Source: Photorhabdus asymbiotica
Lineage (GTDB): Bacteria; Pseudomonadota; Gammaproteobacteria; Enterobacterales; Enterobacteriaceae
Direction of reading: 5' to 3'
Length of the DNA stretch: 64,000 nt
Assembly (NCBI RefSeq): GCF_003634575.1
Contig: NZ_RBLJ01000001.1
Location: 558,001-622,000 of the forward strand
This document shows positions 1 through 64,000 of the stretch, piece by piece (positions within the stretch are counted from its first letter, which is position 1; each line of letters opens with the position of its first letter). Made by a program: the position numbers and the translations under genes. Below the pieces are notes generated by a model, which made no database searches, was not told the DNA's origin, and worked only from the letters and a program-made list of their open reading frames with translations.

Positions 1-1
1 G

Positions 2-583
2 GACACCGCAGATTCCTCCATTGCAACACAAATTACCCAAAACCCAATCATTAAACGTCTCAAAGAACAAAACAAGATCAGCTTACAACGAAACACCTGG
101 ATGCCATTCTATGATACCAGCGAAGAACGGAAAAACGTGCCAAACCGGGCTGAACAACTGACAAAAGGGTGTGATCAGGTCTTTGAAAATATCGTTCTGA
201 CACCACATGGTGAAATTTCCGCCTGCTGTGGTCTGACATTAGAGCATATCCCGGAAATGAAACTGGGTCGGTTACAGGGAGGTGATTTAGCCCAACTTTT
301 CAAAGGGCAAGAAGAAGACTTTATGAAAGTCTGGTTACGGACAGAGGGGCCGTACACGATTCTAAAAAAATATCGCCCGCAAGATAGCGACATTAATCTG
401 GAAAAAATCGTTCATCCCTGCCAAGCCTGTGCCTATTTGCATAAGGACGAAGGAACACGCCAGAATTTATTAGATAATTATCATGGGGAAATTATTCCAA
501 TAATCAAAAAATTTAATGCCAAAGAAAGATTGGATCTTCTGATATATCAATCAGCAGCAGAAAATACAGTTGACTCAATATAA
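2..583 (+). CDS. Radical SAM/SPASM-like enzyme, C-terminal part (runs off left edge)
   Basis: The frame is open from the first bases, so only the last 193 residues are visible and the true start lies outside the window. The visible part has a motif of the form TPHGEISACCG, then a short spacing into a KLGRL segment, and later a HPCQACAY cysteine cluster. This resembles the auxiliary iron-sulfur (SPASM/twitch) region at the C-terminus of many peptide-modifying radical SAM enzymes. The diagnostic N-terminal CxxxCxxC motif is off the window, so the assignment is by pattern only. The stop lies 10 bases before the next gene, a Tat-like precursor-type protein, suggesting co-transcription and a role in modifying it. 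It could also be a non-RiPP SPASM oxidoreductase. Confidence 0.6.
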   Translation, partial: DTADSSIATQITQNPIIKRLKEQNKISLQRNTWMPFYDTSEERKNVPNRAEQLTKGCDQVFENIVLTPHGEISACCGLTLEHIPEMKLGRLQGGDLAQLFKGQEEDFMKVWLRTEGPYTILKKYRPQDSDINLEKIVHPCQACAYLHKDEGTRQNLLDNYHGEIIPIIKKFNAKERLDLLIYQSAAENTVDSI

Positions 584-593
584 GGGGTAAATA

Positions 594-1589
594 ATGAAAC
601 GACGTACATTTATTGGTGTAGCCGCCGGAGCTGCCATTGGCAGTGTCATACCCACCGTTAACGCAAAAGCTAACAGCAATCGTCTCTTTGGCGTACCACG
701 TTCATTACTCTCTCCAGGAGAAGTTGAAGAAAATAAGCTCAGGCTGTCAATGTCACATGCCAAACTCCCGGTTGAAATTTGGGAAGATATCATCGCCTAT
801 AACCGATTTTGGGAAACCATAAAACAACAACCTGAATTAGTATTAGAATATAGAGAGTCACCAGAAAAAGTTCTGAATGAATTTGGCATAGACAAAAATA
901 TTGTTAGCCCCGGTTCCTCAGAGGAATTATTGCTATTTATCACTTATGATAAGGAGTTAATGGATGCGGTAAAAACCAACAACTATGAGAAACTATTTTC
1001 CCGACTAAAGACTTACGGCCTAAATAAAAGGAAATCAAACCTGAGAAGCCGGATCAATTACTACCTTAGCCAGGATGCCAATCTGGTTGCACATTTTAAA
1101 GATTACATCCCATTAGAGCAGCCAGAAAGTTCCCCGCTTATCAGGTTGAAAGAAATCCTGGAACCTGTGAACAACAAAGATGATACCCGCCTTACAGCGG
1201 GGGCAAATATGGTTGCCGCTATTAATATGGCCGTCGTCGTTACCGTGCAAACATCTACCACAGTAAATGTCTCAACGACAACTAGCGTATCCGCATTTGT
1301 CTTAGTAACTATCCTGACAAAAATAGCTGGAAAACATAGGGTAAATTATCGCCCTCAAATTAATCATGAAGACATTTCTGTCAGTGCTGCCTCTCTTCAC
1401 CTTGCCAGGATCTATCACAATCGAGCAATGGTAGATACGCTGGTCAGAGAAACAATTCGGCGAGAAGTCATCGCTTGCCTGTTTGCCGCACAGAAATGTG
1501 GTTATATTAACCTTCCAGTGACTCGGACAGAACGCAAAGAAGTGATTCATCTTTTTACCGAATTGTCTTTAGAGATGATGATAACATAG
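594..1589 (+). CDS. Tat-like leader protein with Val/Thr/Asn-rich segment; possible RiPP precursor, copy 1
   Basis: This 331-residue protein has no family I can name. It starts after a GGGG-type RBS, 10 bases downstream of the radical SAM-like gene. Residues 1-24 form a twin-arginine-like signal (RRTFIG, then a small-residue hydrophobic stretch ending VNA). Residues about 60-100 contain NRFWETIKQQPEL followed by SPEKVLNEFGI, which by eye resembles nitrile-hydratase-type leader peptides of proteusin precursors. Residues about 201-245 are rich in V, A, N, T and S and have little charge, and differ strongly from the paralogue at 2243. The last ~75 residues are again conserved and include an AAQKCGYINLP motif. 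Alternatives are a secreted structural protein or an unknown Tat substrate. An ERIC separates it from the second copy. Confidence 0.6.
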   Translation: MKRRTFIGVAAGAAIGSVIPTVNAKANSNRLFGVPRSLLSPGEVEENKLRLSMSHAKLPVEIWEDIIAYNRFWETIKQQPELVLEYRESPEKVLNEFGIDKNIVSPGSSEELLLFITYDKELMDAVKTNNYEKLFSRLKTYGLNKRKSNLRSRINYYLSQDANLVAHFKDYIPLEQPESSPLIRLKEILEPVNNKDDTRLTAGANMVAAINMAVVVTVQTSTTVNVSTTTSVSAFVLVTILTKIAGKHRVNYRPQINHEDISVSAASLHLARIYHNRAMVDTLVRETIRREVIACLFAAQKCGYINLPVTRTERKEVIHLFTELSLEMMIT

Positions 1590-1678
1590 ACAATATCATG
1601 GAGTTGAATCTGAATTTCAGCACAGAATCTCAATGACAAACATCACTATGATTCATATTTGTAAGCCATAAATTTTTA

Positions 1679-1801
1679 TACCCTTCATCCTTCAAGCTGC
1701 TGCTTTGTTGGCTGCTTTCACGCACTCCAGTCACATAGTTATCTATGCTCCTGGGGATTCGTTCACTTGCCGCCGCGCTGCAACTTGAAATCTATTGGGT
1801 A
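1679..1801 (-). repeat. ERIC/IRU element, type A
   Basis: A 123 bp imperfect palindrome running from TACCC to GGGTA, with the ERIC core (CAGTCACATAG, CTCCTGGGGATTC) in reverse orientation. It lies in the 650-base gap between the two paralogous precursor-like genes, so it may be transcribed. The rest of the gap (1590-1678 and 1802-2242) holds no gene and probably carries the promoter of the downstream operon. Confidence 0.95.
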
Positions 1802-2242
1802 TATCGAATGAGGTGGTAATCAAGGAAAGGAAATATTTTGTCATCCTTTAGGAATATTTCCACCACCTATTCTGTGAGCAGACTCTAAATAAGCACATTT
1901 TGTAACTCAATATATTTAGCCTAAACACCAAAAATATAAATTTAATCAACTAACCTATTGCAAAATGGAACCATCCGGCTAATAGTTAGTAGCGCCTAAC
2001 CTTTAATCGAACGGAGGACAAATTATTCTATGCTTTCTCACCAGATATGAGGAATAATATCCAAATACTGTTACGGTAATCACAATATATACTTTTGCAA
2101 TGAGCATCGTTGATAAAAATATTAGCCATATAATTACTTCATGAAACTATATCAGTAATAAAGAATTTAATAAGAAAAGGTTGAATTTCGTCTTATAACA
2201 CTCAGTAAAAAAGAATTTCGTTCACTTATAAAGGAACCAATG

Positions 2243-3253
2243 ATGAAAAGACGCACATTTATTGGTGTAGCTGCTGGAGCAGCTATTGGCAGTGTCATAC
2301 CTACCGTTAATGCCAGTATTGACAGCACTCGTCTATTTGGCGTGCCACGTTCACTACTTTCCCCAGGAGAAATCGAAGAAAATAAGCTGAGACTGTCAAT
2401 GTCAAATGCCAAACTCCCGGTTGAAGTTTGGGAAGAAATTATTACCTATAACCGGTTTTGGGAAACCATAAAACAACAGCCTGAATTAGCATTAGAATAT
2501 CGAGAATCACCAGAAAAAGTGTTGGATGAATTCGGTATAGACAAAGATATTGTTAGCCCCGGCTCCGCTGAGGAATTACTGCTATTCATCACGTATGATA
2601 AAGATTTAATGAATGCAGTAAAAACCAACGATTATGAAGCGCTCTTTTCCCGACTAAAAACCTATGGTTTAAACGAGAAAGGCTCAAGTCTGAGGAACCG
2701 AATCAATTATCACCTCAGTCAAGACGCCAACCTGGTTGCACATTTTAAAGAACATATCGAATCCTACCAGCTACAAGATACAGACAATCCTCCACTTATC
2801 CGGTTAAAGGAAATTCTGGAGCCTTTAAACAGCGAAGACGATACCAGCATTGAGATTGCCCGCCTGGTAGTCGGAGCAAATGTGGTTGCTGCGGTTAACG
2901 TGGCTGTCGGCACCAGAGTCGTCGCGGCGGTAAATGCGGCGGCGGCGGTTAACGTAGCTGCCTATTTAAGTCTGGCAGTACAAACAGTCGTTACTGTATG
3001 CATGGCAAATTATCTACCCAAAATTGACCATAGCGACCTTTCAACCGGTACGGCTTCTCTTCATCTTGCCAGGCTCTATAACAATCAACAGATGGTAGAC
3101 ACACTGGTTAAAGAAGCTATCCGGAGGGAAATCACTGCCTGCCTGTTTGCTGCACAAAAGTGTGGTTATATCAATTTGCCGGCAACTCGCGAAGAGCGTA
3201 AAGAAGTGATTCATCTTTTCACCGAATTATCTTTAGGAATGGCAGTAGCATGA
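2243..3253 (+). CDS. Tat-like leader protein with Val/Ala/Asn-rich segment; possible RiPP precursor, copy 2
   Basis: A 336-residue tandem paralogue of the protein at 594. Two ATG codons are adjacent (2240 and 2243); the second gives the same MKRRTFIG start as copy 1, with AAGGAA upstream. The first ~200 residues and the last ~75 are largely identical to copy 1. The segment between (residues about 207-255) is different: it has short repeats such as VVAAVNVAV and VVAAVNAAAAVNVAA and ends with TVVTVCMANYL. Alternating V/A/N runs of this kind recall proteusin (polytheonamide-type) cores, but here the segment is followed by a long conserved tail, which is atypical. The stop overlaps the start of the next gene (ATGA), so the two are translationally coupled. 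Confidence 0.6.
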   Translation: MKRRTFIGVAAGAAIGSVIPTVNASIDSTRLFGVPRSLLSPGEIEENKLRLSMSNAKLPVEVWEEIITYNRFWETIKQQPELALEYRESPEKVLDEFGIDKDIVSPGSAEELLLFITYDKDLMNAVKTNDYEALFSRLKTYGLNEKGSSLRNRINYHLSQDANLVAHFKEHIESYQLQDTDNPPLIRLKEILEPLNSEDDTSIEIARLVVGANVVAAVNVAVGTRVVAAVNAAAAVNVAAYLSLAVQTVVTVCMANYLPKIDHSDLSTGTASLHLARLYNNQQMVDTLVKEAIRREITACLFAAQKCGYINLPATREERKEVIHLFTELSLGMAVA

Positions 3254-3744
3254 GTAATATCGTGGGATTAAATCCGGACCTCAAAGTCATATTAATGAAC
3301 GTCGCCATGTTCGTCCTTATTGCCCTGGTTTTGCTGCCAATACCATACTGGCTCAATAACAGTAATCCCAATAAATTGGTGGCAGGCATTACAACCACTC
3401 TCTTTATCATCATCACCTTATTTGTGAGCTATCAACTATTATCAAATAAGGCGGTGGTCAAGGAAGGAAAATTATTAATGAAGTCCGGAGTATATTCACA
3501 CGAATGGACTATTTCCTCATTGCGCCGGGAAGAAGGAACTTCCCTGAATGACTTTCATCGCAGTAATGGTATACATATTATCCATTATTCATCCGGATAC
3601 TATCAAAAAAAACCAAACACATATTTTATTCTGCGTACCAGCAAACGTCCTCTGGTGTGTTTTAGTGCAGAAGATAATATTGGATTATGCATAGATGAAT
3701 CTGTTTACGAAAGAATAAATAGCTCGTTGCAAAATAAAATATAG
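3250..3744 (+). CDS. Small inner-membrane protein, unknown function (possible bacterial PH-like domain)
   Basis: A 164-residue protein whose start overlaps the preceding stop (ATGA). Two hydrophobic segments (residues about 13-34 and 43-62) are separated by a short polar loop. A soluble C-terminal part of about 95 residues follows, with beta-rich character (KEGKLLMKSGVYSHEWTIS, then HIIHYSSGYY and TYFILRTSKRP), resembling small membrane proteins with a PH-like domain; that resemblance is by eye only. It lies 17 bases before the NRPS gene and is clearly in its operon. A role in assembling or positioning the biosynthetic or export machinery is possible but not shown. Confidence 0.65.
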   Translation: MSNIVGLNPDLKVILMNVAMFVLIALVLLPIPYWLNNSNPNKLVAGITTTLFIIITLFVSYQLLSNKAVVKEGKLLMKSGVYSHEWTISSLRREEGTSLNDFHRSNGIHIIHYSSGYYQKKPNTYFILRTSKRPLVCFSAEDNIGLCIDESVYERINSSLQNKI

Positions 3745-3761
3745 AGTGGAGTCGCAGGATA

Positions 3762-6700
3762 ATGGAATATAGTGAAAATTATTGGCCATTGAACTATACA
3801 CAGCTCCGTTTAGCCATTGCTAATACTGTAGCTGATGATAAGTCTGCCTTTAATGTCGGCGAATTCGTCAGCTTCAGTGACAATATTAATCTAGAAAGAC
3901 TAGAACAAGCTATTATGACCATTCATAATTTTAATGATGGTTTTTCTTTACGTTATCGTCTTGCTGAACAAAACATTTTTCAGGATCGAGGATCTGCACC
4001 GATTGAAGTCATACGGATAAAACAGTCAAATTCGATGATAGAACACGCGGCTAAAACTGATTTTGAAAAGAGAGCAACTGAACCGCTGGACATCGAAAAT
4101 GGTGTCACAATCAGACATTATCTTTATTTTAATGATATTGGATGCTATTTTTGGGGAATAGTTGCTCATCATGTTGCTACAGACTATTGGGGAATTGGGC
4201 AATTAATTCACGATGTTTTATCCTGCTATGAAGAAACCCCATTTCCGCCAATATTAGAACCTGTTTTTACCTATCATGCTTACCTTAATGACGCTAAATA
4301 TAAGGCAAGCGTACATTATGCCAACGACAAAAACTATTGGGATAATTATCTTCACCAACTTCCCATATTAGAAGATTACACACGGAAACGCTTATTTCCT
4401 TCAAAAACGATTAAAGTCACCCGACCGCTCACCGCAAATAACGACAGTTTCACTTTTAATGATAAATTGATAATGATATTGGCCTTATGTTTACAAATGA
4501 CCAAACAGGGCCATTTATCAACAAGTATTATCAATTTACCTTTCTCCAATAGACGAAGCAAAGGAGAATATCGTTATTATCGCCCCGCTATGAATACCTT
4601 GCCTTTGATGGTTTCTTTATCTCCAGAAGCAACAATAAAACAGATTCTTGGGGAAATGCAATCTCAGATCAGTTTACATAGCAAACATAATCGTATTGAT
4701 ATAAATGATTTAAGCGATAGCGCGATAAACCGAGCGGATCAATTAACTTCTGCGCCCTATGTTAACCTATTACATGAGCTTGAACATGATTTCATGAAAA
4801 ATAACCGCGCTACTCGCGGTTGTATGACTTCCGGTGCAGTAAATAATTATGGCATTAATATCCGATTCTCTTCTGACGAGAAATCGGCATTAGTTGAATT
4901 AGATGCAGGGAGCCGACTGTATAATTATTTTACCGCACATGCTTTGATTGATGAATATTTACGCATCTATAGCGCTATTACGGAGAATATCAATGAAACT
5001 ATCGATACATATTGGATAAAATATAACAAAATAGCACCAGAAAATAATACCATATCGAACGGAAAAACTATAGGTAATATTTCCATAAATCACCCTATCA
5101 AAGAGAATATTATTGTCAAAATAGCGCAAATCGCCTCGGAATCACCAGATAAAAAAGCCGTTATTTGTGGGAATCAAACCGTAATAAACGCCGCACATTG
5201 CCTTACTTACTGTGAACTTTACTATAAGTTATTAAACTTCAGCCAGCAGCTATTATCTTATCAGATACAAAACCGAAGGGTAGCCGTGTTATTACCAAGA
5301 GGAATGGAATCCTTATTATCTATATTAGCAATCCATGCTACTGGGTTATGCTTTGTTCCAATCAACATGACATTCGGACAAGAAGAAATCAGCAGTATAT
5401 TACGTGGACTGAATATCTCTTTATTGATAACTGCACATCGTTATCATGAAAAAGTAAACGGTATTAATCATGCACATATTTTCTTTGTTGAAGATATAAA
5501 TACGATCCCTAATGGAGTATTTCTTGAACATGACATAAAACATCCAACGACCAAAGAGGACGAAGCCTATATCTTTTTCACATCAGGAACCACTGGCGTG
5601 CCAAAAGCAGTACCGATAACTTTTAAGGGACTTTATGCTTATTTGGCAGCTATGACAGATAATTATGGCATTAAACAGGATGATGTTATTCTTAATTTCA
5701 GCACACCAGTTTTCGATGCTTATATTGAAGAAGTGTTCGGATGTTTTTATCTGGGAGCCACACTGACAATTGCCAGTGATCAAATGATTGCTGAGCTTGA
5801 TACACTGTTTTCATTTTGTCATGCTCAATCGGTTACTATAATTAACTTTCCTACCAATTACTGGCATCAAATTGTCTTTTTCCTACATGCAGCCATTAAA
5901 GAATTGTCACCTTCGATCAGAATGACAATTATTGGTGGCGATTTAGCAATGGATAAAGCTATCCTCCATTGGTTAGAAAAAGTAGGCTGCGGGATCTCCT
6001 TAATTAACTCTTATGGCCCAACAGAATGTTGTGTTATAGCTAGTTGCCAAAAAATAGATGATGAATTCCAACCCGGCAATATCATTGGCAAAGCGTTGGC
6101 AAATACCTCTATCGTTATTCGGGAATATGGAACTGATAAAATCATCAGCGGCAGTAGTGGAGAAATATGCATCCGTGGCGATTCTATCTGTGCTGGATAT
6201 ATTAATGATGACGAATCAACTTCACGCAAATTCTTACGATTGAATGATGGAGAAGTTTATTATCTAACCGGAGATCGTGGATTTTACGATACTCAGGGGA
6301 ATTTAAATTTCATTGGCCGATTGGATAAAGAGCAAAAAATTGATGGAAAACGTGTCAATTTGGAAGAAATGCACAAAATACTTGCAACAACTTTCGATAT
6401 CGACGAGATTCATTTAACGGTAAAAGAAAATGAAACCGGGTACCAGTATATTAATATATTTATACCTCATGATGTATACCCGATAGATCGCCACGAAATT
6501 GTCTCCTTCCTGCGCGGATGCTATCCAAAATTGCAGATACCTTTTATTGTCGAATTGAGTTCATCCAATCAATCTGTTCCAGAGCCAGATTTAAGTAAAA
6601 GAAGCAATATGCCACAAATTGAAGGAGAAAAACGCGAATTATTTTTCACTTTATGGCGAGAAGTCTTTGGCGATAGTGACAAAATAGTTAATGAGGATAC

Positions 6701-8129
6701 CGATTTCTTTGACGCAGGCGGTACTTCTCTTAAAGCATTGTTGCTAATTAATAAGATCCAACAACGCTTTGATTGCACAATCCGTCTGGAAGATTTCTAT
6801 CAATCTCCCAGATTAGGTTATTTGTTGCAATCTGTTATTCAGCAGGGACGGACGCCTGTTTTAACCAATAAAAATAGCACCTGCCTGACAGAACAGCACG
6901 ACCAGTATTATTGGATAATTGACACTATCTCTAATCGTTCAGGGGCACATAACATACCGTTATATTATCATCTTGCCGGTAATATCGATTTAAAGAAATT
7001 ACATCATGCTTTGTTGTATACCATGCAATATTTCCCTGCCCTCTGCCAAAGGGTAACAATGGCAGACGGGCAACTCTCTTTATCCTTTTTACCTATTACC
7101 AAAGAGAGTTTACCCTTCGAATATATCGACCTGACTTATGCTACAAGCATTAACATTGAGATTTCATTACGCAAGATCTTAAATGATATGGCATTCAAGC
7201 CAATGACATTACAGGAGAATCCACCAGTATATTTTAAGCTACTAAAAGTAGCGGAGAATGAACATTATCTCTTGTTAAATTTCCATCATGCATTTTGTGA
7301 TGGAATGTCAATTGCTCATGTGCTGCAAAAATTATCTTCAGCTTATACCAATAATACACAGAACATAGAGGCCGTTACAAAAACAGAAGTTGCTGTCGCT
7401 AATCCGCGTATGTCAGATGAAACATTGAATTTTTGGACCGAAAAACTAGTCAACGTACTTTCTATCACCGGAAAACATAATTCTGTACCAGAGGCTAATC
7501 TTCGAATTCGTGGTCGACGCTACTCGATGCCATTGTCCCCTCAATTAATTGCAACATTATCTTCGATACAAAAAAAACACGCAGTTACTCTGGAACATAT
7601 CGTGATTGGGGCATTTTCGATGACCATCAGATCATTACTCAATAAAAACGAGCTAATCGTAGGCATCCCTTGCGCCAACCGTGTTCCTCCTGTGTCATTC
7701 GATAGTGTCGGCAGCTTCGCAACAACATTACTATTGCCTTATGCTACTGCTGAAACCTCATTGATTAACGTATCTAAGTATGTCCGTGATTTCCTGATGG
7801 ATGCAAATACACATTCCAATATTTCGCTGGCGTACTTAAAACAACATCTTCACCACTATCACAATATGCAATTACCAGAAATCGCTTATTATTTCTCTTC
7901 TCAAATGGGATTCTCCACCAATTTGCATCTTGGTGAAACCCATTGCACAAAGGAAAAAATTAAGGGGCTTAAGCCCAAAGGGGATATTGCTCTCGAATTA
8001 GTAAATACACCAACCGGGTTGGGTCTGGAATGGCTCTATGACGATGATATTTTCTCTGAAGAGATTATTAACAATATGGGACTGTTTCTGATTGATTTAT
8101 TGGATTACATGGGCGCTCAGCATGACTAG
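3762..8129 (+). CDS. Nonribosomal peptide synthetase, C-A-T-C, no thioesterase
   Basis: This 1455-residue protein has four recognisable parts. An N-terminal condensation domain (~1-430) carries HHVATD at 136-141. An adenylation domain (~450-950) has FFTSGTTGVPKA at about 605-616, NSYGPTE at 749-755, a YLTGDRG motif and GRLDKEQKIDGKRVN. A carrier domain has GGTSLK with the phosphopantetheine Ser at 989. A second condensation domain (~1040-1455) has HHAFCDG at 1175-1181. VFDAY keeps the Asp that normally binds the amino group of the substrate. The NGK lysine expected at the end of the A domain is not seen; the aligned stretch reads SVPEPDLSK (Asp943, nearest Lys946). No thioesterase or reductase ends the protein, so release must use another enzyme or the last C domain. 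It sits in an operon with export genes and a free carrier protein. Confidence 0.93.
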   Translation: MEYSENYWPLNYTQLRLAIANTVADDKSAFNVGEFVSFSDNINLERLEQAIMTIHNFNDGFSLRYRLAEQNIFQDRGSAPIEVIRIKQSNSMIEHAAKTDFEKRATEPLDIENGVTIRHYLYFNDIGCYFWGIVAHHVATDYWGIGQLIHDVLSCYEETPFPPILEPVFTYHAYLNDAKYKASVHYANDKNYWDNYLHQLPILEDYTRKRLFPSKTIKVTRPLTANNDSFTFNDKLIMILALCLQMTKQGHLSTSIINLPFSNRRSKGEYRYYRPAMNTLPLMVSLSPEATIKQILGEMQSQISLHSKHNRIDINDLSDSAINRADQLTSAPYVNLLHELEHDFMKNNRATRGCMTSGAVNNYGINIRFSSDEKSALVELDAGSRLYNYFTAHALIDEYLRIYSAITENINETIDTYWIKYNKIAPENNTISNGKTIGNISINHPIKENIIVKIAQIASESPDKKAVICGNQTVINAAHCLTYCELYYKLLNFSQQLLSYQIQNRRVAVLLPRGMESLLSILAIHATGLCFVPINMTFGQEEISSILRGLNISLLITAHRYHEKVNGINHAHIFFVEDINTIPNGVFLEHDIKHPTTKEDEAYIFFTSGTTGVPKAVPITFKGLYAYLAAMTDNYGIKQDDVILNFSTPVFDAYIEEVFGCFYLGATLTIASDQMIAELDTLFSFCHAQSVTIINFPTNYWHQIVFFLHAAIKELSPSIRMTIIGGDLAMDKAILHWLEKVGCGISLINSYGPTECCVIASCQKIDDEFQPGNIIGKALANTSIVIREYGTDKIISGSSGEICIRGDSICAGYINDDESTSRKFLRLNDGEVYYLTGDRGFYDTQGNLNFIGRLDKEQKIDGKRVNLEEMHKILATTFDIDEIHLTVKENETGYQYINIFIPHDVYPIDRHEIVSFLRGCYPKLQIPFIVELSSSNQSVPEPDLSKRSNMPQIEGEKRELFFTLWREVFGDSDKIVNEDTDFFDAGGTSLKALLLINKIQQRFDCTIRLEDFYQSPRLGYLLQSVIQQGRTPVLTNKNSTCLTEQHDQYYWIIDTISNRSGAHNIPLYYHLAGNIDLKKLHHALLYTMQYFPALCQRVTMADGQLSLSFLPITKESLPFEYIDLTYATSINIEISLRKILNDMAFKPMTLQENPPVYFKLLKVAENEHYLLLNFHHAFCDGMSIAHVLQKLSSAYTNNTQNIEAVTKTEVAVANPRMSDETLNFWTEKLVNVLSITGKHNSVPEANLRIRGRRYSMPLSPQLIATLSSIQKKHAVTLEHIVIGAFSMTIRSLLNKNELIVGIPCANRVPPVSFDSVGSFATTLLLPYATAETSLINVSKYVRDFLMDANTHSNISLAYLKQHLHHYHNMQLPEIAYYFSSQMGFSTNLHLGETHCTKEKIKGLKPKGDIALELVNTPTGLGLEWLYDDDIFSEEIINNMGLFLIDLLDYMGAQHD

Positions 8130-8177
8130 ACTCCTGACAATACGAAACGATAGCAAATACTAAGATGGATACTGATT

Positions 8178-9332
8178 GTGCCGATCAAAAAAAAGAAATG
8201 GATAATTACCACTACCATCATGATCATTTTTATCGCCGTGGTTTATTACACATTCAGCCGGAAAGAAACGCCTGCTGTGATGGCAGAGCAAATCATCACT
8301 GGAACGTTAGGTGATGTCATCACGACGGTAGATGCTGCTGGTATTATACAACCGACTAGTCAAGTTAACGTTGGTAGCCAAATCTCGGGCCAGTTAATTA
8401 AGTTATATGTTGAAGTCGGGGATATCGTCGAAGCCGGTAAGCTGGTTGCCAGCATTGATGATACTTTTTATCGTACTAAAGTTGAGGCGAGCCGCGCGCG
8501 ATTAGAAAAATTGCGAGCTATATTGAAGGAGGAACAATATACCTACCAACTCCTAGTCATTACTGAAAAACGCCAAAGGCAACTTAATCTATATTCTGCA
8601 ACCAGCCAACAATTACTGGATGAGGCAACTTTCGGAGTAAAAAAAAGTCTGGCGAGAATTGAAAGTCTCAAGGCAGACATCAAACAAAATGAACATATTT
8701 TACATAGCGAAGAGGTCAGCCTTAGTTATACCCAAATCTATGCACCTATTGCCGGCGTAGTAACTGCAATCTATGTTGATCCAGGACAAACCCTAAATGT
8801 TAATCAACAGACACCCGTTCTCATGCAAATTGCCGATCTCAAAAATATGACCGTTTATGCAAAAGTTTCTGAAGCAGATATAAACCAAATCGTGACCGGG
8901 CAAAAAGCCTCTTTCAAGATCTATAGTGCAAATCAGCATATATGGCACGGTAATGTTAAGAAGATCATGTATAAACCAGACCTAATTAATAATGCAGTTT
9001 ATTATACGGTACTGTTTGATGTAACTAATGACAATTTCCTGCTAAAACCCAACATGAGTGCTGATGTCACTATTGTGACACATGAAAGCACGGGGGTAGT
9101 GACCATCCCCAATAACATACTAAATAACAAGCGGCATCAACCTTTAAATGAGAATCTTACCGCTTATTTTTTACGAGAGGTGAAAGATGGAAATATCGCA
9201 GTAAGGAAATTGCTCATTGGTCATAATGATGGAGTACACTCAATTGTTGTCAGCGGATTACAGAATAATGAACAGATCGTTGTCCTTTCTAAACAAGATA
9301 ATCTTGGTGGTAAAGATGATAATCCTAAATAA
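8178..9332 (+). CDS. HlyD/MacA-family periplasmic adaptor of ABC exporter
   Basis: A 384-residue membrane fusion protein starting at GTG; no in-frame ATG lies close upstream. One N-terminal membrane helix (residues ~7-25) anchors it. A barrel-sandwich half-motif (GSQISGQLIKLYVEVGD, ~65-80) precedes a coiled-coil hairpin (~95-170) rich in K, E and Q. A second half-motif (YTQIYAPIAGVVTAI) and beta-barrel and membrane-proximal domains follow. This is the layout of MacA, which bridges an inner-membrane ABC transporter to an outer-membrane channel. Its end overlaps the next gene, which encodes the ATPase. It probably exports the product of the NRPS or precursor genes. No outer-membrane TolC-type gene is in the window, so chromosomal TolC would be used. 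Confidence 0.92.
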   Translation: MPIKKKKWIITTTIMIIFIAVVYYTFSRKETPAVMAEQIITGTLGDVITTVDAAGIIQPTSQVNVGSQISGQLIKLYVEVGDIVEAGKLVASIDDTFYRTKVEASRARLEKLRAILKEEQYTYQLLVITEKRQRQLNLYSATSQQLLDEATFGVKKSLARIESLKADIKQNEHILHSEEVSLSYTQIYAPIAGVVTAIYVDPGQTLNVNQQTPVLMQIADLKNMTVYAKVSEADINQIVTGQKASFKIYSANQHIWHGNVKKIMYKPDLINNAVYYTVLFDVTNDNFLLKPNMSADVTIVTHESTGVVTIPNNILNNKRHQPLNENLTAYFLREVKDGNIAVRKLLIGHNDGVHSIVVSGLQNNEQIVVLSKQDNLGGKDDNPK

Positions 9333-9978
9333 TATCTGTAAGATCTACGACAATGAGAACAAACAGCATCTTGCGCTGAAAGATATCTGCTTAACAATCG
9401 ATCCACATGACTACGTTGCTATTCTTGGTCGCTCCGGTTCAGGGAAAAGTACCTTATTAAATATAATCGGACTTTTGGATACCGCCAGTACGGGAAAATA
9501 TCTTATTAACGACCTTGAAATCACTCAGCAAAAAATTCATTCATTGGCACTTTTACGACGGAAATATTTTGGGTTTGTTTTTCAGAACTACAATTTACTC
9601 GATAATTACCGGGTCGATGAAAATATCTTAATGCCCATGTACTACTTAAAAAGAGATTTCAATTACGACAGAAAATATTTCAATTACTTAATAAAGCGTC
9701 TCCAACTTAATAATTTATTAGATAAATACCCGCGTCATCTTTCTGGCGGAGAACAGCAACGCGTTGCTGTAACCCGCGCATTAATCAATAATCCGAAGTT
9801 TATTATTGCTGATGAACCTACCGGCGCACTAGATACCACTAATGCGACCAATCTGATGCAACTTTTTACTGAATTACATAATAGTGGATGTGGCATCATT
9901 CTCGTGACACACGATCAAGCTGTTGCCGGATACGCCAAGCGCAAGTTGTACCTGGATAACGGTTCTTTGGTGACATAA
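9316..9978 (+). CDS. MacB/LolD-type ABC transporter ATPase
   Basis: A 220-residue ATPase. I chose the ATG at 9316, which gives the usual [11 protein letters not shown] start and overlaps the adaptor gene by 17 bases; a longer in-frame extension to 9217 would lie inside the adaptor. Walker A is GRSGSGKST, the signature is [11 protein letters not shown] and Walker B is [12 protein letters not shown], all intact. The sequence is of the MacB/LolD/FtsE type, which powers mechanical transmission rather than classical transport. In E. coli MacB the ATPase and permease are one polypeptide; here they are separate genes. The stop overlaps the permease start (TAATG). Confidence 0.94.
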
Positions 9979-11207
9979 TGGGCATAATAAAAACACCCCT
10001 AAAGCTTAATATTTATTCTACTGTTATCCTATTTAACCTCAAAATGGCAGCACGCTCCCTTGTGGCACATAAGACACGGGTTTTCTTAACTTTGCTATGT
10101 ATTGCCATCGGAGTAGCTTCAATTGTGATTATGCAGGCTATCGGGATGGCAACTAAGGATCACATTGTCAAAGCTGTTTCCTCAATGGGAAGTAACATCA
10201 TCTCCGTAAAATACAAAGGGCAAGAAAGCGGTGCTTTCGATTCCCATAATAATTATCTGACCCAAAAAGATATCACGTCACTTTCAGGTAATCCGCATAT
10301 CAGCTACAGCACCCTTTTTTCCACTGCTTCAGGGACAATAGTTTCTCCACAAGGCACTACCAATGCTCAGTTGATCGGTGCGAATGCGGATATTGCAATT
10401 ATCCGAAATCTGGTCATTGAACGCGGGCGTTTTTATACACCAAAAGAAGACGAGACTCTGGCAAACGTCGTCGTTTTAGGTGCTTCTTTGGCCGAAAGAC
10501 TATTTTCCCATAAAGAATCTGCATTTGAACAGAATATCAAAATTAACGACATTTCTATGCGGGTCACCGGCATCCTGGCACAGAAAGGTGAAGGCATGGA
10601 TGTAGGAGTGGATGACACTGTTTTTATACCAAGAAATAGCTATCTGGTGAGACTATTCGGCAATACGCCTCCCAGTGGTATCGTGTTGAAAGCCAAAGAC
10701 GCTTCTCATGTCGAATCAGTTAAGCGCGCTGTTGAGGAACAGTTATCACCGTTTAAACGTCAACAAAGCTATGAGATACGAAATACTACGGAATTGTTGA
10801 AAACTTTGAATGAAACTCAGTCGAAAATTAACCTTTTCCTGCTATCAATATCATCGGTAACGCTCTTTGTTGCAGGAGTTAGTGTTATGAATACTATTTT
10901 GATCAGTGTCAGAGAGCGTAAAAGAGAAATTGGTATACGACTTGCCGTAGGAGCAAGTTATTCCGATATTTTTTATCAATTTCTTACCGAAGCATTTTTG
11001 ATTTCATTATTGGGAGCGCTATTAGGATTATTATTCTCATTTATCGGTTTCAAGATCTTATCACTATTTGATATTGCCGTTGGCTTCTCATTTTATTCAT
11101 TTCTATTGGCTTCCCTCTCGGCATTTTTCATTACGGTGGTGTTTGGCGTATATCCATCCCATCGCGCAGCAGCATCCGCGCCGATCGAAGGGATCAGGGA
11201 ATTGTAG
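9978..11207 (+). CDS. MacB/FtsX-family ABC transporter permease
   Basis: A 409-residue permease. One membrane helix near residues 32-52 is followed by a large periplasmic domain (~60-280) of the MacB type. Three C-terminal helices (~285-310, 330-360, 370-395) follow, with the conserved VMNTILISVRERKREIGIRLA segment between the first two. This is the FtsX-fold architecture used by MacAB-type tripartite exporters. It starts on the last base of the ATPase stop codon and lies in one operon with the NRPS and the carrier protein 32 bases downstream. Confidence 0.94.
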   Translation: MGIIKTPLKLNIYSTVILFNLKMAARSLVAHKTRVFLTLLCIAIGVASIVIMQAIGMATKDHIVKAVSSMGSNIISVKYKGQESGAFDSHNNYLTQKDITSLSGNPHISYSTLFSTASGTIVSPQGTTNAQLIGANADIAIIRNLVIERGRFYTPKEDETLANVVVLGASLAERLFSHKESAFEQNIKINDISMRVTGILAQKGEGMDVGVDDTVFIPRNSYLVRLFGNTPPSGIVLKAKDASHVESVKRAVEEQLSPFKRQQSYEIRNTTELLKTLNETQSKINLFLLSISSVTLFVAGVSVMNTILISVRERKREIGIRLAVGASYSDIFYQFLTEAFLISLLGALLGLLFSFIGFKILSLFDIAVGFSFYSFLLASLSAFFITVVFGVYPSHRAAASAPIEGIREL

Positions 11208-11239
11208 CCTGTTTTGTTTAACACAACTTTGGAGGTACG

Positions 11240-11467
11240 ATGAAAAATCAACTTTTATATGAAATTTTACTTCGGGAAATCACAACTCTTCACCCAGAGG
11301 AAAAAACCATTCCAGCAGACGAGAATCTTTTTGATATTGGTTTCGACTCGATAAAAATGTTAATGCTGGTTGATCGGTTAAAATATGCCGGTTATTCAGT
11401 TAAATTTGCAGATTTGGTCCGGTGGCCGACAATTAATGACTGGATCAATCTAATCGCAAAAAATTAA
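11240..11467 (+). CDS. Free-standing acyl/aryl/peptidyl carrier protein
   Basis: A 75-residue carrier protein with a strong GGAGG ribosome binding site. The motif LFDIGFDSIKML places the phosphopantetheine Ser at residue 37. The C-terminal half (SVKFADLVRWPTINDW) resembles the aryl carrier domains of EntB/VibB-type proteins more than fatty-acid ACP, where the same position reads V.F.EL...PT...W. As the last gene of the operon it probably supplies or accepts an acyl unit for one of the two condensation domains of the NRPS. No loading AMP ligase is visible nearby, so the NRPS adenylation domain or an off-window enzyme would have to load it. Confidence 0.9.
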   Translation: MKNQLLYEILLREITTLHPEEKTIPADENLFDIGFDSIKMLMLVDRLKYAGYSVKFADLVRWPTINDWINLIAKN

Positions 11468-11484
11468 CTGAGCTACCTGTCATT

Positions 11485-12657
11485 TCATGATGAGTGGTGG
11501 ATAAGCCATGTAGCAAGATCAGTAATCACCTGCTCTGGAATCTGGCTTGGTTGCAGATAATCCTCGCTACTGGAATATCCTGTTGTAGGCAATAAAATGT
11601 GATTCAACCCAGTATAAAGTTTGAATTCCGCATCTTTATTGCCTTGCAGTGCAGTTTTCCACATTGCCAAGTCAATATCATACGGAACCTGAAAATCCTG
11701 ATCACCTTGAGCCAAGAATAAAGGTATTGAGGGCAAATCTTTTAAGCAAGTCAATGCGTGGTAACCCTCAATTTGTTTGAGATAACTCTCCGGTACGGCC
11801 AGCAAGTTCGCAAGAGACACCGTATCGTTCTCTTTCCCACTGGATAATTGGGATAAAATCACCTGAAGTAAACTACGAAATGGCGTCGCCAGCATCACTA
11901 TGCCCGCAATATTTAGACCCGACTTTTGCCGTAAATTCTTTGCAATTAATGGGCTAACATATCCGCCGAAACTGTGCCCAACAAGGAATACCGGCACATT
12001 GTGAAATTCAGTATGTTCCATTAAGCCAGTTAAAATATTACATGCGTCATCAACAATTTCTGCATTAAGATCTATCGACTCTGGATCGGTATTTCCCTGC
12101 CAAGAGCGATAATAGCGTTTGTCAAACCGTGCGCTTGCGATACCGTATCGGCTTAACTCATGTGCCAACATACGAAACAGTGGATTAGGACCAACATCAT
12201 AATCCATTGAATGCGGACCAGAACCAGCAAGCAATAATGCCAGTGCTTTGACATTATGTGGTGACGGCAGACACACCAAACCATCAGGAAGCTCTTCAAG
12301 GCCAAACTCCCTTAGCATTTTTTCGGTAAAAATGCCCGGCCTTTCATACGCATTGGGTATCGGGCATCGAGATAACGTAAGCGAATCAATTTGCTGATCT
12401 TTAAGCCCAATATAAAGATTGAATTTTCCATTGAGAGTATTTAGTCGCAGATGACAAGCACCTTGCTGGTGGTAAATAATATCGATATCTGAGTTATACA
12501 AACTGTCTGCCAGTGCAATTAAAGTCAGATCATCAGCCACCACGCGCAATGGTTCATTCATTAATTCCCTAGCAGCTTCCCATTGTTCATCAAGTAACGC
12601 AGTTATCAATACTGTTATTTCCTCATCCAACGCGGTAATTAATCTCTTAACAAGCAT
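11485..12657 (-). CDS. Alpha/beta hydrolase (serine esterase/thioesterase-like)
   Basis: A 390-residue protein convergent with the carrier protein gene, 17 bases apart. I chose the ATG at 12657; an upstream in-frame TTG would add four residues. The first ~120 residues form a separate domain of the kind often found before this hydrolase type, followed by the hydrolase fold. An oxyanion segment reads LLLAGSGPHSMD, the nucleophile motif is GHSFGG (Ser229), an acid candidate is in GDQDFQVP, and the catalytic His is in YTGLNHIL. No signal peptide is evident, so it is probably cytoplasmic. It could release or hydrolyse the NRPS product, or give self-protection. That role is inferred from position only. 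Confidence 0.85.
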   Translation of the reverse strand: MLVKRLITALDEEITVLITALLDEQWEAARELMNEPLRVVADDLTLIALADSLYNSDIDIIYHQQGACHLRLNTLNGKFNLYIGLKDQQIDSLTLSRCPIPNAYERPGIFTEKMLREFGLEELPDGLVCLPSPHNVKALALLLAGSGPHSMDYDVGPNPLFRMLAHELSRYGIASARFDKRYYRSWQGNTDPESIDLNAEIVDDACNILTGLMEHTEFHNVPVFLVGHSFGGYVSPLIAKNLRQKSGLNIAGIVMLATPFRSLLQVILSQLSSGKENDTVSLANLLAVPESYLKQIEGYHALTCLKDLPSIPLFLAQGDQDFQVPYDIDLAMWKTALQGNKDAEFKLYTGLNHILLPTTGYSSSEDYLQPSQIPEQVITDLATWLIHHSS

Positions 12658-12835
12658 GCCATTTCTCAAATAACGGTGATTTGCTTTTTTATATCAATTT
12701 TTGCTCAAGTATCCCAGTCTTTGGTGTTTTTGATATGAAAAGCCCGATATACAGAAAAATTGTGCAGATTAAATTCAGACGAAATAGTTTTTTAATCAGT
12801 GTAGGGATTATTTAGATTAGTAATCGTGATAATAG

Positions 12836-13044
12836 TTATCTGACTCCAGCGAAACGAAGCTTGCTGTAACCTTCACGTGAGGAACACAAAAAATCGATAT
12901 CAACCGATTCCCTGTACTCAGAGAGCATCATAACTATTGCGGTCCCCCTGCAAAATAGCCATCTGCATCATCAAGAAAGTCTTGTGATAAAGAGCTTAAC
13001 ACCTTCGCAATACGGTTATGATGCGCAAGACGAAAATTAAACAT
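12836..13044 (-). pseudogene. Nucleotidyltransferase AbiEii-like toxin, frameshifted remnant
   Basis: Reading leftward from ATG at 13044, a 36-residue frame runs MFNFRLAHHNRIAKVLSSL and ends GYFAGGPQ-stop. Directly after, a second frame (ATG at 12931) reads MLSEYRESVDIDFLCSSREG and stops at 12836. Joined, the two match the GGT...ESVDIDF nucleotidyltransferase core of AbiEii-type toxins with the frame lost at the GG. Only about the first 70 codons survive; I see no continuation further left. The start overlaps the stop of the small gene upstream, the layout of a two-gene operon. Confidence 0.65.
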
Positions 13045-13237
13045 TTAAAAAACCATGCCCCTGCTCATGAATGAGTCGTTCAATCAACTGACGTTCCTGG
13101 GGTTCAAGCTTATCTTCTTCGACATATTTCCAATTGCGCTCGTAAAATGCCAGAGCATCACGATCAGTTAGCTCAGTATCTTCAGCAAGATACCAAGCAC
13201 AACTTTTCATTTGTGGATAATCAGCGATTTTTACCAT
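13037..13237 (-). CDS. Small acidic protein upstream of AbiEii-like remnant (putative partner/antitoxin)
   Basis: A 66-residue protein starting at ATG 13237 with a GGAGAGG ribosome binding site; an in-frame upstream ATG (13291) lacks such a site. The sequence has WYLAEDTELT and ALAFYERNWKYVEED, is acidic, and has no membrane segment. Its stop overlaps the start of the broken nucleotidyltransferase gene (ATGTTTAA), so the two were translationally coupled. I know no precise function; by position it would be the partner gene of a toxin-antitoxin-like pair. It appears intact while the toxin is dead. Confidence 0.7.
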   Translation of the reverse strand: MVKIADYPQMKSCAWYLAEDTELTDRDALAFYERNWKYVEEDKLEPQERQLIERLIHEQGHGFLNV

Positions 13238-13325
13238 AACAACCTCTCCTTTCATATTTGTATAGCTGAGTGGAACCTTCAACTCAACCACATTGCAAGT
13301 GCCTACATTCTTTATACATTGAAAC

Positions 13326-13347
13326 TCACCTGGCTAAAGCCAGGTGA
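13326..13347. other. Perfect 22 bp palindromic hairpin
   Basis: TCACCTGGC, loop TAAA, GCCAGGTGA. It lies between the ABC exporter pair and the small minus-strand gene. No T-run follows on either strand except a weak TTCTTGTTG on the plus strand, so it is not a classic terminator. Such hairpins also occur at IS200/IS605 ends, so it may be an insertion-sequence remnant. The rest of 13238-13510 holds no gene that I can support. Confidence 0.4.
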
Positions 13348-13510
13348 TTCTTGTTGTCATTGGCAATCGCATAGCAATATACGATTATACGAATACGATT
13401 GCTTTAGTCTTACATTGCCTCTGACAAGCATTTAACGTATCGGTATTCCCTAGCGCCATTACATTATTAGGCTAAGCATTCCCTCATGCGGCACAACTAT
13501 TTTCCAGGGA

Positions 13511-15154
13511 TCATGCCAACTCCCTCCGTCGTTGAACAGTAACAATATGGTCAGCTTTAGCGAGAAGATCAGCATTGCATGAAACAACAATCCACAAACC
13601 AGGCCAACGCTCCGGCAAGGTGGACCATAAGTGACGAGCCGTAACTGCATCTAATGATGAATCACAATTATCAACAATATAAACATCAGCAGGACGACAT
13701 AACATTCGAGCCAACGCCAAACGTTGACGCTGGCCACCAGACAGTTGCCGGGCGCTGCCAGAATTAATGACAGTATCAAGTCCTTCTGGTAGCTCATATG
13801 AGCCAGGAGTCATACCTACCGCCTCTAAAGCCTGCACCATAATATCGTCATCAATATCCGTATCGCCCAATGCGAGATTTTGTCTTACTGTTCCACCAAA
13901 AAAACCCGCTCTTTGTCTGGCATATCCGATACGTGGATTCCGCCACCAGTTTTCATTCCCCAGAACTTCTCTGTTATTCCAAAGCACACTGCCAGAACTG
14001 GACTTTTCCAAACCGATCAAATAACGCAAAAAGGTGGTTTTACCCGCCCCCATCTCCCCAACAATTCCAACGACCTGATTAGTTGTCGCTTCAAATGAAA
14101 CAGGGAGCTGAGTATTTGAATACGCAAGATGATTAACACTAAGCTTATGGAGAACCTCACCTTGTTCATCTTCTTTTATTTCTCTTTTATCTGCCAATAA
14201 CTGTTTGATGCGCTCATAACACACATCAGCATTTTTATAATTAGCAATAGACCGACCAAAGAAAAATATCTGTTCACTGATCCAGCCGATATAAGTCAAA
14301 AATAACGCCAGATTACCCACAGTAAAACTGCCATCAACGATTCGTTTACTCACTATCAATAAAACCGCTGATGTTCCGATTATGACAATATTTTTAAACA
14401 GGCCAGAAAGAAGGTCAGTAAATACCTGATGTTTGGCTTGAATAGCCCGTCGACTCACAAATTTCTGCGACAATCTCTCAATCTGACCTTCAATTTTGTT
14501 GCTAAGGCGCAGATCACGTATACCCGTTAAAACATCAGTAATCTGACCTGCAATATCTCCCTGCGATTGACGTTTACTCTCTTGTAAATTACCTACTTTG
14601 CGTTTAAGTATCGCGCCAATCCAGAGACCCACAATCATCGGCATAAGAGCCAGCGTGGTTATTGGATCAGTGTTGATAAGCACAACTAATGCGATAATTA
14701 AAAGTAATGCCCGGTAGATAAAATCAGAAGTCCAACTCAAGAATTCCGCAATTTCATCACTATCATCACGAATGCGATTCAAAATATCGCCTTGTGAAAA
14801 AGCGTGCCTCTGATTATGAGAACAATGGCTCACGCCGCGTAAAACTCTCTCTTTCAAATAAGCACTTACTTTAAATATCAACGTAAAGTCCAGGCTTAAT
14901 CCCATGAAGAGAACTAGCGATCGCAAAACCATTACAGCAATTGCAGAGGAAAGTAACCACCAGACTGTAGGATTAGTCGGTTCATTTATTGCACTATCCA
15001 GTAGCTTACTGATTAAGTAACCAATCAACAAAGGAAAACCGTGCATAAGTGTCCATACAAACATTGTGATGAAATAGAGAGGGGCAAATTTTTTCACCAA
15101 ATCAATCAATGCCGATAACATCTTAGGTTTAGTTGATACACTGGATATAGTCAT
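13511..15154 (-). CDS. ABC exporter half-transporter, permease-ATPase fusion (second subunit)
   Basis: A 547-residue protein with a six-helix membrane domain (~1-310) and a C-terminal nucleotide-binding domain. Walker A is GEMGAGKTT and the signature LSGGQRQRLALARM is canonical. The Walker B region reads VYIVDNCDSSLD, so the catalytic Glu is Asn. Its start overlaps the stop of the gene encoding the partner at 15151 (ATGA). Together they form a heterodimeric exporter with one degenerate ATP site, as in bacterial TM287/288-type or YbtPQ-like pairs. The substrate is unknown; position suggests the product of this island or self-resistance. Confidence 0.9.
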   Translation of the reverse strand: MTISSVSTKPKMLSALIDLVKKFAPLYFITMFVWTLMHGFPLLIGYLISKLLDSAINEPTNPTVWWLLSSAIAVMVLRSLVLFMGLSLDFTLIFKVSAYLKERVLRGVSHCSHNQRHAFSQGDILNRIRDDSDEIAEFLSWTSDFIYRALLLIIALVVLINTDPITTLALMPMIVGLWIGAILKRKVGNLQESKRQSQGDIAGQITDVLTGIRDLRLSNKIEGQIERLSQKFVSRRAIQAKHQVFTDLLSGLFKNIVIIGTSAVLLIVSKRIVDGSFTVGNLALFLTYIGWISEQIFFFGRSIANYKNADVCYERIKQLLADKREIKEDEQGEVLHKLSVNHLAYSNTQLPVSFEATTNQVVGIVGEMGAGKTTFLRYLIGLEKSSSGSVLWNNREVLGNENWWRNPRIGYARQRAGFFGGTVRQNLALGDTDIDDDIMVQALEAVGMTPGSYELPEGLDTVINSGSARQLSGGQRQRLALARMLCRPADVYIVDNCDSSLDAVTARHLWSTLPERWPGLWIVVSCNADLLAKADHIVTVQRRRELA

Positions 15155-16878
15155 ACAATGAGTCCATGATTGCTGGTTAACATTGCGATTTCTGTTTCTG
15201 GAACTCGCTGTTTAATCCGCCCATCATCAATAATGATGATTTCATCAACGGCTGAAAGTGTATGAAGACGGTGTGCGACCATCACTACGGTGCGATTGCG
15301 ACTTAATTTTCCAAGTAATTTCAGCCAACTCTCTTCAGTCTGCGGATCGAGTTGAGATGTTCCTTCATCAATAATCACCAACGAGCAATGCTGTAACATC
15401 ACTCTGGCGCCCGCTATCATTTGAATTTCCCCTTCTGACATTATCCGTCCGTTGGTTCCGACGAGTGTATTAAGACCATCCGGTAATGCTTTAGCCCATT
15501 CAAGCGCATCTAATTCTTGCAGAACAGCCCAAATCTGACCGTCAGATATTTCATTACTGAATAGTGTTAAATTTTCCCGCAACGTTGCAGAGAACAAATG
15601 AGAACGCTGACTAAGCACGGCAACCTTTTTCGCAAATTCTTCAGGTCTAATTGTTGAGACATCAATATTTCCAATTGTCACTCTTCCCGAATCAGGCTGC
15701 GCAAATCCACACATCAAATTAAGAATAGTGCTTTTTCCTGCTCCCGTTCTCCCGATAATGCCAATTTTGCTCCCCGGAGCAACGTAAAAATTAACGCTAT
15801 GCAAAACCTGTGTTTCTTCCCCACCATAACTGAAATCAACATTATCGAAATGGATAGAGAGAGGGCCATCAGGCAATAGATTATCTGGTGATTTACTTGC
15901 AGTACCTTCACTTAGCGTTTTAGCCGCAAGTGATAAAGCAGCAAATAACTTCTGTAGCAACTCTATTTCTTGTGACATGTCTTCCACTGGCTCTCGCAGC
16001 TTGTCAACATAGAGATAGACCATTGTTAATGTGCCGATACTTATACTGTCTTGGCCAAGTAACTGAAGCCCAAAGCCAAAACCTATACCGAAGCACAATG
16101 CAAAAAAGAGCTGAGTAATTGGCCAGAAAGCCCTACCGCCGATATAAGCCTTGCGTTCAATTTTGAGTAATACTGACAACATCTTACGAAATGCAACGGA
16201 AGGCCAATGGGCTTGAGATAATGGCTGCAAATCATCCATTGCATGGAGTGAATCACCGATAAAACCAAAGATCCTTGCTTTCTCCGTTCGCGCAATGAGC
16301 CAACGACGAACAGCAAGTCTGGTTAATTGAATAAGTACATATGCCACCAATATAATAACAATAGCCATAGCAATGCCCGCCTGGGGCATGACATTGAATA
16401 TAATGATTAATGTACCGAGTGCCAGTGCTGAATTACCAATAGCCTTGAAACCAGCTTTAGAAATCGTTTTTCCTATAATGTCAGCGTTTCCTTCGACGCT
16501 TTCCAACAGCTCTCCCTGCGATCTTCTCTCTATTTCCAATACGGGTAAAACCGTCATCACATGATGAAAAAGTTTGTATCTAATAGTATCTGCAATACCC
16601 CAACCAGCCTTGGTGCTCATGTAGCTAGTGACCAAACTACCCATGACCCCAATCGAGGCGATGAAAAGATAAATTATTGCCAACATAATAAGCTGATCAG
16701 CAGTGGTTCCTGACGTCGCCTTATCGACGTAATTCCTTATAATATAGGGGCCACCTAGATCGCATAATAATGTGACGGTTAAGGCCAGAAAGGCACACAT
16801 AACCGTTCCCTTAAACGGTATGGCACTACGTAACAGTATCTGCCATGCGGTTAAATTCTTTGACATAATGTTTTCCAT
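15151..16878 (-). CDS. ABC exporter half-transporter, permease-ATPase fusion (first subunit)
   Basis: A 575-residue protein with membrane helices over ~1-320 and an ATPase domain after ~340. Walker A is GRTGAGKST and Walker B, LVIIDEGTSQLD, keeps the catalytic Glu. The signature is degenerate (MSEGEIQMIAGARV instead of LSGGQ). This complements the partner subunit, which has a normal signature but lacks the Glu, so one of the two composite ATP sites would pair intact signature with intact Glu. A second in-frame ATG lies at 16866 and could be the true start. It is the first gene of a two-gene operon. Confidence 0.9.
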   Translation of the reverse strand: MENIMSKNLTAWQILLRSAIPFKGTVMCAFLALTVTLLCDLGGPYIIRNYVDKATSGTTADQLIMLAIIYLFIASIGVMGSLVTSYMSTKAGWGIADTIRYKLFHHVMTVLPVLEIERRSQGELLESVEGNADIIGKTISKAGFKAIGNSALALGTLIIIFNVMPQAGIAMAIVIILVAYVLIQLTRLAVRRWLIARTEKARIFGFIGDSLHAMDDLQPLSQAHWPSVAFRKMLSVLLKIERKAYIGGRAFWPITQLFFALCFGIGFGFGLQLLGQDSISIGTLTMVYLYVDKLREPVEDMSQEIELLQKLFAALSLAAKTLSEGTASKSPDNLLPDGPLSIHFDNVDFSYGGEETQVLHSVNFYVAPGSKIGIIGRTGAGKSTILNLMCGFAQPDSGRVTIGNIDVSTIRPEEFAKKVAVLSQRSHLFSATLRENLTLFSNEISDGQIWAVLQELDALEWAKALPDGLNTLVGTNGRIMSEGEIQMIAGARVMLQHCSLVIIDEGTSQLDPQTEESWLKLLGKLSRNRTVVMVAHRLHTLSAVDEIIIIDDGRIKQRVPETEIAMLTSNHGLIV

Positions 16879-17600
16879 CTTTGGGTTATATCACCTCAGT
16901 AAAATTAGGGATGTTATTCATAACATCAATATATGGAGATGCAGCTAATGCTGCCCTTATTAATAACAAATTAATCACAACAGTAACATCTTGTTTGCAT
17001 TTGGAAAAATGCAATTATCGCAAAATATTCACGTTTATCACTACATGATTGAGATCTTTATAAACGCTATCACAAGAAAATAGCCAGAAAATAAAATTTA
17101 TGTCTTATTCTATATTGTCAATACCTTTTACGGGTTACCCTATATCCAAGCAGGCAAGTATATTGCCAATGGATAACTTATTCCAGACAATGAGTCACAA
17201 GTGAAGAAAAAGCCAACAAAAAAACCGATGAATTATCACAATATTTACAAATGCATAACAATTATATATACCCAATAGATTTCAAGTTGCAGCGCGACAG
17301 CAAATGAACGCATCCCCAGGAGCATAGATAACTATGTGACTGGGGTGAGTGAAAGCAGCCAACAAAGCAGCAACTTGAAGGATGAAGGGTATAAATGTAT
17401 TTCTGGTTAATTTTGGTTGTTTTCTAACTTAACCATTCATTACTAATAAAATGACAAATTATCCTTATTGAATTAATATTCAATTAATTCAAATAAGCTA
17501 AATCAATATAAGTTAATTTATATCCGCTATTAATCCCATCCGATGATATTAATTACCAAAAACAAAGTGGAAAATTATAACCAGTATCACTTTATACTAA
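16879..17600. other. AT-rich intergenic region with one ERIC
   Basis: About 720 bases between the exporter operon and purC, both read leftward. No supportable ORF is present. It contains the ERIC at 17269 and presumably the promoter of the exporter operon near 16880-17000. It marks the boundary between the accessory island and the conserved purC-bamC-dapA block. Confidence 0.6.
17269..17391 (+). repeat. ERIC/IRU element, type A
   Basis: A 123 bp element in forward ERIC orientation (ATCCCCAGGAGCATAG, then GTGACTGGGGTGAGTG), bounded by TACCC and GGGTA and flanked by TA dinucleotides. It is intergenic, upstream of the exporter operon and downstream of purC. Confidence 0.95.
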
Positions 17601-17601
17601 T

Positions 17602-17620
17602 AAAAAGGGCCTTTCGGCCC
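17602..17620 (-). terminator. Rho-independent terminator of purC
   Basis: On the minus strand GGGCC, loop GAAA, GGCCC is followed by TTTTTA. It begins about 18 bases after the purC stop. Confidence 0.85.
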
Positions 17621-17638
17621 AGGTAATCGTTTGCGTAA

Positions 17639-18352
17639 TTAATCTAAAACAACACCAATACGGTGCGCTACTTCTTCATACGCTTCAATCAGACCACCAA
17701 GACTTTGGCGGAAACGGTCTTTATCCATTTTATCCAAAGTCTCTTTATCCCATAAACGACAACCATCGGGAGAAAATTCATCACCCAGAACTATTTGCCC
17801 TTTAAATAAACCAAACTCAAGTTTGAAATCAACCAAAATCAAACCAGCATCATCAAACAATTTGCTCAATATTTCATTGGCCTTGTAGCTCAAATTTTTC
17901 ATTTCAGCCAGGTGTTCTTTACTGACCCAACCAAAAGTTTCACAATAGGATTCATTCACCATTGGATCGTGCAGAGCATCATTTTTGAGAAACTGATCGA
18001 ACAGAGGGGGACTCAATACTAAACCTTCTTCAACCCCAAGGCGTCTGACTAACGAACCGGCAGCCCGATTACGGATAACACACTCAACTGGCACCATATC
18101 CAGCTTTTTGACCAGTACTTCAGTGTCTGATAACAGGCGTTCCATTTGCGTTGGAATACCCGCTTCTTCCAGCTTATTCATAATGAAATGATTGAATTTG
18201 TTATTCACCATCCCTTTGCGGTCGAACTGTTCAATACGTTCACCATCCAACGCCGATGTATCATTACGGAATTCCAAAATTAGCCGATCAGGATCATCAG
18301 TGGTGTACACCGTTTTTGCCTTGCCACGATACAACTCAGCTTTTTTTTGCAT
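17639..18352 (-). CDS. purC: Phosphoribosylaminoimidazole-succinocarboxamide synthase
   Basis: SAICAR synthetase ligates aspartate to CAIR with ATP in purine biosynthesis, in the cytosol. The ATG at 18352 gives [16 protein letters not shown] and 237 residues, the E. coli length; the frame is open five codons further but has no support there. Typical segments are present: [35 protein letters not shown] and [10 protein letters not shown]. It is downstream of bamC and dapA in the E. coli order. A GC-rich hairpin between bamC and purC suggests attenuation or processing, so purC may be transcribed partly from its own promoter. Confidence 0.98.
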
Positions 18353-18407
18353 TTTACATACTCCCAAATATCAATACGAAAAATAATCATTAGAAATAGC
18401 TATAAAT

Positions 18408-18433
18408 AGCAAAGGGGCTTTCGCCCCTTTGCT
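18408..18433. terminator. Hairpin between bamC and purC
   Basis: AGCAAAGGGGC, loop TTTC, GCCCCTTTGCT forms a strong stem. No T-run follows on the minus strand, so it is probably a partial terminator or RNA-processing/stability element rather than a full stop. Confidence 0.55.
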
Positions 18434-18444
18434 TATATTTATGT

Positions 18445-19494
18445 CTACAATCCTGCTGTCTGGCTGAAAGCGGCTTTCAATACTGCAACCAGCTCATCAT
18501 TTTGTACCTGCGTCAACGGCTTACCTTTATCGCTAATAAATTGTAAGCTGCTTCGGTTATTTAAATCACCAATTTGTAATTTATAATCACCTTCGCTGAT
18601 GGAAGGTTCATTAACACCCATTGATTTCCATTCAGATGTACTGAGACTTTTATAGGCTACAGTGATAGAACCTGTCGAACGACTACGGTTACCTACTTTC
18701 ATACCCACTTTTTCCAGCGCTGCCGGTAGCCTGTCCCAAACGATATTATATGGTGCCCGAACAATCATCTGAGGTAATCCAGAAGTATCTCCACCACTCT
18801 GTACATCTAATGGCCCTAAATTGTGTGCCGCAGGGTTGTCACTCATGCGTTCACGTTGCCGGTTCACACCTTCAATCAGTTCATTAAGCATCAGTGCGTT
18901 ATAACGCTGGATTTCAACAGGATCAGTTACCTGTTGACCACCTTGTCTCAACCCCTCGTTAGCCACCGATAATTCAATCTGATAGTTCTGGTGTGCAATA
19001 CTGATACGGTGACGAGTCTGATAGGGCACATCCTCATCTGTACGTTGCCATTCAATCCAATCTGTTACCAGTGTTTGATTAGCATCATCACGCTGGCTGA
19101 TTTTGTCACCTTTTTTCAGCAGAACATTATTAATCTGTGACCACAGATTGCTATTCTCAGGGGTGTTTTCAAGTAGCAATTTACTGCTTTTTATACTGTT
19201 TTCAGTACGGGAGCCACTTAACAAAGCCAACGCCTGAGATGGTGGACGAATATCAAGCTCTTTCCCTATCAGCCCCTTAGATATCGTTGGTGGAATATCA
19301 TATTCACCATTCTGTAATGGTAATATCATACCCGCAGGAACATTCAGTGCTTTCAGAGGAGGCGCTTCAAGATACGCATAATCACCATTAACCTGGCGCT
19401 TATAACTTTGGTCGCTGGAACACGCTGCCAGTAACATTGCCAATGACATACCAGCAATCTTCATGACCTTTGATTTTTGCAATAATATTGCCAT
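18445..19494 (-). CDS. bamC: Outer membrane protein assembly lipoprotein BamC
   Basis: BamC (formerly NlpB) is an accessory lipoprotein of the BAM complex that inserts beta-barrel proteins into the outer membrane. At 349 residues it is close to E. coli (344). The signal peptide ends in a lipobox (LLAACSSD, lipidated Cys about residue 25), followed by the conserved YKRQVNGDYAYLEAPPL segment that binds BamD. The two helix-grip domains follow, with QRERMSDNPAAHNLGPLD between them. It starts 16 bases downstream of dapA and is co-transcribed with it. Confidence 0.97.
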   Translation of the reverse strand: MAILLQKSKVMKIAGMSLAMLLAACSSDQSYKRQVNGDYAYLEAPPLKALNVPAGMILPLQNGEYDIPPTISKGLIGKELDIRPPSQALALLSGSRTENSIKSSKLLLENTPENSNLWSQINNVLLKKGDKISQRDDANQTLVTDWIEWQRTDEDVPYQTRHRISIAHQNYQIELSVANEGLRQGGQQVTDPVEIQRYNALMLNELIEGVNRQRERMSDNPAAHNLGPLDVQSGGDTSGLPQMIVRAPYNIVWDRLPAALEKVGMKVGNRSRSTGSITVAYKSLSTSEWKSMGVNEPSISEGDYKLQIGDLNNRSSLQFISDKGKPLTQVQNDELVAVLKAAFSQTAGL

Positions 19495-19510
19495 TAAAAT
19501 TCCCTAAATT

Positions 19511-20410
19511 TTACAGTAATCCGGCCATTCTCAAGGCTTTTTCGACTGAGACTTTTCCTGCATCTGTCAATGGCGTCATGGGCAGACGCACAGTGTCATC
19601 AGCAATCAGACCTAATTTGTGACATCCCCATTTAACTGGAATTGGGTTAGGTTCAACAAATAACTGATGGTGTAAATCCATCAGACGGTTATTCAGCTTA
19701 CGCGCTTCTGTAAACTGACCGCTTAATGCCAATTCACAGAGCTTGGCAATTTCAGGCGCTGCAATGTTTGCAGTAACAGAAATTACCCCTTTTCCTCCAA
19801 GCTGGATAAAATCCAATCCACTTGCATCATCACCGCTCAATAAGATGAAACTATCATCATTAACCAACTCTTGGATTTGACTAACGCGATTTAAGTTCCC
19901 TGTCGCTTCTTTAATTGCGACAATATTTTTAATCTTCGCCAAACGAGCTACAGTTGACGGCAGCAAATCACATCCAGTACGAGAAGGCACATTATACAGA
20001 ATTTGTGGCAAGTCAGTATTTTCAGCGATAGTTTTAAAATGCTGATATAACCCCTCCTGTGAGGGCTTATTATAATAAGGTGTTACCGTCAAGCAACCAA
20101 CAACACCACTATTTTCAAAACGCTTCGTCAGGGATATCGCTTCAGCAGTCGCATTTGCACCTGTTCCAGCAATTACCGGAATACGTCCGTCGGCCAGTTC
20201 GATGGTTGTCAAAACAACATCACCGTGTTCATCGTGACTTAATGTGGCCGATTCTCCCGTTGTTCCTACCGAAACGATAGCCGATGTACCACTGGCAACA
20301 TGATAATCGACTAACTTTTTCAAGCTGACTTTATCAACATGACCATTTGCATTCATTGGTGTCACCAGCGCAACAATACTGCCTGTGAATTCAAAGCTCC
20401 CGCTAAACAT
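19511..20410 (-). CDS. dapA: 4-hydroxy-tetrahydrodipicolinate synthase
   Basis: DapA condenses pyruvate with aspartate semialdehyde, the first committed step of lysine and diaminopimelate synthesis. I chose the ATG at 20410 ([15 protein letters not shown], 299 residues); the frame extends 16 codons upstream without family support. Key residues are visible: the TTGE pair near residue 50, YNVPSRTG with the catalytic Tyr, and VAIKEATGN with the Schiff-base Lys. It is the first gene of the dapA-bamC unit. The N-terminus is a few residues longer than in E. coli (292), which may reflect a start at an inner codon. Confidence 0.97.
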
Positions 20411-20549
20411 TACATACCCCCCTATACAAACAAGAGTTCCATGGTACTTTCTAGCCATACAGAAGGAAACTATTTAACACCAGATTTCAATGAATTTTGT
20501 TAATACCGGAGAACCTTTGTTAAAGAGAAGTGATAATCAAAGTAATTTA

Positions 20550-20672
20550 TACCTGTTATCTTTCAAGTTGCCTCTTTGTTGGCTGCACTCACTCACCCCG
20601 GTCACAGAGTTATCTATGCTCCCGGGGATTCGCTCCCTTGCCGTCGCGATGCATCTTGAAATCTATTGGGTA
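20550..20672 (-). repeat. ERIC/IRU element, type B
   Basis: A 123 bp element between the divergent dapA and gcvR genes. It has the type B arms (TTGCCTCTTTGTTGG and GTCGCGATGCATCTTG) and the CCCCGG/CCGGGG stem. It may separate the two promoters. Confidence 0.95.
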
Positions 20673-20785
20673 TATTGAAATTCAAAGGTAGGGAATGAGA
20701 ATAATAGGACAACTTTGATGCAATTGACCTTGGCAGTATAGCCTTTTTGTGTTTACCTTAAATAAACCACAGCAGAGAAGGAAAC

Positions 20786-21337
20786 GTGACTTTGCCACAA
20801 TCAGAACAACATTTTTTAGTTATAACCGCTTTAGGTGCTGACCGCCCTGGCATCGTCAACACAATCACTCGTCTGGTAAGTGAATGTGGTTGTAACATTG
20901 AAGACAGCCGACTAGCTATGTTTGGTGAGGAATTTACCTTCATTATGCTGCTTTCCGGTAGCTGGAACGCTATCACCATGATTGAATCGACGCTGCCACA
21001 GAAAGGGGCCGAGCTAGATCTTCTTATCGTCATGAAGCGTACAAGGTGTGATACTCATACAACATTCCCTTCCACGGTTTCCGTCAAGGTTGATGTTGAT
21101 GACTCCCCCGGTATTGTTGAGCAGTTTACCAATCTGTTTACTACCCAGGATTTTAATATTGCTGAACTGGTATCAAAAACGCAGCCACGAGAAGGTAATG
21201 TCTCTGCCCGATTACAAATCCAAATTACTGCTCACAGTCTATTAGATGATGACGGCTTAATTATTAAGCAAGCGTTTAATAAGCTATGTACAGATCTAAA
21301 AGCACAAGGCAGTATTAGTATTCTTGAACCACTTTAG
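20786..21337 (+). CDS. gcvR: Glycine cleavage system transcriptional repressor
   Basis: GcvR is an ACT-domain protein that binds GcvA and turns off the glycine cleavage operon when glycine is low. The 183-residue protein starts at GTG after an AGAAGGAA site. It has two ACT-type regions: residues ~8-85 (ALGADRPGIVNTITRLV) and ~95-175 (DVDDSPGIVEQFTNLF). It has no DNA-binding domain, as expected. It is 23 bases upstream of bcp, in the E. coli order. Confidence 0.95.
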   Translation: MTLPQSEQHFLVITALGADRPGIVNTITRLVSECGCNIEDSRLAMFGEEFTFIMLLSGSWNAITMIESTLPQKGAELDLLIVMKRTRCDTHTTFPSTVSVKVDVDDSPGIVEQFTNLFTTQDFNIAELVSKTQPREGNVSARLQIQITAHSLLDDDGLIIKQAFNKLCTDLKAQGSISILEPL

Positions 21338-21363
21338 TAGAAAGATTAAACGGAGAATACGTG

Positions 21364-21834
21364 ATGAACCCATTGAAAGCCGGTGATAAGGCCCCCCAGT
21401 TTAGCCTTCCTGACCAAGATGGAGAAACAATCAATTTGTCTGATTTTGAAGGTCAGCGTGTTTTAGTTTATTTTTATCCCAAAGCAATGACTCCTGGCTG
21501 TACTGTACAAGCCTGTGGTCTACGCGATGAAATGAATACATTAAAGGGATCAGGTGTTGAAGTGTTGGGTATTAGCACTGATAACCCAAGTAAACTGTCG
21601 CGCTTTGTGGAGAAAGAAATGCTGAACTTCACGCTGTTGTCTGACGAAGATCATCAAGTCGCTGAACAATTTGGTGTCTGGGGTAAAAAACAATTTATGG
21701 GGAAAACCTATGATGGTATTCACCGTATTAGTTTCCTAATTGATGCCACAGGTAATATTGAACACGTTTTTGATAAATTTAAGACTAGTGATCACCACCA
21801 AATCGTGGTGGATTATCTGAAACAACACTCTTAA
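21364..21834 (+). CDS. bcp: Thioredoxin-dependent thiol peroxidase (PrxQ/BCP)
   Basis: A cytosolic peroxiredoxin that reduces H2O2 and organic hydroperoxides with thioredoxin. A GTG precedes the ATG; I chose the ATG at 21364 (MNPLKAGDKAPQFSLP, 156 residues) from E. coli. The peroxidatic Cys is in TPGCTVQACGLRD and the resolving Cys is five residues later in the same motif, the PrxQ arrangement. It is co-transcribed with gcvR. Confidence 0.97.
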   Translation: MNPLKAGDKAPQFSLPDQDGETINLSDFEGQRVLVYFYPKAMTPGCTVQACGLRDEMNTLKGSGVEVLGISTDNPSKLSRFVEKEMLNFTLLSDEDHQVAEQFGVWGKKQFMGKTYDGIHRISFLIDATGNIEHVFDKFKTSDHHQIVVDYLKQHS

Positions 21835-21988
21835 GAAAACAGCAAGAACTTAATCATATTTCTAACAGCTCAAGATAGTCGGGGCAGGTACGGGAGGGAT
21901 ATTCCCACTCCGTCCTTCCCCTAATAGCAGTAACTGGCATCAATCAATGAGATAAATACCAAGATAATTTTCAACATAAAAAGAGGAG

Positions 21989-23068
21989 CTACTCTTTCAC
22001 CTCACCGTCTTCTGTTATAACCATCTCTTCCGGCCATGCATGAATAACCGCTTTAATCAGCGTCGCCAATGGAATAGCAAAGAATATGCCCCAAAATCCC
22101 CATAAGCCACCAAAAGTAATTACAGAAAGAATAATCACCAAAGGGTGTAGATTTACTGCTTCAGAGAACAAAATCGGTACCAGTAAATTACCATCCAACC
22201 CCTGAACAATCAGATAAGCAATAATCAACGTCCAGAAATCTGTCCCTACCCCCCACTGAAATAAAGCAACCAATATGACCGGGATCGTGACAATCAGCGC
22301 TCCAACATAGGGAATTAATACTGACAACCCGACCAGGACAGAAAGCAATAATGAATACTCCAATCCAAGAAATGCAAATACAGCGTAGGTACAAATACCA
22401 ACAATGACCATCTCCGTGACTTTACCACGAATATAATTAGTGATTTGCTGATTCATCTCGCGCCATACCTGCCCAGCTAAAATGCGGTTACGTGGCAGAA
22501 CCCGTTGTAACGCTTGCAACATCTGGTTTTTATCTTTCAGTAGGAAGAACGCCATCAATGGCACGAGTATCAGATAGATAGCCAGCGTCAGCAAACCAAT
22601 CAATGAAGCTACTGAAAATTTCACGACAGACTCTCCGGCAGTTGAAATCTTACTACGCAAATTCTCCGCCATCATATCAATAATGCCAGCATCAACCAGA
22701 ACCGGATAACGTGTCGGTAATGTCTGGGCATATTCATTAAACCGGTTAAGCATATTAGGTATATCTGACAGTAGATTAAGCCCCTGTTGCCACGCAGTGG
22801 GTGCCACAATCAAAATGACCAACGCACTGATCCCAGAAAAAATAATCAGCACAATACAAACAGCAACTGTCCGTGAACATCCCAGTTTTTCAAGCATAGA
22901 AGTTGGCCATTCCAGCAAGTAAGCAAGGACAATCGCTACCAATAGTGGTGCTAAAATGCCATGTAAGAAATAAATAATACAAAACCCAACTACAAGGATG
23001 ATAAATAGCGCAATGACTTGCGGATCAGTAAATCGACGACGATACCACTGTATAATCATGTCCAGCAT
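21989..23068 (-). CDS. perM: AI-2E-family inner membrane permease PerM
   Basis: A 359-residue inner membrane protein with about eight hydrophobic segments. A cytoplasmic/amphipathic middle region (NLLSDIPNMLNRFNEYAQTL) and the family motif LLSVLVGLSVLIPYVGALI are present. It belongs to the AI-2E/UPF0118 family; E. coli PerM has no firmly established substrate. It is convergent with bcp and divergent from bepA, the E. coli neighbourhood. Confidence 0.95.
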   Translation of the reverse strand: MLDMIIQWYRRRFTDPQVIALFIILVVGFCIIYFLHGILAPLLVAIVLAYLLEWPTSMLEKLGCSRTVAVCIVLIIFSGISALVILIVAPTAWQQGLNLLSDIPNMLNRFNEYAQTLPTRYPVLVDAGIIDMMAENLRSKISTAGESVVKFSVASLIGLLTLAIYLILVPLMAFFLLKDKNQMLQALQRVLPRNRILAGQVWREMNQQITNYIRGKVTEMVIVGICTYAVFAFLGLEYSLLLSVLVGLSVLIPYVGALIVTIPVILVALFQWGVGTDFWTLIIAYLIVQGLDGNLLVPILFSEAVNLHPLVIILSVITFGGLWGFWGIFFAIPLATLIKAVIHAWPEEMVITEDGEVKE

Positions 23069-23206
23069 TGACCAGGCTCCTTAATAGCAGTATTCATAAT
23101 TTCTATTTTTCTTAAAAATTGTACTAATTGGTTAATTTTAAGGTACCCTTGTTCATCATACACGCATTATCTAAAAACAATGGCCAAATGAGATCATTTT
23201 TGTTTT

Positions 23207-24670
23207 ATGAAAATAATGTCTAACAAATTTCTGCCAGCAATATTCGTCAGTACACTATTGCTAGCACATTCCCCTGTTCTCAGCGCCTCTATTGAAGATT
23301 CGTTACCGGACATAGGTACCACGGCAGGTTCAACCCTGAGTATTAATCAGGAATTGGCAATGGGAGATTTTTACGCCCGCCAGATGCGTGCTAATGCCCC
23401 TCTAATTTATGACCCATTATTGATTCAATATATCAATACTCTTGGGCAAAAATTGGTAGCCCATGCAGACTCAGTTAAAACGCCGTTTCATTTCTATCTG
23501 GTTAATAACCCAAATATCAACGCCTATGCTTTTTTCGGTGGAAACGTCGTCCTCCATGCTGCACTTTTTCGTTATAGTCGTAATGAAAGTGAACTTGCAT
23601 CCGTTATAGCTCACGAAATTTCCCACGTTACTCAACGCCATCTGGCTCGAATGATGGAAGATCAGCAGCGTAAAGCACCTCTAGCTTGGGCAGGTACATT
23701 AGGCTCCATTCTCTTGCTCATGGCTAACCCACAAGCGGGCATGGCAGCACTCAGTGGCACTATCGCCGGTGTACAGCAAGGGATGATCAGCTTTACCCAA
23801 TCCAATGAACAAGAAGCTGACCGCATTGGTATGCAGACGCTCCGCAAGGCCGGTTTTGATCCTCAAGGTATGCCAGATTTTATGCAGATCCTGGCAGATC
23901 AAACCCGTTATAGCTCTAAACCACCAGAAATATTACTCACTCACCCGTTACCTGACAGCCGTCTTGCTGATGCTCGTAACCGGGCTAACCAGTATCCTGC
24001 GAGGCGTGTTCCACAATCTCAAGATTTTCTATTCGCCAAAGTCCGTATTATCGGAATGTACACCACAGAACAACGTAGCTACTTGGAGCAAATTTTAGAA
24101 AATTATCGTAAAGGTACAGCTAAAGAACAACTTGCTTCAGCTTATGGCAAAGCAATCTTGTTTTCTCAGGATAAAAAATACGCTGAAGCCCGGGCTATTC
24201 TGGAACCATTATTGGCAAAACAACCGGATAATATCTGGTTTATTGATATGATGACCGATATCGATATTGAGCAAAATCGGACTGCTCAAGCCATCACTCG
24301 GTTACAAAACGCCTTACAGAAACAAAAAGATAATTTGGTATTACAGATTAACTTGGCAAATACACTTATTCGCGCCAAGCAATATCAACAAGCTGAAAAA
24401 CTGCTTTACCGTTATACGTTCAATAATCCCGATGATCCGAACGGTTGGCACCTGATGGCTGAAGCCGCAGCTCAGCAAGGCAAACGCCACGAAGAATTAT
24501 CAGCTTACGCCGAAGAAATGGCGCTCCGTGGCCAATTTGACAACGCGATTAAATACCTTAGTAGCGCCAGCTCACTGGTAAAATTAGGTAGTTACGATCA
24601 AGAACGTTATGATGCCCGCATCGATCAGTTACGTCAGCTACAACAGCGTTACAGTCAATACAAACGTTAA
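23207..24670 (+). CDS. bepA: Periplasmic metalloprotease/chaperone BepA
   Basis: BepA (YfgC) is an M48-type zinc protease that degrades stalled LptD and other outer-membrane assembly intermediates. The 487-residue protein has an N-terminal signal peptide ([11 protein letters not shown]). HEISH at residues 136-140 supplies two zinc His and the catalytic Glu, and NEQEADRIG gives the third zinc ligand. Several TPR repeats fill residues ~310-460. A nearby second ATG (23216) could be the start. The arsC-like gene follows 9 bases later, so the two form an operon. Confidence 0.97.
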
Positions 24671-24679
24671 GGAACTCTC

Positions 24680-25036
24680 ATGCAACAGGTAACTATTTAT
24701 CATAACCCACGCTGCTCCAAAAGCCGTGAAACGTTAGCGCTCATTGAAGAACAGGGTATTAAGCCACAGATTATTTTCTATCTAGAGACACCCCCAACTG
24801 TAGAGCAATTATCTGCTTTATTAGAACAACTTGGTTTTAATGATGCTCGCCAGTTGATGCGGACTAAAGAAGATTTATACCAGGAGTTAAATCTGGCTGA
24901 TGAACAACTCACTCAGAATGATTTACTGAAAATAATGGTAGCAAATCCTAAACTGATTGAACGCCCGATTGTTGTCTGTGGCAATAAAGCCAGACTTGGA
25001 CGCCCGCCGGAACAAGTAAAAGAAATTCTTGGCTGA
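24680..25036 (+). CDS. yfgD: ArsC-family thioredoxin-fold reductase (YfgD-like)
   Basis: A 118-residue protein of the glutaredoxin-dependent arsenate reductase family. The motif YHNPRCSKSRETL carries the active Cys about residue 12, and RPIVVCGNKARLGRPPE is the conserved C-terminal signature. No ars operon genes are present and the gene follows bepA as in E. coli, where YfgD is not known to confer arsenate resistance. The function is therefore probably a general thiol reductase. Confidence 0.93.
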   Translation: MQQVTIYHNPRCSKSRETLALIEEQGIKPQIIFYLETPPTVEQLSALLEQLGFNDARQLMRTKEDLYQELNLADEQLTQNDLLKIMVANPKLIERPIVVCGNKARLGRPPEQVKEILG

Positions 25037-25049
25037 ATCAAGTGAATGT

Positions 25050-25073
25050 GATGATGGTGAAATCACCATCATC
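25050..25073. terminator. Hairpin between the convergent yfgD and hda genes
   Basis: GATGATGGTG and CACCATCATC around a short loop form a symmetrical stem just inside the two convergent gene ends. The T-run is short on both strands, so termination may be bidirectional but weak. Confidence 0.6.
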
Positions 25074-25074
25074 T

Positions 25075-25776
25075 TTACAGGTGCAAGATATCCTTCACAA
25101 ACGGAATCGTCAGCTTACGCTGAGCAACTATCGAAGCATGATCTAACTGGTTCAATGTCATAAACAAGGTTCGCATTTCTCTGTCCAATCTTTTCAGTAA
25201 GAAACGCCCCACATCTTCCGGCAATTCAAAACCACGTAACTTTGCACGCAATTGCAAAGCCTGTAATTTCTCATCATCGGAAAGCGGTTGTAATTTATAA
25301 ATTTGTCCCCAATCCAGACGGGAAGCCAAATCAGGTAGCATAAGATCAATCTGGCGAGGTGGGCGATCTCCACTGATCAACAAACAAGTGCGCCCAATTT
25401 CTAGGATACGATTATAAAGATTAAAAATCGCCATTTCCCACTCTTCATCACCCGCAATACATTCAATATTATCAATACAAACTAGTGATAAGTGTTCCAT
25501 GCCATCAAGTACTTCAGGGATAAAATAGGCACGTTTATCCAGAGGAACATAACCCACAGCTTCATCTTTTAGAGATAATTCAGCGCATGCGGCATGCAAT
25601 AAATGGCTTCGCCCCCCACTTTCGCGGGACCAGAAATAAATATAGCTGCCATGCTGCTGATTAATGGCCAATTTGATTGCAGCTAACAGGGTAGCGTTTT
25701 CCCCCGGGAAAAAACTGGCAAAAGTTTCGTCATCGGGAAGATATAAAGGTAATGAAAGCTGCGATGGTGTGTTCAG
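25075..25776 (-). CDS. hda: DnaA inactivator Hda
   Basis: Hda is an AAA+ protein that, with the DNA clamp, stimulates hydrolysis of DnaA-ATP to stop re-initiation. The sequence [24 protein letters not shown] begins at a CTG codon (25776) with GAGGTG just upstream. This matches E. coli Hda, which also starts at CTG, and gives 233 residues. The open frame continues 11 codons upstream but lacks similarity. [18 protein letters not shown] is the Walker A-like region; [16 protein letters not shown] is the Walker B region. The preceding uraA is 5 kb away here rather than adjacent. Confidence 0.95.
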
Positions 25777-26091
25777 AAGCACCTCAAACAGAGCGGGTAA
25801 CAAGCACAAATAAGTTTATCATAGAAAATAGTTGTAAATGAACTGTATAGGTAAATAATAAAAAAACAATTTTTAGGATTCAACAAGTTAAATTCGTTTC
25901 AGATGCAGCATCTTCTAATGCAGCACAACATTTCACTACAAATAGCTCATATACAGAACAATCTGCAAATGTCTGTGAAGTATCTTGAATGCTAAGAATG
26001 ACAAAAAACAGGGACAGTTTAAGCTTTGCGCGCGATACTCTTCAAAAAAACTAGGCAATAGGTTGTCCCGTTCCCGCAAAATCAGTGTAGT

Positions 26092-26214
26092 TACCCTTCA
26101 TCTTTCAAGTTGCTGCTTTGTTGGCTGCTTTCACTCACCCCAGTCACAGAGTTATCTATGCTCCCGGGGATTCGTTCACTTGCCGCCGCGCTGCAACTCG
26201 AAATCTATTGGGTA
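26092..26214 (-). repeat. ERIC/IRU element, mostly type A
   Basis: A 123 bp element upstream of the chb operon. It has type A arms but a mixed central stem (CCCCAG paired with CCGGGG), i.e. one mismatch. The gap 25777-26091 to its left holds no supportable gene. Confidence 0.95.
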
Positions 26215-26309
26215 TATAACAACACCCCATATAACTTGACACTTTCATTTCATATGCATACAGACAAAGATCACATCCCCTCCCTATTCCTCAACATACT
26301 CTTATCAAT

Positions 26310-26327
26310 ATGCGAACAAAATCGCAT
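26310..26327. promoter_or_regulatory. CRP-S-like palindrome upstream of chb operon
   Basis: ATGCGA, six bases, TCGCAT: a perfect inverted repeat with the spacing of a CRP site (N6) but TGCGA in place of TGTGA. In E. coli and Haemophilus this variant marks Sxy/TfoX-dependent CRP sites. It lies about 70 bases before the chbB start, a suitable place for an activator. It could instead be the operator of a sugar repressor. Confidence 0.45.
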
Positions 26328-26394
26328 CAAATTTAACATAAGTTGCTAGTCTTATAAAAAGTACAAGTGTTCCCATTAGAAACGAGGCTAAGTT

Positions 26395-26700
26395 ATGAAA
26401 AAAATCCTATTGTGTTGTGCTGCCGGCATGTCCACCAGCATGTTGGTACAACGTATGCGAGCAGAAGTAACAAAAAGAGGATTGGACATTGAGATTAAAG
26501 CTGTTCCCACTGCTGAATTAAAACACCTGATAGCCGACACTGACGTTGTTTTACTTGGCCCACAGGTAAGATACCAACTGACCCACTTTTCCGCTATCGC
26601 CAAACCACTCGGTAAGCCAATAGACGTTATTGACATGATGGATTATGGCGCGCTTCGCGGTGACAAAGTTCTCGATAAGGCATTAAGTCTGTTGGAATAA
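26395..26700 (+). CDS. chbB: PTS chitobiose/cellobiose-type EIIB
   Basis: A 101-residue EIIB of the lactose/chitobiose PTS family. CCAAGMSTSMLVQ near the N-terminus has the phosphorylated Cys at about residue 8 within the usual CxAGMSTS loop. It accepts phosphate from EIIA (chbA) and gives it to the sugar bound by EIIC (chbC). It is the first gene of chbBCAF, with no chbR regulator in place. The substrate could be diacetylchitobiose or cellobiose; sequence alone does not decide. Confidence 0.95.
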   Translation: MKKILLCCAAGMSTSMLVQRMRAEVTKRGLDIEIKAVPTAELKHLIADTDVVLLGPQVRYQLTHFSAIAKPLGKPIDVIDMMDYGALRGDKVLDKALSLLE

Positions 26701-26730
26701 GCTATTTCATCATCATGTGGAGTAACCCCC

Positions 26731-28059
26731 ATGAATCTTTACGCATCTTTCATGCGTGTTTTAGAACACTACATTATCCCGTTTGCCGGGAAAATCGGTA
26801 ATCAGCGACATATTATTGCAATGCGTGATGGCTTCATCTCAGCCATGCCATTTTTGATCATCGGCAGCATGATGCTGATTATGGCAAACCCACCATTCGA
26901 TTCACAAACTTCATCCTCATTCGGCCAAGTTTGGTTATCCTTTGCTAAAACGCACTGGGATACCATCACTATGCCTTATTTTATGACGATGGGATTAATG
27001 AGTATTTTTGTCTCAGCTGGTACTGCCTACAGCTTAGCTAAATCCTACGGTTTGGACGGGTTAACTTCTGCTTTACTCTCTCTAATGGCATTTTTGCTAG
27101 CCGCAGCCCCACAGATAGAAAACAAAATAGCCCTCGACTTCCTCGGTGGCACGGGTGTATTTACCTCATTAATTTGCGCTATCTGGTCAGTTGAACTGAC
27201 GCGCTTATTAAAAAAATATAACATCACCATCCGAATGCCGACACAAGTACCACCAGCAATTGCCCGTTCTTTCGAACTTTTGTACCCAGTCATAGGTATC
27301 CTGTTAACCGTTTATCCTGCTAGCTTGCTATTGCAGAGTGAATTCAATCTACTTATTCCCGCTGCTATAATGCAAATGTTCCAACCCCTTATTTCCGTCA
27401 GCGATACTCTGCCCGCCATTATGCTGACACTATTCATTGCTAACCTACTGTGGTTTGCTGGTATTCATGGCGCCAATATCGTTACTGGCCTGATGACACC
27501 TATTTTTATTGCCAATCTTGCTACCAATGCAACATTAACGGCGCAAGGTATTGCGCCAACACAAATTCTTACTGATCCTTACTGGTCATTTTATGTATGT
27601 ATTGGCGGTTCTGGTTCTACACTAGTTCTGGCTATTCTTTATCTGCGTAGCCGTTCTATGCACTTACGTACAATCGGAAAACTGAGTGTAGTTCCAGTCA
27701 TGTTCAATATTAACGAACCTTTGTTATTTGGTTCACCGATTGTTATGAATCCAGCCCTATTTATTCCGCTATTGGTTGTACCATTAGTCAATGCAGTATT
27801 GTCCTACAGCGCTCTGCATCTTGACTTTGTACATAAAATGGTCGCCATCTCGCCCTGGACCACTCCGGCCCCCCTTGGTGCAATGATTTCTGCCGCCTGG
27901 GATTACCGCTCGGCAGTACTGGTTATCATATTAATAATAATCGATCTATTCATCTGGTATCCCTTCTTCAAAATTTATGAAAAGCAATTAGTCAATGAAG
28001 AAAGTAAACAACAAGAAAACACGGAATCCATCGAGGTAAAAACTCGCTCTCAACCATAA
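26731..28059 (+). CDS. chbC: PTS chitobiose/cellobiose-type EIIC permease
   Basis: A 442-residue inner-membrane EIIC with about ten hydrophobic segments. MRDGFISAMPFLIIGSM near the N-terminus and FNINEPLLFGSPIVMNP (about 330-345) are the conserved substrate and dimer motifs of this family. It transports the disaccharide that chbB phosphorylates. It starts 30 bases after chbB and is followed 15 bases later by chbA. Confidence 0.95.
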   Translation: MNLYASFMRVLEHYIIPFAGKIGNQRHIIAMRDGFISAMPFLIIGSMMLIMANPPFDSQTSSSFGQVWLSFAKTHWDTITMPYFMTMGLMSIFVSAGTAYSLAKSYGLDGLTSALLSLMAFLLAAAPQIENKIALDFLGGTGVFTSLICAIWSVELTRLLKKYNITIRMPTQVPPAIARSFELLYPVIGILLTVYPASLLLQSEFNLLIPAAIMQMFQPLISVSDTLPAIMLTLFIANLLWFAGIHGANIVTGLMTPIFIANLATNATLTAQGIAPTQILTDPYWSFYVCIGGSGSTLVLAILYLRSRSMHLRTIGKLSVVPVMFNINEPLLFGSPIVMNPALFIPLLVVPLVNAVLSYSALHLDFVHKMVAISPWTTPAPLGAMISAAWDYRSAVLVIILIIIDLFIWYPFFKIYEKQLVNEESKQQENTESIEVKTRSQP

Positions 28060-28074
28060 TCGGAGGATTCACAC

Positions 28075-28398
28075 ATGGATTTGGAACAAACTATCGTAGA
28101 ACTGCTAGTTCATGCCGGGAGCGCACGCAGTCATGCTCTGATGGCATTACAGCATGCCAGAAATGGTAATTTCCAAGCCGCACAAACAATGATGGATGAA
28201 TCCCAACAGGCAATCAAAGAAGCACATACCATTCAAACAACCTTGATCGGACAAGATGAAGGCTGCGGTAAATTGCCTGTCAATCTCATCACCATCCATG
28301 CGCAAGATCATTTAATGAACGCGATGGTTATTCAAGATCTTGCCAGCGACATGATTGAACTTTACCGCCGAATGTCGTTACAGGAGGAAAATACATGA
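28075..28398 (+). CDS. chbA: PTS chitobiose/cellobiose-type EIIA
   Basis: A 107-residue helical EIIA of the lactose/chitobiose family. The phosphorylated His is expected in the LITIHAQDHLMNA segment near residue 80. It transfers phosphate from HPr to EIIB. Its last four bases overlap the glycosidase start (ATGA), so the two are coupled. Confidence 0.95.
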   Translation: MDLEQTIVELLVHAGSARSHALMALQHARNGNFQAAQTMMDESQQAIKEAHTIQTTLIGQDEGCGKLPVNLITIHAQDHLMNAMVIQDLASDMIELYRRMSLQEENT

Positions 28399-29702
28399 AA
28401 CAGATCAAAATAGCCGTTATTGGCGGTGGTAGTAGCTACACACCTGAATTAGTCGAAGGGCTTATTCAGCGCCACAAAAGTATTCCGCTATCCGAATTGG
28501 CGTTAGTTGACATTGACAGCGGAAAACAGAAAGTAGAAATCATCGCTGCACTTACCCGCCGAATGTTAGCCCGTCATGGCCTGGATCACGTTATCGTCAG
28601 CGTACATTTCACATTAGATAATGCAATTCGCGGTGCCAGTTTTATTTTGACTCAATTACGTGTTGGCCAACTTCCGGCACGCGCGGCAGATGAACGTCTG
28701 GGGTTAAAATATGGCTTGATCGGCCAGGAAACTACCGGCGTAGGTGGATTCGCCAAAGCATTACGCACCATTCCCGTTTTGCTGGATATCGCCCACCGAG
28801 TTGAGCAACTTGCACCAGAAGCATGGGTTATTAACTTTACCAATCCAGCTGGGATCGTTACCGAAGCAATTTCCCGTTATAGCAAGGTAAAAGTTATTGG
28901 CCTATGTAATGTCCCGGTCACCATGCATCACATGATAGCCAATATGCTGCAACGTCCCTACCAAGATGTACAGCTACACTTTGCGGGACTTAATCACATG
29001 GTCTGGGTACATCAGGTGTTGGTTTCAGGGCGAGATGAAACTCAGCGGGTGCTTGATATGCTATGCAATGGTGCAGCTTTAACCATGAATAATATTAAAG
29101 AAGCACCTTGGCCCCCACCACTACTTAAGGCATTAGGCGCAATCCCTTGCCCTTATCATCGCTACTTCTACCAAACCCGCAATATGTTACAGGAAGAGCG
29201 AGAAGCCGCCGCCAAACAAGGCACACGGGCCGAACAGGTCATGCAAGTAGAGCGGGAACTATTTAAACTGTATTCTGATCCAGAACTTAACCACAAACCA
29301 GAACAACTTAGTTTCCGTGGTGGTTCATTCTACTCTGAGGTTGCTCTGGATCTGATTTGCGCCATTCATAATAACCTCAACAGCCAATTAGTGGTCAATA
29401 CGGCTAACCACGGTACTATTCGAGGTCTGCCGGATGATGCGGTCATTGAAACCAACTGTATTATTAATGCGGAAGGCGCTCACCCACTCACGTTTGGTCG
29501 CCTGTCCGACAGTATGTATTCTTTGACACAACAAATAAAAACCTACGAGCGTTTAACGATTAAAGCAGCAGTTCATGGTGATCGTGACGCTGCACTATTA
29601 GCACTGATCACCAACCCACTGGTTGCCGATACAGACATTGCTTCACCACTACTGGATGATGTATTGGCGATCAATCGTGATTATTTGCCACAATTTCAAT
29701 GA
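28395..29702 (+). CDS. chbF: 6-phospho-beta-glucosidase, glycoside hydrolase family 4
   Basis: A 435-residue GH4 enzyme that hydrolyses the phosphorylated disaccharide with NAD and a divalent metal. [18 protein letters not shown] is the Rossmann NAD motif; [15 protein letters not shown] and GLCNVP are conserved family signatures that hold the metal and substrate. It is the last gene of chbBCAF. Whether it prefers chitobiose-6-P or cellobiose-6-P is not decidable here. The operon lacks chbG deacetylase and chbR, so deacetylated chitobiose or a beta-glucoside may be the true substrate. Confidence 0.94.
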
Positions 29703-29753
29703 ACAATCTGAGTCTGATTCATTAATTTGAAATCAAAATAGGCATAAAATTAA

Positions 29754-29820
29754 AGCGATATCCGTTACTTCTGATTAACAGATATCGCTAACTGACTTTT
29801 ATAACCTCTTTTTTTTGCGG
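29754..29820 (+). terminator. Probable terminator of chb operon
   Basis: AGCGATATC-C-GTTA pairs with TAAC-A-GATATCGCT around an 8-base loop, with a T-rich stretch about 20 bases later ending in TTTTTTTT. The distance from stem to T-run is longer than typical. Confidence 0.5.
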
Positions 29821-29946
29821 CACCGCACGCATTTATCTTTAATACTAAGTTTGAACAAGAGATTCTGTATTATACTGCGCTGAAATCAACTAATTGAAGA
29901 ATACTAAAAATAACAGTTTCAACACATTGAAATTTTGAGAAATTCT

Positions 29947-30390
29947 ATGCCTTTTAAAATAGAAAATTTGGGATATGGCGAAGCACATATCTCAGATTTT
30001 AAGGTGTCTGGCGTGGAATATACCTTGATTATAATGGAAATTATCTCAAAGGGAGATTCCTCTGTCGTTTTACCTGAAAATTACAGACTCGACCTAAGTC
30101 GCTTTTTTGAGGTTTCATTTGATGCAAAAAACAATTTAGACAGTAATACACTATTTGCGAGATACCCCACAAATAACCACGATCAAATGACAGGGATTAT
30201 GCATAAAGTTGAAAGGCTGATTAATGAGCACTATAATGCGGTTAGTCCTAGTGGATACGTTTTGCTAGCCGCAGATGAACGACTCAACAAGGTTTATAAA
30301 CGATATATTCATCGATTTGTGACACAAAATAGCTTTACCATGACAGATAAGTTAGGCCCAAACGGGAGGGGTTATGTCATCCATACATAA
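29947..30390 (+). CDS. Hypothetical protein, first of an overlapping small-gene pair
   Basis: A 147-residue protein I do not recognise. I chose the ATG at 29947 over an in-frame TTG at 29935. It has alternating strand-like and helix-like segments, no signal peptide and no membrane helix. The C-terminus (RFVTQNSFTMTDKLGPNGRG) is basic. The frame overlaps the start of the next small gene by 17 bases. Its base composition and position, in an insertion between hda and uraA, suggest horizontal acquisition; a toxin-antitoxin or phage-derived role is possible but unsupported. Confidence 0.6.
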   Translation: MPFKIENLGYGEAHISDFKVSGVEYTLIIMEIISKGDSSVVLPENYRLDLSRFFEVSFDAKNNLDSNTLFARYPTNNHDQMTGIMHKVERLINEHYNAVSPSGYVLLAADERLNKVYKRYIHRFVTQNSFTMTDKLGPNGRGYVIHT

Positions 30391-30535
30391 TAAACAAGCT
30401 GAGAAAGAGCTCGAAAAAGCTATAAATAAAAAGGCTGAACGCATGAGTGCTGCTTACAACGCCCTAAAAAAATCTGAAAAAGAGGGGACTGTTCAGTATC
30501 TTAATGAAAAACAAAACTGGTACGTAGTTCGATAA
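30374..30535 (+). CDS. Small charged protein, second of overlapping pair
   Basis: A 53-residue frame starting at ATG 30374 behind a strong GGGAGG site, overlapping the previous gene by 17 bases. It is rich in Lys and Glu over residues 8-40 (QAEKELEKAINKKAERM), which predicts a single helix or coiled coil, and ends QNWYVVR. It has no recognised family. The strong ribosome site and tight overlap argue that it is real. Confidence 0.6.
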   Translation: MSSIHNKQAEKELEKAINKKAERMSAAYNALKKSEKEGTVQYLNEKQNWYVVR

Positions 30536-30615
30536 ACATTCACAAGGGAGATTTTTGCTCCCTTTTCTATTTCATAACCAACAAACCTAATGCCTTAGAT
30601 AATTATTTCCTTTTA

Positions 30616-30738
30616 TACCCGTTATTTTTCAAGTTGCCTCTTTGTTGGCTGCACTCACTCACCCCGGTCACAGAGTTATCTATGCTCCTGGGGATTCGCT
30701 CCCTTGCCGTCGCGAAGCATCTTGGAATCCATAGGGTA
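30616..30738 (-). repeat. ERIC/IRU element, type B
   Basis: A 123 bp type B element between the small-gene pair and the 3' end of uraA. The right end reads ATAGGGTATA as in other type B copies. Confidence 0.95.
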
Positions 30739-30907
30739 TATATTTGTTTTATTAATCTCTTGGATTAATTCATAACCTAACCTGTTCAATTAATTATATT
30801 ATTAAGATAAAAATTAATTTAAATCACTTAAAATAACCAGTAAAACATATTCTTTCACTGGTTATTTAAAACTCTCTTAACGATTGTATATAAAGAAGAA
30901 AGCGACG

Positions 30908-32200
30908 TTATTTATCTCGCTTAACAGATTCAACGGAAGATTCAATATATTGCGCTTCTGGACGAATAATACTAACCAAGCGGAAAATCAGGCTCATACC
31001 AATCCCTACAATGGTTGCCAGCGCCATACCTTTAAGTTCAGCAACACCAATATTAATTTTCGCTCCACTGACGCCAATAATAAGAATAACGGAAGTCAGG
31101 ATCAGATTTTGTGCTTTATTATAATCCACCTTGGAATCAATCAGCACACGAATACCTGATGCACCAATAACCCCATAAAGCAACAGCGAGACACCACCCA
31201 TTACCGGAACCGGTATAGCCTGAATTGCTGCCGCCAGTTTACCAACGCAGGAGAGTAAAATCGCCAGTACCGCAGCGCCACCAATAACCCAAGTGCTATA
31301 AACCTTGGTAATTGCCATGACGCCAATATTCTCACCATAAGTCGTATTCGGCGTTGAGCCAAAGAAACCAGAAATCACGGTTGAAAAACCATTTGCAAAC
31401 ATAGAACGATGCAATCCTGGTTCTTTTAACAAATCTTTCTTCACAATATTAGCTGTTACAACTAAATGACCCACATGTTCTGCTATAACAACCAGTGCCG
31501 CAGGCAAAATCGTCATAATAGCGAACCATTCAAAACGCGGCACGTAGAAAGTGGGCAATGCAAACCACGGTGCTTCACGTACTGGCGTCAGATCGACTTC
31601 CCCCATCAAAAAAGCCAGTGCATAACCCACCAATACCCCAATCAGAATTGGGATGATAGCCAGGAATCCCCGGAACATAACCGAACCAAGAATAGTAACT
31701 GCCAATGTGACCAGAGAGATTGTCAACGTTGTTAGATTAACATCAGCACCTTCCGCTGGACGCAGACCCGCCATCTCAGCCGCAACCCCTGCAAGCTCCA
31801 AACCGATAACAGCAACAATGGCCCCCATTGCCGCAGGTGGAAACAGCACATTAATCCAGCTCCGCCCTGCTACTTTCACAATCAGCGAAACCAAACAAAA
31901 CAACACACCGCATACAATAAAACCACCCAGAGCCAATTCATATCCCAATGGCAACAGCAATAAGACCGGCGAAATAAAGGCGAAACTTGATCCCAAGTAA
32001 GCCGGAATTTTTCCCTTACAGATAACCAAATACAATAACGTACCAATACCGTTAAATAGCAGGATCGTCGCCGGGTTGACTTTAAACAGAATCGGCACCA
32101 ATACCGTCGCCCCAAACATAGCAAAAAGATGCTGTAAGCTCAGCGGAATGGTCTGTAAAAATGGAGGCCGTTCATCTACCCCAATAGTGCGACGGGTCAT
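30908..32200 (-). CDS. uraA: Uracil:proton symporter
   Basis: UraA imports uracil across the inner membrane with protons. The 430-residue protein has about 14 hydrophobic segments of the nucleobase-ascorbate transporter fold, with AEHVGHL (E at the uracil site) and GSTPNTTYGENIG, the conserved second substrate motif. It follows upp, as in E. coli, where the two form an operon. Here a strong terminator lies between them, so uraA would be expressed by read-through or from a separate promoter. Confidence 0.97.
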   Translation of the reverse strand: MTRRTIGVDERPPFLQTIPLSLQHLFAMFGATVLVPILFKVNPATILLFNGIGTLLYLVICKGKIPAYLGSSFAFISPVLLLLPLGYELALGGFIVCGVLFCLVSLIVKVAGRSWINVLFPPAAMGAIVAVIGLELAGVAAEMAGLRPAEGADVNLTTLTISLVTLAVTILGSVMFRGFLAIIPILIGVLVGYALAFLMGEVDLTPVREAPWFALPTFYVPRFEWFAIMTILPAALVVIAEHVGHLVVTANIVKKDLLKEPGLHRSMFANGFSTVISGFFGSTPNTTYGENIGVMAITKVYSTWVIGGAAVLAILLSCVGKLAAAIQAIPVPVMGGVSLLLYGVIGASGIRVLIDSKVDYNKAQNLILTSVILIIGVSGAKINIGVAELKGMALATIVGIGMSLIFRLVSIIRPEAQYIESSVESVKRDK

Positions 32201-32231
32201 TTATTTATCCTCTTTAAATGCATCACGAGCC

Positions 32232-32258
32232 AAAAAAAAGCCGACTCAAAAGTCGGCT
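32232..32258 (-). terminator. Rho-independent hairpin between upp and uraA
   Basis: On the minus strand AGCCGACT-TTTG-AGTCGGCT is followed directly by TTTTTTT. It lies just after the upp stop and about 35 bases before uraA, so it probably reduces uraA expression relative to upp. Confidence 0.85.
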
Positions 32259-32268
32259 ATCTAACTTA

Positions 32269-32895
32269 TTATTTCGTACCAAATATTTTATCGCCAGCAT
32301 CTCCCAAACCGGGAACAATGTAACCTTGTTCATTGAGTCTCTCATCGATAGAAGCGGTATACAGTTCTATATCTGGGTGAACTTTTTCTAGCGCAGCAAT
32401 ACCTTCAGGTGCGGCAACCAGCACCAAAACTTTAATCGACTGACAGCCTGCTTTTTTCAGTAAATCGATAGTTGCAATCATGGAACCACCCGTTGCCAAC
32501 ATTGGGTCAACCACGAGTGCCATACGTTCATCAATATTGGAAGCAAGTTTTTGAAAATAAGGGACAGGTTCTAATGTTTCTTCATTGCGGTAAACACCTA
32601 CAACACTGATCCGGGCACTTGGGACATTCTCTAATACCCCATCCATCATCCCCAGCCCAGCGCGCAGAATAGGCACAACTGTTATTTTTTTACCTTTAAT
32701 CTGTTCAACTGCTACCGGGCCACACCAGCCATCAATAGTGACTTTTTCCGTTTCTAAATCAGCAGTTGCTTCATAAGTCAGAAGGCTTCCAACTTCCGCA
32801 GCCAGTTCACGAAAGCGTTTGGTGCTGATATCATTCGCTCGCATCAGGCCGAGTTTATGTTTAACAAGTGGGTGTTTCACCTCAACGATCTTCAT
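32269..32895 (-). CDS. upp: Uracil phosphoribosyltransferase
   Basis: Upp converts uracil and PRPP to UMP in pyrimidine salvage. The ATG at 32895 ([16 protein letters not shown]) gives 208 residues as in E. coli; upstream in-frame sequence is untranslated. The PRPP motif [11 protein letters not shown] and the C-terminal uracil-binding [11 protein letters not shown] are intact. It is divergent from purM. Confidence 0.98.
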
Positions 32896-33053
32896 GGACC
32901 TTCTCCTACTGTATATCATGTCACCGGCAGACAAAAAAACCGCGAGATTATACCCTCTTTTAAGCATAACACCACTATCAATCTGTTGATTTTAATCAAA
33001 CATAAACTCCTTATTACTTTTCACTCTGATATTTAAGATCCTGAACAAGGGCC

Positions 33054-33069
33054 TCGCAAACGTTTGCTT
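33054..33069. promoter_or_regulatory. PurR operator upstream of purM
   Basis: TCGCAAACGTTTGCTT matches the PurR consensus ACGCAAACGTTTGCNT at 14-15 positions. It lies about 65 bases before the purM start, as in E. coli, so hypoxanthine or guanine should repress purMN through PurR. Confidence 0.85.
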
Positions 33070-33133
33070 AGACTGATAGAATTGCTAATACTCTATCTTA
33101 ATTTATCAAATGCAACCGCCTGGGGACTTCGCA

Positions 33134-34174
33134 GTGACCAACAAAACCTCTCTTAGCTATAAAGATGCCGGTGTAGATATTGATGCTGGTAATGCCTTAG
33201 TAGACCGTATTAAAGGTGTTGTAAAACAGACCCGTCGTCCAGAAGTCATGGGCGGTTTAGGTGGGTTTGGTGCTTTATGTGCATTACCACAAAAATACCG
33301 TGAACCCATTCTAGTTTCCGGTACCGACGGTGTTGGTACCAAGTTACGTCTGGCAATGGATCTCAAACGTCATGACACTATCGGCATTGATTTAGTTGCA
33401 ATGTGCGTTAATGACCTGGTTGTCCAAGGTGCAGAACCTCTGTTCTTCCTTGATTATTATGCAACTGGGAAGCTGGATGTTGATACAGCAGCCAGTGTTA
33501 TCACCGGTATCGCAGAAGGTTGTAAATTATCTGGCTGTGCTCTGGTGGGCGGTGAAACCGCAGAAATGCCAGGAATGTATCATGGTGAAGATTACGATGT
33601 TGCTGGCTTCTGTGTTGGTGTCGTTGAAAAATCAGAAATCATTGACGGCAGCAAGGTTCAGGCGGGTGATGCTCTGATCGCTCTAGCCGCCAGTGGTCCA
33701 CACTCAAACGGCTATTCTCTGATACGCAAAATTCTGTCAGTCAGTAATACAAACCCAGAAGCAACAGAGCTTGAAGGCAAACCACTGGCAGATCACCTAC
33801 TTGCCCCAACAAAAATTTATGTTAAATCCGTTTTATCCCTGATTGAAAAAGTTGACGTTCACGCTATTGCTCACCTGACGGGGGGTGGTTTCTGGGAAAA
33901 TATCCCGCGTGTCTTGCCTGAAAATACCCAAGCACAGATTAATGAATCCAGCTGGCAATGGCCTGCAATATTTCACTGGCTACAACAAACCGGTAACGTC
34001 AGCCGTCATGAAATGTATCGTACATTCAACTGTGGTGTCGGCATGGTGATTGCACTACCACAAACAGTAGCGGAACATGCTGTTGAATTGCTCAATGCGG
34101 CTGGTGAAAAAGCCTGGCAAATCGGTACAATTGCTACACTGAAAGCAGGTGAACAACAGGTTGTTATTAAATGA
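33134..34174 (+). CDS. purM: Phosphoribosylformylglycinamidine cyclo-ligase
   Basis: PurM (AIR synthase) closes the imidazole ring with ATP in purine synthesis. The GTG at 33134 gives a start equivalent to E. coli [16 protein letters not shown] and 346 residues; an upstream ATG (33110) lacks similarity. [10 protein letters not shown]-like and [10 protein letters not shown] segments are conserved. Its stop overlaps the purN start (ATGA). Confidence 0.97.
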
Positions 34175-34809
34175 AAAACATCGTTGTATTAATCTCTGGC
34201 AACGGCAGCAATCTCCAGGCGGTGATTGATGCCTGTCAGCTGAATAAAATCGGTGGGCAGATTTGTGCAGTATTTAGTAATAACGCAGACGCTTACGGCT
34301 TGTTGCGAGCTACACAAGCAGATATTCCAGCCCATACCATCAGCCCTGAAAACTATGCAGATCGTCGAGCTTACGATGAAGCATTAAAACACGCCATTGA
34401 TCAATATCAACCAGATTTAGTTGTTCTCGCGGGTTATATGCGTATTCTGACGTCTGACTTTGTTCAGCACTATCTTGGTCGCCTACTGAATATCCATCCT
34501 TCTTTGTTGCCCAAATATCCCGGCCTGCATACTCACCGCAAAGCAATAGAAAATGGTGACACAGAGCACGGAACTTCGGTTCATTTTGTAACAGAAGAGT
34601 TGGATGGCGGTCCAGTTATCCTGCAAGCCAAAGTCCCTATTTTCGCAGATGATCTGGAAGAAGACATTATTAAGCGGGTTCAAACTCAGGAGCACAATAT
34701 CTATCCATTAGTGATCAACTGGTTTGTCGAAGGACGTCTGAGTATGCTCAATGGCAAGGCGTATTTAGATGGGAATTCTCTTCCCCCACAAGGTTACGCT
34801 ACAGAATAA
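34171..34809 (+). CDS. purN: Phosphoribosylglycinamide formyltransferase
   Basis: PurN formylates GAR with 10-formyl-THF in purine synthesis. The 212-residue protein has [13 protein letters not shown] (substrate site) and the catalytic region [13 protein letters not shown] and [18 protein letters not shown], with the Asn, His and Asp of the family. Translationally coupled to purM. A perfect hairpin (CAGTGCTG/CAGCACTG, 34832-34858) follows without a clear T-run. Confidence 0.97.
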
Positions 34810-34906
34810 TCTATTTACTAACCGCTAATTACAGTGCTGTGGTAAGATACCCAGCACTGCAAACTATATTAATAATACCCTTTTACTAAAAACACCGAGG
34901 TGTCAA

Positions 34907-35452
34907 ATGTCTGGTGGCTCTCATATTCCACCTGTCAGGTTACGTCCACTTGAGCGGGAAGATTTACCTTTCATCCATCAATTAGATAACAACGCCAGCG
35001 TAATGCGTTACTGGTTCGAAGAACCTTATGAAGCTTTTGTTGAGTTAAGCGATCTCTATGACAAACATATTCACGACCAAAACGAACGCCGGTTTATTAT
35101 CGAGAGTTCTGATTCTAAAGTTGGATTGGTCGAACTCGTCGAAATCGACTATATCCATCGCCGAGCAGAATTTCAGATCATTATCGCTCCAGCATCTCAA
35201 GGTCAGGGACATGCAACTAAAGCGGCAAAACTCGCGATGGAATACGCATTTTCCGTCCTCAATCTGTATAAACTCTACCTGATTGTTGATAAAGAGAATG
35301 CCAAAGCTATTTATATCTATAATAAGCTGGGTTTCTGTATTGAAGGCGAATTAATAGATGAATTCTTTATTAATGGCTGTTACCGCACGGCAATTCGCAT
35401 GTGTATTTTCCAACATCAATATTTTGCATCTAAGGCGGGTGACAAAGCCTAA
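34907..35452 (+). CDS. speG: Spermidine N1-acetyltransferase
   Basis: SpeG acetylates spermidine and spermine to prevent their build-up. At 181 residues it is a GNAT-fold protein; the acetyl-CoA loop is seen as [18 protein letters not shown]. The start ([16 protein letters not shown]) follows a GAGG site. In E. coli speG lies elsewhere, so its position between purN and ppk differs. Assignment rests on strong similarity of the core ([17 protein letters not shown]). Confidence 0.93.
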
Positions 35453-35530
35453 GCCAGCAATTATGACCGAAATTTTAGCGACTGGCAGCGACCAAATTTC
35501 AATACTTTTACTTTAACATCTGGAGTAACA

Positions 35531-37600
35531 ATGTCCCAAGACAAGCTCTATACCGAGAAAGAACTTAGTTGGTTATCATTCAACGAACGTGTGCTTCAGG
35601 AAGCGGCGGATAAGAGCAATCCATTAATTGAAAGGATGCGGTTCTTGGGTATTTACTCTAATAATTTGGATGAATTCTACAAAGTCCGGTTTGCTGATGT
35701 TAAACGACGAATCCTGATTAATGAAGAACGGGGCTCTGCCAGCAGCGCCCGGCACGTACTGAAAAAGATTCAAGCCAAAGTAGCCAAAACCGATCAAGAA
35801 TTTGATGTGCTCTATAATGAATTATTGTTAGAAATGGCCCGCAATCAAATTTTCCTGATCAATGAACGACAAATTTCACCTAATCAGCAAATCTGGTTAA
35901 GGCAATATTTCCGTCAACATCTGCGGCCACATATCACTCCTATCCTGATCAATCCGGAAACAAATCTGGTTGAATTCTTGAAAGATGATTACACCTATTT
36001 GGCGATCGAAATTATACGTGGCCAAAATATTCAATATGCATTACTGGAGCTGCCATCAGATAAAGTTCCCCGTTTCGTTAATTTACCGCCTGAAATGCCA
36101 CGCCGCCGCAAATCAATGATCTTGCTGGACAATATTCTACGCTACTGTCTTGATGAAATTTTCAAAGGCTTCTTCGATTATGATTCACTGAATGCCTATT
36201 CCATGAAAATGACCCGCGACTCTGAATATGATTTGGCAACAGAGATGGAATCCAGTTTACTTGAATTGATGTCATCTACATTGAAACAACGATTAACTGC
36301 GGAACCGGTAAGGTTCGTTTACCAAAGGGAAATGCCAGATGAAATGGTGGAATTACTGCGTAACAAACTTGGCTTATCAAATGATGACTCCGTAATTGCT
36401 GGTGGACGCTATCACAATTTTAAAGATTTCATTAAGTTTCCCAATGAGGGAAAGAAAAACTTACTGAATAAACCACTACCGAGATTACGGCACATCTGGT
36501 TTGATAATTTCCGCAATGGTTTTGATGCCATCCGTGAACAGGATGTTCTACTCTATTATCCCTATCATACCTTTGAACATGTGCTGGAATTATTACGCCA
36601 GGCTTCTTTCGACCCAAGCGTGCTTTCCATCAAAATCAATATTTATCGGGTGGCAAAAGATTCTCGCATTATTGATTCAATGATTCATGCTGCCCATAAC
36701 GGTAAAAAAGTTACCGTTGTTGTTGAACTGCAAGCGCGGTTTGATGAAGAGGCCAATATTCACTGGGCTAAACGACTAACCGAAGCGGGAGTACATGTTA
36801 TCTTCTCCGCACCGGGGCTCAAGATTCACGCAAAACTATTTTTTATTTCCCGCCTGGAAGGCGAAGAAATTGTTCGTTATGCCCATATCGGCACTGGTAA
36901 CTTTAATGAAAAAACAGCTCGTCTCTATACAGACTATTCCCTGCTAACAGCAAATCCGAAAATTACCAACGAAGTACGCCGGGTATTCAACTTCATTGAA
37001 AACCCCTATCGTCCGGTTAAATTTGAAAATCTGATGGTTTCGCCACAAAATTCTCGTGCAATGCTCAACCAACTTATTTCACAAGAAATAAAAAATGCCA
37101 GAGCGGCTAAACCTGCGGGAATTACGTTAAAGATTAATAACCTTGTTGATAAAGAGTTAGTAGATCGTCTATACGACGCCTCAGAAGCGGGTGTAAAAAT
37201 ACGCCTACTGATACGCGGTATGTGTTCACTCGTGCCCAATCAGCCGGGATTTAGCGAAAACATTCAAATTACCAGCATTGTTGACCGCTTCCTTGAACAT
37301 GATCGAGTTTATGTATTTACCAATAATGGAGACGAAAAAGTCTTTCTCTCCTCTGCCGACTGGATGACCCGTAATATCGACTACCGGATTGAGGTTGCCG
37401 TCTGTCTGCTTGATCCACAGTTGAAACAACGTGTATTAGATATTCTTGAATTGCAATTCAATGATACGGTGAAAGCCCGTTATGTCGATAAAGAATTGAG
37501 CAACCGTTATGTGCTACGTGGCAATAAACGGAAGATCCGCGCGCAAATGGCTATTTATGATTACATAAAATCCCTCGAACAACCCGAAGCAAGAGTTTAA
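35531..37600 (+). CDS. ppk: Polyphosphate kinase 1
   Basis: Ppk1 reversibly makes polyphosphate from ATP at the membrane. The 689-residue protein matches E. coli in length. N-terminal region begins [15 protein letters not shown]. The catalytic His sits in GLKIHAKLF and the second conserved His in [12 protein letters not shown], both phospholipase-D-like motifs. Only three bases separate it from ppx, so the pair is an operon. A GGAG site precedes the ATG. Confidence 0.98.
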
Positions 37601-37603
37601 TTT

Positions 37604-39136
37604 ATGCCGCTAATACACGATAAGTCCACGCCCAGACCAATGGAAATTGCCGCTATCGATTTGGGTTCAAACAGTTTCCATATGGTCATTGCACGAATTG
37701 TTAACGGTGCCTTACAAATTCTTGGCCGTTTAAAACAACGTGTTTACCTTGCTTACGGTCTTAATCATAAAAATGAATTAAGCGAAGAAGCAATGGAACG
37801 CGGTCTGGCCTGTCTTGCGTTGTTTGCTGAACGGTTACAAGGCTTTCCGGCGGACAACGTCTGTCTGGTAGGGACCCACAGCTTACGTGAAGCCAGTAAC
37901 GCAAAGGAGTTTATCAAACGGGCAAAAGAAGTTATCCCCTACCCGATTGAAATTATTTCCGGCCATGAAGAAGCCCGTCTGATCTATATGGGAGTGGAAC
38001 ATACCCAACCAGAACAAGATCGTAAGCTGGTGATTGATATTGGTGGTGGTTCCACCGAATTAGTGATCGGTGAAAATTTTAACCCTTTATTGGTTGAAAG
38101 TCGCCGAATGGGATGCATCAGTTTTGCTCACCAATTTTTTCCTGACGAAGACATTAGTGCAGAAAGATTCAGCAGAGCACGACTTGAAGCAGCCCAAAAA
38201 CTGGAAAATCTCTCATGGCAATACCGAATTACAGGCTGGAATTCGGCACTTGGGGCATCCGGAACAATCAAAGCGGTTTATGAAGTACTAGTCGCAATGG
38301 GAGAAAAAGACGGATTAATCACACCAGAACGACTAGAAATGCTAGTCAAAGAAGTTCTTAAATTCAAAAAACTTAAAACCCTTAATCTGCCCGAATTATC
38401 CGATGATCGTAAACACGTTTTTATTCCTGGTCTGGCTATCTTATGCGGTGTATTCGATGCCTTGCATATAAAAGAATTACAGCTATCAGATGGCGCTTTA
38501 CGCGAAGGTGTTTTATATGAAATGGAAGGTCGCTTTCGCCATCAGGATATTCGCCGGAGAACCGCCAAAAGCCTGGCTGAACACTATAATATTGATAGAG
38601 AACAGGCAAAGCGTGTACTTGACACTACCGAAGTGCTTTATAAACAGTGGGCAACCCAAAACTCAAAATTAGTGCAACCTCAACTCGAAGCTATTTTACA
38701 TTGGGCGGCAATGTTACATGAAGTTGGACTAAACATTAACTTAAGCGGATTACAGCGGCATTCTGCTTATATTCTCCAACATACTAATTTACCTGGCTTT
38801 AATCAGGAACAACAATTGCTGCTGGCGACACTGGTTCGCTATCATCGCAAAACAATAAAACTGGATGATTTACCAAAATTCAACTTATTTAAGAAAAAAC
38901 AATATTTGCCATTAATTCAAATCCTACGCTTGGCTACTTTACTTAACAATCAGCGCCAATCCACAACAACTCCTACATCACTCAGACTGGCAACTGATGA
39001 TAGTCATTGGACACTCTATCTACCTCACAATTATTTATCGGAAAATACCCTGATGCAACTTGATTTAGAAAAAGAGCAGGACTATTGGCACCATGTTACT
39101 GGTTGGCAACTGGAAATAGAAGAAGAATCAGCATAG
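37604..39136 (+). CDS. ppx: Exopolyphosphatase
   Basis: Ppx removes phosphate from the ends of polyphosphate. The 510-residue protein has the actin-like phosphatase fold: [15 protein letters not shown] (first phosphate loop), [12 protein letters not shown] (second), and [11 protein letters not shown] carrying the catalytic Glu. C-terminal helical HD-type domain spans about 310-510. It is co-transcribed with ppk, which makes its substrate. yfgG follows 12 bases later. Confidence 0.97.
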
Positions 39137-39148
39137 CAGCCTAAATTT

Positions 39149-39310
39149 ATGAAGAAAAAGAAACGATCTCAAATTACCAAACTAATTTTACTTATCAGTT
39201 TTCTAATTTTATTCGGTCGTTTTACTTATTCATCTATTGCGGCATTGGATCATCATCAGAAAAATAAACAGACTACACCAGAGAAAATCGGAAATCATCA
39301 AATGAAATAA
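39149..39310 (+). CDS. yfgG: YfgG-like small membrane protein (DUF2633)
   Basis: A 53-residue protein. A basic N-terminus (KKKKRSQITK) precedes a single hydrophobic segment (LILLISFLILFGRFTYSSIAA) and a HHQKNKQ tail. This matches E. coli YfgG, which has LLISFIFFFGRFIYSS at the same place and lies in the same neighbourhood near ppx. In E. coli yfgF lies nearby too; it is absent here. YfgG is a small inner-membrane protein linked to metal stress response in E. coli. Confidence 0.85.
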   Translation: MKKKKRSQITKLILLISFLILFGRFTYSSIAALDHHQKNKQTTPEKIGNHQMK

Positions 39311-39558
39311 AAGCACAGGAAAACATATTCTTACATAAAACATTTAAGGGAAAAATATTAGAATGTATCATTGAAAAACCAATAATAACACCAGATAGTA
39401 ACAGCATAAATAACACTATCATTGACTATATCAAATCCAATCTACCAAATAAAATTGTTAATAATTCCAATCCTGTTTGGCTGAAAAATAAAATCTTGCA
39501 ATATTTATTACTACATTATTTATCCTGTTAACAACTCAGTCATCTGATAATTACAATA
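39311..39558. other. Intergenic with a degenerate open frame
   Basis: A frame open from 39268 to about 39529 reads EIKAQENIFLHKTFKGKILE and onward but has no usable start codon. It may be a truncated gene lying downstream of yfgG. No similarity is recognised. Confidence 0.3.
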
Positions 39559-39681
39559 TACCCGTCATCTTTCAAGTTGCCTCTTTGTTGGCTGTACTCA
39601 CTCACCCCGGTCACAGAGTTATCTATGCTCCCGGGGACTCGCTCCCTTGCCGTCGCGATGCATCTTGAAATCCATAGGGTA
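39559..39681 (-). repeat. ERIC/IRU element, type B
   Basis: A 123 bp type B element between yfgG and the 3' end of the Crp/Fnr-type regulator gene, marking the left edge of the nucleoside-use locus. Confidence 0.95.
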
Positions 39682-39711
39682 TATATTAATCTTCATTCTC
39701 ATCTTTTAAAA

Positions 39712-40374
39712 TTAAGATTCAATATTATTCTCCAGTGAACAGTAATCAATGATTTTAACCTTTTTATTCTTTGATATAATTATCCCTTTTTCATTTAAGC
39801 TCTTAATAGCTCGATTTAATTGCCTAACTGAAACACCTAAAACAGATGCTAAATTTTCTCTTTTTTCTAATGAAAATAAAGATCCATTTTTTTTCGAATT
39901 ATAGTAAAGAAATCTCTTTAATTTTTCTTCAACATTAAGAAACACCCCAGTTTGAAATAAAGAAGACTCAAAAAGTTTATTACTGAGTTGGTTACATACA
40001 AACTCAAGAAAACAAGGATCATTTAATCCAAAAATTTTCACTGCTGCCAATGGAATTGACAAAAGCACTGAATGTTCTTGAGCAGAGATAGTATTAATGA
40101 AGCTATTTTTTCGGGCATGAAAAAGCTCTAAATCTCCTACAAGAAAAAGGGGAGTGGCAAATGTAAAAACAAAGAATTTTCCATCAACATTACAAAATTC
40201 AACCTTTAATTTACCATCAACCAGAATATATAGATGAGTGAACTTTGACGACTGGTACGTAAGATAAGCATTTTTTTCAATTTCCACAATATCTAATTCT
40301 TTAATAAGTTCTGGTAAAAAAATACTATTAAGGTGATACTTGCTAATATAATTTTTCACTTTATCCCGACACAT
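39712..40374 (-). CDS. Crp/Fnr-family transcriptional regulator (YeiL-like)
   Basis: A 220-residue regulator. Residues ~20-130 form a cyclic-nucleotide-type beta-roll (THLYILVDGKLKVEF, PLFLVGDLELF) and ~150-205 a winged helix-turn-helix (ENLASVLGVSVRQLNRAIK). E. coli YeiL has the same layout and also neighbours nucleoside hydrolase rihB. It probably controls the nucleoside genes to its right. No Fe-S cysteine cluster of the FNR type is seen. The base composition is notably AT-rich compared with ppx. Confidence 0.85.
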   Translation of the reverse strand: MCRDKVKNYISKYHLNSIFLPELIKELDIVEIEKNAYLTYQSSKFTHLYILVDGKLKVEFCNVDGKFFVFTFATPLFLVGDLELFHARKNSFINTISAQEHSVLLSIPLAAVKIFGLNDPCFLEFVCNQLSNKLFESSLFQTGVFLNVEEKLKRFLYYNSKKNGSLFSLEKRENLASVLGVSVRQLNRAIKSLNEKGIIISKNKKVKIIDYCSLENNIES

Positions 40375-40641
40375 ACTTATTCCCGCCCCTTTTAAACCAC
40401 CCCATGACTGAGTATAGTCTACTATTCACGGTATCTCATTCTTTTCTCAATTTCACTGTAACGCCATTTTCTAGAAATTGATAATGTTTTTTGATAAAAC
40501 TTGCCATATTCAACAGAAAATAAACAGAATTTAATTTTTCATTACTACAATCTAATTATCTCTCTTTCTAATTTATTTTTAAGCTCTTTACTACAAAAAG
40601 ATGAGTGTAATGTATTCAAATTTACTTCAATAAAATCACTA

Positions 40642-40764
40642 TACCCTTCATCCTTCAAGTTGCTGCTTTGTTGGCTGCTTTCACTCACCCCTGTCACATA
40701 GTTATCTATGTTCCTGGGGATTCGTTCACTTGCCGTCGCGCTGCAACTCGAAATCTATTGGGTA
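40642..40764 (-). repeat. ERIC/IRU element, type A, inside adenosine deaminase gene
   Basis: A 123 bp element with TA duplicated at its borders, splitting the gene between FDWQY and SDFIEV. Central stem reads CCCCTG with CCTGGGG. Confidence 0.95.
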
Positions 40765-41042
40765 TATACTGCCAATCAAAATATCGATTAATCTTCAAAT
40801 ATTCTTCACATAAAGTTATATTTGCAACTGTTCTGGTATCCGTATTAATCCCAATATTTACACCAATCCGTTTTAACAAATTAACTGGATGGCTTTCATA
40901 GACATCATAAACATCGCAAACAATATTACATGTAGGGCATATTTCTAGATGTATATTCCTTTCTATAATAAGATCAATAACATCTTGATCTTCAATGCTT
41001 CTTACACCATGACCTATACGAGAAACATTTAATTTATTAATA

Positions 41043-41165
41043 TACCTGTCATCTTTCAAGTTGCCTCTTTGTTGGCTGCACTCACTCACCCCGGTCACAG
41101 AGTTCTCTATGCTCCCGGGGATTCGCTCCCTGGCCGTCGCGATGCATCTTGAAATCCATAGGGTA
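41043..41165 (-). repeat. ERIC/IRU element, type B, inside adenosine deaminase gene
   Basis: A 123 bp element with a TA duplication, splitting the gene between SET and INKLNV. Its ends read TACCTG and AGGGTA. Confidence 0.95.
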
Positions 41166-41794
41166 TAGTCTCACTCACACTTTCAGCCCCCTTAGCTTCT
41201 CCCGCGTGGGCAATAACATTACCACCATTTTCCAATACTATTCTAAATGCATTCAAATGAGCATTGAGTGGATATTTTGCCTCATCGGCAGCAAGATCGA
41301 GAGCAACAACACCATAATTACAGTATTCATTAACAAGATATGCTGTTCTCAAACTTTGATCCTCTGAAAAATGCCGCAATGTACATAATATTAAACTTGC
41401 TTCTATACCATATTTAACCGAAGTATTTCTCATTGCCTCGATAACAGTTTCGACAATATCGCGGTCACTTAATCCCAAACGAAGATGAAATAAAGGAGCA
41501 AATCTAATTTCAACATAGACTACATTATCTTTTTTTAATTGTATAAAAAGATCTTCGACAGCATCAGCTATTACGTCCTTTTTTTGCAGTAAATCTAATG
41601 AAGGACTGATCTTACCCAAAAAATCGCCTAAATCACGACATTTTTCAGGGGCTATATACTTTTTACAAAATGCCCACGGTGTAATATCAGGAACAAGTTT
41701 TTTAATAAAATGATAACTCAACCCAGAATCAAGGTGCGTATGTAACTCTACTTTTTTCAGTAAATCAGGATTAAAACTCATCTTTTATCTTCTA

Positions 41795-41917
41795 TACCCG
41801 TTATCTTTCAAGTTGCCTCTTTGTTGGCCGCACTCACTCACCCCAGTCACAGAGTTATCTATGCTCCCAGGGATTCGCTCCCTTGCCGTCGCGAAGCATC
41901 TTAAAATCCATAGGGTA
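41795..41917 (-). repeat. ERIC/IRU element, type B
   Basis: A 123 bp element in the 149-base gap between the nucleoside hydrolase and the broken deaminase gene. It would be transcribed if the two form an operon, and could fold in the mRNA. Confidence 0.95.
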
Positions 41918-41930
41918 TATATCATTAAAA

Positions 41931-42860
41931 TTATGATAACAATGTAAATAATTTATTCTTAAATACACTATCCTTGATTCTAGTCACCAAAGTCATATTA
42001 TGAGGATTATTGAGAAGACCGGTTGAGTCAATAACTAAATGCCCATATGAACGCGCACTTTGATATTCAACATAACCATACACCTCTAATTTATCCTCTA
42101 TCATTTCATTGGGATATAAAGCAACAGCCATAGTTATAGGGTCAGGCAAATCAAACCCTTTTCTATTAGTTCTTCCCGCATTGAATTCAATCAATGTCTT
42201 ATTACATCTCACTGCAAACCGACCAAGATCACTTAAAGAATTTAATTTATCCATATCAACTTCATTAATAAAAGCGTTTTCCATACCTAACTCCCACCCA
42301 CAGAATATAAGAGGCAGTCCAGAATTTAATACTATATGTGCGGCTTCAGCATCTACATAAATATTAAATTCAGCTAACGGTGTAATATTCCCAGATTTCA
42401 ATCCGGCCCCGCCCATAATATAAATCACTTTGACAAATTTATGCAAATCTGGCTCTTTTAAGACTGCCATTGCGATATTCGTCAATGGTCCCAATGTGAT
42501 TATTTCTATCTCACCAGGAAATTTTTTCACGATATCAATAATTGCATCTACCGCATGTTTGTTTTCCGCTATTAACGGAGATTCTGGTAGATTCATATCA
42601 CCCATGCCATCATTTCCATGAATGTGATATGAAGTATGGTGCTCTTTAAATAATGGTTTACTCATTCCTTCATATACCGGTGGAATATACGTCCCCGCTT
42701 TTTCGATACTGACTAACGCATTTTTCTTACACTGAGCGACAGTACAATTACCTGCGACAATCGTGATACCCTCAATAAAAACTGAAGGCTCCCGTAACGC
42801 CATCAACAATGCGATTGCATCATCGGAAGCCGTATCTGTATCAATAATTACATGTCTCAT
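41931..42860 (-). CDS. Inosine/uridine-preferring nucleoside hydrolase
   Basis: A 309-residue enzyme that splits ribonucleosides to base and ribose. IIDTDTASDDAIALLMAL gives the calcium-binding Asp cluster at the N-terminus (DTDxxxDDAxAL). ITLGPLTNIAMAV and IMGGAG are family motifs, and the conserved DPITMAVAL segment contributes the last Asp. It is of the RihA/RihB/RihC group; which substrate is preferred cannot be read here. It is the first gene of the leftward unit and has a CRP site upstream. Confidence 0.94.
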   Translation of the reverse strand: MRHVIIDTDTASDDAIALLMALREPSVFIEGITIVAGNCTVAQCKKNALVSIEKAGTYIPPVYEGMSKPLFKEHHTSYHIHGNDGMGDMNLPESPLIAENKHAVDAIIDIVKKFPGEIEIITLGPLTNIAMAVLKEPDLHKFVKVIYIMGGAGLKSGNITPLAEFNIYVDAEAAHIVLNSGLPLIFCGWELGMENAFINEVDMDKLNSLSDLGRFAVRCNKTLIEFNAGRTNRKGFDLPDPITMAVALYPNEMIEDKLEVYGYVEYQSARSYGHLVIDSTGLLNNPHNMTLVTRIKDSVFKNKLFTLLS

Positions 42861-42974
42861 CGCACCTCCTCTTTATAACGTCCCTTACATTAGGTTATAA
42901 GTTCCTCTAAAAAAAAGTCATATGACCTTTTTCTAGAATAAAGAAACAAGACGCACAGAGATATATAGCGAATA

Positions 42975-42990
42975 TGTGATCTATTTCACA
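42975..42990. promoter_or_regulatory. CRP-binding site upstream of nucleoside hydrolase
   Basis: TGTGA, TCTATT, TCACA matches both halves of the CRP consensus with N6 spacing. It is about 115 bases before the hydrolase start on the minus strand, so CRP activation of this catabolic unit is expected. Confidence 0.75.
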
Positions 42991-43040
42991 GCGCATTATC
43001 AATAGATAATTTGACGGGATACAATCCTAATAGCCCTATA

Positions 43041-43163
43041 TACCCTTCACCTTTCAAGTTGCTGCTTTGTTGGCTACTTTCACTCACCCCGGTCACAGAG
43101 TTATCTATGCTCCCGGGGATTCGCTCCCTTGCCGTCGCGATGCATCTTGAAATCTATTAGGTA
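43041..43163 (-). repeat. ERIC/IRU element, A/B chimera
   Basis: The left half has type A arms (GTTGCTGCTTTGTTGG, TTTCACTC) while the right half is type B (CCGGGGATTCGCTCCC, GTCGCGATGCATCTTG). The insertion sequence begins two bases after its right end. Confidence 0.93.
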
Positions 43164-43165
43164 TA

Positions 43166-44262
43166 TACCCGCTTAACTTGAAGATGCAGGATTCAGAATC
43201 TGAAAATTGTCATTAATACGGCGTGACAGACTCCCGGCAAGTTCCGGTAATATTTCCGTAAAAAAGTGATGTATTGCCTGCCTGAACAAGGCCGCCGAGG
43301 CGAAGTAACGATTATTTCTGACTTGTTCATTCATCACTTTCCACAGCCTTTCTATCGGGTTCAGATTTGGGCTGTAGGGCGGTAAGTAATGAAGTTCAAT
43401 ATTCATCACATAAGCCCAGTCTTTCACCAACTCACTCCGGTGATAACCGGCTCCGTCAAGGATAATATGAACCTTCTGACTGACCGGATAGGTTTCACGC
43501 AGGGCAATGAAGAATTCTGCGATGTGATAACTGTCGATACGATCATATTCGTGTACGACTGTTTTGCTGATATCGGCCAGATTCAGGGCTCCCATCAGGT
43601 TCAGACGGGTACGGCTTCCCGTGGTTTTCACTACGGTTTTCTGGCCTTTACGCATCCAGCCATAAGCCAGTTTCGTCCCCTGAGTGGGATGGACGCCATC
43701 AATGAACAGGATGGGCTCATTGTCTCCGGCTTCCTGCTTGAGTTTCCCGTAGGTTTCTATAAAGGCCCGCTGCTGTTCCGCGTTGAACTTGTGTGGCACG
43801 CCGGTCGGTTTTTTATAACTAAATCCATTGTGGTGCAGCCATTTATTCATGCCGGGAACGGTGTAACTGATATTCCACGCTTCTTTGACAAGGTGGATAA
43901 CCGCCTGTGTGGTGGGCAGAAGATTCGCGGTCAGATAAGCGATAAGTTCCTTCGTCTGTGTTTCGCTGAGGTGGCTCTGAGAGCCGCCATTGTCGGGCTT
44001 GAGTTTGCGGTGATTAAGGTAATCGCTGATATGACGATTAACGGTCATTTCATGCAGGCGCAGGGCCTGAGCGATCATGACAGAGCTCCAGCCCTCAGAG
44101 GCCAGCAGGACCGCTTTGATACGATCACACTCCCGCTTATCACGGCAGGTGTGATGAAGGTGTTCAAGTTCGGCTTTTTGTTCGTCGGTAATGAATATTT
44201 TCATGACGGATACCCTGAACCTCATTTGGGCGAAAATCAAGCAGTTTCAATGAGCACGGGTA
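43166..44262 (-). mobile_element. IS630-family insertion sequence
   Basis: About 1.1 kb bounded by TA on both sides, the usual IS630/Tc1 target. The ends are imperfect inverted repeats: left CCCGCTTAACTTGAAGATGC, right (reverse complement) CCCGTGCTCATTGAAACTGC. It contains one intact transposase gene and lies directly beside an ERIC whose end is also TA-rich. Confidence 0.88.
43173..44204 (-). CDS. IS630-family transposase
   Basis: A 343-residue transposase; I chose the ATG at 44204 (MKIFITDEQKAELEHL) over an in-frame upstream start at 44240. An N-terminal helix-turn-helix (SVMIAQALRLHEMTVNRHI) is followed by the DDE domain: LFIDGVHPTQG (first Asp), IILDGAGYHRS (second Asp) and SPNLNPIERLW (Glu). 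No frameshift is visible, so it may be active. The ORF on the other strand over the same region is a shadow. Confidence 0.93.
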   Translation of the reverse strand: MKIFITDEQKAELEHLHHTCRDKRECDRIKAVLLASEGWSSVMIAQALRLHEMTVNRHISDYLNHRKLKPDNGGSQSHLSETQTKELIAYLTANLLPTTQAVIHLVKEAWNISYTVPGMNKWLHHNGFSYKKPTGVPHKFNAEQQRAFIETYGKLKQEAGDNEPILFIDGVHPTQGTKLAYGWMRKGQKTVVKTTGSRTRLNLMGALNLADISKTVVHEYDRIDSYHIAEFFIALRETYPVSQKVHIILDGAGYHRSELVKDWAYVMNIELHYLPPYSPNLNPIERLWKVMNEQVRNNRYFASAALFRQAIHHFFTEILPELAGSLSRRINDNFQILNPASSS

Positions 44263-44679
44263 TATACATAAAATAATGAAAAAAATTATTAACATAAACA
44301 ATTAAAGTTTTTCATTAAATTTATCTCTCTCAAACCATACTGAAGCATCATCTAAAAATGATGTCTATTTCCATCCTTTCTACTTTATCTGTGTTTTATA
44401 ATTGACCTGAATCTTTATAAAAAAATAAATATATGCTCTAATCATTGCGAAAAAATTAAAGCGACAAAATATCATTTACATAATTTTTGGAGCCGTCTCG
44501 AAAAAAATGACAAAAAACGCCTTAATTTACCTTAAAAAGCGTTTCCTTGACATATTTTCCACATTTCCTCCATTTTTTAGTCTATCCTCACTAGCTAAAC
44601 TAATAACATACGATTAAATCGATAATACAACCGTACATAAATCAAGTCATACCTTGAGCTTTGAGAGAATGCCGAAGAA
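44263..44679. other. Upstream region of mdtABC
   Basis: About 417 AT-rich bases between the insertion sequence and mdtA with no supportable gene. It holds the promoter and a candidate BaeR site at 44563. Confidence 0.6.
44563..44580 (+). promoter_or_regulatory. Candidate BaeR box upstream of mdtA
   Basis: ATTTCCTCCATTTTTTAG resembles the E. coli BaeR motif (TTTTTCTCCATDATTGGC) in its TCTCCAT-like core; the second half matches poorly. It is about 100 bases before mdtA. Because baeSR lie in the same operon, positive autoregulation is expected. Confidence 0.4.
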
Positions 44680-45912
44680 ATGAATAAAAATAATAAACAC
44701 CGCCTTTTCCGTGCAATATTAGCCACATTAGCTACCATTACGATAGCTACAGCTATATTTGTCTGGCACCAATTTAAAACATCTTCTGCCCCTCAAACGA
44801 AAAATGCACAATCCAGTGTATCTGGACAATCCTCTGTCTCAAGGCACCCTCCTTTACCTCCCGTTCAGGCTGCCACTGCCCAAAAACAGACTGTACCCCG
44901 TTTTCTAACCGGACTTGGCACCATTCAAGCTGCAAAGACAGTCACCGTGACCAGCCGGGTAGAAGGTCAGCTTATGGCGCTACACTTTCAAGAAGGGCAA
45001 CAAATTAAACAAGGTGATTTACTGGCAGAAATTGATCCACGTCCTTTTCAGGTTCAATTAGCACAAGCTGAAGGCCAACTTGCCAAAGATCAAGCCACAC
45101 TGGTTAATGCTCATCAGGATCTAAAGCGCTATCAGAAGCTGGCAAACACCAAACTTATTTCCCAGCAAGACATGGATAATCAGCAGGCACTTGTTCGCCA
45201 ATATGAAGCTAGCCTAAAAGTTGATCAAGCCGTCATTGATAATGCAAAACTTCAACTCACTTACAGCCGTATCACTGCACCAATTTCTGGTCGAGTGGGC
45301 CTGAAACAGATCGATGTGGGAAATTTTATCTCCAGTGGTAACAATTCCCCTATTGTAGTTATTACACAAACTGATCCCGTCGATGCGCTCTTTTCACTGC
45401 CTGAAAACGATATCAATGCGGTTTTGCAGGCTCAAAAAAGGAATCATGACGTTGCTGTCAGCGCATGGGATCGCAGTAACCAACAACAACTTGCCGAGGG
45501 AAAATTGTTAAGTATCGATAATCAAATCGATACCGCTACCGGCACGATTAAACTCAAGGCCCGTTTTTCCAATCAGGATGAAATTCTATTCCCAAATCAG
45601 TTCGTTAATATTCGTATCAAAGTCGATACATTGGAAAACGCAGTCGTGATCCCAAGCGCCGCGCTGCAAATGGGTCATGAAGGGAATTTTGTTTGGATAC
45701 TGGATGAAAATAACAAAGTTAGTAAACACTTGGTTACGGTCAAATTACAGGATGCCCAACGCGTTGTTATCAGCACTGGCCTAACAGAAGGTGACAAAGT
45801 GGTTACTGATGGTATCGACCGACTGACAGACGGCGATCAGGTAGATATCGTTACTCCGATGGTAAATAAAACTAAAATCCAACCACATAATAGCAAGGCG
45901 GAGAATTCCTGA
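44680..45912 (+). CDS. mdtA: RND efflux periplasmic adaptor MdtA
   Basis: The membrane fusion protein of the MdtABC-TolC pump. The 410-residue protein has an N-terminal signal/anchor ([17 protein letters not shown]), the lipoyl half-motif [20 protein letters not shown], an alpha-helical hairpin (~120-190) and the second half [20 protein letters not shown]. Its stop overlaps the mdtB start. The pump exports novobiocin, bile salts and other toxic compounds in E. coli. Confidence 0.97.
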
Positions 45913-48900
45913 TGCAGGTGAGCGCCCAGATCCCAGGAGGCGGGCCATCTCGCCAGTTTATCCTGCGTCCTGTCGCGACCACGTTGTTTATGGTAGCGAT
46001 CTTACTGGCAGGAATTATCGGCTATCGCATGTTGCCCGTGTCCGCTTTACCGGCAGTGGACTATCCCACAATTCAGGTAGTCACATTCTACCCTGGCGCA
46101 AGTCCGGATGTGATGACCTCTGCGGTAACAGCGCCATTAGAACGTCAACTTGGGCAGATGTCCGGTCTTAAACAAATGGCCTCCCAAAGCTCCGGCGGCG
46201 CTTCGGTTATCACATTACAATTTCAACTAACATTGCCATTGGATGTAGCTGAACAGGAAGTACAGGCTGCCATTAACGCTGCCAGCAATTTATTACCCAA
46301 TGACTTGCCCTATCCTCCTATTTACAACAAAGTTAACCCCGCTGATCCCCCCATTTTGACACTGGCAGTAACCTCCGATGCCATGCCGATGACTCAGATT
46401 CAAGATATGGTGGAAACCCGTGTTGCACAGAAAATTTCACAGGTAAATGGTGTTGGGTTGGTGACACTTGCCGGCGGTCAACGCCCAGCAGTTAGAGTGA
46501 AACTGAATGCTCAAGCTGTCGCTGCTCAGGGATTAGATAGCGAAACTATCCGTACCGCCATCAACAGCGCCAATGTTAACTCAGCCAAAGGCAGTCTTGA
46601 CGGACCAACCCGTTCTGTCACGCTTTCAGCCAATGATCAGATGAAATCCGTTGATGATTATCGCAAACTGATCATTGCCTATAAAAATGGTGCACCAGTA
46701 CGATTACAAGATGTAGCAACTATTGAACAAGGAGCCGAAAATAGCAAACTAGGCGCATGGGCAAATGGTAAACAGGCCATTGTGATTAATGTTCAGCGCC
46801 AGCCGGGGGTCAACGTCATTGAAACCACAGATAACATTCGTCAAATGTTACCGGAACTCATTAGCAGTTTGCCAAAATCTGTCGATATAAAAATCCTGAC
46901 TGACCGCACAACGACGATTCGAGCCTCAGTAAAAGATGTTCAGTTTGAGCTACTACTGGCAGTTGTGCTGGTTGTTATGGTGATTTATCTGTTTTTACGT
47001 AGCGGCATCGCAACCCTTATTCCAAGTATTGCAGTTCCCCTTTCGCTGGTCGGTACATTCGCAATAATGTATTTCTGCGGCTTTTCCATTAATAACCTGA
47101 CACTTATGGCTCTCACCATTGCCACTGGATTTGTGGTGGATGACGCAATTGTGGTGATCGAAAATATCTCCCGCTATATAGAACAAGGCGAGAAACCGAT
47201 GGCCGCAGCATTGAAAGGTGCAGGTGAAATCGGTTTTACCATTATCTCCCTAACTTTCTCTTTGATCGCCGTGTTGATCCCGTTATTTTTCATGGGCGAC
47301 ATCGTTGGCCGTCTTTTCCGTGAGTTTGCCATTACTCTAGCCATTGCAATTCTGATTTCTGCCGTTGTCTCGCTGACATTAACCCCCATGATGTGTGCCA
47401 GAATGCTCAAATCAGAATCACAGGTAAAGCACAACCGCTTTGAACAGGCTAGTGAACACTTTTTCAAACGGATAATTGCTGGTTATACCGTATGGCTGAA
47501 AAAAGCACTAAACCACCCGCTGATCACACTTGGTATCGCCCTAAGCACGCTGGCGTTAACAGCCCTGCTCTATATCATTATTCCAAAAGGTTTCTTCCCA
47601 TTACAAGATAACGGACTGATTCAGGGAACATTGGAAGCACCGCAATCAATATCTTTCTCTGCAATGGCAGATAAACAGCGACAAGTTTCGTCCTTATTAT
47701 TACAAGATCCAGCAGTAGAAAATGTCACTACATTTGTCGGCGTTGACGGTAGTAACCCAACGCTAAATAATGGTCGGCTACAAATTACGCTGAAACCAAT
47801 CAACCAACGTAACGACAGAATCGCTGAAATTATCCCGCGTTTACAGGGAAAAATGGCTTCCATACCAGACGTAAAGCTCTACCTACAACCGATGCAAGAT
47901 TTGACAATTGATACTCAGGTTACACGTAACCAATATCAATTCACATTGCAAGCCACTTCCCTGGATGAATTGAGTATATGGGTACCGAAATTATTGGCTG
48001 AACTGAAACAGCGATCAGAACTGGTTGATATCAGCAGTGACTGGCAAGCGCGAGGGCTGATCGCTTATATCAAAGTGGACAGAGACATTGCTAGTCGGTT
48101 AGGTATCTCAATGGCTGCTATAGATAATGCCCTTTACAATGCGTTCGGCCAACGCCTGATTTCAACCATTTATACTCAGGCAAATCAGTATCGAGTTGTG
48201 CTAGAACATGATATGAAATCGACTCCGGGACTCGCGGCATTTGATAACATTCGTCTCAACGGAACTGATGGCAATATCGTACCACTCAGTACTATCGCTA
48301 CTGTTGAACAAAGATTTGGCCCGTTAGCAATTAACCATCTGGCCCAATTCCCTGCAACAACATTTTCTTTCAATGTTTCGGGAAATGCTTCTCTTGAACA
48401 GTCAGTCAATGCTGTTCGCAATGCAGCACAACTCATTGAAATGCCAAAAGATATGACGATTAAATTTCAGGGAACAACACTGGCATTTGAAAGCGCACTC
48501 GGAAATACATTGTGGCTAATCGCTGCCGCTGTTACCGCCATGTATATCGTGTTGGGAATACTATACGAAAGCTTTATTCATCCGGTAACGATTCTCTCCA
48601 CACTGCCAACAGCTGGAGTTGGTGCACTGCTGGCACTGATGATGACAGGTCAAGAACTGGATGTGATTGCGATCATCGGCATTATCCTACTGATAGGTAT
48701 TGTGAAGAAAAACGCTATCATGATGATCGACTTTGCTCTAGCCGCAGAACGCGAACAGGGGTTACCCCCTTATGAAGCAATTTATCAGGCTTGTTTATTA
48801 CGTTTCCGTCCGATTTTGATGACCACAATGGCCGCATTGTTCGGTGCTTTACCATTGATGCTCAGTGCCGGTGTAGGTGCCGAATTACGCCGTCCATTGG

Positions 48901-49058
48901 GAATTTGTATGGTTGGTGGACTGATTATGAGTCAGATCCTGACGCTGTTTACAACTCCGGTTGTCTATTTACTGTTTGACAAACTGGCACGTTATCGCCG
49001 TAATCGCAAACCCGGCGAACTGGATAATTCATCTATTAATAATCAGGAGCTACGGTGA
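45912..49058 (+). CDS. mdtB: RND efflux transporter subunit MdtB
   Basis: A 1048-residue RND pump with the twelve-helix layout and two large periplasmic loops. [15 protein letters not shown] in helix 4 carries the proton-relay Asp pair. The start contains [20 protein letters not shown]. MdtB and MdtC form a heterotrimer (2:1), unlike the AcrB homotrimer. The end overlaps mdtC by four bases. Confidence 0.97.
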
Positions 49059-52000
49059 AGTTTTTTGCTTTATTTATCCAGCGCCCTGTTGCCACAACGC
49101 TGCTCAGTTTAGCTATAACCCTATGCGGATTATTAGGTTTTACCCTATTGCCGGTTTCCCCTTTGCCGCAAGTGGATTTCCCAGTAATCACCGTTTATGC
49201 CTCATTACCGGGAGCATCACCGGAAACAATGGCATCATCTATTGCTACTCCGCTGGAGCGGGCATTAGGCCGAATTGCCGGTGTCAATGAGATGACGTCC
49301 AGTAGTTCACTTGGCAATACAAATATCACGCTTGAATTTGACCTGAGCCGTGATATTAATAGCGCCGCACGGGATGTACAGGCAGCCCTAAATGCCGCTC
49401 AAAATATGTTACCCTCCGGTATGCACAGCAGACCACGTTACTACAAAGCAAATCCGTCCGATGCCCCCATTATGATCCTGACACTGACTTCTGATACCTA
49501 CAATCAGGGGCAACTTTATGATTTAGCGTCTACTCAACTCGCCCAGAAAATTGCACAAGTCGAAGGAGTCAGTGAAGTTTCTGTTGGAGGAAGTTCTCTA
49601 CCCGCGGTGAGGATTGAATTGAATCCTAACGCTCTGTTTAATCAAGGTGTTTCTCTAGATACAGTGCGTCAAGCTATCAGCAATGCAAATGTTCGCCGCC
49701 CACAAGGATATGTGGATTCAGATCAGCAACGCTGGCAGATCCAAACCAACGATGAACTGAAAACCGCTGAAAGTTATCGCCCGATAATCGTCCACTACAA
49801 AAACGGCTCACCCGTGCGACTACAAGATGTAGCGAATATAAAAGACTCGGTTCAGAATGTCAGAGCAGCCGGTATGTCTGGCGGTGAGCCAGCGATTTTA
49901 CTTATCATTCGCCGTGAAGCTGGCGCAAATATCATCGCCACGGTAAACCGTATTCGTGAACAATTACCTGCATTACGTGAATCCATCCCCGCTTCTATTC
50001 AACTTAAAGTTGCTCAGGATCGTACACCAACTATTCGCGCTTCATTAGCAGAAGTGGAGCATGCGCTGGTAATTGCTACCGGACTAGTCATTTTGGTGGT
50101 ATTCCTGTTCCTGCGTTCTGGCCGAGCAACATTAATCCCAGCGATTGCCGTACCTGTTTCACTCATTGGAACTTTTACCGCCATGTATTTGTGCGGTTTT
50201 AGCCTTAACAATCTTTCCCTGATGGCACTGACGATTGCAACAGGATTCGTCGTTGATGATGCTATTGTGGTATTGGAAAACATTTCCCGTCACCTTGAAG
50301 CAGGTATTAAACCTATGCAAGCAGCGCTACGAGGTGTTCAAGAAGTGGGCTTTACCGTCCTTTCCATGAGTATTTCGCTGGTCGCGGTCTTTATCCCTCT
50401 TCTGCTCATGGATGGGTTGGTTGGTCGGCTGTTCCGTGAATTTGCTATTACTCTAACAACAGCAATCGGTATCTCGTTGTTGGTCTCTTTAACATTGACT
50501 CCAATGATGTGTGCTCACTTGCTGAAATCCCAACACATCAAAGCCCAGAAAAAAATCCGCGGGTTTGGCAAGGTCATGCTAAAAATTCAGCAAGGTTATG
50601 GACGCTCCCTAACATGGGTTCTTAATCATAGTCGCTGGGTACTGTTAATTCTGGCTGGCATTATCGCCCTAAATGTTTGGCTCTATATCAATATTCCAAA
50701 AACTTTCTTCCCAGAACAGGATACTGGCCGGTTGTTAGGATTTGTCCGAGCAGATCAAAGTATCTCTTTCCAGTCTATGCATGAAAAAATGAAAAATTTT
50801 ATGCAGATAATCAATGCCGACCCGGCAGTAGATAACGTTACCGGTTTTACTGGCGGCTGGCAGGTAAACCGAGGTTTTATGTTTATCTCTTTGAAGCCGC
50901 TAAAAGAGCGCTCAAACAATGCTGAACAAGTTATTTCACGCCTGAGAATCAAACTTGCTAATGAGCCAGGGGCAAATCTGTTTCTAATTCCAGTACAAGA
51001 CATCATGGCGGGTGGTCGTCAAAGTAATGCAAGCTACCAGTTTACATTACTGGCAGATGACCTCAATGATCTACGCAAATGGGAACCGGTTATTCGTAAA
51101 GCATTAGGACAATTGCCTCAATTGGCCGATGTGAATTCAGATAAAGAAGACAAAGGCGCTGAAATGGCAATAACCTATAACCGCGATACCATGTCACGGC
51201 TGGGAATTAATGTCAGTGAAGCAAATAGCTTACTAAATAATGCTTTTGGTCAGCGACAAATATCTACTATTTATCAGCCACTGAATCAGTACAAAGTTGT
51301 AATGGAAGTTGCACCGGAATATACACAAGATGTCAGTGCATTGGAAAAAATGTTTATTATTAACAATAAAGGAGAGGCAATTCCACTTTCCTATTTTGCT
51401 CACTGGCAGCCCGCTAATGCGCCGCTAAGTGTGAATCATCAGGGACTCTCTGCTGCTTCTACCATTTCCTTTAACATACCTGAAGGTTATACCCTCTCCG
51501 ATGCTATCAATGCTATTGAAAGGACCATCACTGAGCTTGGTGTACCTCCAACTGTTCGCGGCACTTTTGCAGGCACTGCTCAAATTTTTCAAGAAACAGT
51601 GAAATCACAGTTATTCCTGATTCTGGCTGCGATTATCACCGTCTATCTGGTGTTAGGAATATTGTATGAAAGTTATATCCACCCACTGACTATTCTTTCT
51701 ACCTTACCTTCTGCCGGTATTGGTGCTCTGTTGGCATTAGAACTATTTAACACTCCATTCAGCCTGATAGCCTTAATAGGCATCATGTTGTTGATTGGTA
51801 TCGTGAAAAAAAATGCCATTATTATGGTGGATTTTGCCATTGAAGCTCAACGTAACGGCAATATCTGTGCTCGTAATGCGATATTCCAAGCTAGCCTGTT
51901 ACGTTTCCGCCCAATTCTGATGACTACACTCGCCGCCTTGTTTGGTGCCCTGCCATTAGTTTTGAGTAACGGCGACGGCGCGGAATTGCGCCAACCATTA

Positions 52001-52141
52001 GGCATTACCATTGTTGGTGGCCTGGTCATGAGCCAACTTTTGACACTATATACCACACCGGTGGTTTATCTTTGTTTTGATCGATTAAGAGAAAGATGGC
52101 AACAACGGCGCGCCACCAGACAAATTACGGGACAATCATGA
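49055..52141 (+). CDS. mdtC: RND efflux transporter subunit MdtC
   Basis: A 1028-residue RND pump, paralogue of MdtB. It opens with [20 protein letters not shown], and has [16 protein letters not shown] with the helix 4 Asp pair. It works as the second subunit of the MdtBC trimer. The E. coli operon continues with mdtD; here the stop overlaps the baeS start directly, so mdtD is absent. Confidence 0.97.
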
Positions 52142-53526
52142 AACTAAGTATCAGCAGTAAATTATTTATGGCTATCTTCGCTACTTGTATGTTGGTACTT
52201 ATCACTATGCACTGGGGTGTCAGAAGCAGTTTTCAGCGTGGTTTTATTGGTTATATAAAACAAAATATCCAGCTACGCACTTCTATGTTAGCTGAAGCAC
52301 TTGCTGAGCAATATCAACAATATGGTAGCTGGAAATTCTTAAAGAAGAATAATCGGATCATCTTTCAAATAATCCGTTCTATTGAACAAACCAGTGAAAG
52401 CCACCAAGGCCCACCACCCCGTGGCTGGAGAACTCAGTTTTGGGTCGTGGACAGAGATATGAAATTATTGGTCGGTCATGAAGGTGAAATTCCACCAGAT
52501 ACCTATAGAGAACCAATTAATTATAATAATCAAATAGTTGGATGGGTAATTGTCAGTACGTCTGACAAAATTACCCGCCAGGCTGATATCAGTTTTGATC
52601 GCCAGCAACAACTGACAAGCTGGATAATTGCAGGCCTATCTACTTTACTGGCAATCATAGCCACATTATTGTTGTCTCGCGGTATGCTAAAGCCCGTTAA
52701 GCGCCTGGTTGAGGGGACACATAAACTAGCAGCCGGCGATTTTAGTGTCCGAGTGACACCATCAAGTAAAGATGAAATCGGTCAGCTTGCCTACAATTTT
52801 AACCAACTTGCCAGCACACTGGAAAAAAATGAGCAAATGCGGCGCGATTATATGGCAGATATTTCCCATGAACTGCGCACTCCTCTTTCTGTATTGCGGG
52901 GTGAACTGGAAGCTTTACAGGACGGTGTTCGCAAACCAACATCTGAAACGCTGAATTCATTACTGGCAGAGATCACCACATTAACCAAACTAGTTGATGA
53001 TCTGCACCAACTATCTCTATCAGATCGTGGAGCGTTGGCATATCGGAAAGGATTTATCAATATCAGTGAGTTACTTCAGGTTGCCATAGCATCTTACCGT
53101 GGACGTTTTATTGATAAGCAAATTCAGGTGGATGTTAAGCTACCTGAAATTGTCATGCTATTTGCTGACCCAGACAGGTTGACTCAACTATTTCATAATT
53201 TACTGGAAAACAGCCTTCGCTATACCGCTAAAAATGGAAAACTGATGATTGAAGGCAACTCTGATGATAGCCATTTTATACTGAACTGGCAGGACAGCGA
53301 ACCCGGCTTGTTACCAGAACAATGTCAGCGGGTCTTTGAACGCTTCTATCGCAGTGAATCTTCACGAAACCGCGCCAGTGGTGGATCAGGGCTTGGGCTG
53401 GCTATCTGCTATAACATCACTGAAGCACATAATGGTACGATCCATGCTGAACCCTCACCTTTAGGTGGCCTGAGAATTAACATAGAATTACCGCTAATAA
53501 AATCCCCTGATTGTGAAACGCTATGA
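52138..53526 (+). CDS. baeS: Sensor histidine kinase BaeS
   Basis: Envelope-stress sensor that phosphorylates BaeR. The ATG at 52138 ([19 protein letters not shown], 462 residues) overlaps the mdtC stop; longer frames inside mdtC are not supported. Two helices flank a periplasmic sensor (~32-165), then HAMP ([17 protein letters not shown]), the phospho-acceptor motif [17 protein letters not shown], and the ATPase domain with LLENSLRYT and [10 protein letters not shown]. Confidence 0.97.
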
Positions 53527-54227
53527 ATACAGAATTTGAACATCATACTGTTTTAATTGTTGAAGATGAGCCAAAACTTGGTCAATTACTGATTGATTAT
53601 CTAAACGCAGCTGATTACAAGACCCAATGGCTATTGCGTGGTGATGAAGTCGTTCCTTACGTACAGCAACATAATCCAGATATTATATTACTGGATCTAA
53701 TGCTTCCAGGTTGTGATGGCTTATCTGTCTGTCGTGAAATCCGCTGTTTTTCTGACATACCTATTATTATGGTCACCGCTAAGACTGAAGAGATTGACCG
53801 ATTACTGGGGTTGGAAATCGGGGCAGATGATTACATCTGTAAACCGTACAGCCCACGTGAAATTGTTGCACGAGTGAAAACCATTCTCCGTCGCTGCTAC
53901 CGACCACAAGATATTGTCAAGCAAAGCGACCTGCAAATTGATGAAGCCTGCTTTCAGGCACGTTACCGCGATAAGATATTGGACTTAACTCCGGTTGAAT
54001 TCCGGTTACTAAAAACGATGGCTATCCGGCCAGGGCGAGTGCTTTCCCGCGATCAATTACTGAATAATCTGTATGACGACCACCGCATCGTTACAGACCG
54101 TACTATTGATAGCCATATTAAGAACCTGCGTCGCAAATTGGAACAATTAGACAGCAACAAAACATTCATCCGCTCCATTTATGGGCTTGGTTACCGATGG
54201 GAAGCCGATATATGCCGTTTGTTATAA
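53523..54227 (+). CDS. baeR: Response regulator BaeR
   Basis: OmpR-family regulator, 234 residues. Receiver domain ([14 protein letters not shown], phospho-acceptor Asp in [14 protein letters not shown], Lys in GADDYICKP) and a winged-helix domain ending [13 protein letters not shown] and [10 protein letters not shown]. Overlaps baeS by four bases. It should activate the mdt operon under envelope stress. Confidence 0.97.
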
Positions 54228-54313
54228 CTGTCACACTTTAATTTCTCTCAACCTCTCACGGTCAGAAATTCAGCTATATTAAAAATACTCATCTTTAATT
54301 GGAGGAATTATCT

Positions 54314-54658
54314 ATGGCTATAGGTCACTATGATCTTAAAAGGACAAAAAACAAGCAGTATTACTTCAACTTAAAAACATCGAACGGTGAAATCATTCTC
54401 ACCAGTGAAATGTACACTACAAAGGCAGCAGCGAATAAAGGGATTCGTTCTATTCAAGCGAATTCCCCTGAAGAAAAAAACTTCGAAATCAGAGAAAACA
54501 AATCTGGTAAGTCTTATTTCGTGCTTAAAGCGAGAAATTATCAAGTTATCGGACTCAGCGAGTTGTACGATGATGAAATTACTGCCAAAAAAGGCATTCA
54601 GTCTGCGATTAAAAATGGCTCCAGCGTGAATGTCCGCGATCTGACAAAGTCAGAGTAA
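54314..54658 (+). CDS. yegP: YegP-like protein (tandem DUF1508)
   Basis: A 114-residue protein starting at the ATG at 54314 with GGAGG nearby. Two DUF1508 repeats are visible: residues ~12-60 (QYYFNLKTSNGEIILTSEMY) and ~63-112 (SYFVLKARNYQVIGLSELY). E. coli YegP has 110 residues and the same layout beside the baeSR region. The function is unknown. A possible terminator hairpin (TGCACC/GGTGCA) follows at about 54678-54718. Confidence 0.9.
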   Translation: MAIGHYDLKRTKNKQYYFNLKTSNGEIILTSEMYTTKAAANKGIRSIQANSPEEKNFEIRENKSGKSYFVLKARNYQVIGLSELYDDEITAKKGIQSAIKNGSSVNVRDLTKSE

Positions 54659-54854
54659 CAACTTTTTATAATGAACTGCACCTTATCAGTTTGAATAAAT
54701 ATTCAACTTTTAGGTGCACCCTATCGTTCTGCACAACTAAGCCCTTCATACTAATAAATTTGTATCTTCAATAGATTAAGCGTTAGAATCCTCACCTTAT
54801 CCTTACTTTTTGTAATGAAAACTGACCTGAATTCAGATCGAGAATTTTTTAAAC

Positions 54855-56231
54855 ATGTTTATTCCAGAATTACTTTCCCCTGCCGGCTCGCTGAAAAATA
54901 TGCGCTATGCCTTTGCTTACGGCGCGGATGCAGTATATGCCGGTCAACCACGTTATAGCCTGCGCGTTCGTAATAATGAATTCAATCACGAAAATCTGGC
55001 ACAAGGCATTAAAGAGGCTCATGAACTCGGTAAACGCTTTTACGTTGTGATCAATATTGCTCCGCACAATGCCAAACTGAAAACCTTTATCCGTGATCTG
55101 AAACCTGTCGTTGAAATGGGGCCTGATGCCCTGATTATGTCCGATCCCGGACTCATTATGATGGTTCGTGAAGCTTTCCCAGAAATAGAAATTCATCTTT
55201 CCGTTCAAGCTAATGCAGTCAACTGGGCAACAGTAAAATTCTGGCAACAAATGGGACTAACCAGAGTCATTCTTTCCCGTGAACTTTCGCTAGATGAAAT
55301 TAACGAGATTCGCCAACATGTTCCTGATATGGAGCTGGAAGTTTTCGTACATGGTGCACTGTGCATGGCCTATTCCGGTCGCTGCCTGCTATCCGGTTAT
55401 ATTAATAAGCGTGACCCAAACCAGGGAACATGTACTAATGCCTGCCGCTGGGAATACAACGTTCAAGAAGGTAAAGAAGACGATATTGGTAATATTGTCC
55501 ATATACACGAACCGATACCGGCAAAAAATATCGAGCCGACATTGGGAAAAGGTACACCAACAGATAAAGTATTTACATTTGAAGATATGAAACGTCCAGG
55601 CGAATATATGTCTGCTTTTGAAGATGAACATGGTACTTACATCATGAATTCTAAAGACTTACGCGCAATTGAACACGTCGAACGATTAACCAAAATGGGC
55701 GTGCACTCTTTAAAAATCGAAGGACGCACAAAATCTTTCTATTACTGCGCCCGCACAGCGCAAGTTTATCGCAGAGCTATTGATGATGCTGTAGCAGGAA
55801 AGCCTTTTGATCCAACCTTACTAACAACCCTGGAAGGACTTGCCCATCGTGGATATACCGAAGGATTTTTACGCCGTCATACCCACGATGCCTATCAGAC
55901 TTATGAATACGGCTATTCGATATCCGATACACAACAATTTGTTGGTGAATTTACCGGTGAACGAGTCAGCGGATTAGCTGAAGTTGCTGTCAAAAATAAA
56001 TTCATGATCGGAGACAGCCTCGAATTAATGACACCATCAGGCAATATCCAGTTCACACTGGAAGCTATGCAGGATAAAAAAGGTCAGCCAATGAAAGTTG
56101 CCCCTGGAGATGGGTATATTGTCTATTTATCAATTCCTAAACAAATTGATATTAATTACGCCTTATTAATTCGTAATCTAAATGGTACTAATTCTCAATT
56201 CCCACATGTGAACCGAAATTCAGACAAATAA
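54855..56231 (+). CDS. trhP: tRNA 5-hydroxyuridine synthase TrhP (YegQ, U32 family)
   Basis: TrhP makes 5-hydroxyuridine at the wobble base of several tRNAs, using prephenate-derived metabolism. The 458-residue protein starts LLSPAGSLKNMRYAFAYGADAVYAG. The U32 signature is seen at ELEVFVHGALCMAYSGRCLLSGY, with a cysteine cluster (GRC, CTNACRW and YYCARTA) that binds iron-sulfur. It is followed by a terminator and the CyaR small RNA, as in E. coli. Confidence 0.96.
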   Translation: MFIPELLSPAGSLKNMRYAFAYGADAVYAGQPRYSLRVRNNEFNHENLAQGIKEAHELGKRFYVVINIAPHNAKLKTFIRDLKPVVEMGPDALIMSDPGLIMMVREAFPEIEIHLSVQANAVNWATVKFWQQMGLTRVILSRELSLDEINEIRQHVPDMELEVFVHGALCMAYSGRCLLSGYINKRDPNQGTCTNACRWEYNVQEGKEDDIGNIVHIHEPIPAKNIEPTLGKGTPTDKVFTFEDMKRPGEYMSAFEDEHGTYIMNSKDLRAIEHVERLTKMGVHSLKIEGRTKSFYYCARTAQVYRRAIDDAVAGKPFDPTLLTTLEGLAHRGYTEGFLRRHTHDAYQTYEYGYSISDTQQFVGEFTGERVSGLAEVAVKNKFMIGDSLELMTPSGNIQFTLEAMQDKKGQPMKVAPGDGYIVYLSIPKQIDINYALLIRNLNGTNSQFPHVNRNSDK

Positions 56232-56236
56232 TCATC

Positions 56237-56272
56237 AATATACCATCTTGGTGATGGTATATTTCTTTTTTT
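56237..56272 (+). terminator. Rho-independent terminator of trhP
   Basis: AATATACCATC, loop TTGGT, GATGGTATATT followed by TCTTTTTTT. It immediately precedes the CyaR promoter. Confidence 0.85.
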
Positions 56273-56313
56273 AGAAACAGATCACATCAATACTATTTTA
56301 TTTACCGTAGTAT
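56271..56313 (+). promoter_or_regulatory. CyaR promoter with CRP site
   Basis: A weak/strong CRP pair (TTAGA, six bases, TCACA at 56271-56286) is centred about 41.5 bases before the inferred CyaR 5' end. A -10 hexamer TAGTAT is at 56308-56313. This matches known CRP activation of cyaR in E. coli. Confidence 0.6.
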
Positions 56314-56320
56314 TGTCGAC

Positions 56321-56411
56321 GAAAAATAAAAAACTAAAAAAGTATTACAGTAAGACTAGGAACCACCTCCTTGGCCGGCTCAATCTCCCTTGAGCTGGCC
56401 TTTTCTTTTTT
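56321..56411 (+). ncRNA. cyaR: Small regulatory RNA CyaR
   Basis: About 91 nt. The seed AGGAACCACCTCCTT is identical to E. coli CyaR, followed by a GC-rich terminator stem (GGCCGGCTCAA, loop TCTCCC, TTGAGCTGGCC) and TTTTCTTTTTT. The loop bases TCTCCC are also identical while the stem differs with pairing kept. Gene order (after trhP) is as in E. coli. CyaR acts with Hfq on mRNAs such as ompX and luxS in enteric bacteria. The 5' end is inferred from alignment length and the -10 box. Confidence 0.92.
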
Positions 56412-57606
56412 CCCATGAGAATAAAATCAATAAGTTGTAGAATTCATTTACATGATTAATTAAATAGATTAACTTAACTATTAAATTAATAAATCTTTGT
56501 ATTAATATGTTTCTTATATCCTTTGCATTAATAAGAAAATATTTATAGTTACTGAAATATCACACTATCTAAAGAAATTTAATTAAAATTTTTCACTATT
56601 CAATAATTCAGAAAATCCATCATATTTAGACTAAACATTATACGATTTGATAAAATCGATTAGGTGAAAATTATGAAATAAGATAATTACAATTTACTTA
56701 TTGTTAAAACTATTAGTTCAACATTTACCTGATTATCCTAGTTATCCACGCTCACATCAGGCTACTGATTCACAAACAACGAAAATTCCTGAATTAGCTA
56801 GCTGACTATCATTACCCTATCCTAATTGGTTTAGCACAGAATTTTCACTGTATTACATATCCACAACTTGAACAGGGAAAAATAGCAATAATCAATTAAT
56901 AAAATCTCAATCAGCTGTAAGTACTATCCCACATTTCAAGAGGATAGAATTAATATTTACCTTGACCCTACAATAAAAAATTGACTAGAAAGTCAAAGGA
57001 AAGCAGAAAACATTCCTACATTGGCTTCAAAATGATAAATATCACTTGATAAAAACATTCAGAAAAAGTTAGTCAAATAAGTAATGACAACAAATATTCA
57101 ACCTCACTATCAAACCCAATAGTCTCTATCAGCAAGACATGACTTTATGGAATGCTATTCGCAAAAGAACTAACAAAGAATCAATGTAACAGTGAAATTA
57201 TTTTGTGCGAATAAAATAAAACCCAATATCAACATTTGCAATAAAAAACCGCGAGAAATTTTCTATCTGTAATAAAATCAAACTGCACTTATACATTTAT
57301 CAATCAATTAATTTATTGGAAAATACAGATCAAAGTTAAAAATTTAGAACAACAATTATTTCCCATTATGGCTATTTAAAAAAAAGAATAAATAACCATA
57401 TTAATGGTTCACAATAGAATTATATGATTTTAAAAACAGGAATAGCCCAAAGAGCTATTTATCATATATAGTGATACCAAATAATAAATTATTTACTAAA
57501 ATAAAAATTCAATTCATATAAGAAATCAGTACCCGTTATATTTATATCAACATTCAAAAATTAACAATTAATCTTACAGAGTTCATTAAAATAAAATCAA
57601 GATATA
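56412..57606. other. AT-rich intergenic region with possible decayed coding sequence
   Basis: About 1.2 kb with no intact ORF. From 56701 a frame reads QHLPDYPSYPRSHQATDSQ with stops at 56803 and later, which could be a dead gene, but no family is recognised. Confidence 0.35.
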
Positions 57607-57717
57607 TATTCAATAGATTTCAAGTTGTAGCGAGGCAACAAGTGAGCGCATCCCCAGGAGCATAGATAACTCTGTGACTGGGGTAAGTGAAAGCAGCAAC
57701 TTGAAGGATGAAGGGTA
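57607..57717 (+). repeat. ERIC/IRU element, type A, internally deleted
   Basis: A 111 bp copy in forward orientation. Compared with other type A copies it lacks 12 bases around GCCAACAAAGCA in the right arm and has TATTCAAT instead of TACCCAAT at the left end. Confidence 0.9.
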
Positions 57718-57783
57718 TATTGCATTTCATCATAAAGCGCATATAATCAATAGCATCCATTACAATATTAATTGGACGATAAA

Positions 57784-58736
57784 ATGGCTAGTTCATCTAT
57801 AAAAAAAGAAGATAGTATAAAAGCGGCTCTTATTGATTGGTTAATAGAACGAAACGAATTAAACGATAATGCAGTATTAATCAATGAACTCCCTATTGCA
57901 AACTTCAGCAGACGCGTTGATCTAGCACTTGCAAATGGTAAACTCCATGCATATGAAATTAAAAGTGACTCTGACAGTCTAGCCAGACTTGAAGGGCAAA
58001 TATCCACCTATATACCCTATGGATTTCAAGATGTATCGCGACGGCAAGGGAGCGAATCCCCGGGAGCATAGCTAACTATGTGACCGGGGTGAGTGAGTGC
58101 AGCCAACAAAGAGGCAACTTGAAAGATGACGGGTATAGACTCTATTTTGATAAAGTTACATTAGTTTGTGCACCAAAATTTACTGAGAAAGCCTTGTCAA
58201 TTCTACCCACTGATATTGAAATATTAGAAATAAAGCAAAACAATAGTGGAATAATTAACACTTTTATAAAAAAGAGACGTGGACGTACGTGCAAAATCTC
58301 TGAAGATAAGTTTATTTTTTCTTTTGTCGATAAAAAAGAGAGCGTTAAATTTGTCAGAAAAAATGGTTACACATGCCATCCCTCTGAGATGAGAGAGAAT
58401 ATATATAATTTAACAAAAAATATCTCAATTGAAAAGAAAAGAGATTTCACAATAAATTATTTAAAGATAAAATATAAACTTTCTTTTAAAAATTTCATAA
58501 ACAATAAGAATTCTAATTCAACTTCTGCTGAAAATATTTCATTATTGAGCAATAATAAAATAAAAATGAATTTTAATAAAGTTAACAAAGATGAAGAAGT
58601 TAAACATATTGATATTTCAGCTTATCAAAAACCCATAAATACCCATGCTATAAATATAGCAAAAAACTTATCATTTATAGGTATTAAATCTCATACTCCT
58701 ATTTATATTATTCCAAGAAAGAAAATTGCCTCTTAA
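57784..58736 (+). pseudogene. sce7726-like PD-(D/E)XK nuclease gene, split by ERIC
   Basis: The first part (57784-58012) reads KKEDSIKAALIDWLIERNEL then RRVDLALANGKLHAYEIKSD, in which the Asp, Glu and Lys form a PD-(D/E)XK nuclease core. The second part (58136-58736) continues RLYFDKVTLVCAPKF. Removing the 58013 ERIC and one TA rejoins them as GQISTYRLYFDKVT. The sce7726 family is often next to T4 beta-like proteins, as here. I chose ATG 57784; a TTG at 57772 is possible. In its present state only fragments would be made. Confidence 0.82.
58013..58135 (+). repeat. ERIC/IRU element, type B, inside sce7726-like gene
   Basis: A 123 bp forward-oriented type B copy. TATA precedes TACCC and TA follows GGGTA, consistent with TA duplication. 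Confidence 0.95.
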
Positions 58737-58767
58737 AGAGGCAATTACAAAAAATCATGGCAATATA

Positions 58768-59765
58768 CTACCATTCAACAGAATTATATTCATCTGTATC
58801 ATCATTGATATGAGATAACACACCATCTTCTATAAACCGAATCATTCTTTCTATATGTAAATTTACTCGTACCGAAATCCATTTAGATGGCGACTTAAAG
58901 CGACTCACATTACCTTCACTAACAGATTTAATGATTTCTGTACCCCAAACCTCCAATGAATCATCCCATCCCTCATCTGTAACAATATCTTTTGCTGCTA
59001 ATTGATATAGTTCATCTCTCTGATGACTACCTGCTCGACGCTCAAAACGCCAAACTCCTGGTGTAGGATAATCTATTCGCGCAACGAACTTCGCATAACT
59101 TCCTGGATAAAATTCTCCATGAATACTTGCTGCATCACCATATAAAGCAACTTTTTCACCGCCTATTGCAAGATAGTTTTGCCACTCCAACATGCTAATA
59201 GCTCCACTTTCTTTACCATATTCAGCAAATGTACGAGGAAAACTGGTACCGGAACTAACAATCTCTATTCCAGGATCAATATCCCTAAGCATATTGATTC
59301 CCCTAATAGTTGCATCTAAACATAGATCTTGACGAGAGCTATCTATTTGCCCTACATCCAATATAAATAATACATTACTTATACCCAATAGATTTCAAGT
59401 TGCAGCGCGACGGCAAATGAACGCATCTCCAGGAGCATAGATAACTATGTGACTGGGGTAAGTGAAAGCAGCCAACAAAGCAGCAACTTGAAAGATGAAG
59501 GGTATATATCGTCAACTATTGATGCTGCCGTTGTCGCAGTCAGTAAATCATGCAACTTTAACCGATTAATTTTAACTACAAACCTACCAAAATAAGATTC
59601 TAACTTCTCAAGCTGCTTAACATAATCCCGTTGCCCCAAATCCTTATAGAAAATCGCTGCGGGAATAATTTTATTATATTTCTCTTTCTGATTTTTAAAA
59701 AAATTAATCCAACTATTATAATTTCTGTCAGATAAATAAAATGAATCTGAATCGATACATTTCAA
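58768..59765 (-). pseudogene. T4 beta-protein-like family gene, split by ERIC and truncated
   Basis: Reading leftward, 59765-59505 encodes SFYLSDRNYNSWINFFKNQ to TTAASIVDD; 59381-58768 continues SNVLFILDVGQIDSSRQD, IVSSGTSFPRTFAEYG and ends DTDEYNSVEW. Removing the ERIC at 59382 and one TA joins them as VDDISNVLFILDVG. The LDVGQ and SGTSFP motifs match the Beta_protein family named after a T4 anti-restriction protein. The same frame continues upstream to about 59885 (LKFIEEKNIKGGQ) past an in-frame TAA, so the N-terminus is also lost. It is convergent with the sce7726-like gene. Confidence 0.75.
59382..59504 (+). repeat. ERIC/IRU element, type A, inside beta-like gene
   Basis: A 123 bp copy, forward orientation, with TA at both borders, inserted between codons for VDDI and SNVL of the minus-strand gene. 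Confidence 0.95.
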
Positions 59766-59885
59766 AACTGGACCATTTGAGATTTATATAATTGATTCGT
59801 TATTATAAGAGTCAAACCATTTATCAATAGTTGAATCAACATTCTGCCCACCCTTGATATTTTTCTCCTCAATAAACTTGAGGTA

Positions 59886-60536
59886 TTATTTAATCGGACT
59901 AAGATAATAAATAATTATTAATCCTTGTAAAATAATTACTCTACTTTATAACCCATGAAATATTATATTAAATTTCAATCGTTTAATAAGACATAATAAA
60001 AACCAAATTATTTCACTTTTATCCTATTTATCAGGTAGAAAACACCTTAAATATAAATAAGACCTAATGAACTTAAATAAAAACCCCCAGTCATTTATCT
60101 CATTATTTTTTCGACTTTACTATAATTTTTATATCTATAAATTTTTTCTTGCGACAATAATCAAAAACATAGCAATCCTTACCTAACACGAAAATAATCA
60201 AATATTTTAATTAATAACGATAGATTTTAAAAGCAATTAACAGATACCATTCATATCATATAAAAATCAAATTAATCGAAAAACCATAATTAATATGAAT
60301 TTTAAAAAGAAAAAAATCCAATACATAAATACTTTAGACTTTAACCGCTAAATATCACTTAAAAATAGAGTAATACCTCTCTTCTCTTTTATATTAAATA
60401 ACTACTTTTCAGGTAATAAATTTCACTTTTAAACTCCACCTGAAGCGATCCACTCCCCCTTCCCTTCGAATACAACTTGTTATTCTAAAAAGGATAAATG
60501 ACAATCAATAACATCTTTCAAGAGCTGGAGTAAGTC
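59886..60536. other. AT-rich upstream region of fbaB
   Basis: About 650 bases with no ORF I can support. It should contain the fbaB promoter; a ribosome site GAGCTGGAG lies just before the ATG. Confidence 0.6.
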
Positions 60537-61586
60537 ATGACTGATATCGCTAAGTTGTTAGGCAAAGATGCAGACAGTTTATTGCAACACCGTTGCAGTA
60601 CCATTCCGAGAGAAAATCTTTATCTGCCAGGTTCCGATTTTGTTGATCGAGTAATGATCGACAATAATCGGCCAAATAAGGTTCTGCGCTCCATGCAGAC
60701 ACTGTTTAATCATGGCCGTCTCGCAGGCACTGGCTATTTATCTATCTTGCCGGTGGATCAAGGTGTAGAACATTCTGCCGCCGCTTCTTTTTCTGCTAAT
60801 CCACTTTATTTCGATCCGAAGAATATTGTTGAATTAGCGATTGAAGCAGGTTGTAACTGCGTGGCCTCTACTTATGGCGTGTTATCCTCAGTTTCTCGTC
60901 GTTATGCCCATAAGATCCCTTTTTTAGTCAAACTGAACCACAATGAAACACTGAGTTATCCTGCTCAATATGATCAGACTTTATATGCCAGTGTTGAACA
61001 GGCGTTTGAGATGGGTGCCGTAGCCGTTGGTGCAACTATTTACTTTGGTTCTATCGAATCACGCCGTCAAATTGAGGAAATCTCAGCCGCTTTTGAACGG
61101 GCGCATGAATTGGGAATGGTGACAGTCCTGTGGGCCTACCTGCGTAATTCTGCTTTCAAAAAAGATGGGGTGGATTATCACGCCAGTGCAGACTTAACAG
61201 GCCAAGCTAACCATCTGGCAGCCACTATCGGCGCAGATATCGTCAAGCAAAAGATGGCTGAAAATAACGGTGGTTATACCGCCATTGGTTTTGGTCATAC
61301 CGATAAACGTGTTTATGCCAATTTGACCACTGATCACCCGATCGATCTGGTGCGTTATCAGATAGCTAACTGCTACATGGGTCGTGCTGGCCTTATTAAC
61401 TCAGGTGGTGCATCTGGTGATAATGATCTGAGTGATTCGGTTCGTACCGCAGTAATCAATAAACGCGCGGGTGGCATGGGATTGATTCTCGGTCGTAAGG
61501 CTTTCAAAAAATCTATGGAAGATGGCATCGAACTCATTAATGCCGTCCAAGATGTTTATCTGGATAATCAAGTTACCATAGCTTAA
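60537..61586 (+). CDS. fbaB: Class I fructose-bisphosphate aldolase
   Basis: A DhnA-type aldolase that splits fructose-1,6-bisphosphate through a Schiff base, used mainly in gluconeogenic growth. The 349-residue protein aligns along its length to E. coli FbaB (350): [20 protein letters not shown] at the start, [13 protein letters not shown], the [12 protein letters not shown] segment, [16 protein letters not shown] with the Schiff-base Lys, and [14 protein letters not shown] at the end. Confidence 0.97.
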
Positions 61587-61730
61587 TAAAGCTTGTTGTA
61601 GATCATGGTGATAATGAACAGGATGGTCAAGACACTATAAATTCTGAGTCAAGTTACTTTTATTAGCGAAGACGTCTTGCTGGTTATCACCTTTTATCCA
61701 AAATACCAAAACATCATTTAACGGTTATTC

Positions 61731-62528
61731 TCACCACCACTGATGAAAATGATGTACCGGTCCAATCCCTTTACCTACTTCAAGAGAATCCGCACATGCT
61801 AACGCAGTCTGGAGATAAGATTTGGCAACAGGAATTGTCGTCTGCCAATCTGAATAACATGGACGCAAAGCAGCTAATGCAGCAGAAAGAGTACACCCTG
61901 TGCCATGAGTATGACGTGTATTGATTCTAGGAGCAGTGAAACGCCATTCCCCATTACCCATAAATAGCCAGTCAGGGCTTTCACCGTTTATAAGATGACC
62001 GCCTTTAAGTAGAACCGCTTCACATCCCAATGATAACAATTCACGCCCTTGCTTTTGCATCTCCGTTTCAGTTTTTGCGACTGAACATTTCAGCAGAACT
62101 GCGGCCTCTGGCAAGTTTGGCGTAATCAACGAAACCTTAGGTAATAATTGCTCAACAACTAAGGAAACAGCTTCCGGAGCCAGCAGCGGATCTCCGCTTT
62201 TCGCAACCATTACTGTATCCAATACAATATAAGGAATTGAATAATGGCTTATTGCATCTGCAACCACTGCAACATTAGCCGCATTAGATAACATGCCAAT
62301 TTTGGCACTATCAATTCTGATATCTGACAACACAGACTCCAGCTGGGCAGCAACGAAAGCTGGGGCTATATCGTAAACAGACTGTACACCACGAGTATTT
62401 TGTGCAACAAGCGCTGTCATCACTGTTGTGCCATAAGCCCCAAGTGCAGAAAAAGTTTTCAAATCAGCCTGAATACCAGCACCACCGCTAGGATCAGTGC
62501 CAGCAATTGTCAGTGTATTAATTCTCAC
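61731..62528 (-). CDS. thiD: Hydroxymethylpyrimidine kinase / phosphomethylpyrimidine kinase
   Basis: ThiD phosphorylates HMP twice for thiamine synthesis. The GTG at 62528 follows GGAAGGAG and gives MRINTLTIAGTDPSGGAG, 265 residues (E. coli 266); an in-frame ATG at 62546 lies before the Shine-Dalgarno and is rejected. Ribokinase-fold motifs are intact: GIQADLKTFSALGAYG and THGTGCTLSAALAAL with the catalytic Cys/GTGC anion hole. It is preceded by a TPP riboswitch. Confidence 0.97.
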   Translation of the reverse strand: MRINTLTIAGTDPSGGAGIQADLKTFSALGAYGTTVMTALVAQNTRGVQSVYDIAPAFVAAQLESVLSDIRIDSAKIGMLSNAANVAVVADAISHYSIPYIVLDTVMVAKSGDPLLAPEAVSLVVEQLLPKVSLITPNLPEAAVLLKCSVAKTETEMQKQGRELLSLGCEAVLLKGGHLINGESPDWLFMGNGEWRFTAPRINTRHTHGTGCTLSAALAALRPCYSDWQTTIPVAKSYLQTALACADSLEVGKGIGPVHHFHQWW

Positions 62529-62587
62529 TATAGATACTCCTTCCAACCAGCAAAAGATAAAGCACGTATCAGGAAGAAGACACCATG

Positions 62588-62660
62588 ACTTCCCTACGCT
62601 GGCATTATCCAGATCAGGTATTACGGGTTCATCTCAGCTCAATTAAGAGCGCCCCGAGTC
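62588..62660 (-). promoter_or_regulatory. TPP riboswitch (THI element) of thiD
   Basis: On the minus strand the element runs GACTCGGGGCGCTC, GCTGAGATGAACCCG, ACCTGATCTGGATAATGCCA, GCGTAGGGA, which are the conserved P1/J and pyrimidine/pyrophosphate-binding sequences. It lies 60-130 bases before the thiD start and should turn off expression when TPP is high, probably by hiding the GGAAGGAG site. Confidence 0.95.
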
Positions 62661-62696
62661 AAAACAAAAACACCCTATCAGATAACTAACAGGGTG
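62661..62696 (-). terminator. Rho-independent terminator of cspE
   Basis: On the minus strand CACCCT and AGGGTG flank a 14-base loop and are followed by GTTTTTGTTTT. It abuts the TPP riboswitch, so cspE ends where the thiD leader begins. Confidence 0.85.
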
Positions 62697-62781
62697 ATAT
62701 CAGTATGTCATTGTTGCCAATAAAAAATCAGTCAGACAACAAAATTTACTCTGTCAATCAAAAACGATCGACAAAAAGAAG

Positions 62782-62991
62782 TTACGCTGTGGTGACATTT
62801 GCCGCAGAAGGACCTTTCTGGCCATCCTGAATTTCAAACTCAACTTTTTGACCTTCCGCCAAGGTTTTAAAACCATCGCTCTGAATAGCGCTAAAATGTA
62901 CAAACACATCTTTGCTGCCATCAGCTGGAGTAATAAAACCAAAACCTTTAGATTCGTTGAACCACTTTACAGTACCAGTGATTTTTGCCAT
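62782..62991 (-). CDS. cspE: Cold-shock-like RNA chaperone CspE (CspC/E type)
   Basis: A 69-residue cold-shock domain protein. The ATG at 62991 gives [20 protein letters not shown]; in-frame sequence upstream is untranslated leader. RNP1 (KGFGFITP) and RNP2 (VFVHFSAI) are intact. Residues around the C-terminus ([11 protein letters not shown]) are shared with both CspC and CspE; position next to pagP points to cspE. CspE acts as a transcription antiterminator and RNA chaperone. Confidence 0.93.
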
Positions 62992-63594
62992 TTTAAGAAT
63001 TTCCTTTGGATCACTTAATTCTAATTCGCCATTTTGGCGCAACATAAAAACCAGAGAAAGTTGCTGCTATTAACAGAACCATATAACAGAACCGTACCTC
63101 GTTTACCGGAACGATTTATCACATATTCTTAATATGATGGCAAGCCATTTTTTATCAGCTATGGAGCTAACGCACATATTTAAAATTCTTAACAACAATT
63201 ATTGTTTAACATAACCACAAAAATTTGAAAACCCAAGGTTATCCTAATTAGCTTACAGTTTATCCACTCAACGAAACCGCAGATAACATAAATAATTTTA
63301 ATTTATTCTGCCGATCTTATTATTAGCATTTTTATATCTAAGCTATGTCTATCAGCTCTAATCTCCTCTTTTTGAATGAAAGAAAAAATCAACACCTTTC
63401 TAATATCCATCGGCTAAAATATGAGTATTAAATATAGCCATTTAATACATATAACATCTTAATATTCATTTTTCGTTTAACTTTTATTGAGAATAGCAAG
63501 AGTAGAATTCCCGAATTTAGATGTTTGTCATATTTTATATGGCGCAAAAGAATCTCCCCCAATTTATGTCGCCGGGAAATTGGAGCAATAAATA
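62992..63594. other. Divergent upstream region of cspE and pagP
   Basis: About 600 bases without a supportable gene. It should hold a long cspE leader (typical for csp mRNAs) and the pagP promoter. CGTTTA, five bases, TATTGA at 63474-63490 loosely resembles a PhoP direct repeat, which would fit PhoPQ control of pagP, but the second half matches only partly. Confidence 0.45.
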
Positions 63595-64000
63595 ATGAAG
63601 TTCGATTTGACCACAGCTTATACACTATCAATACCCCTTTTAGCCTCATCAGGGACGGTACTTGCAACCACAGCAGATACCTCCAGCAAATCATCAACAA
63701 TGACTGCAATCCACACATCAACGGGTTATAACAATCATTCAGATAGTTTGTGGGCAACATTCAACAACAATGTTGCCCTCACCTGGGATGCGCCCAACAA
63801 TGAATTTTATCTTCCGGTAATTACCTGGCATAACAGATATACCTACGACAAAGAGAAGACCGACAAATATAATGAACGTCCCTGGGGTTTCGGTTATGGT
63901 AAATACCGTTACGACAAAGACAATGATTGGCATTCTCTCTATGCCATGGCTTTTATGGATTCTCATAACCGCCTGGAACCTATCATTGGCTATGGATTTC
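63595..64000 (+). CDS. pagP: Lipid A palmitoyltransferase PagP, 5' part (runs off right edge)
   Basis: PagP is an outer-membrane beta-barrel that moves palmitate from phospholipid to lipid A and raises resistance to cationic peptides. 135 residues are visible: a signal peptide (~1-25, ending LA), then [32 protein letters not shown], which holds the catalytic His, and AFMDSHNR with the catalytic Asp-Ser pair. The C-terminal strands are off the window. The ATG at 63595 follows TTGGAG. Confidence 0.95.

Follow-up and report, generated by a model that had tools for sequence, protein, structure and literature searches.

To our knowledge, few producers are known of ribosomally made D/L beta-helical peptides. 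The SDP system has an exported precursor, SdpC, from whose interior a hydrophobic peptide is released, and we know of no radical SAM step in this system. Among the channel-forming proteusins, the methylated Asn residues 16, 22 and 28 of polytheonamide are described as a hydrogen-bond chain, and Asn residues 25, 31, 37, 41 and 43 of aeronamide as methylated (PMC11285071). The epipeptide EPE of Bacillus subtilis (epeXEPAB, or yydFGHIJ) is a linear 17-residue peptide whose 32-residue leader is removed on export, with EpeP as the peptidase and EpeAB as the transporter (PMC12871923, PMC8326336). Its radical SAM enzyme, EpeE (YydG), is reported to carry two clusters and to make two D-residues, with Cys223 as the proposed hydrogen donor; PMC8326336 describes the YydG/EpeE lineage as lacking significant homology to the proteusin epimerases, and the epimerases known from both lineages as apparently leader-independent.

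The window analyzed here is the whole stretch of 64,000 nucleotides from Photorhabdus asymbiotica (GCF_003634575.1, contig NZ_RBLJ01000001.1, positions 558,001 to 622,000 of the forward strand). We consider it probable that one or two membrane-active RiPPs containing D-amino acids are made by the locus at its left end; an epimerised core would be exported as part of a large precursor and then freed as a beta-helical peptide. The features of the locus, in window coordinates, are as follows.

2..583, + strand: radical SAM enzyme (YydG/EpeE-like), C-terminal 193 codons of 353 aa, the rest lying upstream
594..1589, + strand: precursor 1, 331 aa, with Tat-like signal, leader, internal core and tail
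594..668, + strand: Tat-like signal of precursor 1 (MKRRTFIG...), by motif only
807..890, + strand: leader motif of precursor 1, FWETIKQQPEL...SPEKVLNEFGI, with a sub-threshold TIGR04351 match (E=0.0053)
1194..1328, + strand: putative core within precursor 1, rich in V/A/N/T and with Val/Ile period 2, a 45-residue window set by composition
1680..1805, + strand: 126-bp repeat in the gap that separates the precursor genes, with 49 matches across the genome, probably outside the mechanism
2240..3253, + strand: precursor 2, of 337 aa, present at full length in 11/12 Photorhabdus loci examined
2240..2314, + strand: Tat-like signal of precursor 2, by motif only
2456..2539, + strand: leader motif of precursor 2, TIGR04351 match below threshold
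2855..3001, + strand: putative internal core of precursor 2, with Val/Ile alternation and an Asn ladder, ends approximate
3250..3744, + strand: membrane protein of 164 aa, linked to the bacterial PH type by its relatives, candidate immunity protein; its start overlaps the stop of precursor 2
3762..8129, + strand: NRPS with C-A-T-C domains, related to two ORFs of a genome from another genus of the family (G430)
8178..9332, + strand: MacA/HlyD-like periplasmic adaptor
9316..9978, + strand: ABC ATPase, ATG start at 9316, TTG start at 9217 also possible
9978..11207, + strand: MacB-like permease
11485..12669, - strand: alpha/beta hydrolase (Hydrolase_4/S33), less firmly associated with the locus, which may serve in maturation or detoxification

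An earlier note on this DNA had taken the cysteine-rich C-terminus at 2-583 for part of a radical SAM-type enzyme beside the precursors, a reading that was to fall if the upstream gene lacked the radical SAM motif. The segment is indeed the in-frame end of a 353-residue protein, whose whole gene in the parent genome (L003:11522-12583) is cut by the left edge of the window, and the refutation failed because CNAACKEC (CxxxCxxC) is present near the N-terminus. The Pfam model Radical_SAM matched above its cut-off (1.4e-8) and SPASM below it (0.032). The best NCBIfam match was TIGR04078 YydG (4.8e-26; 91.9 bits vs an equivalog cut-off of 300), and no PoyD model stood among the best 25 of 32 NCBIfam matches. 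Against the PDB, the enzyme profile (A2) matched the YydG structures 8ai1-8ai6 with E=2.5e-44 over profile positions 8-316, the next-best match being at 2.5e-6. Eight cysteines, five of them beyond CxxxCxxC, are conserved in all 17 aligned enzymes, the window enzyme counted. Cys236 of the enzyme aligns with residue 248 of the 344-residue PDB chain; taking the native length of EpeE to be 319, this would be native Cys223 if the chain has a 25-residue tag, and the position is a cysteine in 17/17 aligned enzymes. The enzyme, although under the TIGR04078 cut-off, carries the CxxxCxxC and the Cys223-position cysteine of the EpeE/YydG type, and the locus resembles the epipeptide system in that the homologous enzyme is kept nearly full length with its cluster cysteines and Cys223 position, and in that the precursor adjoins it. 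Whereas PoyD-type enzymes (marked also by a C-terminal RRE) have one cluster only, it aligns to the two-cluster EpeE and has the five further cysteines. Judged by these alignments, its closest characterised relative is the peptide epimerase YydG/EpeE and not the proteusin epimerases. A viperin-type defence function was rejected; the PADLOC pVip match (4.2e-11) was weaker than that to YydG and covered only residues 21-150.

Unlike the epipeptide precursor, the two window precursors are 331 and 337 residues long, begin with a signal-like segment and carry their core internally, ahead of a tail; MacAB-type genes follow, and no peptidase family, the EpeP type included, was found among the gathering-score Pfam matches of genes 594 to 11207. 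Between the enzyme stop and the ATG of precursor 1 lie 10 bases. The leader motif described earlier is present, and so are an internal segment rich in V/A/N/T, a conserved tail (83 residues after the core) and the motif KRRTFIG. The two precursors are 73% identical overall, with 78% in the leader, 71% in the tail and 38% in the internal core, a divergence that looks RiPP-like; a linked modifying enzyme, a conserved leader and a core differing between paralogues are all found, as expected of RiPPs in general. The claim of a Tat-like signal held for the motif, which both precursors carry, but the NCBIfam Tat model TIGR01409 gave no match to window proteins at E<=1. The same model reached 0.1, below its cut-off, in the Thermus precursor, and the RR motif is missing from the signal of the provirus locus L037; the assignment to Tat is thus by motif only.

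The locus had been called proteusin-like. A peptide-epimerase-type radical SAM enzyme does stand beside the precursors, but membership of the proteusins was not established. The leader search against NHLP profiles gave TIGR04351 matches with E<=0.05 in 9/13 precursors, reaching 21.6 bits vs a cut-off of 65, and TIGR04509 matched the Streptomyces precursor at 0.0012, well under its curated cut-off. A true proteusin, whose precursor would belong to the known NHLP-leader class and have gained a signal and a tail, would account for these weak matches and for a V/A/N-rich core with Asn spaced by 6 as in polytheonamide and aeronamide. We regard this as improbable; every match is well under the curated cut-offs, the enzyme is of another lineage than the proteusin epimerases, and the precursors hold their core internally. 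Filing the locus as a plain proteusin was set aside because of the internal core and the different enzyme lineage. The Photorhabdus cluster also differs from the channel-forming proteusins in having no methyltransferase.

Radical SAM enzymes with SPASM-like cysteines often form cross-links. The enzyme could instead introduce a cross-link or thioether into a large exported protein, within its core or at another place, and this protein would stay uncut; the long conserved leader and tail and the lack of an assigned protease would fit. This is very unlikely, however, as the precursor alignments show no invariant Cys column and the nearest enzyme is an epimerase with its hydrogen-donor cysteine kept. 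Sactipeptide, ranthipeptide and protein-cofactor maturation were rejected on the same lack of an invariant Cys in the precursors.

The enzyme was present in 12/12 Photorhabdus genomes, and each of the 11 Photorhabdus loci that include it also has the membrane protein and one or more full-length precursors. The three genes also occur together in G430, Eleftheria and G090, and in the provirus loci L037-L041 and L043. The provirus loci L038-L043 are closely alike. The stretch examined of locus L013 is without NRPS, MacAB and hydrolase, and L015 keeps the NRPS with a shortened MacA; export therefore cannot always use MacAB. The pairing of the enzyme with a RiPP-like precursor having an internal core, as proposed before, is thus conserved both within Photorhabdus and in lineages far from it. 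A radical SAM gene standing by chance next to an ordinary Tat-exported protein that has a hydrophobic segment would agree with the Tat-like motif and with the AlphaFold model of precursor 2, which is all-helical, draws the core as a helix and is unusable at a mean pLDDT of 44.8. This explanation is scarcely credible, since the pair recurs in many unrelated lineages, which largely refutes it, and the periodicity of the core is rare.

This periodicity was of two kinds, and all p-values given here are per precursor and uncorrected for the number of precursors tried. In the Val/Ile period-2 test on 12 precursors, those of Klebsiella, Collinsella and Halocatena being left out, five reached p<=0.02 and seven were not significant. 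When 99 proteins were scanned with the precursors unmarked, the five strongest were all precursors, as were six of the seven at p<=0.02. Asn pairs at multiples of 6 reached p<=0.0025 in 6 of 47 proteins, all precursors (precursor 2, counted in two species, and those of G430, Thermus, Klebsiella and Collinsella), and in 0/41 other proteins. The core of precursor 2 has Asn at i, i+6, i+18 and i+24, with Arg at +12, and shows both sequence signs of a beta-helix (p=0.0022 for Asn spacing, 0.020 for alternation), although it was unremarkable in a harsher control using the Asn-richest window of each protein. Precursor 1 shows the alternation, and its Asn spacing was not significant, nor was that of the L037 core; Asn is absent from the cores of Eleftheria, L038 and Streptomyces. 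With alternation or Asn spacing not significant, or Asn lacking, in part of the precursors, only some cores of the family look beta-helical. Together, the conserved pairing, the Val/Ile period 2 and the Asn spacing confirm that the earlier observation is real and beyond chance, and its interpretation is partly supported.

The relatives with hexad-Asn cores in Thermus, Klebsiella and Collinsella adjoin methyltransferase genes and genes for SdpI (Thermus, Klebsiella) or DUF1648 (Collinsella); neither SdpI nor DUF1648 is in the window cluster. The methyltransferases of Klebsiella, Thermus, Collinsella and Rhizobium had 7rc2-7rc6 as their best PDB match in 4/4 tested, as would befit a likeness to the channel-forming proteusins; we take these entries, titled just 'Methyltransferase family protein', to be AerE, the aeronamide Asn methyltransferase. 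The likeness to SDP lies in an exported precursor with an internal hydrophobic product between leader and tail, and in the SdpI/DUF1648 genes adjoining three relatives. Unlike SDP, the window cluster has the PH-like membrane protein in place of SdpI, and matches to the toxin_SdpC model TIGR04032 were weak (3/13 precursors, best 4.6e-4) and below the cut-off. These data bear on a further reading, in which one or a few residues are epimerised, as by EpeE, giving a linear membrane-perturbing D-containing peptide of the epipeptide or SDP type and no beta-helical channel. It would agree with the EpeE lineage and its two D-residues (PMC8326336), with the relatives lacking alternation or Asn ladders, and with the SdpI/DUF1648 neighbours and toxin_SdpC matches. 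We hold it to be unlikely, as it leaves the hexad Asn and the Val/Ile alternation without a reason.

Under the beta-helix reading that we prefer, the EpeE-type enzyme would epimerise alternate residues of the approximately 45-residue V/A/N/T-rich core of the approximately 335-residue precursor in the cytoplasm, by abstraction of C-alpha hydrogen, with Cys236 returning hydrogen. The modified precursor would then be exported, most likely by Tat, and proteases would cut on both sides of the core, the alpha/beta hydrolase being no more than a candidate. The MacAB-like exporter, where present, may take the peptide out of the periplasm. We infer that the peptide would take up a beta-helix of alternating L and D residues, with Asn at i and i+6 stacked as in polytheonamide, and would act on membranes, the small PH-like membrane protein being the candidate for self-protection.

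More tentatively, EpeE-type epimerases, a lineage apart from the proteusin enzymes, may make a family of channel-forming D/L beta-helical peptides that has been overlooked, the peptide lying inside a large exported protein in the Gram-negative members and being freed after export; in Thermus, Klebsiella and Collinsella an SdpI-type protector would be added, together with a methyltransferase whose targets may be Asn side chains. In this insect-associated bacterium, an epimerase-like enzyme beside large, probably exported proteins with an ion-channel-like segment suggests an overlooked route to membrane-active peptides. If so, polytheonamide-like channels arose with two epimerase lineages, the same architecture being reached by a different epimerase, and are scattered over enterobacteria, gut bacteria, thermophiles, prophages and perhaps haloarchaea. 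The genus-wide cluster in a culturable symbiont, together with the smaller plasmid and prophage cassettes, would then be a tractable system in which to study the setting of stereocentres by a radical SAM enzyme over some 45 residues of a 335-residue protein, the passage of such a peptide through two Gram-negative membranes and the survival of the producer. Functions would also follow for the unnamed families DUF5969 and the small PH-like membrane proteins.

Among the literature matches listed, drawn mostly from sources other than subscription journals and preprints, nothing concerned a signal- or Tat-bearing precursor of a radical SAM epimerase or this Photorhabdus locus. Identity with the Photorhabdus cluster plu0082-0077, for an unknown bacteriocin (PMC9177418), was also considered and set aside. 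In two single-contig genomes, 2.2 and 2.5 Mb separate the enzyme gene from dnaA. Such distances make identity with that cluster unlikely, provided that the plu numbers are counted from dnaA, as we presume.

The radical SAM gene that is cut at the left edge of the window is complete in the overlapping locus L003, and the features of the cluster that it opens are as follows (window G000:C1:558001-622000; window positions unless stated).

Features of the locus
L003:11522-12583, enzyme, complete gene, 353 aa; cut off at the window's left edge
594-1589, precursor 1; begins 10 bases after the enzyme
1680-1805, intergenic repeat of 126 bp between the precursor genes, inside a 650-bp gap
2240-3253, precursor 2; after the 650-bp gap
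3250-3744, membrane protein, 164 aa; start overlaps the stop of precursor 2
3762-8129, NRPS with C-A-T-C domains
11485-12669, opposite strand, alpha/beta hydrolase

The genes for the NRPS, MacA, an ABC ATPase and the MacB permease lie downstream of the membrane protein gene in that order with gaps of at most 48 bp, and no thioesterase was found among the Pfam matches of the NRPS. The intergenic repeat has 49 matches genome-wide, part of them in tandem.

The earlier note had read this region as a possible proteusin-like locus of a radical SAM enzyme and two Tat-leader precursor-like proteins. The radical SAM/precursor locus is real, and the case is stronger than the sequence alone could show. 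The complete enzyme contains CNAACKEC and matches Pfam Radical_SAM (1.4e-8), with SPASM sub-threshold. Its top NCBIfam model was the YydG peptide epimerase (4.8e-26; 91.9 bits against an equivalog cut-off of 300), and a profile of 13 enzyme sequences matched strongly only the YydG structures 8ai1-8ai6 (2.5e-44, profile positions 8-316; next match, 2.5e-6). All eight Cys are conserved in 17/17 aligned enzymes (besides the window's own, these come from 14 other lineages, plus two closer YydG-like enzymes). Cys235-Cys236 align with residues 247-248 of the 344-residue YydG chain; native YydG presumably has 319 residues, which gives an offset of 25, and Cys236 would therefore fall on Cys223. In YydG/EpeE, Cys223 is the residue proposed to give hydrogen back (PMC8326336). 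Judged by these comparisons, the enzyme is epimerase-like and falls outside the lineage of proteusin epimerases; that the leader helps to bind it cannot be taken for granted. The leader matches the NHLP-type model TIGR04351 weakly (9/13 precursors; best 1.2e-4, all below cut-off), and the Streptomyces precursor matches the NHLP-type TIGR04509 at 0.0012, also below cut-off. With such an enzyme and such matches, the proteusin label is not earned; the locus is better described as an EpeE-type epimerase together with a precursor, probably exported, that holds a polytheonamide-like core in its interior.

Plasmid searches with two enzymes as queries gave loci from nine organisms (Eleftheria, Enterococcus, Thermus, Lactococcus, Streptomyces, Collinsella, Halocatena, Rhizobium and Klebsiella). 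In eight of the nine, the direct neighbour of the enzyme is a protein containing a segment that is either V/A/N-rich or hydrophobic. The annotated start of the Collinsella enzyme in L051 is too late and drops the CxxxCxxC motif. KRRTFIG opens both window precursors (in precursor 2 one additional Met precedes it) and is followed by a hydrophobic stretch, an arrangement that makes both N-termini look Tat-like; neither precursor matched the NCBIfam Tat model at E<=1. By eye, an RR motif with a hydrophobic stretch was also seen in the precursors of G430 (another genus of the family), Eleftheria, the genome G090, the provirus L038 and Thermus (Tat model 0.1, below cut-off). The RR motif is absent from the signal of the L037 provirus precursor, and a signal of this kind was not seen by eye in the precursors of the genome G149, Enterococcus, Lactococcus, Streptomyces, Klebsiella, Collinsella and Halocatena. 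The C-terminal part of the Collinsella precursor (L051:3246-5047) matches DUF5969 (PF19394).

Precursors 1 and 2 are 96% identical over the signal, 78% over the leader, 38% over the core and 71% over the tail, a divergence pattern that looks RiPP-like. The named sequences closest to the window are from Photorhabdus species, with identity of up to 96% for precursor 2. Against the distant precursors of L037 and Eleftheria, the core of precursor 2 has 46% and 34% identity and its leader and tail 23-25%; biased composition accounts for part of the higher core similarity.

We examined alternation in the cores as the period-2 power of a Val/Ile indicator in a 36-residue window against protein-wide shuffles, for 12 precursors (those of Klebsiella, Collinsella and Halocatena not among them). 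The signal was significant in precursor 1 (p=0.002), precursor 2 (0.020), G430 (0.012), Eleftheria (0.002) and L037 (0.002), and not in L038, G090, G149, Enterococcus, Thermus, Lactococcus and Streptomyces. When 99 proteins drawn from six sources were scanned, the top five signals all came from precursors, as did six of the seven at p<=0.02; the seventh (window 52096-53526) tied in strength with precursor 2. Spacing of Asn was examined in a 45-residue V/A-rich window, with p-values uncorrected for the number of precursors. Precursor 2 has 4/4 Asn in one modulo-6 class (p=0.0022), the step that Asn skips being occupied by Arg, and G430 has 5/6 (0.0009); 16/16 Asn of Thermus lie on one parity; Klebsiella has 9/9 and Collinsella 13/14. 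Spacing was not significant in precursor 1, L037, Enterococcus and Lactococcus, and the precursors with at most two Asn (the first copy of the Photorhabdus locus L010, Eleftheria, L038, G090, G149, Streptomyces and Halocatena) fall outside this test. As a control, 47 proteins carrying four or more Asn in the corresponding window were compared: the six at p<=0.0025 were all precursors, counting precursor 2 in two species, and the other 41 had p>=0.07. With the Asn-richest window of each of 97 proteins, Thermus and Klebsiella remained below 0.0025, Collinsella came to 0.0078, and precursor 2 did not stand out. In polytheonamide B, a chain of hydrogen bonds between methyl-Asn 16, 22 and 28 runs along the beta-helix, and aeronamide has methylated Asn at 25, 31, 37, 41 and 43 (PMC11285071); D-residues keep polytheonamide in the beta-helix (PMC9505594). 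For precursor 2, the alternation and the Asn ladder favour a beta-helix rather than a simply hydrophobic peptide; for precursor 1 the argument is weaker.

Membrane proteins of six Gram-negative lineages are connected by BLAST (window with G430, 3e-23 to 4e-22; window with the provirus L039, 9e-5; the remaining links via Eleftheria and G430). Those of G090 (1.6e-8) and L037 (8.2e-5) reach the bPH_5 cut-off, and those of the window, G430, L039 and Eleftheria do not. The structure model of the window's membrane protein (pLDDT 73.7) has N-terminal helices and a beta-domain with a helix at its end. Near the enzyme-precursor pair, SdpI is encoded in Thermus (1.3e-15) and Klebsiella (7.9e-12) and a DUF1648 protein in Collinsella (8.3e-13). 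SdpI is the immunity protein against SDP. From its gene position and the relatives with SdpI or DUF1648, we infer that the membrane protein may confer immunity.

The enzyme is present in 12/12 genomes of the genus, and, own genome included, in 3/398 genomes drawn from the phylum (1e-40) and 2/369 of the class (1e-30). TIGR04078 at 1e-15 was found in 5/198 genomes of the family: two from the window's genus, G430, and two that carry closer YydG-like enzymes. Beside each of the latter enzymes lies a membrane protein that contains an HExxH motif (L033:5711-7403, L034:7421-9182), and no precursor was recognised just upstream among ORFs of at least 25 aa. All 11 enzyme-containing Photorhabdus loci have the membrane protein and one or more full-length precursors; L005, which starts downstream of the enzyme, has both as well. 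L010, L013 and L014 have a full-length first precursor copy, and that of P. heterorhabditis (L004:8869-9214) is broken; the second copy of P. australis (L013:11272-11679) is a 135-aa remnant without most of the leader. Genes for the NRPS, MacA, the ATPase, MacB and the hydrolase come next in 10/12 Photorhabdus loci; all are absent within the fetched stretch of L013, and L015 has only the NRPS and a shortened MacA. In G430 the genes come in the same order, with two NRPS-related ORFs (L032:3075-6958, separate counterparts of the window's NRPS), MacA, ATPase and MacB, and with its hydrolase elsewhere in the stretch (27-51% identity). The three-gene unit occurs in Eleftheria, G090 and the proviruses L037-L041 and L043. 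Because downstream genes are missing in some loci, the minimal unit is enzyme, precursor and membrane protein. L038-L043 are closely alike and therefore represent few independent cases; the enzyme ORF of L042 is missing the N-terminus, and L044 contains just a fragment. In L038 the cassette follows a tail-protein gene (phrog_52), and the cassette in these predicted proviruses (IMG/VR contigs) is possibly prophage cargo.

We infer every chemical step of the most likely pathway: the precursor would be epimerised in the cytoplasm and then exported whole, the core would be released from it, MacAB, where present, would export the core peptide, and the small membrane protein would protect the producer. 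No publication on this locus was among the literature matches listed; the unknown bacteriocin cluster plu0082-0077 of a Photorhabdus/Xenorhabdus survey (PMC9177418) probably occupies another genomic place.

A methyltransferase gene is present in the Klebsiella, Thermus, Collinsella and Rhizobium loci. The best PDB match of all four proteins was 7rc2-7rc6 (2.9e-14, 5e-15, 2e-6 and 7.7e-18, respectively), which we take to be AerE of the aeronamide pathway. On the Rhizobium plasmid (L050:2632-6174), the enzyme is directly preceded by an integrase-like gene, no precursor was recognised among the ORFs between them, and the methyltransferase and an alpha/beta hydrolase follow downstream. A serine hydrolase of the Beta-lactamase2 family is encoded near the precursor in Thermus (L021:6248-7270) and Eleftheria (L016:5139-6449).
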